The position numbers were made by a program, and so were the translations under genes. Of a DNA stretch of 50,433 bases, positions 1-50,433 are shown piece after piece (position 1 is the first letter of the stretch; the number at the start of each line of letters is the position of its first letter). The notes beneath the pieces were generated by a model that was not told the DNA's origin, ran no database searches, and saw only the letters and a program-made list of their open reading frames with translations. Source of the DNA: Patescibacteria group bacterium. GTDB lineage: Bacteria; Patescibacteriota; Microgenomatia; JAMCZE01. Location of the stretch: contig JAMCZE010000008.1 of NCBI GenBank assembly GCA_023485845.1, positions 1 through 50,433 of the forward strand, given 5' to 3'.

Positions 1-110
1 TTGGCCACACAAACCAGATGGTACAAAAGCACCGAGACATTGTGCGCTTTGTGTATGTAGATACTCACGCATACAATTTTACCCTCTCGCGGCAAAGCCG
101 CGGGGAATGA

Positions 111-926
111 ACCCTAAAAGAGATTCAAAGGAAAACACGCTACAATCCATTATTCCCATTCAAAGAAATATTGTGCCCGGTGTGTAAGAAACACTTGATG
201 GGTAGCGCTCCAAGAAGTAAGTCCGGTAGGCACATCCCAACGTACCATTGTGGCAGGAAGCATAAATATTGGGGACTAAACAAAGTTAAATTTGAAGAAA
301 AAGTATATGAATTTATTAAAAGCATTAAATTTGGCAATGATTTCACCCGACTATTAAAAGAAGCCGTATTAGACGTATGGAAAGCTAAAAAAGAAGAAAT
401 ATTTCAAGACTCTATGGATTATGGAAGAAACGTTGAGAAACTTAAAGAGCAAAAACTCAAAATCAAAGATACGATTAAATCGTTAAGTTCACCAATTGCA
501 ATTAAATCGTTTGAAGAAGACTTAGAGAAGGTCGAATTCGATATCGCATTAGCTACCGAGAAACGAGACATTACCGAGAAAAAAGAGTACGATATTGAGC
601 TTTTAATAAACTATACGGAATATTTTATGGAACACGTTGAAGATTTGTTGATAGTACCGAACAATCCGATACAACAGAGGGCTTTATTTAATCTTCTTTT
701 TGAAGAGATGCCAACTTACAATGACATAGTTAATGGAACACCGCGATTATCGCAGTGTTTCGAGCTAAACCAACAAAAAGCTCTTTCAAAAGGACAACTT
801 GTGAACGAGATGGGATTATTGACTTTTGTAGACAGAAAATACCAAATAACAGTCCCAGGGACAACTCCCAAAGTGGAAACTATAAAATATGGGGCGAACC
901 TTATCGTTGTTAGTCCGAAGACATAA
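111..926 (+). pseudogene. C-terminal remnant of a serine recombinase (zinc beta-ribbon plus coiled-coil), no catalytic N-terminus
   Basis: NPLFPFKEILCPVCKKHLMGS...YHCGRKHKYWG zinc-ribbon motif; in-frame stop upstream at about 108; 3' end overlaps the antisense VTT gene. Confidence 0.65.
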
Positions 927-1357
927 GAAATGACATCATGGAACTGACCTAAAAATACCCTCGCTAGAAATAGCGTTTGCAAGCCGTAATTATTCGTGAG
1001 TTTATCCAATTTCTTTATGCTCTCAACTCCCACAAGTTTTTCGACCAGATCCCGGCCCCAAAATCTGCTAATCCAGAAATTCGTGACTGAAGCAATCACC
1101 ACTGCAACCGCGGAATAGAAAATAACCGTCTGCCCATAAAAGTAGAAGCCTGCAAAAAGAAATGGGGCGCCACCCAGTGGGGCGATAATATAAGTAAGCC
1201 AAGTTAAAAAGATAAACACAATAATTCCCCAAGAGCCAGCATCTTTAATAAGTTCTTGGATCATTCTCTCTGGAAAGGCCGTGCCGATTAAATAAATAAG
1301 AACAAAAAGTCCAACCGTAAGCCCTATCGGCAGATAACTTTTCCGAAGTATTTTCAT
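716..1357 (-). CDS. VTT/TVP38/DedA-like membrane protein, C-terminus probably altered by the recombinase junction
   Basis: Multi-TM; motif YVFGLTTIRFAPYFIVSTLGVVPGTVIWYFLSTK; last ~30 aa are antisense to recombinase remnant. Confidence 0.65.
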   Translation of the reverse strand: MKILRKSYLPIGLTVGLFVLIYLIGTAFPERMIQELIKDAGSWGIIVFIFLTWLTYIIAPLGGAPFLFAGFYFYGQTVIFYSAVAVVIASVTNFWISRFWGRDLVEKLVGVESIKKLDKLTNNYGLQTLFLARVFLGQFHDVISYVFGLTTIRFAPYFIVSTLGVVPGTVIWYFLSTKVNNPISFTSCPFERAFCWFSSKHCDNRGVPLTMSL

Positions 1358-1414
1358 ACACCGATAAAGGCCACGGCCCAAGAAAATACTAGGAATGGAA
1401 CATTAATACCCATT

Positions 1415-1645
1415 CTATTTCTTAATCTCAATGATAAAATTATCAACGGTCATGTTTAAGTCGTCAATTATTGATTTAAGCGTCCCGCGTCTAATTTCTT
1501 GGGACGGATGATATGGAATTGTTGTTCGCCGGCCATCAGGATGTTTCATAGTGATATGGCTGCCAGACTGGTGAGATTCAACAAAGCCAATTTTCTTGAG
1601 AACCTTAAGGAGTTCCTTTGCCTTAATAACCGGCAATTTAGGCAT
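1415..1645 (-). CDS. hicA: HicA-family toxin (YcfA-like)
   Basis: MPKLPVIKAKELLKVLKKIGFVESHQSGSHITMKHPDGRRTTIPYHPSQEIRRGTLKSIIDDL. Confidence 0.85.
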   Translation of the reverse strand: MPKLPVIKAKELLKVLKKIGFVESHQSGSHITMKHPDGRRTTIPYHPSQEIRRGTLKSIIDDLNMTVDNFIIEIKK

Positions 1646-1889
1646 ATTGGGGCGGAAACTGGTTAATTGGAATCGTCTGAATAATCTCAATAGTTTTATC
1701 TTCAGTAGGAACAGGTAATCCGTCCTTAATTAAACTCTGAATATGACAAGAAACGGCATCTTGAAGGTTTTTCTCAACCTCCTCAATAGTATCACCACTG
1801 GTGTGCACTCCTTTTAAGGCCGGAACAAAACCATGATAGCCACGAGGGTCATCGGGTTCGATAATAGTACGAAAAGTATAATTCTTCAT
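1638..1889 (-). CDS. hicB: HicB-family antitoxin
   Basis: RTIIEPDDPRGYHGFVPALKGVHTSGDTIEEVEKNLQDAVSCHIQSLIKDG; overlaps downstream hicA. Confidence 0.85.
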   Translation of the reverse strand: MKNYTFRTIIEPDDPRGYHGFVPALKGVHTSGDTIEEVEKNLQDAVSCHIQSLIKDGLPVPTEDKTIEIIQTIPINQFPPQYA

Positions 1890-1918
1890 AACAGCACTAT
1901 TCTATCAGATTCCGCAAG

Positions 1919-2155
1919 CTATTTCTTCAGTAGCTTTGACAATCGAGATTTGAGGCGGGAGGCTTTGTTTTTATGGATAACATTAGTTTTGGCCGCTTTA
2001 TCCAAGGCCGACGTTAGTTTGACTAGGGCCGTCGGGGTGGGTTTTTTCTTATAAGCATCCAGCAGTCGTTTCACCCCACCTTTAATTTGGCGGTTTTGTT
2101 CCCGCCTTTTTTCGCTTTGTTTTAATTTTTTGATGGCCGACTTAAGAATTGGCAT
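1919..2155 (-). CDS. rpsT: 30S ribosomal protein S20
   Basis: MPILKSAIKKLKQSEKRREQNRQIKGGVKRLL...NVIHKNKASRLKSRLSKLLKK. Confidence 0.9.
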   Translation of the reverse strand: MPILKSAIKKLKQSEKRREQNRQIKGGVKRLLDAYKKKPTPTALVKLTSALDKAAKTNVIHKNKASRLKSRLSKLLKK

Positions 2156-2189
2156 AGCGGTTTAGATTGTATCATAGTACAATTGCCCT

Positions 2190-3842
2190 GTGAAGGACCT
2201 ATTATTTCGCCGGCAAACCAGCATTCTCTCCGCCGCCACCCTGATTGCTATGGCCGTTTTAGGCGCCAAATTCCTGGGAATCATCCGCTATTGGTTACTC
2301 ACCGTTTATGTCCGGCCCGTTTCCGACCTGGATATTTTCTTTGCGGCTTTTCGCATTCCCGACTTTATTTTCCAAATCCTGGTCATGGGGACTCTCACCA
2401 CGGCTTTTATTCCCGTGATTGCCGCTTATGTCGGCCGGGGGCAGGATCACAAAGCCTGGCGGGTGTCCTCCATCATCGTCAACCTGGCTTTAATCGTTTT
2501 TGCCGTTTTGGCCGTGATCGCCTTTATCTTCGCTAAAGACTTGGCCATTATTGTGGCCCCCGGCTTTGCCGCCCAGCCGGACAAGCTGGACAAATTGGCT
2601 AATTTGTCCCGGATCATGCTCTCCGCCCAAGTCTTTTTCGTCATCAGTAATTTCTTCTCGGCGATCATTCAATCAACGAAGCGGTTTTTAATTCCCGCCC
2701 TGGCTCCGGCCGCTTACAACACCGGCATTATTATCGGCATTATTTTTCTGGCACCGGTTCTGGGCATTTATGGCCCAGCCTGGGGTGTGGTCTTAGGAAT
2801 TTTTCTCCATTTTCTCATCCAACTCCCCTTGGTTGCCCACATGGGCTTCAAATATGAACCGATAATTGACTTAAAGGATCATGGCGTGGCCGAGGTGGCC
2901 AAGCTTTTGGGCCCGCGGACTTTTGGCTTAGCCATTTCCCAAATCAGTTTCACTGTGGACACGGCCATGGCCAGTCTTTTGGCCACCTCCTCCATCACCA
3001 TTCTTAATTTGTCCCAGGCCCTCCAACAAGTGCCAATTGCTCTTTTTGGCGCCACCATTGCCCAAGCGGCCCTGCCAACTCTTTCCGAAGAACAGGCTCG
3101 GGAAAACCTGGACAATTTTAAAAAAACCCTGCTCACCTCTTTCCACCAAATTCTTTTCCTGACCATGCCCGCCTCCGCCATTTTGATTGTCCTTCGCATT
3201 CCCGTGGTCCGGCTGGCCTTTGGTTTGGGAAACAACAATTTTCCCTGGGATCTCACCGTGCTAACCGGCAAAACCCTAGCCGTTTTCGGGCTGGGAATTT
3301 TCACTCAGAGCTTAATTAATCTTTTGGTCCGGGCTTTTTATGCCCTGCGCGACAGCCTCACCCCGGTGAAGATCGGGGTGGCTTCTTTTGTTGTCAGCAT
3401 TATTCTAAGCTTAGCCTTTATCCTGGTTTTCCGGCTGCCAGTTTGGGCTCTGGCTGCTTCCTCGGCCGCCGGCGACGCCATCAATTTTTTCTTCCTGATG
3501 ATTTTTTTGGACCGGGTGCTGCATTTTGACAGAAAACAAGTGCTCCTGCCGGCCGGAAAAATCTTTCTGGCTGCCGCCATCACCGGCCTGGCTCTTTACG
3601 TGCCCATGAAACTGCTGGATCAGTTGGTTTTCGACACGACTAAAACCCTCCCCCTGATCGCCCTCACCGGGGCTGCCGGGGCTTCCGGCATTTCCGTCTA
3701 TCTTTTTTTAACCTGGCTTTTGGGCATCGGCGAACTGCAGTCATTTTTGGGGCTCTTTGGGAAATTGCGCCACCTTCGCAAGCCCCCGGAGGTCACCGCC
3801 CCGGTCACCGAGATTGTGGAAACAACAGAAACACATGCATAA
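2190..3842 (+). CDS. murJ: Lipid II flippase MurJ/MviN
   Basis: 550 aa, ~14 TM, MurJ-like pattern (LGIIRYWLLTVYVRPVSDLDIFFAAFRIPDFIFQILVMGTLTTAFIPV). Confidence 0.9.
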   Translation: MKDLLFRRQTSILSAATLIAMAVLGAKFLGIIRYWLLTVYVRPVSDLDIFFAAFRIPDFIFQILVMGTLTTAFIPVIAAYVGRGQDHKAWRVSSIIVNLALIVFAVLAVIAFIFAKDLAIIVAPGFAAQPDKLDKLANLSRIMLSAQVFFVISNFFSAIIQSTKRFLIPALAPAAYNTGIIIGIIFLAPVLGIYGPAWGVVLGIFLHFLIQLPLVAHMGFKYEPIIDLKDHGVAEVAKLLGPRTFGLAISQISFTVDTAMASLLATSSITILNLSQALQQVPIALFGATIAQAALPTLSEEQARENLDNFKKTLLTSFHQILFLTMPASAILIVLRIPVVRLAFGLGNNNFPWDLTVLTGKTLAVFGLGIFTQSLINLLVRAFYALRDSLTPVKIGVASFVVSIILSLAFILVFRLPVWALAASSAAGDAINFFFLMIFLDRVLHFDRKQVLLPAGKIFLAAAITGLALYVPMKLLDQLVFDTTKTLPLIALTGAAGASGISVYLFLTWLLGIGELQSFLGLFGKLRHLRKPPEVTAPVTEIVETTETHA

Positions 3843-3969
3843 TCACAAAATCAATAAATCCAATCTGCCAATTTCCAATGTCTAATATCCAATTCGTAAT
3901 TCCCAATCTGTTTTTGCGTCATAAAAATTGGTTATTAACTGATTGGTCATTGGTTTTATTGAATTGTTT

Positions 3970-5580
3970 ATGATCCAAAATTTTATAAGAAATTTCTGTG
4001 TGATTGCCCATGTGGACCATGGCAAGTCCACCCTGGCGGACCGGTTCTTGGAAATCACCGGCGCTGTTACTCGCCGGCAAATGCGCGAGCAAACCCTGGA
4101 TTCCCACCCCATCTCCCGGGAACGGGGCATTACTATTCGCTTGGCCCCAGTCACCATGAGCTATCAAGGCTATCAGCTTAATCTGATCGATACTCCCGGC
4201 CATGTCGATTTCTCTTATGAGGTTGAGCGCACCCTTTCTGCCTGCGAAGGAGCGATTCTTTTGGTGGACGCCACCCAGGGTGTTCAGGCCCAAACCCTGT
4301 CGCACTTTCGCAAGGCCGCCGCCTTGGGCCTGACAATTATTCCTGCCATCAACAAAATCGACGCCCCAAATGCTGATGTCGAAGAGGTCGAGCGTCAGCT
4401 TCAAGAGACCACCTCTCGTGAAGGTAAAATTTACAAAGTTTCAGCCAGGACAGGAGAAGGGGTAGAAGAATTACTTCAGACGGTGATCGAAAAAGTTCCC
4501 CCGCCCGAAGGAAATCCGTCCGGCCCGACAAAATCCTTAATTTTTTCTTCCCAATACAGCCAGGAACAAGGCGTGATTGCCTTTATTAAAGTTTTGGCCG
4601 GAACCGTCACCGGCGACGTGGGCCATTTTTTGCCGGCGATGACGCCGGCGGACAAGTTGGAAGCCGGCGAAGTCGGTTATCAGCTAACCCACATCAAAGA
4701 CCCGGCCAAGGTGTCCGTCTGGGAAGGCTACCAGGCGCCAAAACCGACAGTTTTTGTCAGCATTTTCCCGGTGGACCAGGACGACTATCCCCTCTTAGAA
4801 GACGGCCTAAAAAAACTAAAACTTAATGACGCGGCCATCACTTTTTCCCCCACCGCTTCCAAGGCCCTGGGCCGCGGCTGGCGCTGCGGTTTTTTGGGCC
4901 ACCTGCACGCGGAAATCTCCCAGGAACGGCTGGAAAAAGACTATGATTTGTCGCTGATTGCCACGATGCCAACCGTCGAATATCACGACAGTGAGGAACC
5001 CTGGGTGAAAACGACCATCATTACTCCTATCGATTACGTCGGGGCCATCATCACTCTTTGCGAGGACCGGCGGGGAAAACTGGCCAATATGCAGTATCAT
5101 GGCCGCAGTGTCACCCTGGAATATGAGCTGCCGCTCTCCGAGATGATCACCAATTTTTTTGACAAACTAAAATCCGCCTCTTCCGGCTTTGCCAGCCTAG
5201 ATTATGAACCGTCAGGCTATCGCCCCTTTGCCGCCGTGAACCTGGAAATTCTCATTAATCATGAGCCGGTTGACGCTTTCTCACAAATAATGGAAAAGGG
5301 GCGGGGCCAAAAGTTTGGCAAGTTCCTTGTTGAACGGCTCAAGGACATTATTCCCCGCCAGCAAATCCCCATTCCCATCCAGGCCATGATCGACGGCCAG
5401 GTCATCGCCCGGGCGGACATTCCGGCTTTTAGAAAAGACGTGACCGCCAAACTCTATGGCGGCGATGTCACTCGCCGGATGAAGCTTTTGGAGAAACAGA
5501 AGAAAGGCAAGGAAAAGATGAAAAGCATTGGCCGTGTCCAAATCCCCGGCGACACCTTCCTGAAAATCTTCAAAACTTGA
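3970..5580 (+). CDS. lepA: Elongation factor 4 (LepA) GTPase
   Basis: NFCVIAHVDHGKSTLADRFLEITG, RERGITI, IDTPGHVDF, C-terminal YGGDVTRRMKLLEKQKKGKEKMKSIG. Confidence 0.9.
   Translation: MIQNFIRNFCVIAHVDHGKSTLADRFLEITGAVTRRQMREQTLDSHPISRERGITIRLAPVTMSYQGYQLNLIDTPGHVDFSYEVERTLSACEGAILLVDATQGVQAQTLSHFRKAAALGLTIIPAINKIDAPNADVEEVERQLQETTSREGKIYKVSARTGEGVEELLQTVIEKVPPPEGNPSGPTKSLIFSSQYSQEQGVIAFIKVLAGTVTGDVGHFLPAMTPADKLEAGEVGYQLTHIKDPAKVSVWEGYQAPKPTVFVSIFPVDQDDYPLLEDGLKKLKLNDAAITFSPTASKALGRGWRCGFLGHLHAEISQERLEKDYDLSLIATMPTVEYHDSEEPWVKTTIITPIDYVGAIITLCEDRRGKLANMQYHGRSVTLEYELPLSEMITNFFDKLKSASSGFASLDYEPSGYRPFAAVNLEILINHEPVDAFSQIMEKGRGQKFGKFLVERLKDIIPRQQIPIPIQAMIDGQVIARADIPAFRKDVTAKLYGGDVTRRMKLLEKQKKGKEKMKSIGRVQIPGDTFLKIFKT
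5550..5576 (+). repeat. 27-bp direct repeat copy 1 (3' end of lepA)
   Basis: CGACACCTTCCTGAAAATCTTCAAAAC, identical to 6627-6653. Confidence 0.9.
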
Positions 5581-5595
5581 CAATCATTATTTGAT

Positions 5596-5624
5596 AGTAT
5601 ATAGTACACAGTATACTATATACT
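5596..5624. promoter_or_regulatory. Perfect 11-bp inverted repeat abutting a start codon (candidate operator)
   Basis: AGTATATAGTA-CACAGTA-TACTATATACT immediately followed by ATG at 5625. Confidence 0.75.
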
Positions 5625-6620
5625 ATGACCACAGACACTAGGCAGAGAATCCTGTCTTACATTATCACCAATAAACAGGTTCGGGCCCATGACCTGGCCC
5701 GGTCTTTCAACCTGACTTCGGCTGCGATCCACCGCCAGCTACGAAGGCTTCTGGCCGCTGGAGAAATTAAAAAAACCGGCACTCCCCCGTTGGTTTTCTA
5801 TCAGCCGGCCGACAGCCCAAAACCGACAATAACCACAACCGTTATGGATAAGAAAACCAGGGATATTCTTGAGAAGAATTATCTCTACATCACCCCGCAG
5901 GGAGATTTGCTTTATGGCGCGGCGGGTTTTGACCGCTGGGCCGCCAACACGAACCAAAGTGACAAAACGGTCACTCTGGCCAAGGTTTACGCCCGGACCC
6001 TGGCAAATTTCAACCGGCATCGCGCCCACCAGGGCTGGATTGACGCCACATTAAAGGTGCGGAGCACCTTTGGGGAAAGCTTCCTGGACAAATTGCTTTA
6101 TGCCGACTTCTACAGCCTGCCACAGTTTGGCAAAACCCGGCTGGGGTCATTGGTTTTGTATGCCAAACAATCGCAAAACCGGGCGCTGATTAGCCTGGTT
6201 TGCGAACAAATTAAGCCGTTAGTTAATAAGATTATTGATGAATACAACGTTGACGCTGTGGCATTTATTCCGCCCAGTGTCCCCCGCAGCGTCCAATTTC
6301 AGACGGAACTGGCGGCCGGCCTTAATCTGGCCCTTCCCGTCATTGACCTGGTCAAAGCCCGCAGCGGCCAGGTGATTGTGGCCCAAAAAACCCTGGAGAA
6401 ACTCTCCGAGCGGGTCACCAACGCCCGGGACTCAATTTTTGTTAGAAATAAGACCGTGGGCTACAAAAACGTGCTCCTTATTGATGATGCGGTTGGCTCG
6501 GGAGCAAGTTTGAACGAAACCGCCAAAAAGATCCGGGCCGGGGCCACCGGAAAAATAAAGGTGATTGGTTTTGCCGTGGTGGGCAGCTATCAAAAATTTG
6601 ATGTCATCCGCGAGGTTTGA
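5625..6620 (+). CDS. N-terminal winged HTH fused to a phosphoribosyltransferase-like domain
   Basis: DTRQRILSYIITNKQVRAHDLARSFNLTSAAIHRQLRRLLAAGEI (wHTH) and VLLIDDAVGSGASLNETAKKI (PRPP loop). Confidence 0.75.
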   Translation: MTTDTRQRILSYIITNKQVRAHDLARSFNLTSAAIHRQLRRLLAAGEIKKTGTPPLVFYQPADSPKPTITTTVMDKKTRDILEKNYLYITPQGDLLYGAAGFDRWAANTNQSDKTVTLAKVYARTLANFNRHRAHQGWIDATLKVRSTFGESFLDKLLYADFYSLPQFGKTRLGSLVLYAKQSQNRALISLVCEQIKPLVNKIIDEYNVDAVAFIPPSVPRSVQFQTELAAGLNLALPVIDLVKARSGQVIVAQKTLEKLSERVTNARDSIFVRNKTVGYKNVLLIDDAVGSGASLNETAKKIRAGATGKIKVIGFAVVGSYQKFDVIREV

Positions 6621-6626
6621 TCCCGC

Positions 6627-6653
6627 CGACACCTTCCTGAAAATCTTCAAAAC
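6627..6653 (+). repeat. 27-bp direct repeat copy 2 (copy of lepA 3' end)
   Basis: Identical to 5550-5576. Confidence 0.9.
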
Positions 6654-6677
6654 GTGAATTGTGTTATCCTGGTTAGG

Positions 6678-7256
6678 ATGAAAAAAATTCTTATACTGCT
6701 AATTCTTATGTCTTCCCTGATGGTTGTTCATCCCAAACAAATTTTCGCGGTTGACCCAACGTGCCCCTCTGGCTGCGGGCAACTTAAGGGTCCTATCGGA
6801 GGGAAAGTTTTTCCCGGTTGTCATTATTATGTGGGGCCTGTCATCAACCCACTTTCTAACTGTGGCGCAGCGACAATTTGCCCCGAAGATAATAACTATT
6901 ATTATATTTTTGACCCCACGAACAATACATGCCTGCCCCAAGAAAAAAAGCCGGTTTATCTCTGCTACTCTGGTGATTGTCAAACAGCAGTTGGCAATAT
7001 CACATTAACCCATGGCTATCCGACTGGCCTCGTTAAATTTGTCCTTCAATTTGCCTTTGGCATTTCCGGGGGAATAATTTTGCTAATGACTATCGCCACC
7101 GGCTATATGGTTCTCACCTCTTCGGGAAATCCCGAAAAACTACAAGGAGCAAAGGAAAACCTGGTTTCTATCTTCTCTGGTCTAATTCTCATCGCTTTTT
7201 CTTTGGTGTTGTTACAAGCCATTGGCGCTGATATACTAAAACTGCCGACATTTTAA
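6678..7256 (+). CDS. Secreted protein with C-terminal VirB2/TrbC-like two-TM domain
   Basis: Signal peptide; C-terminal TM-polar loop-TM (YMVLTSSGNPEKLQGAKENLVSIFSGLILIAFSLVLLQAI). Confidence 0.6.
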   Translation: MKKILILLILMSSLMVVHPKQIFAVDPTCPSGCGQLKGPIGGKVFPGCHYYVGPVINPLSNCGAATICPEDNNYYYIFDPTNNTCLPQEKKPVYLCYSGDCQTAVGNITLTHGYPTGLVKFVLQFAFGISGGIILLMTIATGYMVLTSSGNPEKLQGAKENLVSIFSGLILIAFSLVLLQAIGADILKLPTF

Positions 7257-7257
7257 A

Positions 7258-7920
7258 ATGCGAATTCGCACTTTTTTCACTGCCTTAGTCTTGGTTTTTC
7301 TCTTTTCCTCAATTAATTCCCCGGCCTTTGCCTGTTCTGTTAGCTCTTCGTCAGCCTGGGAGGGGAAAAATTTAGTTCTCACCATCACCGACGCTCCCCA
7401 AGGATCATACACTGCTGATGTCAGCCGAAATGGAAGTAATTTAAGCGGACTTATCGTCCAATACATGAACAATAACACCTACCAAATTGTTGTCGAGAAT
7501 GCGATGGACGGCAATTATAGTGTCATCTTTAACGGCACCACGGCCACCGGGGCTGGCCAATCATGCAATGGTTCCTCGCAACCCGTTCACCAAGCAGCCT
7601 CGCCTAGTCATGGTTGGGTCAGTTCGTTATATCCCGGTTTTGGCCCAGATCCCAGCTTGGGACTAAGATTCTTTACCGATAACCTGACATCTTTTCTCAT
7701 CTCCGGAGCTTTGTTCTTACTTGTTGTCCTTTCTCTCCTCATACTACTAATCGGTGGTGTCATGTGGATCACTGCCGGGGGCAATAAGGAGGGAATGGCC
7801 AAAGCAAGAAGCACTATTACCTATGCCTTAATCGGTTTGGCCCTTGGGTTCGCTTCATTTATCATCCTGTCGGTTCTTAGTGCTTTTTTTGGCCAAAACA
7901 TTATTTGGACCGGTGCTTAG
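7258..7920 (+). CDS. Secreted protein with C-terminal VirB2/TrbC-like two-TM domain
   Basis: GGVMWITAGGNKEGMAKARSTITYALIGLALGFASFIILSVL. Confidence 0.6.
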   Translation: MRIRTFFTALVLVFLFSSINSPAFACSVSSSSAWEGKNLVLTITDAPQGSYTADVSRNGSNLSGLIVQYMNNNTYQIVVENAMDGNYSVIFNGTTATGAGQSCNGSSQPVHQAASPSHGWVSSLYPGFGPDPSLGLRFFTDNLTSFLISGALFLLVVLSLLILLIGGVMWITAGGNKEGMAKARSTITYALIGLALGFASFIILSVLSAFFGQNIIWTGA

Positions 7921-7975
7921 TTAGTTCTTGACTTAACTAGAAAAATGCTTCAACATAAAGGCAAGGAGGTGAACA

Positions 7976-8392
7976 ATGAATAAGAAATTAGTAAAAATCG
8001 CGGCTCCGGTTGCGGCGGTTGCGGCTTTATTAAGCAGCGCCTTGCCTACGTTTGCTGCTAGCACAGTGAATCTCTGTGAAAATCAACAAGGATTTCAGAT
8101 AGGCAATCTTTGTAATGTGACCCTGGTCGGATTGGTGCAAACAGCCCTAAACACAGTTTTGTTTGTTGCTTTCGTCGCGGCCTTAGTCTTTTTGATCATC
8201 GGTGGCATTCGCTGGATCATGAGTGGTGGAGACAAGGAAGGTACAACCAAGGCTAAAGAGGCCGTAACTGCGGCTCTTATCGGACTGGCAATTGTGATTG
8301 GTGCTTGGGTGTTAATCAACATCGTTCTGCAATTCTTCGGAATTGGCGGAGGATTATCAGGATTATCCACCCCGGTGCTACAGCAAAAATAG
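7976..8392 (+). CDS. TrbC/VirB2-like pilin-type protein
   Basis: Signal peptide ending ALPTFAA; GGIRWIMSGGDKEGTTKAKEAVTAALIGLAIVIGAWVLINIVLQ. Confidence 0.7.
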   Translation: MNKKLVKIAAPVAAVAALLSSALPTFAASTVNLCENQQGFQIGNLCNVTLVGLVQTALNTVLFVAFVAALVFLIIGGIRWIMSGGDKEGTTKAKEAVTAALIGLAIVIGAWVLINIVLQFFGIGGGLSGLSTPVLQQK

Positions 8393-8407
8393 CACTAAGC
8401 CAGAACC

Positions 8408-8731
8408 ATGCAAGCTAATGCCGGCCAGGGATGCACGTTCCTAGGCGATGTTCCGTCGCTTGGGTGCCTGTCACAAATAATTTTTAATGTGGTCGGTGAT
8501 GCTTTGCTGTTTATCGGCATTGTCACTTTAATCTTTCTAATTTATGGTTCCATCCGGTTTGTTCTTTCCCGAGGTGATCCCAAAGCTTTGGAAGCCGCCC
8601 AAAAGACTATGACTTATGCCGTTTTGGGAATGGCCTTGGTCGTTGGCTCATTCTTTGTTGTTAACATTATCACGACAACCCTGGGCCTGCCGAATATCCT
8701 GGAACAATTCACCATTTTCCGCGGCCCCTAG
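8408..8731 (+). CDS. TrbC/VirB2-like small membrane protein
   Basis: YGSIRFVLSRGDPKALEAAQKTMTYAVLGMALVVGSFFVVNIITT. Confidence 0.6.
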   Translation: MQANAGQGCTFLGDVPSLGCLSQIIFNVVGDALLFIGIVTLIFLIYGSIRFVLSRGDPKALEAAQKTMTYAVLGMALVVGSFFVVNIITTTLGLPNILEQFTIFRGP

Positions 8732-8769
8732 CATTGACAACCTCTCCAAACTCCACTAATCTGGACCTG

Positions 8770-10176
8770 ATGAGAAAAATCTTATTCGGTTTGATTTTAT
8801 TAGTAACTGCAGCTTTATTGGTCAGCCCAAAAATCGTTTTGGCCGCTAACAACGACACTTATGTATCTAACGTCTACGACAGTTTGGTGGTTAGCATCAC
8901 TAACAGCATCACCGGCACTTTTGACAGACAGGGGAAGTTAGAAAAACCCGGGGCAATCACCTTCCTGTCTCAAACTATGGGTCTAATGAGTTCCGTGAAA
9001 CCGGCTTCCGGAGTGGATTTCACCCGTTATCTGGCCAGCCACTTCCAGATTCCGGGAACGCCAAAACCCGCCTATGCTGCCTCGGTGGGAGGGATTGGTT
9101 TTGATTCCCTCCAGCCACTGCTGGTTTTTTGGACCGTGATGCGCAACCTGGCCTACATGTTTTTTGCCATTGTCTTTGTGGTGATTGGCATGATGATCAT
9201 GTTCCGGGTGAAAATTGACCCAAAGACAACGGCCAATATCCAAACCGCTCTGCCAAAAATCATCATGGCTCTAATTGTCGTCACTTTTTCCTACGCCATC
9301 GCCGGGTTTTTAATCGACATCATGTATGTGCTTATTGGTTTGATTATTAGCCTGGCCACCAGTCTGGCTGTCAATAAAGCCGGGGTCAATCTTGCCCCAG
9401 AATTTACCGGCCTGATTGCCAATAACTCCATTTTTGCTTTTTGGTTAAACGGCAGCGGGTCCGGACCGGCGGGAGGAGTCAACGCCGCAGCAGCGGCCGC
9501 TGTGGCTCAAGCCGTTGATAGTTTTGTCAAAGGACCACTGGGCGCGGCCGGAGGATCAATTGCCGGACTCATCGGCGGATCAATCGCCTGGTTAATCTTT
9601 GCTGTCGCCATTCTTTTTGTGCTCTTTAAAACCTGGTGGGCTTTATTGGGAGCCTATGGATCAATCATTCTCAACATCATTGTTGCCCCATTATGGTTGA
9701 TGTTGGACGCCATTCCCGGGCAAAACCAATTCGAGGCCTGGATCCGCAGCATGTTGGCAAATCTGTTGGCTTTTCCCCTGGTAATCGGGATGATATTTAT
9801 TGCCTGGGTCCTGACTGCCTCGGATATTTATCAGAATGGTTTTGTTCCGCCATTGATTGGCGGCAACACCCAAGGAGCAATCCAAGCCATCGTCGGCCTG
9901 GCTATTCTCCTAACAATTCCCAAAACTGTGGAAATAATGCAACAAGTCTTGAAAGCGCCGCAAAGCAAGTTTGCCACTGCTTGGGGTGAAGCTGTCAGCT
10001 GGGGCTACCAACATAGTGGTGTTCCCTTAGGTATTGGCATGGCCACTGGCACAGGCAAGGCAGGCGCTAGAGAAGGCCTGGAGAGAGTTCGAACTGCAGG
10101 AACAGGAACATTCGTGGAAAGACTGGCCGATGTTGGTATCGCCGCCGGACAAAACGCAAAATGGTGGACTAGGTAG
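8770..10176 (+). CDS. Polytopic membrane protein, VirB6/TrbL-like
   Basis: Signal peptide plus multiple TM, follows four VirB2-like genes. Confidence 0.5.
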   Translation: MRKILFGLILLVTAALLVSPKIVLAANNDTYVSNVYDSLVVSITNSITGTFDRQGKLEKPGAITFLSQTMGLMSSVKPASGVDFTRYLASHFQIPGTPKPAYAASVGGIGFDSLQPLLVFWTVMRNLAYMFFAIVFVVIGMMIMFRVKIDPKTTANIQTALPKIIMALIVVTFSYAIAGFLIDIMYVLIGLIISLATSLAVNKAGVNLAPEFTGLIANNSIFAFWLNGSGSGPAGGVNAAAAAAVAQAVDSFVKGPLGAAGGSIAGLIGGSIAWLIFAVAILFVLFKTWWALLGAYGSIILNIIVAPLWLMLDAIPGQNQFEAWIRSMLANLLAFPLVIGMIFIAWVLTASDIYQNGFVPPLIGGNTQGAIQAIVGLAILLTIPKTVEIMQQVLKAPQSKFATAWGEAVSWGYQHSGVPLGIGMATGTGKAGAREGLERVRTAGTGTFVERLADVGIAAGQNAKWWTR

Positions 10177-12000
10177 CTAAATCGTCAAGGATTCACCACG
10201 TCCAATCGTTGTGGCCCGAATTGCACTGGTCACGACTTCCGCCCTAGTGCTACCCCCAATCAAGCCCACACCGGCTGATTTCAATACTCCCCGAACATAA
10301 TTGTAGCGAACCTTGTGTCTCCAGGATTCCACCTCCTTATTTAGTCGCGCCTTTCTTGCTGGGTTTGAATTCCAATACCCAATATTCGATCCAGGCATGA
10401 GTTCCTCAGCAACCACTACATCTCCAATAACATCATCAACTAGTTTGTTGGTCTTACGTAAACCAGCCTCAGATAAATCCTCCTTGGAAATACCGTAGCC
10501 GGTTAGCATTGTAAATAATTTGGCGGCATCGGAGACATTGATGGCATAAACCAGATCCACTGCCGGCCGAAGAATATTTCCGTGCCATTTGATGTTGCGC
10601 AGTAAGTGGTTGGGGTCGGCCTCCATTGCTTCTCGGAGAGAAATCTCCGGCGTCGGTGCTCCAGTTGCCGGATTGATATAGGCATAAGGGACAGTGTCGA
10701 GCATAGGAAGTAATAATTTTTTTGGGAAACATCCAGTCAGTGTTTCTTTAGGCCCCCCCGATCTTTCTGTCTTGGAAGCAAATTGCTGTTTTCTCCATTG
10801 TTCAAAATAGGTGAGTCTGGAAGTGGCATCAGAGTCGCTTGTTTTTGCTCCCCTAGCCATATCACCAGCATGATTATCGCCAGAGGCAGCTTCCCGCCAA
10901 ACATGAGCTAGTCTCCACCCCAGTCTTTCCGCATCCTCATCATTGCCGGCATGAACCTTAACGGCATCGTGAATAATTTTTTCTTGTTCGGGGGAAAGAT
11001 ATTCAGAAAAAATATTGCGTGCCGTATGCACTCCATCATACGGTTGGCCCCGGGCAATCATTCGATAAGCCCAGAAGGCTTTACTTACCCTGTCGCCAGT
11101 TAGCTCTCCTTGTCCCGGTGGCGGCAACATAGCTGCAATTGATTCAATATGATCTGGCGTAAGTTCGGAATTTTGCCCCAAAAGGTCCTGAACTTTTGTG
11201 TATGCATCAACTACCGGAGCACCGCCCCGCCAAATCATGAACCGATTATGCAATGTTTGGCGCGCTCGGCACTCGGCTGTTAGCCTCTCTTTCAGGGTTT
11301 TTGCAGTGTTGGCCCCCTCGGACACAATATGAACAGGGATATTTGCGATTGCTGGCTGCATTTTTTCTAAGGCTTTAGAAATGGTAAGACCAGATGGGCT
11401 TTTCAATTCCAGCAGTTGGTCCCACGGTTGTGTCGGCGGATAAAGAACATCTGTCTGTTCAAGTAAACTTATCTGTTCCCTAACTAGCCTTCTCCAGCCT
11501 TCAGCATTGGGCGGCAACTCCGGACTGCCTAACATACTCTCGCTACTTCTCACGGTAGTCAATTGTGTATTAATACCGCTTGCTACCCGAATAACATCCG
11601 CATCCCCTGCATTAACAGTTCCATTTGCCACCAACTCGCCAAGTGCTTTTAATGCGTCATTCAAATTTTGTGATGTTGGGTGTTCAAATAAATTCAAAGG
11701 GGCGATGACTCTATTGACAATATTTGCGTCGCCAACTCTTAAGGCTGCATTGGGATTAGTTATGAATTCATCATTGGCCCATGCCCCCCCGCCGATAGGC
11801 GGATATCCCTTTTCAATTAATTGATTGATTGCTTCCTGCTTCTGTTTTGGGTAGGGGTCATTGCTAAGGGCATGTCTAGCCACATCTGTTGCCCACAAGC
11901 TCCTAGCTAACTCAACTCTTTCTGTTGAAGGACGTTTTCTCTCTACTTTCTCATGACTGCTTTTAATACCTATTTCATTGTCAACACTTGATTCTGCCAT
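10177..12000 (-). CDS. Hypothetical protein (607 aa)
   Basis: Long ORF, convergent with the VirB6-like gene; no domain recognised. Confidence 0.6.
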   Translation of the reverse strand: MAESSVDNEIGIKSSHEKVERKRPSTERVELARSLWATDVARHALSNDPYPKQKQEAINQLIEKGYPPIGGGAWANDEFITNPNAALRVGDANIVNRVIAPLNLFEHPTSQNLNDALKALGELVANGTVNAGDADVIRVASGINTQLTTVRSSESMLGSPELPPNAEGWRRLVREQISLLEQTDVLYPPTQPWDQLLELKSPSGLTISKALEKMQPAIANIPVHIVSEGANTAKTLKERLTAECRARQTLHNRFMIWRGGAPVVDAYTKVQDLLGQNSELTPDHIESIAAMLPPPGQGELTGDRVSKAFWAYRMIARGQPYDGVHTARNIFSEYLSPEQEKIIHDAVKVHAGNDEDAERLGWRLAHVWREAASGDNHAGDMARGAKTSDSDATSRLTYFEQWRKQQFASKTERSGGPKETLTGCFPKKLLLPMLDTVPYAYINPATGAPTPEISLREAMEADPNHLLRNIKWHGNILRPAVDLVYAINVSDAAKLFTMLTGYGISKEDLSEAGLRKTNKLVDDVIGDVVVAEELMPGSNIGYWNSNPARKARLNKEVESWRHKVRYNYVRGVLKSAGVGLIGGSTRAEVVTSAIRATTIGRGESLTI

Positions 12001-12023
12001 GGACCGATTTTATCACACTATCC

Positions 12024-14396
12024 CTACTCACATAAAGAAATTGATGATTGGGCGTCGTTGATGATCTCACCGAGGAATGGCATTTGATCCAAAATGGCAC
12101 CGGTCTGACAAGTGCCGATGTTATTGGGGTCAGTGAAATAGTCGTTGGTCAAATTGGGATATAAAAGAATCTGATAGTGCACATGGGTGCCGGTGGTGGT
12201 GCATTGGGAAGCACCCAATCCGCCGCAGATTTGTCCAGAATAAGTTTCCCCAATGGGGTCACCCCTTTTAACAATTACATTTTTCGTCTCATCGAGATTT
12301 TGCGCTGGTAACCCATCGTTGGCCAAATGCAAATAGGCCACAATGTAGCTGTTGTCCAAACTGCGAATATAGACCACCCCACCCAGAGCCGGATAGCAAA
12401 ACCCGGTGGGAGAAAGAAGCGGTGTGCAAGTGGCCGTCGTCGGGCCAGTGTCAAAAGCGCTTTTAATCACCACTCCGTCAACGGTGGAATAAACCGTGGT
12501 CTGCGGCCCGGCAATGTCCATTCCCCCTTTAGAATGGCTGCTGCAAGTGCGCCCCCAACCGAAAAGGTCCAAAAAAGTGCCGCAGTGGTCCTCTTCGTGA
12601 TAGCTTGCCGGACAACTGATAGGCTTTCCGTCAGCATCGCGCTGTGGATCGACTTTGTCATTTGGGTCGGAATTATTCACACATTTAACCGGCTCCAGAT
12701 CCAATGATGAGATCTTGCCGGAAGCGGGATAACCAAACGGCGGCTTAATCTTGGGTGACCCAATAGTGACCTTAGTGGTGATGCTTTCTGTTTCGTCTGC
12801 TGGTTCGTTCTCTCCTTTCCCGGTCACATTAATCGTGTTTAATAACACTGAGTCATTAAATCGAGGATCATTAATAGTCACTGTGTAGGTAAGCCTAAGT
12901 GGTGTGTCTGGCGTGGTTGTGCCACCCGTCAGAGTTCCCCTAACCATCGGCGGGCGATCACCTTTTCCCACAGAGGTCAATTGATATTCAACTCTGCTCA
13001 CTGTCACGTTCTCCACCGGGGTTGTCACCGTCAATGTGTAGGTAATGTTGGCATTGTCGGAATATGAAGAAATTTCGGCCGGATCCGCGGTTTGCTCCAG
13101 TTTGAAAGTGATTTTTGCCTCCTGGCCCTCCGTCGCTTGAGCCGGCAAAAGAATGATTAGCAGTGCTGCCACACCAACTAATAATGGGGTTAGCACCACC
13201 ACTAAGGGGGCGACAAAAGAAAGTGATAAACCAGCCAAAGCGGCGGAGGAAAAAGCCGATATGGCGGCCGCGCCGGAACTGAGCCCGGAAATAATCGACG
13301 GGATGATGGTTTCAATCCCCAAACCGGTGATGAAAGCCGCCGTCATGGCCGCCGGGCCAAAAGGCGACGCAAGCAACATCAGGGTTGTCGCCAAACCATG
13401 GCTAAGGAAAAAACTCAAGAGGTAACCCACTGCCAGACTAGCACCAAAAGCCAGCTTTTTCAGGGCATCCCGGATCGGCTGGGGAATCCGATTCCAAACA
13501 GCCTTCACCGCTCCCCAAACTCTTTTTGCCACTTCCAAAGCCGCGGCCACAGCCTGGCCGCCGGGAATCAGGGCAATCAGACCCTCAAGGGCATCGGAGG
13601 CCACTTCTTTGACCGCTTTTTTTGTTACCTCTTTGGCAACCTTTTTTGCTCCTTTGGCAACACTCTTGGTCACTGCTTTTTGGGCCGCCTTCTCCGCGGT
13701 TTTTTTGGCAACATCTGCGGCCGCGTTTTTTCCGGGGACCCAGAAAAGATTACGTACCCAAGAGATGGGATTTCGCAAAAAAACTCTGACTTCTGTGCGC
13801 CAGCCACCGGCCGGGCGTGCCAGATTAATGGGAGCCTCCACCACCTGCCGGGCCATCTGCACTGCCGGTTGATAGGTTATCTTTCTTGAAATTGGAGCTC
13901 TTTGCTGATCCGGTCCATTGGCAGTTTGCTCTTCCCTGATAATGTCATCCCGAACAATTTGATCCGCCGCGTTGGCGGCAATTTCCCGGGCATCAGTGGT
14001 GTTTTTGCCCCGTTGGTTGGCAAACTCCTGATACCATTTTTTGAAATTATCATTCCAACTCTTGCGGCGATTGGTCGTTTTCTTCCGATCCTCGTCCAAT
14101 TGATCAAGATCTTGCTTAGTCGGCTGGCCATTCTTCAAGTCTTTCTCGATTTGGTCCAAAACAACTAACCGGGCTTGCTGCCAGCCATCGGCGTGGTCAA
14201 AAAATTCCTTTGGTTTTTCTCCAAGAAGCTGCTCCACTTTAGAAATTTCCGCATCCCGGGGCACTTCCATCTCCACGTCTTTTTCAACAAAACTGTTCGT
14301 CGGGGCCTTGGGATCTTGCTCCCACTTGAGGGCCAGCAGAAGAACATCATTCCACGACAAAACTATTGCGGGCTCATTCTCTGCCATAGCTTTCAT
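12024..14396 (-). CDS. Large membrane protein with C-terminal M23 peptidase-like domain
   Basis: Cytoplasmic N-terminus, TM block, beta-rich region, C-terminal HSKGGMDIAGPQTTVYSTVDGVV...GTHVHYQILLYP. Confidence 0.7.
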   Translation of the reverse strand: MKAMAENEPAIVLSWNDVLLLALKWEQDPKAPTNSFVEKDVEMEVPRDAEISKVEQLLGEKPKEFFDHADGWQQARLVVLDQIEKDLKNGQPTKQDLDQLDEDRKKTTNRRKSWNDNFKKWYQEFANQRGKNTTDAREIAANAADQIVRDDIIREEQTANGPDQQRAPISRKITYQPAVQMARQVVEAPINLARPAGGWRTEVRVFLRNPISWVRNLFWVPGKNAAADVAKKTAEKAAQKAVTKSVAKGAKKVAKEVTKKAVKEVASDALEGLIALIPGGQAVAAALEVAKRVWGAVKAVWNRIPQPIRDALKKLAFGASLAVGYLLSFFLSHGLATTLMLLASPFGPAAMTAAFITGLGIETIIPSIISGLSSGAAAISAFSSAALAGLSLSFVAPLVVVLTPLLVGVAALLIILLPAQATEGQEAKITFKLEQTADPAEISSYSDNANITYTLTVTTPVENVTVSRVEYQLTSVGKGDRPPMVRGTLTGGTTTPDTPLRLTYTVTINDPRFNDSVLLNTINVTGKGENEPADETESITTKVTIGSPKIKPPFGYPASGKISSLDLEPVKCVNNSDPNDKVDPQRDADGKPISCPASYHEEDHCGTFLDLFGWGRTCSSHSKGGMDIAGPQTTVYSTVDGVVIKSAFDTGPTTATCTPLLSPTGFCYPALGGVVYIRSLDNSYIVAYLHLANDGLPAQNLDETKNVIVKRGDPIGETYSGQICGGLGASQCTTTGTHVHYQILLYPNLTNDYFTDPNNIGTCQTGAILDQMPFLGEIINDAQSSISLCE

Positions 14397-14405
14397 CCTA
14401 GCAGA
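14377..14405 (-). repeat. 29-bp repeat copy 1, gene-start module encoding MKAMAE
   Basis: TTCTCTGCCATAGCTTTCATCCTAGCAGA identical to 38081-38109. Confidence 0.85.
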
Positions 14406-14453
14406 AATTTGACCCTTGTGTCATTTCGAGAAGCGCGATACTATAGTATTAAT

Positions 14454-14847
14454 ATGCCAGCCAATCCACCGTCGCCGGATCAAGGTCACACCAGGCTAGC
14501 CAAAGAGGTTCTTCCTCCATCCGGTTATGCAATAAGCCCCAACAGAAGCCGATGGACCGGTCCGGATGGGAGAGGCGGCCCGGTGGTCCCGGTTGAAAGC
14601 CAAAACCTATTGGTACCCGATGGGGTTAACAGCAAGGCGGGAGAATTAGCCCAGGCGGTAATGACTAATGTCAAGACCCATGTGGCTAACTTGGAACAAT
14701 CCGGAGGAAACCAAGGCAGGAATATCCCCGATATTCATGCAGCAGCGGCTAATGAAATTGCCAGTGATGTGGAAAGCCGGGTTGTTAAGGTTAGCCGCCC
14801 CACCGACCAGGAGATTAAAACCGCAGAACAAACCTATTTGACACGAA
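14454..14847 (+). pseudogene. 5' half of a core gene interrupted by the island (ORF runs on to 14861 inside the TIR)
   Basis: Plus-strand ORF MPANPPSPDQGHTRL...TAEQTYLTR broken at the TIR2 boundary; matching headless ORF at 36070-36839. Confidence 0.6.
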
Positions 14848-14971
14848 GTCGTTATATTTAAAAATTCGAACTGATTTTAAAAATTTAAATCGTTAGGTCT
14901 CCGCCCCGCCTGCGGGCGGGGCTTATTGTATCGCTCCGGCCCTCGCTCTTGCTCGGGCCTTCGCTTTTTCG
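14848..14971 (+). repeat. TIR2 left copy
   Basis: GTCGTTATATTTAAAAATTCGAACTG...CTCCGCCCCGCCTGCGGGCGGGGC...GCTTTTTCG. Confidence 0.85.
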
Positions 14972-15788
14972 TTTTAATTTCTTTTTTGCACGCGCGACGA
15001 ACGACGACGGCGTTCGAAGGAATTTAGAACCGCAATTCAACGCAGTTGAATTATATCATTTTTCCCGAATCGGCCAAAATGGTGGAAAATGGCCGATTCG
15101 TGCCTGGAATTGCTACTATTTATATAGGTTTTCGAGCTCGCTGAGCCTGAGCACAAGTTGAGCGTGGAACCTCTGGAATTTGGCCGATTCCGGCTCCGCC
15201 GGTTTGGTTTTTCCCGCCCCCCACTAACACTTCGCTTTAGTACAAGAGTACAAGACCGAAACAACCCACCCACCCGATTTGTTGTTGGCGGCGACCCCAT
15301 TCATCGCGCGCTGAGCCGCCTAGGGGCGGCTTGCGACGAAAGGTTTTCTATTCTAGAAAGTTCCTACTGCGCGTCCTGTCGGCCTTTTGATGACTTCCTT
15401 GTCCAACATTACGCTTTCTGTTTCGGCCTACCAAAGAACTGACTTTTGAGGCTCGCGCGTTCTGGGGTGATCCGCTATTCGCCCCCGCCTTCTTTGTTTG
15501 TACCCCTTCCTGTTTTTGTAGGGCTCCGGCGACAGCGCTTAAGGATTATTTTATTTAACATTTTAGTCGCCGTTCGCGAGGACAACCATGGGCTCACCCC
15601 GCGCTTTCTTTCCCCTTAAGGATTATCTTGCGGGGGTCGCGTTAGGAGAAAAAGCTATTTGGAGTTTTCCTTCCCTCGAAAGTTTGCCTGACGCTTTTTC
15701 TCCTTTCAGCTTTGAGTTCTTGAGGGGCGGGGGCGGCGGGGCCGCCAACACAAAAGATTTTTTGGGTCGTTTTTGCTAGACTGATTAT

Positions 15789-16931
15789 ATGGACGATCCT
15801 TCTTCTGACCAGACGCAGACGCAAGACACAACACCACAACCAACAGTTTCACCGGCTGATCAACCGCCGGTGGAAACTCCACCGGAACAACCACCACAAA
15901 ATCCACCCACTGAAACTCCAGCAACAGAAACACCGGAACCAACCGAAACAAAAACAGAAACACCAACTCAATCGGAGCAAACTCCTGTTACTGAAGCATC
16001 AGCACCACAACCTGAACTGCCACCAGTCGACATTCCCATTCCCAATTTCCGTTTCCCGTTTAATGGTGATTATCCCGTAACTTTTCCTTTCAACGCCCAA
16101 GCAACAACTGGTGAAATGAAAGCCAAGTTTTCCCAGTGGGGAATTACCGGTCATCACGGAATTGATTTTGGTTTACCGGGGGGAACAGAGGTTTTAGCTG
16201 TTGATGCAGGCAAGATTTTGCAGTCCAGTGAGAACGGTGATTACGGAATTTCTGTTACCATTCAACATCCGTGGGGACAATCTTTATACGCACATCTGAA
16301 AGAAACAAAAGTTTCAGAAGACCAAGAAGTTAAAGCCGGAGATTTAATTGGCATTTCCGATCAAACTGGTTCTGCCTTTGGTCCCCATTTGCATTTTGGA
16401 ATAAAACCAAACAATCCAAACGAAAGTAATGGCTATCTTGGTTTTATTGATCCTACCCAATATTTACCAGCCGTTTCCCAAATCCCCCAAGTCCCACAAA
16501 CTCCTCAACAAGAGCCGGAAAAGCCCAAAGAAGAACCGGCACCAGTTCAACAACCAGTGCAGCCCGAACCAATTCCGGAACCAACAATTAACATTGAACC
16601 AGAAAAACCAGTTGAACAACCCCAAATTCCTCAACCTCCTCAAGTCCCACAAGTGAGTGATGAAGAAATTCAAAAACAAGTGGACGATAAATTAAAAACT
16701 GAATTAGACGCCAGAAGATTAAAAGCTAATCAAGCAAGACAAACAAAAAGAGAAGAACACTTAATACAGATTGAAAAATTAATTGAGACAAAGAAACAAA
16801 TTAACAATAACGACGTTTGTGATTTACTTCATGTTGCCCAAAGTACTGCCACCAACTATTTAGAGGATTTAGTTAAACGGGGAACTATCAAAACCGAAGG
16901 TAAAGCTAAAGCCACCGTTTATCACTTCTAG
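15789..16931 (+). CDS. M23 peptidase-like domain between Pro/Thr/Gln-rich linkers, C-terminal winged HTH
   Basis: GITGHHGIDFGLPGGTEVLAVDAGKI...SAFGPHLHFGI; C-terminal LIETKKQINNNDVCDLLHVAQSTATNYLEDLVKRGTIKTEG. Confidence 0.75.
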   Translation: MDDPSSDQTQTQDTTPQPTVSPADQPPVETPPEQPPQNPPTETPATETPEPTETKTETPTQSEQTPVTEASAPQPELPPVDIPIPNFRFPFNGDYPVTFPFNAQATTGEMKAKFSQWGITGHHGIDFGLPGGTEVLAVDAGKILQSSENGDYGISVTIQHPWGQSLYAHLKETKVSEDQEVKAGDLIGISDQTGSAFGPHLHFGIKPNNPNESNGYLGFIDPTQYLPAVSQIPQVPQTPQQEPEKPKEEPAPVQQPVQPEPIPEPTINIEPEKPVEQPQIPQPPQVPQVSDEEIQKQVDDKLKTELDARRLKANQARQTKREEHLIQIEKLIETKKQINNNDVCDLLHVAQSTATNYLEDLVKRGTIKTEGKAKATVYHF

Positions 16932-16934
16932 TTT

Positions 16935-17312
16935 TTATTTTGTCGCTACTGGTGCCGTAACTGGTGTAACTGTTTGTGTGGTTATTTTCCCGTTTGTACT
17001 TTCTTCTGTTACCGTCTTTACAGTTTGGGCGACATTAAACATTTGGGGAAATCGTAACCGATACAAACTTTCGAGAAAATCAGTTCCTGCGTATCCAGCA
17101 AGTAAAGATATTCTCCAATCACCATCAGCAATCAGTCCTGAAACAATTCCAACAATCCCTGAAACCAAAAGGGTAAAACCAAAATACTGCCAGTGAATTT
17201 TAAACTCGTCGGGGTTTTGGGATTGTTTTAGGATTCCAACTAGTCCTCGTACCAATCCACCACCAAGTCCTGTCAGTAGATGATAAATTTGAAACTCTAA
17301 ATTAATCGTCAT
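16935..17312 (-). CDS. Small membrane protein, possibly holin-like
   Basis: 2 TM segments; 4-nt overlap with upstream TrpR-like gene. Confidence 0.5.
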   Translation of the reverse strand: MTINLEFQIYHLLTGLGGGLVRGLVGILKQSQNPDEFKIHWQYFGFTLLVSGIVGIVSGLIADGDWRISLLAGYAGTDFLESLYRLRFPQMFNVAQTVKTVTEESTNGKITTQTVTPVTAPVATK

Positions 17313-17623
17313 GTTTTTACCACCTCCTTAACTTTTTGTACTTTTGTACTATTGTGCAAGACTGCAAAGCCACCCTTCCCAAACTTTATTACTTGTCCAA
17401 TCTTTGAAATGGTCGAAGTGCTAACAGGAATTTCTGCTGCAATTTCTTCGTAGGTTTTTCCATCAAGAATCAACTTTGCTATTTTTAATCTTTGGGCAAG
17501 ATCAAGGGTTTCTTCCGGAGAAAACAAATCTTCGATAAATTTTGCTAGATTCTTTTTGGTTTTAACTTTGAAAAAAGAATTAATTACTAACTGGGTATCT
17601 TTGTTTAAATTAATCTTGTCCAT
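17309..17623 (-). CDS. TrpR/YerC-like HTH protein
   Basis: DLFSPEETLDLAQRLKIAKLILDGKTYEEIAAEIPVSTSTISKIGQ. Confidence 0.75.
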   Translation of the reverse strand: MDKINLNKDTQLVINSFFKVKTKKNLAKFIEDLFSPEETLDLAQRLKIAKLILDGKTYEEIAAEIPVSTSTISKIGQVIKFGKGGFAVLHNSTKVQKVKEVVKT

Positions 17624-17633
17624 ATATTTATTA

Positions 17634-20231
17634 TTACCAACACCAGAATAGAAAACAAGTTTTTGGTTTAGACGGTGACTGGGATTCGGGTATCGATGTT
17701 GGTTGAATTTCTGGTTGAGTTGTTGTGGTTGTTTTCAGAATTGGTGTCGTTGGTAAGGTGACAGTGGGATAACCGACTACAAAATAGGTGTTAAATATTT
17801 TGGTGGTGTTGGAGATAGTTTTGTTATTCCAATCAATGACAGTGTTGTTTGGGATAGTTTTCCATTTTGTTCCATCATAATATCCAATTCTTAAATTATT
17901 TGAATTAGAACTGGTGTAAGGTAAAGTAAGAGTGGCAGGGTTATCCAGTGGGGTTACTGGATAGCCATTGAAAGCGGAAAGAACTTTAACTTCAAAGATA
18001 TCACTTGCGGTATTTAATCCTTGTTCCCAGGGATATGGAACTTTGGGGGTTTGGTTGGAAAGATAGTCTGTTGATCTTTTGAACAGTTGGATATATAGAT
18101 CATCATGGTGGGTGGTATCTGCAGAAAATATACTGGCTCCCTGATCAGTCAGAAATGAGTTACTTCCTTGGTGGTGGGGACCAGAAGTAATGCAATATTT
18201 AAAGTTCCAGAGACAGTTAGGATCAGAGTTCCCAGAACTACCAGTACTGGGACTGTCATTAAAGGTAGCCACAGCATATGAACTTTGAGCTGTGTAACTA
18301 CCATTGGTATCAAAGGCTCTGATATATACCTTGTTAGAGGATCCAGAGGGAAAGTTAGAGAGAGTACAGGTAAAACTAGTAGTTCCTGTACAGTTGGTCC
18401 AGGAGGATGATGAAGGAGAATTGTCATTGTAGTTGTACTGGACTCCAGAGACACTAGTTACTGAATTAGAAGCTGTCACTGTTCCCATGATTTTGTCTTT
18501 ACCGGAAGAAGTGAGAGTGATTGAATGGGGGAAGTTGTAGATGATATAAAGAGAGTCTCTTCCCGCGGCTGAAATCACAAAATCGTCTTTTCCGTCTCCA
18601 TTTAAGTCAGTAGGAGCATCCTGGTATACAGACTTTGATAATCTGTTGTTGGCGGCTGCGCCATCAAAACGAAGCGTGTAATTATTTGAATTACTTAAAT
18701 CGATTAGATTTCCTGTTGTCCCCAAAAACTGCATAAAAATGTTTCTCGCTAATATAAAAAATGACCCTGAAAAAGAACCGTTTGGGTTGGCGTTGAAACT
18801 ACTAATGGCTAGATCTAGTCCACTGCCGTCGGTAAAATTCCCTCCGTAAAGTGTGTGAAATGCTCCTGCTCCATTTATTACAGCGGTGTAGTTTGCTGAA
18901 ACAGCCATATCGAGAGTATTACCAGTTCCCGAATGATTTGAGAGAAATGACTTTATATCTTCAATCAATGTAATATTACCTGTGTTTGGAAAACCAGCGT
19001 CACCAATCACAAGCGTTAATTTTCCTGACGAAGTAAAATCGTTTACAGAAATAGACCTACCAAAGAAACTAAGATTTGGATCACTGACACCATCTAAACG
19101 AATATTCCAATTAGAACTGTTTGCCATATCTAAAGTATTTCCGGTTCCGCTTAGGTAAGAACTTAAGATGCTGTCCTTGATAATAAATACTGATCCAGAC
19201 AGTGATCGTGAATTATAACTAGCATCATCTGCACCAATAATCAAATCATTTTTTCCGTTACCGTCTAGGTCACCGGCGTATTCTCCCACTGAAAATTCAT
19301 CAGAAGCGGTAGCTCCATCAATTCTTAAAGTAAAATTCGATGAGCTACTTAAGGCAACAATATTGCCAGTACTGTTAAAATATTGGCTTAGTATCGAACC
19401 GTCAATTATAAAAAGTGATCCCGAATCTGTGCGGCTATTTTGATTTGAGCTAAATGCAGGAAGCAGTAAATCCTGTGAGCCATTTTTATTAAGATCTAAC
19501 ATTTTCATTTGCCCCCCACCAAGAAAAACTGTTAGTGAATCTCCGTCAATTCTTATATTGAATGTTGATGCAGTAGAAATGTCTACATTATTTCCCGTAC
19601 CTTGATATTGAGTAATCAACGAATTTAATATGACGTAAACATGTCCCGGGCTTTTAACATCACCCAAAATCAAATCAACTTTTCCATCGCCATCAATATC
19701 AGAAACTATTTTATTTGTTCCGAGATGACTGCTTGCCAATGCACCATCAAAACGAATGTTGTAGTTAGCCGCATTAGTAAGGTCAATTGTGTTTCCGGTT
19801 CCTAAATACTTAGAGAGAATGGAATTGTAAATTATGTAAACTGATCCCGAATTTGATCTTCCATTAAAACTTGCGTTTTGCGCCGCCACAATAAGGTCGG
19901 GTTTCCCGTCGCCGTCCAAATCGGCAACTCTATAGTTATCAGCAAAGTCCGTACCAGATGCTCCGTCTATCCTAATATTCCAGTTTGTGCTTGTACCCAT
20001 ATTGTAAGTGGTCGCGGCCAAGATTTTAGAAGGAAAAATGAAGGAAGATAAAAATAGAAACAGGGAAAGGGAGAAGAGAAATTTTACAAAGCCGCGGAGC
20101 GGCTTACTCTCTCTCTCTCTCTCTCTCTCTCGATCCCAAGCTTGAAAGCAAGTTTTTGAAACATAACATATTAGGTTGGTGAAAATATTTTTCTCCATAT
20201 TATTTATAGTATGTCCAACCAGCAATTGCAA
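17634..20231 (-). CDS. Secreted FG-GAP/integrin-alpha-type repeat protein, first gene of a three-gene operon
   Basis: Signal peptide VKFLFSLSLFLFLSSFIFPSKILA; repeated DLDGDGKPDLIV / GSVYIIYNSILSKYLGTGNTIDL units; Thr/Pro-rich C-terminus. The only in-frame ATG before the CT tract encodes MEKN. Confidence 0.8.
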   Translation of the reverse strand: MQLLVGHTINNMEKNIFTNLICYVSKTCFQAWDRERERERESKPLRGFVKFLFSLSLFLFLSSFIFPSKILAATTYNMGTSTNWNIRIDGASGTDFADNYRVADLDGDGKPDLIVAAQNASFNGRSNSGSVYIIYNSILSKYLGTGNTIDLTNAANYNIRFDGALASSHLGTNKIVSDIDGDGKVDLILGDVKSPGHVYVILNSLITQYQGTGNNVDISTASTFNIRIDGDSLTVFLGGGQMKMLDLNKNGSQDLLLPAFSSNQNSRTDSGSLFIIDGSILSQYFNSTGNIVALSSSSNFTLRIDGATASDEFSVGEYAGDLDGNGKNDLIIGADDASYNSRSLSGSVFIIKDSILSSYLSGTGNTLDMANSSNWNIRLDGVSDPNLSFFGRSISVNDFTSSGKLTLVIGDAGFPNTGNITLIEDIKSFLSNHSGTGNTLDMAVSANYTAVINGAGAFHTLYGGNFTDGSGLDLAISSFNANPNGSFSGSFFILARNIFMQFLGTTGNLIDLSNSNNYTLRFDGAAANNRLSKSVYQDAPTDLNGDGKDDFVISAAGRDSLYIIYNFPHSITLTSSGKDKIMGTVTASNSVTSVSGVQYNYNDNSPSSSSWTNCTGTTSFTCTLSNFPSGSSNKVYIRAFDTNGSYTAQSSYAVATFNDSPSTGSSGNSDPNCLWNFKYCITSGPHHQGSNSFLTDQGASIFSADTTHHDDLYIQLFKRSTDYLSNQTPKVPYPWEQGLNTASDIFEVKVLSAFNGYPVTPLDNPATLTLPYTSSNSNNLRIGYYDGTKWKTIPNNTVIDWNNKTISNTTKIFNTYFVVGYPTVTLPTTPILKTTTTTQPEIQPTSIPESQSPSKPKTCFLFWCW
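20107..20131. repeat. Dinucleotide microsatellite (CT)12C inside the 5' coding part of the FG-GAP gene
   Basis: Direct read CTCTCTCTCTCTCTCTCTCTCTCTC; encodes RERERERE on the minus strand. Confidence 0.9.
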
Positions 20232-20361
20232 TAGACTACTGATGATTGTTACCTACATAAGCTTAGTAATAGTTAGCAAATAATACAAGCAGCAAGTTGA
20301 AGCTGTTTGCAAAGAAATAACTTGTGGATTAATAGCCTCATGGCAACGAGAATTTTCTCGT

Positions 20362-20583
20362 ATGCCAAGAAAAAACAATAGGACACTGGAGAAACTTGGA
20401 ACCAAGATCCGAAAGCTACGAAAAAATACAAAACTCACCCAGGAAGAGCTGGCTGGAGATTTAGATATTAGCCGTGTTTACATGGGTTACATCGAGCAAG
20501 GTCGGGAAAGCCCATCGCTTAAGTTGTTAATGAAAATGGCTCGAAAGTTTAAAGTCAAAGTTGAGGATTTATTCCACCGGTAA
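20362..20583 (+). CDS. XRE-family HTH regulator
   Basis: LGTKIRKLRKNTKLTQEELAGDLDISRVYMGYIEQGRESPSLKLLMKMARKF. Confidence 0.85.
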   Translation: MPRKNNRTLEKLGTKIRKLRKNTKLTQEELAGDLDISRVYMGYIEQGRESPSLKLLMKMARKFKVKVEDLFHR

Positions 20584-20675
20584 ACGCTAAACCTTAATTT
20601 TGATATCTTGACAGAAAATGGTAATATAAGAGTGCGGGTGTGGGTCTCTTGTCCATGACCCGCAATTTAATTCCC

Positions 20676-21488
20676 TTAATTCCTCCAGTCCATTTCCCAC
20701 ACACTGAAATATGAAGGGCTTGTGGCAGTGAAACTTCCACAGATAGATTTTTTGTTTAATGCCATTTTAAGTTCGTTGACTACGCCACTTCGTTTTTCTG
20801 CCAGCTTGTTCGAGACCAATCCCCCTGCTTGTTTATAATCCCAAGTGACACAACCTAAAAGGACGTCAACCAGTTGAATAAGTAAACTAGCATGAGATTC
20901 CAAACGAGTACATTTGAAGTTTAATGAGCTCATTCCGCGTTTAACCAACGCTTCTTTGGTTTTTGTCTCCAAGTTTTGCTCAAAAGTTGTTTGGATATTT
21001 CCTGGTTTACTAAGATCGTCGGCCAAAATGCAGACTCCACTACATTTAAGATTAGCCGCTTCTCGAGCAATTAACATGCCTGCATATTTCATGTAAGTAT
21101 CCCAGGTTCCCGGGATGAGTGAAACTGGGTGATAGTGTGGATTTTGTTTATCAATGATTATCGCAGCGAAATGTGCTTCGTGAATTGTGAAGTAGTCTTT
21201 GATAATTTCTCGGTAAGTGCCTTGATTGAGAAAGTTAATCCGGTCAAATTTTAGCTCAAAACGCTTACCGCCTTTAGCTATTGTGGCAACTTCTTCTGGT
21301 TTGTTTTCTGTTAAAAGTTGGTCAACACGATTGGCTCGACTTAAGTCAGAAATAGTATGAATATTAAGTGCTCGCTTGGAAATTAGATCGTAAAGCGTGC
21401 CAGTTTCTCTAAGAAGCAACAGGCCAATTCCAAAATACCTTTCCTGTTTAGTATTGCCACTTTCATCAATAAATCCAAAACAATCCAT
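20676..21488 (-). CDS. DUF3800 domain protein
   Basis: N-terminal MDCFGFIDESGNTK and C-terminal QLVDVLLG motif. Confidence 0.75.
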   Translation of the reverse strand: MDCFGFIDESGNTKQERYFGIGLLLLRETGTLYDLISKRALNIHTISDLSRANRVDQLLTENKPEEVATIAKGGKRFELKFDRINFLNQGTYREIIKDYFTIHEAHFAAIIIDKQNPHYHPVSLIPGTWDTYMKYAGMLIAREAANLKCSGVCILADDLSKPGNIQTTFEQNLETKTKEALVKRGMSSLNFKCTRLESHASLLIQLVDVLLGCVTWDYKQAGGLVSNKLAEKRSGVVNELKMALNKKSICGSFTATSPSYFSVWEMDWRN

Positions 21489-21719
21489 ATCTGTATTTTA
21501 TTCTTTAAATCCAAAAATTTGAAGAAGAAGATACCATGGGCACGAGCCCTTGGGGATTCCTTGCTTTTACAAAAATGTTACCTTAACAATTTTTCCAATT
21601 GATATTAATCGAACCTCTTAGATATATATTGCAATATTGAAACTCCACAAGCTTTTGATCACACTGAAAAAGTGCGGAAAATTTTAGCCTTTCTTTTAAC
21701 GATTCGAGTCGACACTTTG

Positions 21720-21843
21720 CGAAAAAGCGGAGGCCCGAGCGAAGTCGAGGGCCGGAGCGATACAATAAGCCCCGCCCGCAGGCGGGGCGGAGACCTAACG
21801 ATTTAAATTTTTAAAATCAGTTCGAATTTTTAAATACAACGAC
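21720..21843 (-). repeat. TIR2 right copy (inverted)
   Basis: Reverse complement of 14848-14971 with about six differences. Confidence 0.85.
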
Positions 21844-23543
21844 CGCAAATCAGGAGTGGACCAAAAAAACTGGGGAGAGCGAGTCCCGTCCACTGGCGGG
21901 ACGAGCGCGTCAAAACCGCCCGATTTGAAATTGACGGCCAGCTGCCGGATACAGATAGCAAAAGAAGAAAAGAAAGGGCAAAAATTTTCGTAACAAGGAA
22001 AAATATTATCATAGTGCAGTAGCACAATAGTACAAAGCTAAAACGCTTATGAAATACATAGCTTACTGTCGAAAATCAACTGATGAACCAGACCGGCAAA
22101 TTCTTTCCATTGAAGCCCAAATTGCCGAGTTGAAAGAATTTGCAGAAAGAGAACATCTGGAGATTTTAGATTTTGTGGCCGAAAGCAAAACGGCCAAAGA
22201 GCCAGTAGAGAAAAATTTAACGAGGTTTTAAAAAGAATTGAAAAAGGGGAAGCTGGAGGCATTGTTTCCTGGCACCCGGACAGATTGGCAAGAAACTCGG
22301 TAGATGGTGGAAAGATAATCTATCTGTTGGATACTGGTAAAATTCTTGATTTAAAGTTTCCCTCTTTTTGGTTTGAAAATACTCCCCAAGGAAAGTTCAT
22401 GCTTTCCATTGCTTTCGGCCAATCAAAATATTATGTGGATAATCTGAGCGAAAATATTAAACGGGGGAACAGACAAAAGTTAAGACGAGGAGAATATCCG
22501 GGGAAAGCACCGTTTGGTTATGTAAATGATCCGATAACCAGAGGAGTGATCATTGATCGAAAAAGAGCAAAGTTTGTTAAAACTGCTTTTGAAATGATTG
22601 CTGATGGTAAAAATCCAGTGGATGTTAGAAATTACTTTTTAGCGGAAAAAGTTTGCGACAGAAGGGGTTTATCAGCTACATATTATGACCGAATTAAAAG
22701 ACTTTTAAACAATACTTTTTACTACGGGGTTTTTAAATTTAATGGGGAATTTTATGAAGGGAAGCAAAAGCCCATCATTTCCAAAAAACTTTTTGATAAG
22801 GTTCAACAAAATTTAAAACCGAGAAAATTAAAAAGTAATAAAGCGAATTTTGAATTTTTGGGCTTAATGAAATGTGGGGAATGTGGATCATCAATAACGG
22901 CAGAAATTCATCACAAGTTTTACAAGCGAAAAGGTAGGCACGCCGAATATATTTACTACCGGTGTTCCAAGAAAAAAGGGTCGTGTAATCAAAAATATCT
23001 TTCCGGGGGAATTTTAGAAGATCAGATTTTTGAAAACCTTAAAAAGGTCGCTCTTCCAAATTCCGCCGCCCAAAAATTCAAAATATGGGCTAATGAAGAT
23101 GCACAGGAGGAAAGAAAATTATCTGCCGGACAAATTGAAATTCTTAAAGTTCAACTTAAAGAAGCTGAAGGAAAAATTGACCGACTGCTGGAAGGATATT
23201 TAGACAAAATAATTGACCCGGTGGAATATCAAAAAAAGAAAAACGAATTACTTCAGATGAAAGTAACAATAAACGAGAAAATTAAGGAAATTGAAAGGAC
23301 GGGAAATAATTGGCTCGAACCCTTTTTAGAATTCGTAGAAACGGCGTCGGAAATAGAAAAAATCGCGCGCGCAAAAAAGAAAGACATAAGTTTGCGAAAC
23401 TTAGTCCAAAGTGTCGGCTCGAACTTCTTTTTAACTGATCGGCAGCTGGCCGTCAATTTCAAATCTGGCGGTTTTGACGCGCTCGTCCCGCCAGCGGGCG
23501 GGACTCGCTCTTCCCAATTTTTCCGCTCCACTCTTGATTGGCG
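21844..23543 (+). mobile_element. Serine-recombinase element B with ~105-bp TIRs
   Basis: Left TIR CGCAAATCAGGAGTGGACC...; right TIR ends ...TCTTGATTGGCG; inner GATTTGAAATTGACGGCCAGCTGCCG identical in both TIRs of this copy. Confidence 0.7.
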
Positions 23544-23625
23544 GAACATCGTGAGGGACGTTGGAAAGATACTTCAGCGACAAACCGAGTATATTTACAT
23601 CCCCAATTTAAGTCCTCAGAATTAA
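22049..23625 (+). pseudogene. Serine recombinase, frameshifted near codon 50
   Basis: 22049-22231 ends TAKEPVEKNLTRF*; remainder in another frame (22285-23625); 1-nt deletion relative to copy D around 22200. Confidence 0.75.
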
Positions 23626-23662
23626 TTTTACTATATCAGATTTTACCCTACCCTGCCACTCA

Positions 23663-24250
23663 CTATTTCTTTACCTTAAACATCGGGCCGTGGCCAGGAA
23701 TAATATAGTCGGCAACTTCCAACACCTTCTTCCTGCTTTCTTTCAATGCCTTCTCATCTTTCACGTATGGATCTTCACGATCCACTAACTTAAGGATATC
23801 TCTTTCTTGCTTTTCTCCGTCTCTCCACCATAAAACATCACCAGCTATAATTACTTTTCCAAACTCTTCAGTATTTACTAAAACAGAGCAGTGGAACTGG
23901 TCATGACCAGGCGTTTTGATTATTTCTATATCAGTATTTGGGATTTTGCCATTGTGACTGCTTATTTTCCCATCAAAAGAATAAACGTCGCTGTTGTCGA
24001 AAACTTTGGCATTGTTGAAAATACCAACCAAAAGGGAGTGATCTAAATGGGTATGGGTCAAAATCACATAGTTAATGTCTTCTGTTTTTAGCCCTTCTTT
24101 TACTAAATTATCCAATAATAATTTTCTGTTCATTCCAGGATCAACAATTACGTTCGCATTACCATCCTGAATTAAGGTGGTTGCTGAAGAAGCAGATTCA
24201 ACCCCGTTTATTTCTGTTGCATAACCCTGAATTAAGAGTTTTATTTTCGG
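23663..24250 (-). CDS. Metallo-beta-lactamase-fold hydrolase
   Basis: VILTHTHLDHSLLVG, TPGHDQFH, AGDVLWW, IPGHGPMF. Confidence 0.85.
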   Translation of the reverse strand, partial: PKIKLLIQGYATEINGVESASSATTLIQDGNANVIVDPGMNRKLLLDNLVKEGLKTEDINYVILTHTHLDHSLLVGIFNNAKVFDNSDVYSFDGKISSHNGKIPNTDIEIIKTPGHDQFHCSVLVNTEEFGKVIIAGDVLWWRDGEKQERDILKLVDREDPYVKDEKALKESRKKVLEVADYIIPGHGPMFKVKK

Positions 24251-24257
24251 CATAAAA

Positions 24258-24620
24258 TTATTCAAATTCTTCAATGTTTTTAATAGATACGACTACGGCG
24301 GCTTTGGGAGTGTAGTTCTTATTCGTCTCCAGGCCCTTCACATAATCGAAATACTTTCCCGAAGATAGGTACTCCGCCTCGCCAGTTATTTTAATTCCAT
24401 AATGGTAATCTTCTTCGTATGCCAACACGAAAACTTTTTTATTTACCAATATATTTCTTTCAGAAGCAGACATCTGGTTAGAGGTAATAATAAGCCGATC
24501 ACCTTCAGCTTTATTGGCTTCCACAATAATAGCGCGTGGCTGGCAATCTTTATCCGCTGTAGCCAAAATTACCAAATTTCTTCGACCTAATAATTCTAAT
24601 TGTTTTTGATTTAACTCCAT
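24258..24620 (-). CDS. Pyridoxamine 5'-phosphate oxidase-like protein
   Basis: LVILATADKDCQPRAIIVEANKAEGDRLIITSNQMSASERNILVNKKV. Confidence 0.7.
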   Translation of the reverse strand: MELNQKQLELLGRRNLVILATADKDCQPRAIIVEANKAEGDRLIITSNQMSASERNILVNKKVFVLAYEEDYHYGIKITGEAEYLSSGKYFDYVKGLETNKNYTPKAAVVVSIKNIEEFE

Positions 24621-24634
24621 ATTTGTTAAATTAA

Positions 24635-25603
24635 TTATAATCTTATTTCTTTTTCTAACCAATCGATTTTCTCGTGCTTGCGCCGCCAAAATATATCCTC
24701 CCAAATATAGTGGACTGTCAGCATTGAATAATCGCCGTATTGCCTGAGGATATCTTTTTGAATCGTGTTGGTCGGCACAAGTTTTTTATTATAGAAAAGC
24801 ATCGAGTATATCTTATGTTGCCAAGGAGCAATGTGATCGAAAACATCATAATGATGCAGTGCCTCAAATAAAAGAATGCGTGCACTTTCAGGGCCGATTC
24901 CATAAAGCTTAATCAGCTCTTTCTTGGCATTTTCTTTATCAAGCGTCCGCAATTGAAACTCATCTATTTTTTTATTCGCAAAATCCCCAGAAAGACGCTT
25001 AATAAATTTTGCCCTATAGCCAATTCGCAAATCGCGCAATTCCTGCTCTTTAGTTTTAGATAAATCTTCTGGAAGCCAAATAGCATAGAAGACCTTTTTA
25101 TCAAACTCAATCTTGATCCCATATTTACTAATCAAAGCGTCCAGCATCTGCTGGCTACGCCTGACAGTCGCATTCTGCAAAACTACAGCAATAATCAACA
25201 ATTCATAGAGAGTGTATTGACTCAAGTTCCGCATGCCCATCCATTTTTTGAATACAGGATAAAATCGTTTATCGTTTTTAGCCAAGGCATTAAACGCTCT
25301 AAAATCTTGATCAAGCTCAAATCGCCAGCTTATTTCTTTTTTAATACCTTCAAGTTCGTTATGGCTTAAACTTCCTTTATAAAAGACTGACGCCAATAGT
25401 TTAGGCTTGGCTGTAGTGCCACCATTTTTAATCTTTAGCCCAAACAAACGCTTACCGATTCGCAACGACTGCCAATATATCCCTGGCTCCCAATCTTCCA
25501 GTTTGAGATTATTCGGAAAGTGTGATGGCTTATGAAAAGTACCATCAAAATGAAATGGTGATTTGGGGAACAAAATAAAGCTTTTTGTAAGATTTAATTT
25601 CAT
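24635..25603 (-). CDS. HhH-GPD-type DNA glycosylase-like protein
   Basis: LIKLYGIGPESARILLFEALHHYDVFDHIAPWQHKIYSMLF. Confidence 0.7.
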   Translation of the reverse strand: MKLNLTKSFILFPKSPFHFDGTFHKPSHFPNNLKLEDWEPGIYWQSLRIGKRLFGLKIKNGGTTAKPKLLASVFYKGSLSHNELEGIKKEISWRFELDQDFRAFNALAKNDKRFYPVFKKWMGMRNLSQYTLYELLIIAVVLQNATVRRSQQMLDALISKYGIKIEFDKKVFYAIWLPEDLSKTKEQELRDLRIGYRAKFIKRLSGDFANKKIDEFQLRTLDKENAKKELIKLYGIGPESARILLFEALHHYDVFDHIAPWQHKIYSMLFYNKKLVPTNTIQKDILRQYGDYSMLTVHYIWEDIFWRRKHEKIDWLEKEIRL

Positions 25604-25605
25604 GT

Positions 25606-26442
25606 CTATTGAATAAACCCGCCGTGCACAAAACAGCGATAGATTACCTTGTCCTTAAGTGATATTTCCTCCGCGCCTGAAAATCTTGCCAGATCGCCAT
25701 CTGCAAAGAATTTATATTTCCAATCGCCATCAGTAAATTCATTAGGCCCTCGGACAGGCACGGGACTATCGTATTCTTGCATCAAAGATTCTCTAAGAAA
25801 GTCATAGACCTCTTTTTCTCCAATTTCTTCAGAAAGAATAAAGCCATAATAGTTTGCACCCCAAACAGGCTTTTCTTCCTGGTAAACAATTTCCTCGCCA
25901 ATAAAGTCTCGGCTGCCAAAATAAGTGTCGTGATAAATTAAGCCATCTTTTTCGAAGTGATAGTCCTCGGATTTAAGTCGGTTTGATTCAACTTTAGGAG
26001 CATCTTTGTTTGCATATGTGCTTTTGTTTGCTTCGCTAAGAAAATGCGCAAGAACGTCTTTCGGCAGGTCTTGATAGTTTGGCAATTGATATTCAGGTAT
26101 ACCAAGCGTTAGACCATACTTCCGCACCTCATCATATTGAGTTTTATTACTGCGATCAACGTGAAAAACTTTCTCCCTAAAAATAATGTAATGCTTTTTA
26201 TCATTTCTAAAATCCGCATACCAAGAACTAACATGACTAACATCTATTACCTTGCTTAATTTCTGTGCGATCTCTGCCGCATCTATTTCTGGAATCTCGA
26301 CTCTATGTAAAGTCCATTGCTTTAACCAGGGCGTCTGATGTTCGTCCGTAACAGACTCAATGTCAGTCTTCAAAATCTTCAGACCTTTAAGCACGTCTGC
26401 ATTATCCAAGCTCTCTTCAATTATTGTACCTTTGTAATTCAT
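25606..26442 (-). CDS. Two-domain protein, C-terminal part DUF5680-like
   Basis: YHDTYFGSRDFIGEEIVYQEEKPVWGANYYGFI; family assignment tentative. Confidence 0.5.
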   Translation of the reverse strand: MNYKGTIIEESLDNADVLKGLKILKTDIESVTDEHQTPWLKQWTLHRVEIPEIDAAEIAQKLSKVIDVSHVSSWYADFRNDKKHYIIFREKVFHVDRSNKTQYDEVRKYGLTLGIPEYQLPNYQDLPKDVLAHFLSEANKSTYANKDAPKVESNRLKSEDYHFEKDGLIYHDTYFGSRDFIGEEIVYQEEKPVWGANYYGFILSEEIGEKEVYDFLRESLMQEYDSPVPVRGPNEFTDGDWKYKFFADGDLARFSGAEEISLKDKVIYRCFVHGGFIQ

Positions 26443-27182
26443 TTGAAATATTTATCCAAAAATTTTCCGAGTTCCTTATTGACCTCCTCAATAGCTTCGG
26501 GAGAATAACGATAATCATGAGTACTATGTATTTCTTTTATCATCTTTGGTGCAGGAGCTTCCTCAAATAATTTTTTAGCAACATCAACAGGCGTAAATTC
26601 GTCTTTGTCGCCATAAATCAAAAGCTTCGGTTTCCTGCAAATTTTCAAAATTTCTCCTGCATTGTACTGCTTGCCATCCTCCCAATAAGCGGCTGGTAAC
26701 TTAAATTCTTTCTGTTCTTTAGTTTTAGAAGTCCCTGGAGGTAGGTCTCTGTACGATAACTTATATCCTTTTTGCATGGCTTCTTCGCCTGGAGCCGTGG
26801 GTTCTCCAAAATTTGCCATGATGGGCACAATACCGACTACGGCCAAATTTACACTTGCAAATATTGAGACAGCCGCTCCTCGACTATGGCCCATAAGCAG
26901 AGTTGGTTTATTATTAAAGTATTCAATTAACTCACCAACCGCTTTGATATAATTTGTGGTTGTATATAAATTGATGCCTCCTGAACTTTCCCAAGTACCT
27001 GGCGGATCAAACGCTACTGCATAAAAACCATATTCAGCAAGATAATCTGCATGGCTTGGAAAGCATGCGTAATCTTTAGTATCCAAACGACCTGGTAAAA
27101 GTAGTGCCAATTTTCTGGCATTCCGATTACCACTTGCAAGTATCGCTAATTCAAATGATTTTGTTTTGATAGTCTCTGTCAT
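26439..27182 (-). CDS. Alpha/beta hydrolase
   Basis: LLLPGRLDTKDY, LLMGHSRGAAVSIFAS, LLIYGDKDEFTPVD. Confidence 0.8.
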   Translation of the reverse strand: MTETIKTKSFELAILASGNRNARKLALLLPGRLDTKDYACFPSHADYLAEYGFYAVAFDPPGTWESSGGINLYTTTNYIKAVGELIEYFNNKPTLLMGHSRGAAVSIFASVNLAVVGIVPIMANFGEPTAPGEEAMQKGYKLSYRDLPPGTSKTKEQKEFKLPAAYWEDGKQYNAGEILKICRKPKLLIYGDKDEFTPVDVAKKLFEEAPAPKMIKEIHSTHDYRYSPEAIEEVNKELGKFLDKYFK

Positions 27183-27183
27183 A

Positions 27184-27630
27184 TTATTGTCCCCAGTCAA
27201 TGAGCTCAGTAAATCTCAAATAGAAGCCGAATGGATCTTCGACTCTAAAATCCCTCCAAAGGGTATCACCATCTTTTTTATCCATTACGGGCTGCTTTAT
27301 GCGACCTTTTATTTTTAGCTCGATTCTATTATAAAAATCGTCGATGTGTGCGACTGGGATTGTTATTTCGGTAGCATATCCACGTTTCGTATCTTTAGTA
27401 AAATTTTTGAAATATGCCTGATTATAAACTTTTTCGTTACCGCCATAAAAATTAAGAATCGTGTCGCCTTCGTCATCGTGCCGTTTGAGCACGAGATATC
27501 CAGGTTCGGTTGCGGTAATGGGATTTTCGGAAATCGATTCGAAGCCAAGAAGTCTATAAAACTCCTTTACGATTTCAAAATCTGGAACATGTAATTCGAT
27601 AATCAAATTATTACGTATGGGTAACTTCAT
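27184..27630 (-). CDS. VOC/glyoxalase-family protein
   Basis: LIIELHVPDFEIVKEFYRLLGFE...RDFRVEDPFGFYLRFTE. Confidence 0.8.
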   Translation of the reverse strand: MKLPIRNNLIIELHVPDFEIVKEFYRLLGFESISENPITATEPGYLVLKRHDDEGDTILNFYGGNEKVYNQAYFKNFTKDTKRGYATEITIPVAHIDDFYNRIELKIKGRIKQPVMDKKDGDTLWRDFRVEDPFGFYLRFTELIDWGQ

Positions 27631-27632
27631 AG

Positions 27633-28175
27633 TTATATTTTATAATCCCAACCTGGCTGCCAAGAATGGGTGTTACGCCAGTCTTCGGTAAAGGCCTGCT
27701 TCCAAGTTTTACCCTTAAGTAAAACATCTAAAGCTAATTGTGGGGCTTTATGCGCTACGATTGCGATCGATTTTCCATCGTAATTTGTCTTCAAAAATTC
27801 CAAAAATTCAGCAATTCTATTTTTTACATCCTCATAACTTTCTCCATTAGGAAATCTCTTGCTAATCATCTTCTCCTGCATTGGCTCAACAATTGACGAG
27901 GGCTTAGCGTTAAAATCTCCATAATTACATTCTCTTAATCTCGAATCAGGAATTATTGTATAAATACCTTTCCATGTAAGTTCGGCCGACTGCACGGCCC
28001 TTTTAAGATCAGAACAAAAGACAATATCAAACTTCTTGTTTTTAGTTTGATCTTTAAGATCAATGGATTGCTTTTTACCTAATTCAGATAAGCCAACATC
28101 ATCCCAACCAGAGGAGATGTGTTGCTCATTATCTGTCGTTGTCCCGTGAACAAAATAGGTTATTTTGACTGCCAT
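27633..28175 (-). CDS. Histidine phosphatase family protein
   Basis: SSGWDDVGLSELGKKQSIDL, FCSDLKRAVQSAE, IAIVAHKAPQLAL. Confidence 0.8.
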   Translation of the reverse strand: MAVKITYFVHGTTTDNEQHISSGWDDVGLSELGKKQSIDLKDQTKNKKFDIVFCSDLKRAVQSAELTWKGIYTIIPDSRLRECNYGDFNAKPSSIVEPMQEKMISKRFPNGESYEDVKNRIAEFLEFLKTNYDGKSIAIVAHKAPQLALDVLLKGKTWKQAFTEDWRNTHSWQPGWDYKI

Positions 28176-28177
28176 AA

Positions 28178-28354
28178 CTATTTTTTTATTTTAGAGTTTT
28201 TCTTAATAAAATCTTGCAAATCTTTTTCATAAACTCTCCAATAGCCAACCTTGACAGCATTCAATCGTCCAGCCTCAATATAGCGAAGCACAGATCGTTC
28301 ACTTACTCGTAGGTAATCGGCAACCTCTTTGATAGTTAAAAATTTATCTTTCAT
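28178..28354 (-). CDS. Excisionase-like helix-turn-helix protein (58 aa, not in the ORF track)
   Basis: Hand translation MKDKFLTIKEVADYLRVSERSVLRYIEAGRLNAVKVGYWRVYEKDLQDFIKKNSKIKK. Confidence 0.8.
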   Translation of the reverse strand: MKDKFLTIKEVADYLRVSERSVLRYIEAGRLNAVKVGYWRVYEKDLQDFIKKNSKIKK

Positions 28355-28446
28355 AGGTTTTATTTTTCCATTATAGCTCTACAAATTACCATTGTCAAAA
28401 GTGGCGGAATCTGTCAGAATGAAAGTAAATTACAATTACCATTACC

Positions 28447-29376
28447 ATGATCAAAGAAACAAAGGTAGCCCCAGAAGGTCTGCTGAAAATAAAACGAATA
28501 CTTGATACGATTCAAAGCCGTTACTCCCTCAATCCAGAGAGCAAATTTTTTGAATTCGAACTTGGTGGCTTCGGCTTGGAATTAAAAAATGATACTGATT
28601 ATTCGGAACTGAGAGATATTCTCAATGGCTTGAAAACAAAAGCTGGTATCGAACACGAAATAGCCGACTCATATATCGACCACAGAGGGAGAAAACAATC
28701 ATACACCCTATACGATTCCCAGAAATGTCGAATTGAAATTACCGATCCTGCAAAATTCATGAACTATCACAAAGAAATAAACGAGCAATGCCGATCAACA
28801 GCCCCGAAAGAAGGCGCAAAGGAATCAGATAAAAAAGCATTTCTGCCGATTAATATCGGCCAAATATTTGCGGGTCTCAAAAAAGATAAACCTAAATTTC
28901 CATACAAGTTGCCAGCTGGAACGAGATGGGAAGATACGACAATCAAATTTGAGGATGACGAAAACATCTACATCCAGGTTAAACATCTTAAGCACCACAC
29001 CAATTACAAAGAAATGGAATTTGTCGGGAGAGGGAAAAATCCAGGGCCGAGCGAACTGTGGACGTTCCTAAAAGTTCTGGCCCAGGTTAATGGCGAACTG
29101 GCCGTTAAAGACAAACAGGCCAGAGACAAATATAAAAAGCAAAAAGAGCTTCTGGCAAAAGCACTTCAGAGTTACTTCTCTATCGATTACGATCCATTTT
29201 TCCCTTACCGCAATTCCTTTGAAAAATATGGCAATTCCTACAAAATTAAAATCACTTTAATCCCGCCAACCAAAACAAAAGAGCCAGAAACCGAAGAAGA
29301 AAAAGACGATCTGGGAGTAAAAGAATATCTCGACGAGCAATCTCCCAATGTCTACGAAAAGGAAAAGCGAAATTAG
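28447..29376 (+). CDS. Hypothetical island protein
   Basis: 309-aa ORF followed by a hairpin terminator; no domain recognised. Confidence 0.65.
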   Translation: MIKETKVAPEGLLKIKRILDTIQSRYSLNPESKFFEFELGGFGLELKNDTDYSELRDILNGLKTKAGIEHEIADSYIDHRGRKQSYTLYDSQKCRIEITDPAKFMNYHKEINEQCRSTAPKEGAKESDKKAFLPINIGQIFAGLKKDKPKFPYKLPAGTRWEDTTIKFEDDENIYIQVKHLKHHTNYKEMEFVGRGKNPGPSELWTFLKVLAQVNGELAVKDKQARDKYKKQKELLAKALQSYFSIDYDPFFPYRNSFEKYGNSYKIKITLIPPTKTKEPETEEEKDDLGVKEYLDEQSPNVYEKEKRN

Positions 29377-29405
29377 TCTTTGACAATTCCAAAAGTAGAC
29401 CAAAG

Positions 29406-29434
29406 AAACTCCTCACAAAATGGGGAGTTTTTTG
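29406..29434 (+). terminator. Rho-independent terminator
   Basis: AAACTCC...GGGAGTTTTTT. Confidence 0.75.
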
Positions 29435-29501
29435 ATTTTTCAAAACTCATCGTGAAATTCGCCATCTGGGGGTAGAAGACAAAAATTCTTAACCAAATTA
29501 T

Positions 29502-29765
29502 ATGACCAAAAAATTACCCTCAGCTGAAGACTATACTCATTTTTTATCCACGTTTGATCTGGGAGCAGCCGCCTCATTGGTGTCGGCTGGCTTTGAGCTT
29601 GTCTCACTGGACAAAACCAATCCCAGAAAAGTCCAGTTCATCTTTCGCCGAGAACTCGGCATTGAAAAGGTCGTTGATGACTACTGGTCAGATCGCCTGG
29701 ACGTTAAAGCCAGAACATTCTTTGACAATGTGAAGATGTTAAAAAACCGAATCTATTCGGAGTAA
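29502..29765 (+). CDS. DUF5659-like small protein
   Basis: YTHFLSTFDLGAAASLVSAGFELVSLDKTNPRKVQFIFRR. Confidence 0.55.
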   Translation: MTKKLPSAEDYTHFLSTFDLGAAASLVSAGFELVSLDKTNPRKVQFIFRRELGIEKVVDDYWSDRLDVKARTFFDNVKMLKNRIYSE

Positions 29766-29769
29766 ACAG

Positions 29770-29970
29770 ATGATACCAGACACTCAAATGATAACTAAAT
29801 TTCAGGAGCTGATTAAGAAAGCAACTGGCAAAAAAATCAGCCGACAGGAAGCTCTTGAAAAAGGAGCGAAGTTTCTCCGTCTGGTTGAACTAACTTACAA
29901 ACCGATGACCGAATCCGAATTCCAAAAACTGCAGGAACGACGCAAAGAGACTGGCGACTTAAAAACTTAA
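29770..29970 (+). CDS. Hypothetical small protein
   Basis: Tightly packed between island genes. Confidence 0.5.
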   Translation: MIPDTQMITKFQELIKKATGKKISRQEALEKGAKFLRLVELTYKPMTESEFQKLQERRKETGDLKT

Positions 29971-29981
29971 CCAAAAACATT

Positions 29982-32162
29982 ATGCAAGAATTACAAACAA
30001 TTACCATTAAAGAATATTTATCCCGCAAGGGCGTTGCTTTTCGGGAGAGCGGCAAAGAGCTTATCGTTAAGTGCCTTTTTAATAACTGCGACAAAGACAG
30101 CCAAAGCAATGAGGCTCATCTGTATTTTGATTCAGAAACAGGCCAATACGAATGCAAGAAATGCGGTGAGAAAGGCAACCTCATAACTCTGGCCAAACAT
30201 CTGGGAGATGACATTAACGAGATAGCCTTAAATCCACGAGTTTCAGCAGTTAAGCCACGTTCCGCAAAATTTGGGGCTGTGTCGGCAGATGCCTGCCACT
30301 TGGCACTTACTCCCGATATCAGAAAGTATTTGAACGCCAGGGGCATTTCTGACCCCGTTGTGGACGCTTTCAAGCTGGGCTGGGGTAAATTCTATGGAAA
30401 ATACTGGATTACCATACCCATAAAGGACATTTACGGGTCTTTTTGTTTTTTCAAACTGCGCCAAGACCCGAACACTGGAAACGATAAAATGACCTATCCC
30501 AAAGGCATTGAGGCTCAAATTTACGGCTGGGAGATGCTAAGCGAAAATCATGATCGAATAATAATCTGCGAAGGAGAATTGGACAGGCTGGCCCTGATAT
30601 CAAGAAATATCCCTGCCATCACTTCAACACACGGCGCATTGACCTTCAAAAAAGAATGGGTAGATAAAATCGGCAAAGGCAAAAAGATTTACATCTGCTA
30701 CGACAATGACGAAGCTGGCCGAAAAGGATCGGAACGAGTGGCAAAACTGCTGGAAAATTCTGGCAATGAAATCTTTATTGTTACTCTCCCAAACGAAGTT
30801 GGCGAGGGCGGAGATATCACAGATTATCTGGTAAAACTCAACGGCGATCCCGAAGACCTATTCAGCAAATATGCCAAACCTTATCCAGAAAAAATTGATA
30901 CCTCGCAATTCAAACCTCTATCAGCAAAAAAAATTATAGAAACATTAGGGCTGACCATAAAAAGAGATGAGGAAAATAAGCTGATAACGTTTCTGTGTGA
31001 GCTCTCGGCCTACACCAAAAACTCCCAGCTCAACATTTCTTTTAACGCTCCGTCGTCAACTGGCAAATCATATATCCCGACAGAAATTGCTCGGCTCTTT
31101 CCAGAAGACGATATTGTCGAAGTCGGCTACTGCAGTCCGACTGCATTCTTTCATGACGTGGGAGAATACGACAAAGAGAGAAACGGCTACCTGGTAGACC
31201 TGAGCCGCAAAATATTAATCTTCTTAGATCAGCCACACACTCTGCTTTTACAACATTTAAGGCCATTACTATCTCACGACAAAAAGGAAATTCGCTTAAA
31301 GATTACCGACAAATCACAGAAAGCAGGATTAAGAACTAAAAACATATTTCTCCGAGGATTTCCTGCGGTAATTTTCTGTACTGCAGGACTAACGGCCGAT
31401 GAACAAGAAACCACGAGGTTTATGCTACTCTCGCCAGAAACCAATCAGGAGAAAATCAGGCAGGCAATTTACGAGAAAATCAAAAAAGAAACTGACAGCG
31501 AGAAATACGAAAATGTGCTTGAGGAAAATCTTGAAAGGCAGTCTCTTAAGGAAAGAATAAAGGCAATCAAACTCGAAAACATTCAGGGAATAAAGATCGG
31601 CTCGCCTGAAGAATTGGAGAAGATGTTCTTCGGCCAGAACAAAATGTTAAAACCCCGCCATCAGCGAGATATCGGCCGCATCATCTCATTGGTCAAAGCA
31701 TTTGCATTATTAAATCTATGGTTCAGGCAAAGAGAAGGATCAATCATCGTGGCCAACAGCGATGACATCACAGAAGCCTTCAATGTCTGGGATACTATTT
31801 CCGAAAGCCAAGAGCTTAACCTTCCGCCGTATGTCTACAAGCTTTTTCAGGAAATAATAATTCCAGCCTGGAATGAAAAGAATCAAGGTCGAGATGAGTT
31901 TGAAAAAATCACGGGCCAGCTGGGATTAACCAGACGGGAGATACAGCGAAAACACATTCTGGTTTATGGGAGAACTCTGGCCGACTGGCTTCTACGCCAA
32001 CACATGATTCCGTTATTAGAGAGCGCAGGATTAATCTGCCAAGAGCCTGATCCAAGCGACAAGCGGAAAATGTTAATTTACCCCACCACCCCACTCGGTA
32101 ATTCAGCCACTCAAAACAATAGTGAGCCCAATGGTGGGGTAGAAGAAAAATTAAATATATGA
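29982..32162 (+). CDS. Primase-like protein: zinc finger, TOPRIM and P-loop ATPase region
   Basis: CLFNNC...YECKKCGEKGN, RIIICEGELDRLAL and YICYDNDEAGRKGSERVAKLL (TOPRIM), SFNAPSSTGKSYIPTEIA (Walker A-like), LIFLDQP. Confidence 0.75.
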   Translation: MQELQTITIKEYLSRKGVAFRESGKELIVKCLFNNCDKDSQSNEAHLYFDSETGQYECKKCGEKGNLITLAKHLGDDINEIALNPRVSAVKPRSAKFGAVSADACHLALTPDIRKYLNARGISDPVVDAFKLGWGKFYGKYWITIPIKDIYGSFCFFKLRQDPNTGNDKMTYPKGIEAQIYGWEMLSENHDRIIICEGELDRLALISRNIPAITSTHGALTFKKEWVDKIGKGKKIYICYDNDEAGRKGSERVAKLLENSGNEIFIVTLPNEVGEGGDITDYLVKLNGDPEDLFSKYAKPYPEKIDTSQFKPLSAKKIIETLGLTIKRDEENKLITFLCELSAYTKNSQLNISFNAPSSTGKSYIPTEIARLFPEDDIVEVGYCSPTAFFHDVGEYDKERNGYLVDLSRKILIFLDQPHTLLLQHLRPLLSHDKKEIRLKITDKSQKAGLRTKNIFLRGFPAVIFCTAGLTADEQETTRFMLLSPETNQEKIRQAIYEKIKKETDSEKYENVLEENLERQSLKERIKAIKLENIQGIKIGSPEELEKMFFGQNKMLKPRHQRDIGRIISLVKAFALLNLWFRQREGSIIVANSDDITEAFNVWDTISESQELNLPPYVYKLFQEIIIPAWNEKNQGRDEFEKITGQLGLTRREIQRKHILVYGRTLADWLLRQHMIPLLESAGLICQEPDPSDKRKMLIYPTTPLGNSATQNNSEPNGGVEEKLNI

Positions 32163-32305
32163 CAAACACAATAAAACTCAATAGAAAAATGCGAAAAGGT
32201 ATGTTCAGCATATCCGATCAATGTAGAAAAGAAATGATGAGTGAAGCAATTAAACGAGGTAAAGCTTATGCAAAATCACAACGTCAAAATAACAAAACTA
32301 CCTAA
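32159..32305 (+). CDS. Possible 48-aa protein, ATGA overlap with primase-like stop
   Basis: MTNTIKLNRKMRKGMFSISDQCRKEMMSEAIKRGKAYAKSQRQNNKTT*. Confidence 0.35.
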   Translation: MTNTIKLNRKMRKGMFSISDQCRKEMMSEAIKRGKAYAKSQRQNNKTT

Positions 32306-32741
32306 AGAAACCGAGCTAAAGAAGTTTGATATCAATGGCTGGCTCGCAAAGGTCGACCTCTGGTCAGGAAAAGAAGTCGGTAAATTAACCGATCAGATTA
32401 TTAAAGACTACAACTGCCAAACCGCACTGGAGCTTTTGCTGGCTGGGAGAGTAGCGGCTCTGTCATGGAGATTAAATCACTGGGAGAGTCTGCTGGATAT
32501 GATGCTTAGCGATGGCAGCGATGCCTATAACTTTTCAAGCTCAGCCGATGACACACAAAGAAAGGCCGTAAAAGAATTAAGCAAAGGAGTTGAATCAACG
32601 CATCGACAATGGCTGACTTCGATTCTTCTGCTTAAAGAATTAAAGCAACCGACCCTGAATCTACAAATCAAAACCAAGAACGCATTGATCGCCCAAAATC
32701 AGCAAATCAACGTCGAAAAACCAGAGAAGCCAAATCATTAA
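32268..32741 (+). CDS. Hypothetical island protein
   Basis: ORF from ATG at 32268. Confidence 0.55.
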   Translation: MQNHNVKITKLPKETELKKFDINGWLAKVDLWSGKEVGKLTDQIIKDYNCQTALELLLAGRVAALSWRLNHWESLLDMMLSDGSDAYNFSSSADDTQRKAVKELSKGVESTHRQWLTSILLLKELKQPTLNLQIKTKNALIAQNQQINVEKPEKPNH

Positions 32742-32782
32742 CCATCAATAATCTTGGAAAATATATTTTTAATCACACACCA

Positions 32783-33169
32783 ATGAAAGACATTGATTTA
32801 GCCCAAATTCAATACCAAAGCTTTGCCGTAGAAGAATGCGGAAGGATAGACATCAACGAGATGATGGCAAAGATTAAAGAATTATTGAAAACCGAGCTTC
32901 TGCAGATAGAACTGAACGGGCTGGAAAATGACATCAAGCTGAGCTCTTCAAAAACTGGCAAAGGCGGAATCAGATACTGGTTTTTCTGTCCAAATTGTAA
33001 TAAGCGGGTTGGAGTTCTATACCGCCGTCCTGGAAGCAATTCTCTGGTCTGCCGAAGATGCGGAAACCTGCAATACAGCGCAGCTCGATATCACCGATCA
33101 CAGCAAGAGGAGCATGCGAGATTAATTAAAAGACTTTTGAAAGATCAGAAAAATAAAACAGCACATTGA
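32783..33169 (+). CDS. Zinc-ribbon protein
   Basis: FFCPNCNKRVGVLYRRPGSNSLVCRRCGNLQYSAARYH. Confidence 0.65.
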   Translation: MKDIDLAQIQYQSFAVEECGRIDINEMMAKIKELLKTELLQIELNGLENDIKLSSSKTGKGGIRYWFFCPNCNKRVGVLYRRPGSNSLVCRRCGNLQYSAARYHRSQQEEHARLIKRLLKDQKNKTAH

Positions 33170-33193
33170 GAAATCAGACAAAATGGGGTAAAA

Positions 33194-33342
33194 TATAATT
33201 GCGTCCTACAAGTTTGAATATCTGCACAGGGTATTGCTTCTTTTGAAGCCCAATTGCGGGCTGAAAGGGGCGACTATCCTCCACAATTGGTTGCCTTGTG
33301 CAATTCAGACTTGTGGGACGCAGGCTCTGGTCGTCCCTTTTT
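33194..33342 (+). ncRNA. Candidate structured small RNA with -10 box and intrinsic terminator
   Basis: TATAAT 33194-33199; 19-bp closing stem 33201-33219/33303-33321; inner hairpins; GGGACGCAG-GCT-CTGGTCGTCCC then TTTTTG. Confidence 0.6.
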
Positions 33343-33414
33343 GTTTTGTTTGACTTCTTCAAACCTTTGGCCCATGTATGTGTGTAGAGCAATAAAATTA
33401 AAAGTTTACATAAT

Positions 33415-34449
33415 ATGACAAGACCATTAAACACAAAAACAATAATCTTAAGCATAAGCGGAATAATCCTGCTGACTTTAACGGCTATCGGACTATTCGC
33501 ATATTTCTCCCTCTTCGGCGCACCACAATCAAAAGCCGAGTCAGAAAGATTCATCGTCTCGCTGAACGAATCAAAACAAGACGTTATTAAAAAACTCCAT
33601 GAGCAGAAATTTATTAAAAGTGAGCGGGGTTTTAATTATGTGCTCAAGGAAAACGATATCCAGCCAGGTGGATACAAAATATCAAAGAGCATGACGGCAT
33701 GGGAGCTGGCCAGTGCCATGAAAGAGCCCTATATGAAATGGGTCGTGATCCCTGAAGGGCTAAGAAAAGAACAAATCGCTGACGTTATAGGAGAGGCACT
33801 CGGCTGGAGCGAACAAATCAAAAAAGATTTCGTCACAAAATATACCGCCATGGCCTACGATCAGCTGGAAGGCATATATTTTCCCGACACCTATCTTCTC
33901 CCAAAAGACGAAACAGCACTTCAGATATCTGACAGGCTTCGGGCCAAATTCAACGAGAAATTCAAACCTTACGCCGACAAGTTTGTAAAGGCGAATATCA
34001 AATGGGATACGGCACTGAAGATCGCATCAATCGTGCAAAGAGAAGCAGCTGGCAAAAGCGATATGCCACTCGTAGCAGGAATTCTCTGGAACAGATTATT
34101 AAAAGACATGAAGCTTGAAGCCGACGACACAATCCAATACATCCGAGACGACGTGATCCATTATAGCGAAGCCCGATTTGATGCACAGCCAAAAGATTAC
34201 ACGAGCGTTGGGAGCTGGTGGACACCGATTAAGCTGGCCGATAAACAAATTGAATCTCCTTACAATACCTATCGAAACAAAGGACTTCCGCCACATCCTA
34301 TTTGCAATCCAGGTCTGGACGCAATCGATGCCGTGCTGAATTCAGCCGATACGGAATGTTTGTATTATCTTCACGATTCAAACGGACAAATTCATTGCGC
34401 CAAGACTTACGAAGAACACCAGGCCAACATTGAAAAATATTTGAAATAA
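33415..34449 (+). CDS. mltG: Endolytic transglycosylase MltG/YceG-like
   Basis: VVIPEGLRKEQIADVI, LEGIYFPDTYLL, ALKIASIVQREA, SPYNTYRNKGLPPHPICNPGLDAIDAVL. Confidence 0.9.
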   Translation: MTRPLNTKTIILSISGIILLTLTAIGLFAYFSLFGAPQSKAESERFIVSLNESKQDVIKKLHEQKFIKSERGFNYVLKENDIQPGGYKISKSMTAWELASAMKEPYMKWVVIPEGLRKEQIADVIGEALGWSEQIKKDFVTKYTAMAYDQLEGIYFPDTYLLPKDETALQISDRLRAKFNEKFKPYADKFVKANIKWDTALKIASIVQREAAGKSDMPLVAGILWNRLLKDMKLEADDTIQYIRDDVIHYSEARFDAQPKDYTSVGSWWTPIKLADKQIESPYNTYRNKGLPPHPICNPGLDAIDAVLNSADTECLYYLHDSNGQIHCAKTYEEHQANIEKYLK

Positions 34450-34450
34450 T

Positions 34451-36103
34451 ATGGAGCAACAAGCTCAAAAAATTAAATACTTTCTTTACGCCAGAAAATC
34501 ATCGGAGAGCGAGGATCGGCAGGTGCAGTCCATCGATGACCAAATCAATCGGCTAAAAGAGCTGTCAAAGGATTTGAGTTTGGATATTAAGAAAATCTAC
34601 AAAGAATCAAAGTCGGCAAAAAAGCCGAATAATCGCCCCCTGTTTGATGAAATGATCCAGCGCATTGAGGACGGAGAAGCCGATGGTATTTTGTGCTGGC
34701 AAATAAACCGACTATCCAGAAATCCGATTGATAGCGGAAAATTAAGCTGGCTTTTACAACAAGGCACGCTCAAATCGATTCAGACCATGGATCGAAAATA
34801 TCTACCCGATGATAACGTCATTCTCTTCAGCGTTGAAAGCGGAACAGCAAATCAATACATTTTGGATTTAAGAAAAAACGTCAAACGAGGACAGGAATCA
34901 AAATTAGCGAAAGGTTGGCTGCCCGCCTGCGCTCCTCAAGGATACTTAAACAGCAAAACCAAAGAAAAGGGAGACAACGATATTCTCAAAGACCCAGAAC
35001 GCTTTCCGCTAATAAGAAGAATGTGGGAGCTGATGCTGACAGGAAATTACACTCCGCCTCAAATCGCAAAGATTGCCAATGAGCAATGGGGATACACAAC
35101 AAGAAAAACAAAAAGAAGTGGTGGTAATCCTTTATCAAAGAGCGGAATTTATAGAATCTTTACCAATATTTTCTACACAGGAGTTATTGAATATAGCGGA
35201 CGGCAATACGAAGGTAAGCACGAACCGATAATCACGCTTGAAGAATACGACGCAGTCCAAAAACTTCTTGGGAGAAAAGGCAGGCCCAGACCAAAGAATC
35301 ACGCCTTTGCTTTTACTGGTTCGATACGCTGTTCTGAGTGCGGTTGCCTTTATACGGCCGAGACAAAACAAAAGTTAATAAAAGGTACTGGCAAAATCAA
35401 AGAATATACCTATTATCACTGCACCAGACGCAGAGAAGATTATAACTGCTCGCAAAAGAAAAGCATCAAACTTGATGATTTGGAATTGATGATTGAAAAA
35501 GAACTCGAAAAATATACCATCTTACCAGAGTTCCTGGGCTGGGCCCTGGAAGGTTTGAATAAAAAGAATGACACAGAAATCGAAGAAAGGACGAAGGTTT
35601 ACGAAATGCAGCATAAAACGCTCGTTCAAACCCAGAAAGAATTAGACGAGCTGACCAGAATGAGATACCGCCAGCTTATCGATGACGAAACATTTATCAA
35701 AGACAAAAACGAGCTGACGGCAAAAATTGCACAACTAAAAAGCAAACTGAGGGAGACCGAAGCCAGGGCCGAACGCTGGCTGGAATTATCAGAAAGAACT
35801 TTCAGTTTTGCTACCTATGCTCGCAAGGCTTTTATAACAGGCGGGTTAGAACTGAAGAAAGAAATATTACTTGGATTAGGTCAAAGCCCTAAAATTAAAG
35901 ACGGAAAGCTTGTGATCGAACCAAACGAATGGTTTCAGCCAATCAAAAATGACTATCCTAAATTAGAGAAAGAATACTTAGGGTTAGAACCGACGAAATT
36001 GCCACTAAATAAAGCAAAAACAGAGGCTTTGACCTCTGTTCGTGCACGCTGGCGGAGGAGACCGGATTCGAACCAGGCTAACTGCTGCCGTGCCAAATGT
36101 TAA
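34451..36103 (+). CDS. Large serine recombinase (divergent from B/D/E), 3' end overlaps a tRNA 3' fragment
   Basis: YARKSSESEDRQVQSIDDQI, GILCWQINRLSRNPID, zinc ribbon IRCSECGCLYTAE; C-terminus WRRRPDSN is antisense tRNA. Confidence 0.85.
   Translation: MEQQAQKIKYFLYARKSSESEDRQVQSIDDQINRLKELSKDLSLDIKKIYKESKSAKKPNNRPLFDEMIQRIEDGEADGILCWQINRLSRNPIDSGKLSWLLQQGTLKSIQTMDRKYLPDDNVILFSVESGTANQYILDLRKNVKRGQESKLAKGWLPACAPQGYLNSKTKEKGDNDILKDPERFPLIRRMWELMLTGNYTPPQIAKIANEQWGYTTRKTKRSGGNPLSKSGIYRIFTNIFYTGVIEYSGRQYEGKHEPIITLEEYDAVQKLLGRKGRPRPKNHAFAFTGSIRCSECGCLYTAETKQKLIKGTGKIKEYTYYHCTRRREDYNCSQKKSIKLDDLELMIEKELEKYTILPEFLGWALEGLNKKNDTEIEERTKVYEMQHKTLVQTQKELDELTRMRYRQLIDDETFIKDKNELTAKIAQLKSKLRETEARAERWLELSERTFSFATYARKAFITGGLELKKEILLGLGQSPKIKDGKLVIEPNEWFQPIKNDYPKLEKEYLGLEPTKLPLNKAKTEALTSVRARWRRRPDSNQANCCRAKC
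36014..36039 (-). terminator. Intrinsic terminator downstream of the tRNA 3' fragment
   Basis: Minus strand ACAGAGG-TCAAAG-CCTCTGTTTTTGC. Confidence 0.65.
36050..36074 (-). tRNA. tRNA 3'-end fragment (T loop, acceptor 3' strand, CCA), att-like
   Basis: Minus strand GGTTCGAATCCGGTCTCCTCCGCCA; no 5' half adjacent. Confidence 0.75.
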
Positions 36104-36839
36104 ACCAATTGATGTTCAATCGGCTATGGACAGTCTCAGGGCTAAAGGCGGCGACTCAATTCTCTATCACCTTGCTCGGCTCCAGGCCCAAGTGGAAACA
36201 GCCCGAACAAAATTATTAGGCCTTGCTAACCCCGACGGCACTCTAAAACCGTTAGCAGGAAGCGCCTTTATCGAATTCCAGCGGTTGGAAGCATACCGCA
36301 ATGCTATGGAAACAACATTGCTCTTGCCCCAACTGCAGCGCCGGGCCGAGGAAGCGGGAACAAATCGTGAAGCAAAAGTGCTAAACAATACGCGACTAAC
36401 CAATCTTGTCGATAGTATGGGTTATCCTTCAAGATTTCAAGCAATGCTTAAAGATTACAAATCAAAGGGGTTGCCACCGGGAGACGTGGCCACAGTGGTC
36501 AGAACATTTGAAAAACAATACGAGACATTCAATCCAAAAACAGAGTCCGCCCAAACATTGAACTGGATTAAGGGAAAGGATCGCACCCGCAGGATACGCG
36601 GGGAAACATTGTCAGAAGAATTTTGTAAAGATCACGGCATTGGGCCGGATCAAGCAAAGATTGAGGAAGTGGCCCAGGCTGTGGCAGACATGGTGGTCTA
36701 TCGTGTGCAACTCGACCGTTTCGACGAATATGACCGCCGGGGGTCACTCCCACAAAAAACAGCCGTGGCAGCCACCAAAGCCGGGTATCTGGCAAAGGCG
36801 CAAAAAGAAGGATTTGGGCCAAAACAGTGGGGGCAGTAG
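36070..36839 (+). pseudogene. 3' part of the core gene interrupted at 14847
   Basis: LTAAVPNVKPIDVQSAMDSLRAKGG... has no convincing native start; joins in frame to 14454-14847 at shared CGAA. Confidence 0.6.
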
Positions 36840-36879
36840 CCCAAAAATACAAATTTACTTTATAAATCTATTTATAAAT

Positions 36880-37563
36880 CTAAACGGGAATTGTCTTTAG
36901 TTTTGGGTTTTCGGCAATATATGTCGGGAGCTTTATCGTTGCGGTGGGATCAGGAGGTCCCTCAATAATTTGATCCGCCGAAAACACCGATATGGTGGCG
37001 GCTTTTGCCAACTCCTGAAAGCGGGGCCTGTCATATGGCCGGCCATAGTGCGGTTGAATTTTTGGCGGATAGTAACTGTCATAAAGATCATAGAGAGCTC
37101 CCGGAGATATAACCCCGGTGTCTATCGCAGTGAATAACTCCCTGCCAGCTCTTGGCGGAAAACACAGGATAAAAGATATTGGCGTTACTCCCCTTCCCTC
37201 TAATGGATGGCTGCTGGCCGCATATGAAACTAGCTCAATTGAGAAAAAAGACCTGTTTAAGAGTTTGGATACTATTTTTGCCCCAAAAACTGCCGGGTAA
37301 TATTGTGCGTGATCACCAGAGTCAATATTCAACGCTTTCAAAATTGCCCCAGGCCAAGGCCGAGGCATTGGATAATCATCTGTGGCTGGCTTTTCCATCC
37401 CCTGTCCGTAAGTTTTGTCATCCCACTCAAAACCCCCACTGTTTTCCTTAATCTTTCCCATTCTGCAAACAATTAGCACTTCCTGTTTTGCTCTTGTTAA
37501 CCACTCGGCATATTCGGTCCCCATCTCTTGTTTAAGTAAAGACTCTTTTGGCTCATCTGACAT
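36880..37563 (-). CDS. Hypothetical protein
   Basis: 227-aa ORF. Confidence 0.55.
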   Translation of the reverse strand: MSDEPKESLLKQEMGTEYAEWLTRAKQEVLIVCRMGKIKENSGGFEWDDKTYGQGMEKPATDDYPMPRPWPGAILKALNIDSGDHAQYYPAVFGAKIVSKLLNRSFFSIELVSYAASSHPLEGRGVTPISFILCFPPRAGRELFTAIDTGVISPGALYDLYDSYYPPKIQPHYGRPYDRPRFQELAKAATISVFSADQIIEGPPDPTATIKLPTYIAENPKLKTIPV

Positions 37564-37644
37564 AATAATGATTATAGTCTATCGGCTTGTCAGATTATTA
37601 TTTCCTTGCTTAAGTTGGTGGTTCAACTCTTTAACTCTCTGGTG

Positions 37645-38100
37645 CTATCGAGAAATCGGGGGAACATTGTAGTTTGCTCTCTCTTCGTCTGTTGTCCCCG
37701 GATCGATTTTCCATAAAGTCCACCTATTTCTTACCTTCTTAAACTGGGTGCCGAATTTTTGTGGTTTTCCCTGCGACCCAAGGTAGCGATCTAAACTAGC
37801 AGCATAAAGCCATCTAGCCGGTTCGAATCCAGCGGCCATTAAACATTCCTCACAAAGCTGGTTCGCAACCCGATAATCATCAGACTTGTCACCGTGTTGA
37901 AGTATCATAGCAGCATGATATTTATCCTTAGCAGAAAGAGCCACCCCGGAATTCAATATTTTATACGTTTCCTCCAACCGTAGTCCATCTCTTTTGTCCA
38001 CCTCTGAAGTAATAATTGGGCCATTAAGACCTGGTGTTCGATCTTGTTGGTCTTGTTCAAACAACATCGCCAAGACCTTGTTCTCTGCCATAGCTTTCAT
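37645..38100 (-). CDS. Hypothetical protein sharing its start module with the M23 gene at 14396
   Basis: MKAMAENKVLAM...; 29-bp repeat at start. Confidence 0.55.
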   Translation of the reverse strand: MKAMAENKVLAMLFEQDQQDRTPGLNGPIITSEVDKRDGLRLEETYKILNSGVALSAKDKYHAAMILQHGDKSDDYRVANQLCEECLMAAGFEPARWLYAASLDRYLGSQGKPQKFGTQFKKVRNRWTLWKIDPGTTDEERANYNVPPISR

Positions 38101-38109
38101 CCTAGCAGA
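38081..38109 (-). repeat. 29-bp repeat copy 2
   Basis: Identical to 14377-14405. Confidence 0.85.
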
Positions 38110-38616
38110 CTACAGCAAGAACTTGAAGGTCCGGACCATTTGGTCCAGGACGGGATAAAGAGAGGGAGAGGAAGTGGAAAAATCAAACACTGCATTTCCA
38201 ACATAAACGTAATAGTTATACTCCCCACTCGCTGGCCCGCCGGGATAACTGATCACTCGAGATTGCCACTGGAGTCCGTCAATTTGTAACGTCTTTTTAT
38301 TTAATGTTTGTGTTTTATTCTTTGCAAATAAATCGTCTATATATGCATTTACGTCAGAAAAATTAGTTCCAAATCGAGTGATTAATATTTCACCTTGGCT
38401 ACTCGAGATAGCGAGCTGCGTAAAGTTTTCTTTTGCTGTAAAACCCTGGGGAATATCAACACTGAACTTCAAGCTTTTTGACTGGAAGGTTTTTGTTGGT
38501 TGTTGGTTAGTGGTTGCGGGAGCGGCGGGAGACGGGGTGGCTTGCTGGCGGGAAAGATAGAAAGCTCCCAGCCCAAGAGCAAAAATGATCACGATCAAAA
38601 GGGCGATGTTTTTCAT
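38110..38616 (-). CDS. Secreted/anchored hypothetical protein
   Basis: N-terminal TM then Pro/Thr linker. Confidence 0.55.
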   Translation of the reverse strand: MKNIALLIVIIFALGLGAFYLSRQQATPSPAAPATTNQQPTKTFQSKSLKFSVDIPQGFTAKENFTQLAISSSQGEILITRFGTNFSDVNAYIDDLFAKNKTQTLNKKTLQIDGLQWQSRVISYPGGPASGEYNYYVYVGNAVFDFSTSSPSLYPVLDQMVRTFKFLL

Positions 38617-40859
38617 CGGTCACTAATAAGATACACCATTGCCAGACAAAAAAGAATAAAGGACAAAATGATAATTATGATCCACCACGGAAATCCTACC
38701 CCGGTCCCGGCCGCCGCCGGGGCCAGGATCGGCGATGGGGAGCTGGCCGCCAACACAATCCCCGGCTCGACCGGGGTGAATGGCACCTCAATCGCCGGCG
38801 CCACCGCGCTGATCAATTGCGTGACGAGGTTTTGATTATTGTTCTCTGTCGTCTTCTGGTTATCTGACACCGTCTGGTTATCTGATTGTGTCTGGTTATC
38901 TGTTTTTATTTCTATCGTCTCCGACTTCACTTCTTCCTGGTTATCCGCGTTGTCCACCGCAAAATATTCAATTGTGTGTTGACCTTCGTCGGTGATTTCC
39001 ACCGGCTCGGTGTATTCTTGCCAATCGGAATCATCAACTTTATACAAAATGTAGCTTGTTCCCGTTCCCCCGCTGTTATCGGCGGCGGCCAACGTCACTT
39101 TGTAGCCCCAGACGGACGAGGATGTTTGCGGAGCCGTGGTGTCGCTCTTTGCCGCCATCAAAGCAAAATAGGTGAAGTGGTTGAGTTGTGTTGTCGCCAC
39201 CTTGTTAATTTTGTCCACCGTGGTTGTTTCCTTAGTCCAGGTTTTTCCATCCTGGCTGGAATAGATTGCCACCGTGTCCAAATTAAGCCCCGTCAGGTCC
39301 AGGCCGTTAAAATCCACCTCCATCATGTAGGAGTTTTGGAACGTGCCAACGAGGCCGCCCAGGGAATCGGTGGCTGTCGCCCAAAGGCTGGGGCCGATGG
39401 AAACCAGATTGGCGCTTCTAACCTCCGGCGCGGACTGCAGATTAATTTTCAAATCTTGGGTGCTGGTTTGGTCGAAAAAAGTCAGGGTGAAATGGCCATT
39501 TTTGAAAGACAGCGAGCTGTTGGCAGGTAAACTTTTGTCCAGGTTGTCAATTTCTTTTTGCCAAAGATAATAGCTTTTGGCTCCGGTTGGATAGGTTTCC
39601 CAAGGGTCAGGGTCGGGGCTTTGCCAGCCGAAGGGGTCCACCACCACGCCGTCCTTGTTATAGACCATAAAATGAACGTGGGCGCCGGGCTCGTCGGCGG
39701 GGATGACGTGGCCGGTGTAGCCCAGCCGGCCGACCATCTGGTGCTGAGTCACATCTACACACGGCTTGGCGGAATCACTGCTCACTAAATCGGCATCTTC
39801 TAGGTGGAAATTTTTTGTCTGGTAGCCGTTGGGGTGGGCAATGGTGATGGCATTGCCGGTTTCCGGCGAATAGGAATAGGAAGCGCAGCCGGAAGCGGCC
39901 GCCAAAATCGGATCGCCGAGGTTGGCACGGGCCAGATGGCCATAATCATAGCCATCGTGTGATGAGTAAGAACCGTTAATTCTCCTGGAGCTTTGAAAAT
40001 TTATGATTGTCCCCGCGGCTGATGCTGGTTCTTCCAGACCGAGGCTTAGAAAGGGATATTCATGGTCAAAAAAGGCGTTGATTGCCAGGGCGGCGTCGGT
40101 GAAAGACAAACCGGCGCTCTCATAGTCCCAGGGCAAATCCAGAAACGCCGCCACGTCCGGCACTTCGCTTTGGACGGTCAGCGCCAATTTTCCCATCCCG
40201 CCCCACTGGCACCATTCCCCGGTGATCAAATCCATCGTGTTCTCCCCGCTTTTGAGAGCAGAATAGGCCATCTCCGGCATTTGTCCGTTGGCCACCCAGC
40301 CGTCCGTTTCGTTGGCGTATGGGGCTGACCCGTGCTGGTCATTGACGTTAAGATAGGTCGCTTTATAACTGGTCCCCAGCTGGGTCAGGAAATTATCATT
40401 AAGATAGATGTAAATGTTGTCATTGATGGGAATAACATTGTCCGGATAATAGGGGCTGGACAAAATCACCGCGCCGGACTTGCCCAGCATTGAGGTGTCC
40501 AAATTAAACTTTGCTTGAAAATGACGCAGATAATAGATCGGGCCGCAGCGGTTTGGGTTGCCGTCCCAGGAATATTGCGGCCAGGACGCCCAATAGTTTC
40601 CCGCCGGAACCGCCAATGAGTTCGCCAGCGGGGTAAACATCCCCTGGTCCCAAACCACCTGGTCCGGGTCCATCGGCAAAACCAGGGCCGCCGGCAAATT
40701 TTCCGCCGGGTGGCTCTCATGGACGGTTTTGTCGTTTGACTCCGTGCTGCGCTGCCAAGTCAGCTCTGGTTTGACAGTGATGGTTTGCGCTTGGGCCGAA
40801 GGAGCAAAAATCATCGCCCAAAGGACTACAAAAAAGAGGCCAAGGGACAGTCGCCTCAT
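38613..40859 (-). CDS. Secreted M23 peptidase-like protein with C-terminal membrane anchor
   Basis: Signal peptide ending SAQAQ; SSHDGYDYGHLARANLGDPILAAASGCASY...GAHVHFMVYN; C-terminal TM. Confidence 0.7.
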   Translation of the reverse strand: MRRLSLGLFFVVLWAMIFAPSAQAQTITVKPELTWQRSTESNDKTVHESHPAENLPAALVLPMDPDQVVWDQGMFTPLANSLAVPAGNYWASWPQYSWDGNPNRCGPIYYLRHFQAKFNLDTSMLGKSGAVILSSPYYPDNVIPINDNIYIYLNDNFLTQLGTSYKATYLNVNDQHGSAPYANETDGWVANGQMPEMAYSALKSGENTMDLITGEWCQWGGMGKLALTVQSEVPDVAAFLDLPWDYESAGLSFTDAALAINAFFDHEYPFLSLGLEEPASAAGTIINFQSSRRINGSYSSHDGYDYGHLARANLGDPILAAASGCASYSYSPETGNAITIAHPNGYQTKNFHLEDADLVSSDSAKPCVDVTQHQMVGRLGYTGHVIPADEPGAHVHFMVYNKDGVVVDPFGWQSPDPDPWETYPTGAKSYYLWQKEIDNLDKSLPANSSLSFKNGHFTLTFFDQTSTQDLKINLQSAPEVRSANLVSIGPSLWATATDSLGGLVGTFQNSYMMEVDFNGLDLTGLNLDTVAIYSSQDGKTWTKETTTVDKINKVATTQLNHFTYFALMAAKSDTTAPQTSSSVWGYKVTLAAADNSGGTGTSYILYKVDDSDWQEYTEPVEITDEGQHTIEYFAVDNADNQEEVKSETIEIKTDNQTQSDNQTVSDNQKTTENNNQNLVTQLISAVAPAIEVPFTPVEPGIVLAASSPSPILAPAAAGTGVGFPWWIIIIILSFILFCLAMVYLISDR

Positions 40860-40942
40860 GTTAATTAATTTTTCAGGAAAATTTCAGCTGATGCAAGAAG
40901 TAAAAGTGTATCAAAGGAGGTAACTTTTGTTATACTGGTTCC

Positions 40943-42595
40943 ATGATTGAGCAGGCAGCCATCAGTGGAGCTGCCAAAGGCGGCGTCTACAGCCAAACTC
41001 TTTGTCTGGAAAACTTCTATTTGGTCCTCACCCTCTCCGATGGGCCGCAGGAGGTTAACTTGGAACTGGGCCGCAACACTCTGGCCAAAATTGAAGAAAT
41101 CATCACCCAAAGCCCGCAGCTGAAACCCTCGGAACTAATTGCCGCCATCAGTGCCGATTTGCCTGAAGAAATTTCCGTTGGCATCCTGGTCGCCAGGATC
41201 ACCGACCAGCAATTAATACTGGCCGCCAAAGGGGACGTCGGCGCCAAACTGGCCCGCCGGGGCAAAATTATTAATCTGGCCGGAGCCACCCTTTCCGGCC
41301 AACTGCAACCCCAGGACCTCTTAATTTTAGGAACAAAAGATTTTATTAGCCAGTTAATATCTAATTTTCCCAATGCTGACCAAACTGTTAATGACCTGCG
41401 CGACGCCCTGCTACCAAAAATCGAAGAAATGGAAAACAACGCCGGCATTGCCGGCTTGCTGCTAAAATTCAATCCGGAACAGAGCGAAAGTCTGCCAACC
41501 AAAAGCTTTAAGTTTACCCCGACTCTGTCGGAGCTACCAGCTATGTTGTCCCGTCGGACGCTTTATTTGGCAATTTTAGCCCTGGTCACTCTTGTTTGTG
41601 TGGTGGCTTTCCAACTGCGTTCCCGAGCCCTGGAAGAAAATTCACAAAAGATCGCGGCTCTGCAGCAAATGGTGACGCAGGCAGAAAAAACCGGCCAGCG
41701 GGATGTTCTTTTGCAAACCCGGCAAAATTTTGTCAGCAGCGCCGGGGATCTGAAAGATCCGAAGGTTAAAGCGATTTTGGACGAGCTGGACAAACAGATC
41801 GCCGCCGTCTCCCACATCTACACCCTCTCTAGTTTAGATTTGTTTTATGATTTTGGGCTTCTAAAAGCCGGGGTTAACGTCAGCGCTGCCGGGCTGCACA
41901 AAGGCCAGATCACCGCCCTGGACAGCGCTAACGGTGCCGTCTACACCGTCACCACCGCCAACAAAGGGGCCAACATTATCACCGCGGCCGATGCTTTGAA
42001 GTCCGCCAAATTTATTGATTCTTCCGGAGACAGTAATTATATCTGGACACCATCGGGGATTTATTCCAACGATAAACTGCTGTTAAAACCCGCCGACAAG
42101 TGGGGACAAATTGCCGGCCTGGCCACTTTTGCCGGCAACATCTATCTTTTGGACAAGGCCAACAGCCAAATTTGGAAATATCAGGGGACAGATTTGGGCT
42201 TTGCCGACCTGACACCCTATCTAACGGCCGGATCGGTGGACTTTTCCCGAGTCACCGGCTTTGCCATCGACGGCTATGTTTATGTTCTCTCTTCCTCCGG
42301 CAACATTGTCAAGTTTTCCGCCGGGTCGGCCCAGGATTTGCCGGTGGCCGGACTGGACAAACCGTTTGCCAACCCCACCGGCATCTTTGCCACCGATGAC
42401 ACTAATAATATTTATGTTTTAGACTCCGGAAATAACCGGGTGGTGGTTCTGGATAAAAGTGGAATTTATAAATCACAGTATGTGTTCCCTAGCACCTATC
42501 ACCTAGAACCTAGCACCTTGCTTTTGGCCGACGAGTCCACCGGCAAGGCCTTTCTCCTCTCCGGCTCCAAAATTTTCTCTTTTGACCTGAAATAA
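40943..42595 (+). CDS. PP2C-like N-terminus, TM helix and extracytoplasmic beta-propeller
   Basis: ISVGILVARITDQQLILAAKGDVGAKLARRGKI; single TM RTLYLAILALVTLVCVVAF; repeated GNIYLLDKANSQIWKY/NNIYVLDSGNNRVVVLD. Confidence 0.55.
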   Translation: MIEQAAISGAAKGGVYSQTLCLENFYLVLTLSDGPQEVNLELGRNTLAKIEEIITQSPQLKPSELIAAISADLPEEISVGILVARITDQQLILAAKGDVGAKLARRGKIINLAGATLSGQLQPQDLLILGTKDFISQLISNFPNADQTVNDLRDALLPKIEEMENNAGIAGLLLKFNPEQSESLPTKSFKFTPTLSELPAMLSRRTLYLAILALVTLVCVVAFQLRSRALEENSQKIAALQQMVTQAEKTGQRDVLLQTRQNFVSSAGDLKDPKVKAILDELDKQIAAVSHIYTLSSLDLFYDFGLLKAGVNVSAAGLHKGQITALDSANGAVYTVTTANKGANIITAADALKSAKFIDSSGDSNYIWTPSGIYSNDKLLLKPADKWGQIAGLATFAGNIYLLDKANSQIWKYQGTDLGFADLTPYLTAGSVDFSRVTGFAIDGYVYVLSSSGNIVKFSAGSAQDLPVAGLDKPFANPTGIFATDDTNNIYVLDSGNNRVVVLDKSGIYKSQYVFPSTYHLEPSTLLLADESTGKAFLLSGSKIFSFDLK

Positions 42596-42596
42596 C

Positions 42597-42942
42597 TGGT
42601 GGAGATGAGGGGGGTGAGCCCCTGTGTGGGAAGAAAACTTCTAAACGTCTACAAGCGTAGTTAGTTTTAGGAAGCTAACAAATGTGTTTTTGACTTATCG
42701 TCTTAAATCAACAAAGAAAGTCAGCCTTTGTTGACAGCGTTCCGGCTTTATTATGCCCCAGAAATCTCACCGGAAAAAGATTTAAGAGACAGCGCTTACG
42801 CCGCTAACGGTAAAGTCGCGTACGCAAGACGCGGTTGATAGTTTTCGCTATCACCTAGTCTTTGAAACAATCTTTAACGAAAGTATGTTTCCTCTTCGGC
42901 TTGCAGTTTTCAAAGTGCCTTCCCATCGATTCGTACATCCCC
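42597..42942 (-). ncRNA. ssrA: tmRNA
   Basis: Acceptor stem GGGGAUG/CAUCUCC plus ACCA 3' end; GAUAGCGAAAACUAU...GCGGCGUAA tag ORF; smpB adjacent. Confidence 0.85.
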
Positions 42943-42966
42943 GCACACGAATTTTCAATTATCAAT

Positions 42967-43404
42967 TTAAATTTTCAATGAATTCTCAACATCTCTAAGT
43001 TGGTCACGTTTTTTGATCGCTTCGCGTTTGTCCCATTTTTTCTTCCCCTTGGCCAGCCCCACTTCCAACTTGAAAATGTTGCCCTTATTATACATCGCCA
43101 GGGGCACCAGAGTCAAACCGCCCGTCGCGGCCTTATTTGCCAAACTGATGATCTCTTTTTTGTGCAAAAGGAGCCGGCGGGGGCGCGTCGGAGAGATTTT
43201 TTCCTGGGAGTTCTGGTAGGGATGGACGTGCGCATTAACCAAAAACGCCTGGCCGTCGCGAATGTGGACAAAAGCCTCGGCCAATGAGATCTGGCCCTCA
43301 CGCACGCTCTTAACCTCCGGGCCTAACAGGTCAATCCCGGCTTCAAACTTTTCCAAGATGTCATAGTTATAACGGGCAGTTCTGTTTTCAATACGCACAG
43401 ACAT
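42967..43404 (-). CDS. smpB: SsrA-binding protein SmpB
   Basis: ENRTARYNYDILEKFEAGIDLLGPEVKSVREGQISLAEAFVHIRDGQAFLVNAHV. Confidence 0.95.
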   Translation of the reverse strand: MSVRIENRTARYNYDILEKFEAGIDLLGPEVKSVREGQISLAEAFVHIRDGQAFLVNAHVHPYQNSQEKISPTRPRRLLLHKKEIISLANKAATGGLTLVPLAMYNKGNIFKLEVGLAKGKKKWDKREAIKKRDQLRDVENSLKI

Positions 43405-43446
43405 ATTATGTCATTGAAAATTGAAAAATGAAAATTGAAAATTATT

Positions 43447-44112
43447 TTATCCTCCTCTGGCGACACAGATGGCAAAGACAGATTTGGCGCCGGCCCGTTT
43501 GAGAACTTTGGCACATTCAAAAAGAGTTGCGCCGGTGGTGGCCACGTCGTCAACGAGACACAACGAGTGGCTAGTGACTAGTGGCTGGTGGCTAGAAAGA
43601 GCGAAGGCATCTTTGACGTTTTTCTTCCGCTCGTTGAACTTTAAATCAAACTGCGGCTTGGTGTCGCGGACGCGCTTTAAAATATTTGCTACCGGTTTGA
43701 ATTTTAATTCCCATGCTAACTTCTCCGCTTGGTTAAAACCGCGCTGACGTTGGCGGGCGCGGGAGAGTGGGACGGGGACCAAATAGTCAAATGCAAATTT
43801 ATCGGGATAGTTTTTCAAAACCAGTTGGGCTAACTCCTGGGCTAACCAATGGTTGCCTTTATATTTCATTGCCAGCAGTGCCTGGCGAAGCGGGCCGCGG
43901 TGGTGGCCCAAAACAAACATCCCGTCCAGGCCAAAACGCGGCCGGCAGACCGGATGGGTCAGGCCGGCGGGACTGAAATTTTCGCAATAGGGGCAAACGG
44001 GCAAGGAAAAGTAGTCAATTTTGCTCCGGCAGGATTCGCAAATAAATTTTCCCCACTTGCCGCAGGAAACGCATTTTCGCGGATAAATGATGTCCAGAAG
44101 AAAACTCAGCAC
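43447..44112 (-). CDS. comF: ComF-family phosphoribosyltransferase
   Basis: CVSCGKWGKFICESC zinc finger; LVPVPLSRARQRQRGFNQAEKLA; LVDDVATTGATLFECAKVLKRAGA. Confidence 0.9.
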   Translation of the reverse strand: MLSFLLDIIYPRKCVSCGKWGKFICESCRSKIDYFSLPVCPYCENFSPAGLTHPVCRPRFGLDGMFVLGHHRGPLRQALLAMKYKGNHWLAQELAQLVLKNYPDKFAFDYLVPVPLSRARQRQRGFNQAEKLAWELKFKPVANILKRVRDTKPQFDLKFNERKKNVKDAFALSSHQPLVTSHSLCLVDDVATTGATLFECAKVLKRAGAKSVFAICVARGG

Positions 44113-44137
44113 GGATCTAGTATATAATATGGCTGCC

Positions 44138-44224
44138 GGAAGGTGGGCAGGACGGTAATGCGATGGCTTGCTAAGCCATTGTCCCGCAAGGGACTAACAG
44201 GTTCAACTCCTGTACCTTCCGCCA
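44138..44224 (+). tRNA. tRNA-Ser (GCT anticodon)
   Basis: Acceptor GGAAGGT/ACCTTCC, anticodon loop TTGCTAA, encoded CCA. Confidence 0.9.
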
Positions 44225-44251
44225 GTGAAACTCGTGTGGTATACTCCGGCC

Positions 44252-44527
44252 ATGCAGACTTCTCTATTAAACTACCGCATTATTGTGGAACCGGACCGGG
44301 AAACAGGCACGGAAAAACCGGGCTACACTGCTCTGTGCCCAACCTTGGGTGTGGCAGATGACGGAAAAACCATTGAAGAGGCATTGAAAAACGTCCAAGG
44401 GGCAATAAAAGCCTACGTCCAAAGCCTGGTTAAAGACGGATTATCCGTTCCCGTGGATCAACCCGAAAATGATCTGGTAACCACGACCCAGATTGCCGTT
44501 GATCATCCAGTGCAATTCGCCTATTAA
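44252..44527 (+). CDS. hicB: HicB-family antitoxin
   Basis: YRIIVEPDRETGTEKPGYTALCPTLGVADDGKTIEEALKNVQGAIKAYVQSLVKDG. Confidence 0.85.
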   Translation: MQTSLLNYRIIVEPDRETGTEKPGYTALCPTLGVADDGKTIEEALKNVQGAIKAYVQSLVKDGLSVPVDQPENDLVTTTQIAVDHPVQFAY

Positions 44528-44528
44528 A

Positions 44529-44750
44529 ATGCCAAGGCTGCCGCAAATTAAACCACGGGATGTCGAAAAAGTTCTTCTGAAAAAAGGTTTTTCTCCAAGA
44601 CCCACTAAAAGCAGCCATGTTGTTTTTGTCCATCCGAACGGCCAACGCACAGTGGTTCCTGCCCACAACCGACCAGTCAGCACCGGAACGCTACGTGCAA
44701 TTCTTCGTCAATCCGACATCACCGTCGAAGATTTTCTAAAACTGCTTTAA
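44529..44750 (+). CDS. hicA: HicA-family toxin
   Basis: MPRLPQIKPRDVEKVLLKKGFSPRPTKSSHVVFVHPNGQRTVVPAHNRPVSTGTLRAIL. Confidence 0.85.
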   Translation: MPRLPQIKPRDVEKVLLKKGFSPRPTKSSHVVFVHPNGQRTVVPAHNRPVSTGTLRAILRQSDITVEDFLKLL

Positions 44751-44755
44751 CTTCT

Positions 44756-45109
44756 TTAATAAACATTCTCATAATGGGTTAGACGGACAAGGGAGTTGTC
44801 GGAAGCAAGGACGATGGCAATGACATCCAGACGGCAGGGAAGAATTTCTCCTTTCATATAAATCGTCGCCATGTTACGAATCTTGCGCAGCTTTCCCGGA
44901 CCGACCATTTCCTCCGGCAGTCCAAAATCCTCCCCTTTTTTTGTTTTCACTTCCACAAAAACCAGGATGCTTTTGTCTTTAGCAATAATATCGATTTCCC
45001 CAAATTTGCTGGCGAAGTTTCGCTCCAGAATTTCATAGCCCTTTCCCTCCAATTCTTTAACAGCTAAATTTTCTCCTAACCTTCCGGTGTTCTTATTTTC
45101 CGTTTTCAC
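44756..45109 (-). CDS. yraN: UPF0102/YraN family protein
   Basis: GRLGENLAVKELEGKGYEILERNFASKFGEIDIIAKDKSILVFVEVKTKK. Confidence 0.9.
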   Translation of the reverse strand: MKTENKNTGRLGENLAVKELEGKGYEILERNFASKFGEIDIIAKDKSILVFVEVKTKKGEDFGLPEEMVGPGKLRKIRNMATIYMKGEILPCRLDVIAIVLASDNSLVRLTHYENVY

Positions 45110-45142
45110 TTTTGCATTTTGAATTTTGAGTTTTGATTTTGT

Positions 45143-46678
45143 CTAAATCATCTGCCGATATTGTAGGGCTTCGGCCATGTGTGCCGGCAAAATTTTTTGT
45201 GCCGCTTCCAAATCGGCAATCGTCCGGGCCACTTTAATCAGGCGAAAATAGGAGCGGGCGGAAAAATCAAATTTGTCCGCCGCCAGCTTTAACAAATTCT
45301 CCGCCTCAGGTGTTAAAAAGCAATATTTTTTAACGTCCTTATTATGCATTTGTGAATTAGTGTAGAGCCCGCGGTCGGCAAAGCGTTTTTCCTGAATTTT
45401 GCGGGCAGCAACTACCTGGGCTTTGGCCTGGACGGATGACACCCGGTTAGCGGTTTTCTCATTGGTCAGAGACAACTTTTCCGCCTCAATGGCCGCCACC
45501 GGGACAAACAAATCCACCCGATCCAAAATCGGGCCGGAGATGCGATGACGATATTTGGCAATTTGCCGGTCGGAACATTTGCACTCCCGTTTGGGATGGC
45601 CCAAATAGCCGCAGGGGCACGGGTTAATCGCCGCGATTAGCGTGAAGCTGGCGGGATAACGCACATGACCGGCCGCCCGGACAATTTCCACCGTCCCGTC
45701 CTCCATCGGCTGGCGCAGTCCTTCCAAAACACCGCGAGGAAACTCCGGCATCTCATCCAAAAACAGCACCCCAAGATGGGCCAAACTCACTTCCCCCGGC
45801 GCCGGGTTGCTGCCCCCGCCAATCATCCCGGCAGCTGACACTCCGTGATGCGGGGAGCGAAACGGCCGGCGCGAAACCAGAGCCTGGCCGGGAGAAAGCA
45901 AACCGGAAACGGAATAAACCCGGGTGACCTCCAGGGCTTCAGCCGATGTCAGTGGCGGCAAAATTCCGGGCAGAGCCCGGGCCAGCATGGTTTTGCCCGT
46001 TCCCGGCGGCCCCCACATTAAAAGATTATGTCCCCCGGCGGCGGCAATAATTAGGGCCCGTTTCGCCTGCTCCTGGCCGGCAATCTCGTTTAAATCAAAA
46101 TCGGCAACCACCGCGTCGATTTCTTCCTCTATTGGCTTTGGCGCCAGGGGAGCAATTTTTTCTGTGCCGACCAGGTGCCCCACTAATTGCGAGAGGGTTT
46201 TAACGGGAATCACTTTAGTGCCCGTCACGACACTGGCTTCATTAGCTGATGGTTCGGGAACATAGATAGTTGCCTCTTTTAACTTTTGGGCAAACAGACC
46301 CAAGAGCAAAATCCCCCGGGTGGGTCGCAGAGTTCCGTCCAGCGACAACTCACCGTAAAAGAACGAATGCTCCAAATCAACCGCGTTAGGCAACTGGTCG
46401 CTGGCCAGAAGCACTCCCAGAGCGATGGGCAAATCATAGGCCGCTCCGTCTTTAGGCAAATCCGCCGGGGCTAGATTAACGGTGATCTTGCGCGGGGGAA
46501 ACTCCAGTTTGGAATTAATAATGGCGGTCTTCACTCGCTCCCGGGCTTCCTCGACCGCTTTGCTGGCCAGGCCGACGACAGTGAATCCCGGAAATCCGGC
46601 GGCGGCCACATCCACTTCCACATCCACCGGCACCGTTTCTAGGCCAACGTTAGCGATGGAGCGCACTTTAACCAGCAT
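45143..46678 (-). CDS. comM: YifB/ComM-family Mg-chelatase-like ATPase
   Basis: GLASKAVEEARERVKTAIINS, GPPGTGKTMLARALPGILP, FRSPHHGVSAAGMIGGGSNPAPGEVSLAHLGVLFLDEMPEF. Confidence 0.95.
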   Translation of the reverse strand: MLVKVRSIANVGLETVPVDVEVDVAAAGFPGFTVVGLASKAVEEARERVKTAIINSKLEFPPRKITVNLAPADLPKDGAAYDLPIALGVLLASDQLPNAVDLEHSFFYGELSLDGTLRPTRGILLLGLFAQKLKEATIYVPEPSANEASVVTGTKVIPVKTLSQLVGHLVGTEKIAPLAPKPIEEEIDAVVADFDLNEIAGQEQAKRALIIAAAGGHNLLMWGPPGTGKTMLARALPGILPPLTSAEALEVTRVYSVSGLLSPGQALVSRRPFRSPHHGVSAAGMIGGGSNPAPGEVSLAHLGVLFLDEMPEFPRGVLEGLRQPMEDGTVEIVRAAGHVRYPASFTLIAAINPCPCGYLGHPKRECKCSDRQIAKYRHRISGPILDRVDLFVPVAAIEAEKLSLTNEKTANRVSSVQAKAQVVAARKIQEKRFADRGLYTNSQMHNKDVKKYCFLTPEAENLLKLAADKFDFSARSYFRLIKVARTIADLEAAQKILPAHMAEALQYRQMI

Positions 46679-47486
46679 CGTTCAAATAGTATTTTCCTCC
46701 TCTTTGCGCCAGTTGGCCAGAGAGCAGAAATAAAGAAAGCTGCGCCCCAACCTGGGCCACTGGTTTATTTAACTTTCGCGCCAACTCGTCGGCGGACAGG
46801 GCTTCATTTTCCAAAACTGTCAGCACCGGATCATCCAGTTTCAAACTTTGTTGTTGGGCCGCCCCGAGCCACATCTGCGCCTGGCCGGCGGCAATTAAAT
46901 TATTGGTTCCCGCCGAAGTTTTGGATGTGATCGGACCGGGCACCGCCCAAACTTTTCTTTTGAGCCCCCGGGCCAGCCGGGCGGTGATTAAGGAACCGCT
47001 TTGGATAGCGGCCTCAATAATAAAAACTTCGCTACAAAGAGCCGCCACAATGCGGTTTCGCTGGGGAAAGGTCCACAAGGTTGATTTTTGCGCTTCCCAT
47101 TCGGAAAGAAGTAAACCACCGTTGTCAACAATTCGCCCGGCCAGTTTTTTATCTTCCCCGGACAAAGGGACGTTAATTCCCCAACCCAAAACGGCAATTG
47201 TTTTCCCCCCATTGTCCAGGCAAATTTTGTGGGCATATTGGTCCGCGCCATACATGAACCCGGACACAATCGTCTTTCCCTCAAAGATTAATTGCGGAAT
47301 CAGTTTCTCAATCACCTGCCGGCCATATTCGGTCATTCGCCGGCTGCCCACCACCGCCGCGCAATTTTTAAACAGATTCTTCTCCCATTCTCCCTGATAG
47401 AAAAGCTCTTTTGGGGGAAGGCCTAAATCAAGAAGTTGTTTCAGTTCCGCCTGCTTTTGCCAATCAGCAATTTTTTGATAGTCCAC
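46668..47486 (-). CDS. dprA: DNA processing protein DprA
   Basis: AAVVGSRRMTEYGRQVIEKL, IVSGFMYGADQYAHKICLDNGGKTIAVLGWGINV, FPQRNRIVAALCSEVFIIEAAIQSGSLITARLA. Confidence 0.95.
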   Translation of the reverse strand: MDYQKIADWQKQAELKQLLDLGLPPKELFYQGEWEKNLFKNCAAVVGSRRMTEYGRQVIEKLIPQLIFEGKTIVSGFMYGADQYAHKICLDNGGKTIAVLGWGINVPLSGEDKKLAGRIVDNGGLLLSEWEAQKSTLWTFPQRNRIVAALCSEVFIIEAAIQSGSLITARLARGLKRKVWAVPGPITSKTSAGTNNLIAAGQAQMWLGAAQQQSLKLDDPVLTVLENEALSADELARKLNKPVAQVGAQLSLFLLSGQLAQRGGKYYLNDAG

Positions 47487-47537
47487 AATGCTATCTTACC
47501 ATATTGACTTTGTACAGAATTCTGTTATGATGATTTT

Positions 47538-47813
47538 ATGACTAAAACTCTGCCGATCACCCAAGCCCGGGAGGAACTGCCCCTATTGGTGCGAAATGCC
47601 GCCAGGCGGCTTGATGAATACACCATTACCGTCAACGGCTCACCGGCGGCCGTGTTGCTGTCCGCAGCGGAATATGAATCCTGGAAGGAAACCAATGAAA
47701 TTCTGGCGGATAAGGCATTAATGAAATCAATCAAAAAAAGTGACGAGGACTTGAAGAAAGGAAAATATATTACTTTTGATCAGTTGAAGAAAGAGCTAAA
47801 GCTGAATGTTTAA
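47538..47813 (+). CDS. Phd/YefM-family antitoxin
   Basis: LPITQAREELPLLVRNAARRLDEYTITVNGSPAAVLLSAAEYESW. Confidence 0.8.
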   Translation: MTKTLPITQAREELPLLVRNAARRLDEYTITVNGSPAAVLLSAAEYESWKETNEILADKALMKSIKKSDEDLKKGKYITFDQLKKELKLNV

Positions 47814-48060
47814 GCTGCGGATTTACCCGGAAGCCCAGAGGGAAATTAAAAAGATCAAGCGACTTTACCAAATTTCGGTTATTGAGGCCCTAAAAGAGTT
47901 GGAAGATGACCCTTTTTCCGGAAAAGCATTAACCAGGGAATTGACTGGCTATTTCACTTATAAAATCGGCCAGTTCCGATTAATCTACAAAATTAATGCC
48001 AAAGACTGGGTCGTTGAGATAATTTCCGCCGGCCACCGGGCAATAGTTTATAATAATTAA
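47806..48060 (+). CDS. RelE/ParE-family toxin
   Basis: FKLRIYPEAQREIKKIKRLYQ...LTGYFTYKIGQFRLIYKINAKDWVVEIISAGHRAIVY. Confidence 0.8.
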   Translation: MFKLRIYPEAQREIKKIKRLYQISVIEALKELEDDPFSGKALTRELTGYFTYKIGQFRLIYKINAKDWVVEIISAGHRAIVYNN

Positions 48061-48069
48061 GTCAAACTT

Positions 48070-48151
48070 GGAGGGTTGGCCGAACGGTAAGGCGATGGTC
48101 TTGAAAACCATTGAGAGCAATCTCTAAGAGGTCCGACTCCTCTACCCTCCG
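48070..48151 (+). tRNA. tRNA-Ser (TGA anticodon), CCA displaced by element D
   Basis: Acceptor GGAGGGT/ACCCTCC, anticodon loop CTTGAAA; followed by CAAATC rather than CCA. Confidence 0.9.
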
Positions 48152-48257
48152 CAAATCAGGAGTGGACCAAAAAAACTGGGGAGAGCGAGTCCCGTCCACT
48201 GGCGGGACGAGCGCGTCAAAACCGCCTTTTTTGAAAGATACGGCCAGCTGCCGATCA
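48150..48257 (+). repeat. TIR1 left copy of element D (encodes recombinase C-terminus)
   Basis: CGCAAATCAGGAGTGGACCAAAAAAACTGGGGAGAGCG...GCCAGCTGCCGATCA. Confidence 0.9.
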
Positions 48258-49645
48258 GTTAAAAAGAAGTTCGAGCCGACACTTTGGACTAAGTTTCGCA
48301 AACTTATGTCTTTCTTTTTTGCGCGCGCGATTTTTTCTATTTGAGACGCTTTATTTACGAATTCCAAAAAGGGTTCGAGCCAATTATTTCCCGTCCTCTC
48401 GATTTCCTTAATTTTCTCTCCAATGGTTACTTTCATTTGAAGAAGTTCGTTTTTCTTTTTTTGATATTCCATTGGGTCAATTATTTTGTCCAAATATCCT
48501 TCCAAAAGTCGATCAATTTTTTCTTCGGAATTTTTGAGTTGTGCTTTTAGGATTTCAACTTCTCCGGCAGAAAGTTTTTTCTCCTGGTTGGCATCTTCAT
48601 TGGCCCACATTTTGAATTTTTGGGCGGCAAATTCTGGAAGAGCGACCTTTTTAAGGTTTTCAAAAATCTGATCTTCTAGAATTTCCCCGGAAAGATATTT
48701 TTGTGAGCAATGGCCTTTCTTTTTAGAACACCGGTAGTAAATATATTCGGCGTATCGTCCTTTTCGCTTGTAAAATTTATTATGTTTTTCCGCCGTTATA
48801 CTTGATCCACATTCTCCGCACTTCATCAAGCCTAAAAACTCGAAGTTCGCTTTATTACTTTTTAATTTTCTCGGTTTTAAATTTTGTTGAACCTTATCAA
48901 AAAGTTTTTTGGAAATGATGGGCTTTTGCTTCCCTTCATAAAATTCCCCATTAAATTTAAAAACCCCGTAGTAAAAAGTATTGTTTAAAAGTCTTTTAAT
49001 TCGGTCATAATATGTAGCTGATAAACCCCTTCTGTCGCAAACTTTTTCCGCTAAAAAGTAATTTCTAACATCCACTGGATTTTTACCATCAGCAATCATT
49101 TCAAAAGCAGTTTTAACAAACTTTGCTCTTTTTCGATCAATGATCACTCCTCTGGTTATCGGATCATTTACATAACCAAATGGTGCTTTTCCCGGATACT
49201 CGCCTCGTCTTAATTTTTGTCTATTTCCTCTTTTGATATTTTCGCTCAAATTATCAACATAATATTTTGGCTGGCCGAAAGCAATGGAAAGCATGAACTT
49301 TCCCTGGGGAGTGTTTTCAAACCAAAAAGAAGGGAATTTTAAATCCAGAATTTTGCCGGTATCCAACAGATAAATTATTTTTCCGCCATCAACAGAGTTT
49401 CTAGCTAAACGATCTGGGTGCCAACTTAAAATCCCACCGGCTTCTCCGTTTTCAATTCTTTTTAAAACCTCGTTAAATTTTTCTCTCCCCGGTTCCTTGG
49501 CTGTTTTGCTTTCGGCCACAAAATCGGTTATTTCTAAGTGTTCCCTCTCTGCGAATTCTTTCAGTTCTGCAATTTGTGCTTCAATCGACAGAATTTGCCG
49601 ATCTGGTTCATCAGTAGATTTTCGACAGTATGCAATGTATTTCAT
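48152..49645 (-). CDS. Large serine recombinase (ORF formally runs to 48062 through the tRNA)
   Basis: YIAYCRKSTDEPDRQILSIEAQI, WHPDRLARNSVDGGKI, zinc ribbon LMKCGECGSSITAEKHNKF. Confidence 0.9.
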
Positions 49646-49732
49646 ATTAGTTTAGTACTCTTGTGCTTTAGCACTATGATAATATTTTCCTCTTAACGAA
49701 AATTTTTGCCCTTTCTTTTCTTCTTTGTTTCT

Positions 49733-49840
49733 TGATCGGCAGCTGGCCGTATCTTTCAAAAAAGGCGGTTTTGACGCGCTCGTCCCGCCAGTGGACGGGA
49801 CTCGCTCTCCCCAGTTTTTTTGGTCCACTCCTGATTTGCG
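49733..49840 (-). repeat. TIR1 right copy of element D (inverted)
   Basis: Reverse complement of 48150-48257. Confidence 0.9.
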
Positions 49841-50433
49841 GTCGTTGTATTTAAAAATTCGAACTGATTTTAAAAATTTAAATTGTTAAGTCTCCGCCCC
49901 GCCTGCGGGCGGGGCTATTGTTAAGCTCCGGCCCTCGCTCTTGCTCGGGCCTCCGCTTTTTCGCAAAGTGTCGGCTCGAATCGTTAAAAGAAAGGGCAAA
50001 AATTTTCGTTAAGAGGAAAATATTATCATAGTGCTAAAGCACAAGAGTACTAAACTAATATGAAATACATTGCATACTGTCGAAAATCTACTGATGAACC
50101 AGATCGGCAAATTCTGTCGATTGAAGCACAAATTGCAGAACTGAAAGAATTCGCAGAGAGGGAACACTTAGAAATAACCGATTTTGTGGCCGAAAGCAAA
50201 ACAGCCAAGGAACCGGGGAGAGAAAAATTTAACGAGGTTTTAAAAAGAATTGAAAACGGAGAAGCCGGTGGGATTTTAAGTTGGCACCCAGATCGTTTAG
50301 CTAGAAACTCTGTTGATGGCGGAAAAATAATTTATCTGTTGGATACCGGCAAAATTCTGGATTTAAAATTCCCTTCTTTTTGGTTTGAAAACACTCCCCA
50401 GGGAAAGTTCATGCTTTCCATTGCTTTCGGCCA
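49841..50433 (+). mobile_element. Start of recombinase element E with TIR2-type end, truncated by window end
   Basis: GTCGTTGTATTTAAAAATTCGAACTG... resembling TIR2 of 14848-14971, then recombinase promoter and ORF. Confidence 0.65.
50060..50433 (+). CDS. Serine recombinase N-terminus (partial), identical by eye to element D N-terminus
   Basis: MKYIAYCRKSTDEPDRQILSIEAQIAELKEFAEREHLEITDF..., open at window end. Confidence 0.85.
   Translation, partial: MKYIAYCRKSTDEPDRQILSIEAQIAELKEFAEREHLEITDFVAESKTAKEPGREKFNEVLKRIENGEAGGILSWHPDRLARNSVDGGKIIYLLDTGKILDLKFPSFWFENTPQGKFMLSIAFG

Follow-up and report, generated by a model that had tools for sequence, protein, structure and literature searches.

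Several described systems share parts of the arrangement reported here. Cargo islands at the 3′ ends of tRNA genes are moved by tyrosine recombinases in, e.g., the tycheposons, the Hin and Gin invertible cassettes place a segment holding a promoter or a tail-fibre gene between short inverted repeats next to a serine recombinase gene, and the yeast 2-micron plasmid carries its FLP gene between two inverted recombination sites, one of which overlaps the 3′ end of the gene. Elements and prophages driven by large serine recombinases (LSRs) of the A118/LI, TP901-1 and phiC31 type have in common with the present locus a three-domain recombinase, an attP adjoining the recombinase gene and a zinc-ribbon motif lying 5 bp further out in attP than in attB, and SCC elements are likewise LSR-moved cargo islands, whose Ccr recombinases are capable of attP × attP recombination (PMC3783163). 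The locus differs from LSR prophages in an additional complete attP, placed in inverted orientation before the gene, that is identical to the element ends and has no counterpart in 12 phage LSRs, in its use of the 3′ end of many tRNA genes as target, and in a recombinase C-terminus encoded by the att region together with the antisense strand of a tRNA. The tRNA 3′-end target and the internal inverted attP also set it apart from SCC elements, and it departs from tycheposon-type islands in its serine recombinase, its core of 4-6 bp in place of a long duplication of the tRNA end and, again, the inverted internal attP. Compared with Hin and Gin cassettes, the flanked segment is here an attP instead of a promoter or tail-fibre gene, and any inversion of it would be putative. 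The 2-micron plasmid is similar in that its circle holds a recombinase gene between two inverted sites, one overlapping the 3′ end of the gene, whereas the present recombinase is of the serine rather than the tyrosine type, the element is integrative and no replication function was recognised. No description of an inverted spare attP was found in the open-access literature, an absence that is weak evidence of novelty, and such a site, evolving in concert with the element ends, lies outside the serine-integrase paradigm.

The window (the whole 50,433-nucleotide stretch analysed, contig JAMCZE010000008.1 of a Patescibacteria group bacterium) ends in the recombinase side of an element designated A. 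The reading favoured here, with a probability of roughly 0.6, is that this is the recombinase end of an LSR-driven integrative element carrying a spare, inverted attP as a putative control and recombination-partner site. The features of element A within the window are as follows.

48070..48152, plus strand: tRNA-Ser(TGA), the integration target and putative attB half (ARAGORN; Rfam tRNA, E=4e-10)
48062..49645, minus strand: large serine recombinase A, 527 aa (open reading frame; Pfam Resolvase, Recombinase and Zn_ribbon_recom)
48149..48257, plus strand: L end of element A (the left "TIR"), read as attL and the true boundary (repeat and core comparison)
48270..48286, minus strand: C motif CAAAGTGTCGGCTCGAA (minus strand), T-arm-like, inside recombinase codons (repeated at 49964-49980; recurs in relatives)
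49695..49719, minus strand: P′ inverted repeat, recombinase side of the internal cassette (inverted match to 49986-50010)
49733..49841, minus strand: internal inverted L copy (the right "TIR"), not an element end (repeat search; A/B comparison)
49842..49963, plus strand: internal inverted R copy, R|L forming a predicted whole attP (A/B comparison)
49964..49980, plus strand: second C motif, adjoining the internal R copy (repeat; seen in relatives)
49986..50010, plus strand: P inverted repeat, cargo side (repeat comparison)
50010..50433, plus strand: palindromic contig end, the recombinase 5′ end again, after P (repeat search)

The initial annotation had described perfect 108-bp inverted repeats around one recombinase gene and had taken them for the ends of an IS-like unit of about 1.69 kb. 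The repeats are real and exact and are one base longer than given: a repeat search of the window returned 48149-48257 and 49733-49841 as inverted repeats of 109 nt that are 100% complementary and stand 1475 nt apart, and an exact match of 109 bp within a 50-kb window cannot have arisen by chance. A single recombinase open reading frame (48062-49645, minus strand) does lie between them and reads out through the left repeat, which thus doubles as coding sequence for the C-terminus, the final codons passing through L and then antisense through tRNA-Ser. Repeats of this length are indeed atypical of serine recombinases.

The proposed insertion sequence is contradicted by a second copy, element B, whose recombinase region at 21688-23545 of the window is 88-89% identical to that of element A. 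Continued homology past the repeats in other copies had been named as evidence against an insertion sequence, and the homology of element B passes the right repeat by about 144 bp, taking in the sequence of the R end (49842-49963) and then another 20-45 bp, which include a 17-bp motif and part of one more repeat. The homology of the copies does not end at both repeats, and the unit they bound was not found in unrelated sites; its right repeat adjoins a copy of the other element end, R, in 29 elements. Together with the absence of such repeats from L110, the sole recombinase-only element found, this makes a repeat-bounded insertion sequence very improbable, even though exact repeats enclose a single recombinase gene. 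The annotation's alternative, a duplicated and inverted 3′ end of the gene, came near the truth in that the right repeat is an inverted L, but this L is joined to an inverted R.

The R block of about 123 bp (49842-49963) also stands alone, at 14848-14971 of the window and at C4:5713-5841, on the contig of the same genome that carries the cargo. Contig C4 opens with exactly the 127 bp of window 49883-50009, and because of this exact overlap the window most likely runs on into C4. Element A as reconstructed from these two contigs measures about 7.6 kb, from 48149, at the discriminator base at the 3′ end of tRNA-Ser(TGA), to C4:5841, where its real R end lies (G000:C4:5713-5841, locus L047), and its core is CCGCAA at the outer edge of L. 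Element B covers 8.7 kb (14848-23545), is largely collinear with A and has the following parts.

14848..14971, plus strand: R end of element B, second and decayed (A/B comparison)
21703..21843, minus strand: internal C motif (21703-21719) and internal R copy (21720-21843) (A/B comparison)
21843..21947, plus strand: internal inverted L copy (sequence comparison)
22049..23625, plus strand: recombinase of element B (Pfam Recombinase and Zn ribbon); the listed open reading frame begins at 22285, after a frame break near the 5′ end
23440..23545, minus strand: L end of element B (sequence comparison)

As the joined A and B are largely collinear with a common cargo, encoding an FG-GAP protein, a Trp-repressor-like protein, a 125-aa protein and an M23 peptidase, the solitary block is identified as R and the left repeat as L. 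The sequence upstream of the recombinase then reads as R joined to L, inverted, as is expected of the junction of a circle, that is, of a predicted attP.

The same architecture recurs among relatives. In a first set, the 3′ end of almost all recombinase genes recurred, exactly or nearly so, in inverted orientation a short way before the start of the same gene, and at most loci the outer side of this L copy met an inverted duplicate of the opposite element end, which itself often lay kilobases off. For a second set, 80 loci in named genomes were picked by recombinase protein profile alone, blind to repeats; across Patescibacteria, 63 of 71 testable recombinases carry the inverted 3′-end copy, typically 75-138 bp long at 97-100% identity. 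Only six of 320 other open reading frames on the same contigs scored, and by their coordinates all six are cargo genes between R and the internal R. The copy is present beside the third family member of this genome (contig C3) and is missing from the six distant serine recombinases of the same genome and, as noted above, from the 12 phage serine integrases. The position of R could be fixed in 29 elements, A and B among them, which span 2.4-10.9 kb, and in all of them the internal R is joined to L and inverted; no internal R copy with a located partner is in direct orientation. In two of the eight negative cases, L151 and L158, the sequence available upstream is too short, and L103 and L134 possess an internal attP that is unlike their own L end. 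L110 (LCOA01000022.1) consists of the recombinase alone, with R directly before the gene and without internal attP, and no internal copy was found in L107, L131 and L144, which indicates that the copy is not strictly essential. That the repeats and internal attP are a real and conserved architecture is held with high confidence.

This distribution also bears on the possibility, raised with the initial annotation, that the inverted copy was produced by assembly. A palindrome at a contig end would fit such an origin, but separately assembled genomes from many lineages share the inverted internal attP, on long contigs among others, and a degraded copy is found in a complete chromosome (L112, CP055307.1), so an artefact is the least credible account of the repeats. 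It is refuted for the repeats themselves and not for the segment 50010-50433. The inverted internal attP probably accounts for many assembly breaks just upstream of these recombinases.

Further members and contents of the family were noted in the course of these comparisons. The internal attP of L103 is close to that of L051, an element in another genome, a likeness that suggests cassette exchange. The contigs of three members (L121, L144, L146) come from bins of Marinimicrobia, Sulfuricaulis and Bdellovibrio, reflecting either mis-binning or transfer out of Patescibacteria. The cargo of L100, L121 and L125 includes a reverse transcriptase, a DNA methylase and an OLD-like ATPase/TOPRIM protein, and viral contigs yielded few relatives, mostly distant ones. 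The genome studied has nine Recombinase-domain matches in 0.88 Mb, and window 34451-36103 encodes a third serine recombinase, of a distant family and without an inverted copy.

The L copies evolve in concert, as judged from their identities. Within one element the two copies have a median identity of 100% (n=59), whereas between elements L is on average 83% identical where the recombinase genes are 85-93% identical, and 65% identical where the genes are 75-85% identical. The extreme pair, L095 and L097, has genes 86% identical and L sequences 51% identical, each L being 100% identical within its own element. Near-identity within elements combined with divergence between them argues that the copies are repeatedly renewed or converted. 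The internal copy of element B is a mosaic, resembling A in outer L and B in inner L.

The element ends point to tRNA genes as the target. In 52 of 63 cases L adjoins a tRNA 3′ end or lies near one, with 14 isotypes involved and the tRNA always antisense to the recombinase. In most bounded relatives, a core of 3-8 bp, mostly 4-6 bp, is common to L, R and the internal copy (e.g., CCGCA, GCACC, TCACC and CAGC) and coincides with the discriminator/CC(A) position. Measured from a single anchor, the T-arm motif [CT]GAAC is 13 bases away in the majority of tRNAs and 18 bases away in the majority of R halves; it is farther out in R than in the tRNA by 5 bp in 22 of 33 pairs and by 4 bp in 9 of 33, and 3% of shuffled R halves contain it. 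A looser motif had given mixed signs, and the values given here are those of the single anchor with the shuffle control. Rutherford and colleagues (PMC3783163) showed that the zinc-ribbon motif of LSR sites lies 5 bp nearer the centre in attB than in attP, and since the offset of the T-arm motif fits this rule, the assignment of R|L as attP and of the tRNA 3′ end as attB is supported by the comparison. With three recombinase domains, a short identical core and the motif shift of 4 or 5 bp (31 of 33 pairs), the family has the features of LSRs, and integration by a serine recombinase through attP × attB recombination at tRNA 3′ ends, which would act at the core of 4-6 bp at the discriminator/CC(A) position and generate attL and attR, is strongly supported by structure. 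A possible trace of a circular intermediate is seen at L054, on the same contig as L120, where a 51-bp terminal repeat accompanies a joined L|R, with an N gap at the internal copy. A search for empty sites by means of the R-side flanking gene was uninformative, the gene being present in just 2 of 89 genomes, one of them the source genome, and no excision factor was identified. Phd/YefM antitoxin and ParE-like toxin genes occupy window 47538-48060, immediately before the target tRNA-Ser.

What the spare attP might do can be considered from its position and orientation. Bound by the recombinase in the leader of its own gene, it may limit expression of that gene; in the excised circle it may pair with the main attP as a recombination or repair partner; and cleavage of one attP followed by repair from the other would keep the two identical. 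Autoregulation alone would be insufficient to explain the full repeat length, as about 100 bp per side exceeds a minimal attP. The inverted orientation may be maintained since, with a second copy in direct orientation, the element would fall into separate units, one holding the cargo and one the recombinase, and the minimal element L110 looks like a unit of the latter type. Intramolecular attP × attP recombination is documented for the LI/A118 integrase and CcrA/B, and is not carried out by most LSRs studied (PMC3783163). Against a mechanism that keeps the copies identical, the internal and end copies differ in L103 and L134. This particular functional role of the inverted internal attP is put forward with reserve, as rather less likely than not.

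Two inverted attP sites in a replicating circle could also serve amplification, their recombination turning replication forks as in the yeast 2-micron plasmid. The placement of the recombinase gene between two inverted recombination sites would be analogous to that of FLP and some LSRs can recombine attP with attP, but this ability is rare among them and no replication gene was recognised among the cargo proteins examined, so copy-number amplification appears improbable.

The internal attP is itself flanked by short inverted repeats, P and P′, which a permissive search recovered in 30 loci, a few of the pairs being weak or misplaced, and failed to recover in about a dozen. The sequence of P varies between lineages and matches within an element, and the T-arm-like C motif lies next to L within the gene and next to R within the internal copy, in relatives as well. 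Such paired, lineage-specific repeats around the cassette, seen in most loci with both sides visible, raise the possibility that the internal attP flips between P and P′, one orientation causing cargo and recombinase to move together and the other creating two tandem units, each with L and R. The end of the contig is relevant here, as it consists of a perfect 448-bp palindrome (49272-49719 and 49986-50433) whose junction R-C-P-recombinase is exactly the product of a cassette flip between P and P′, and the same flipped junction is found in L110 as an integrated recombinase-only element lacking the internal attP. The palindrome is either a flipped-cassette junction present in the population or a fold-back artefact of assembly or library at the 25-bp inverted repeat. 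It occurs on one contig only, no other locus having a palindromic contig end, and fold-back could yield the same sequence; moreover, every internal R with a located partner is inverted and none direct, a dozen or so loci have no P pair, and flipping alone does not make copies identical. An invertible cassette as the explanation of the locus is for these reasons considered rather unlikely.

On the cargo side of P, a -10-like box and a structured leader were found in 16 sequences, mostly from Microgenomates-type elements.

L047:123-230 (G000:C4), with 15 related sequences: structured leader (alignment A3)

The leader comprises two interleaved helices of 22 pairs, of which 99.1% are paired and 13 changed on both sides, compared with 29-39% paired when the helices are slid out of register; as the search pattern used to choose the sequences already prescribes some of the second helix, the conservation of the ends of that helix is partly due to selection. 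It could form a pseudoknot or two alternative helices. In L151 it stands directly before the recombinase with no cassette between, which suggests that it is probably a recombinase leader. Rfam recognised nothing in it, and in the region only the tRNA, so this covarying leader ahead of the recombinases is a candidate for a new RNA family. In several Parcubacteria elements its place is taken by the gene of a small HTH protein of the Cro/CI type, which is divergent to the cassette.

In most of the 16 sequences, the promoter-like box and covarying leader before the cassette would place the internal attP within the recombinase leader, and its transcript might base-pair with the recombinase mRNA at the 3′ end of the latter or act as a guide-like RNA. 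Such an RNA-level role seems distinctly improbable: the identity between copies is one of DNA sequence, close to 100% in each half and not compensatory, the complete internal attP retained by L103 and L134 is no match for the L end of the same element, and the tRNA motifs explain the integration sites without a guide.

Returning to the favoured reading of an LSR-driven integrative element with a spare inverted attP, its most extended form would be a phylum-wide class in which a second, inverted attP in the recombinase leader is held identical by recombination-coupled copying and can be flipped between short inverted repeats, so that one site governs expression, circle topology and the joint travel of recombinase and cargo. 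This extended form is tentative, and the role of the spare attP is open to direct test. The exact ends, cores and cargo boundaries given here define a widespread, modular family of integrative elements in the ultrasmall Patescibacteria (CPR), and as their target motif is the near-universal tRNA T-arm, the family could be of practical interest as a multi-site serine integrase.

Two further repeats were noted elsewhere in the window. A 36-bp repeat, 94% identical, occurs at 5545-5580, the end of the 3943-5580 open reading frame, and at 6622-6657, after the next gene, and an identical 29-bp stretch at 14377-14405 and 38081-38109 lies at the starts of two different minus-strand genes.
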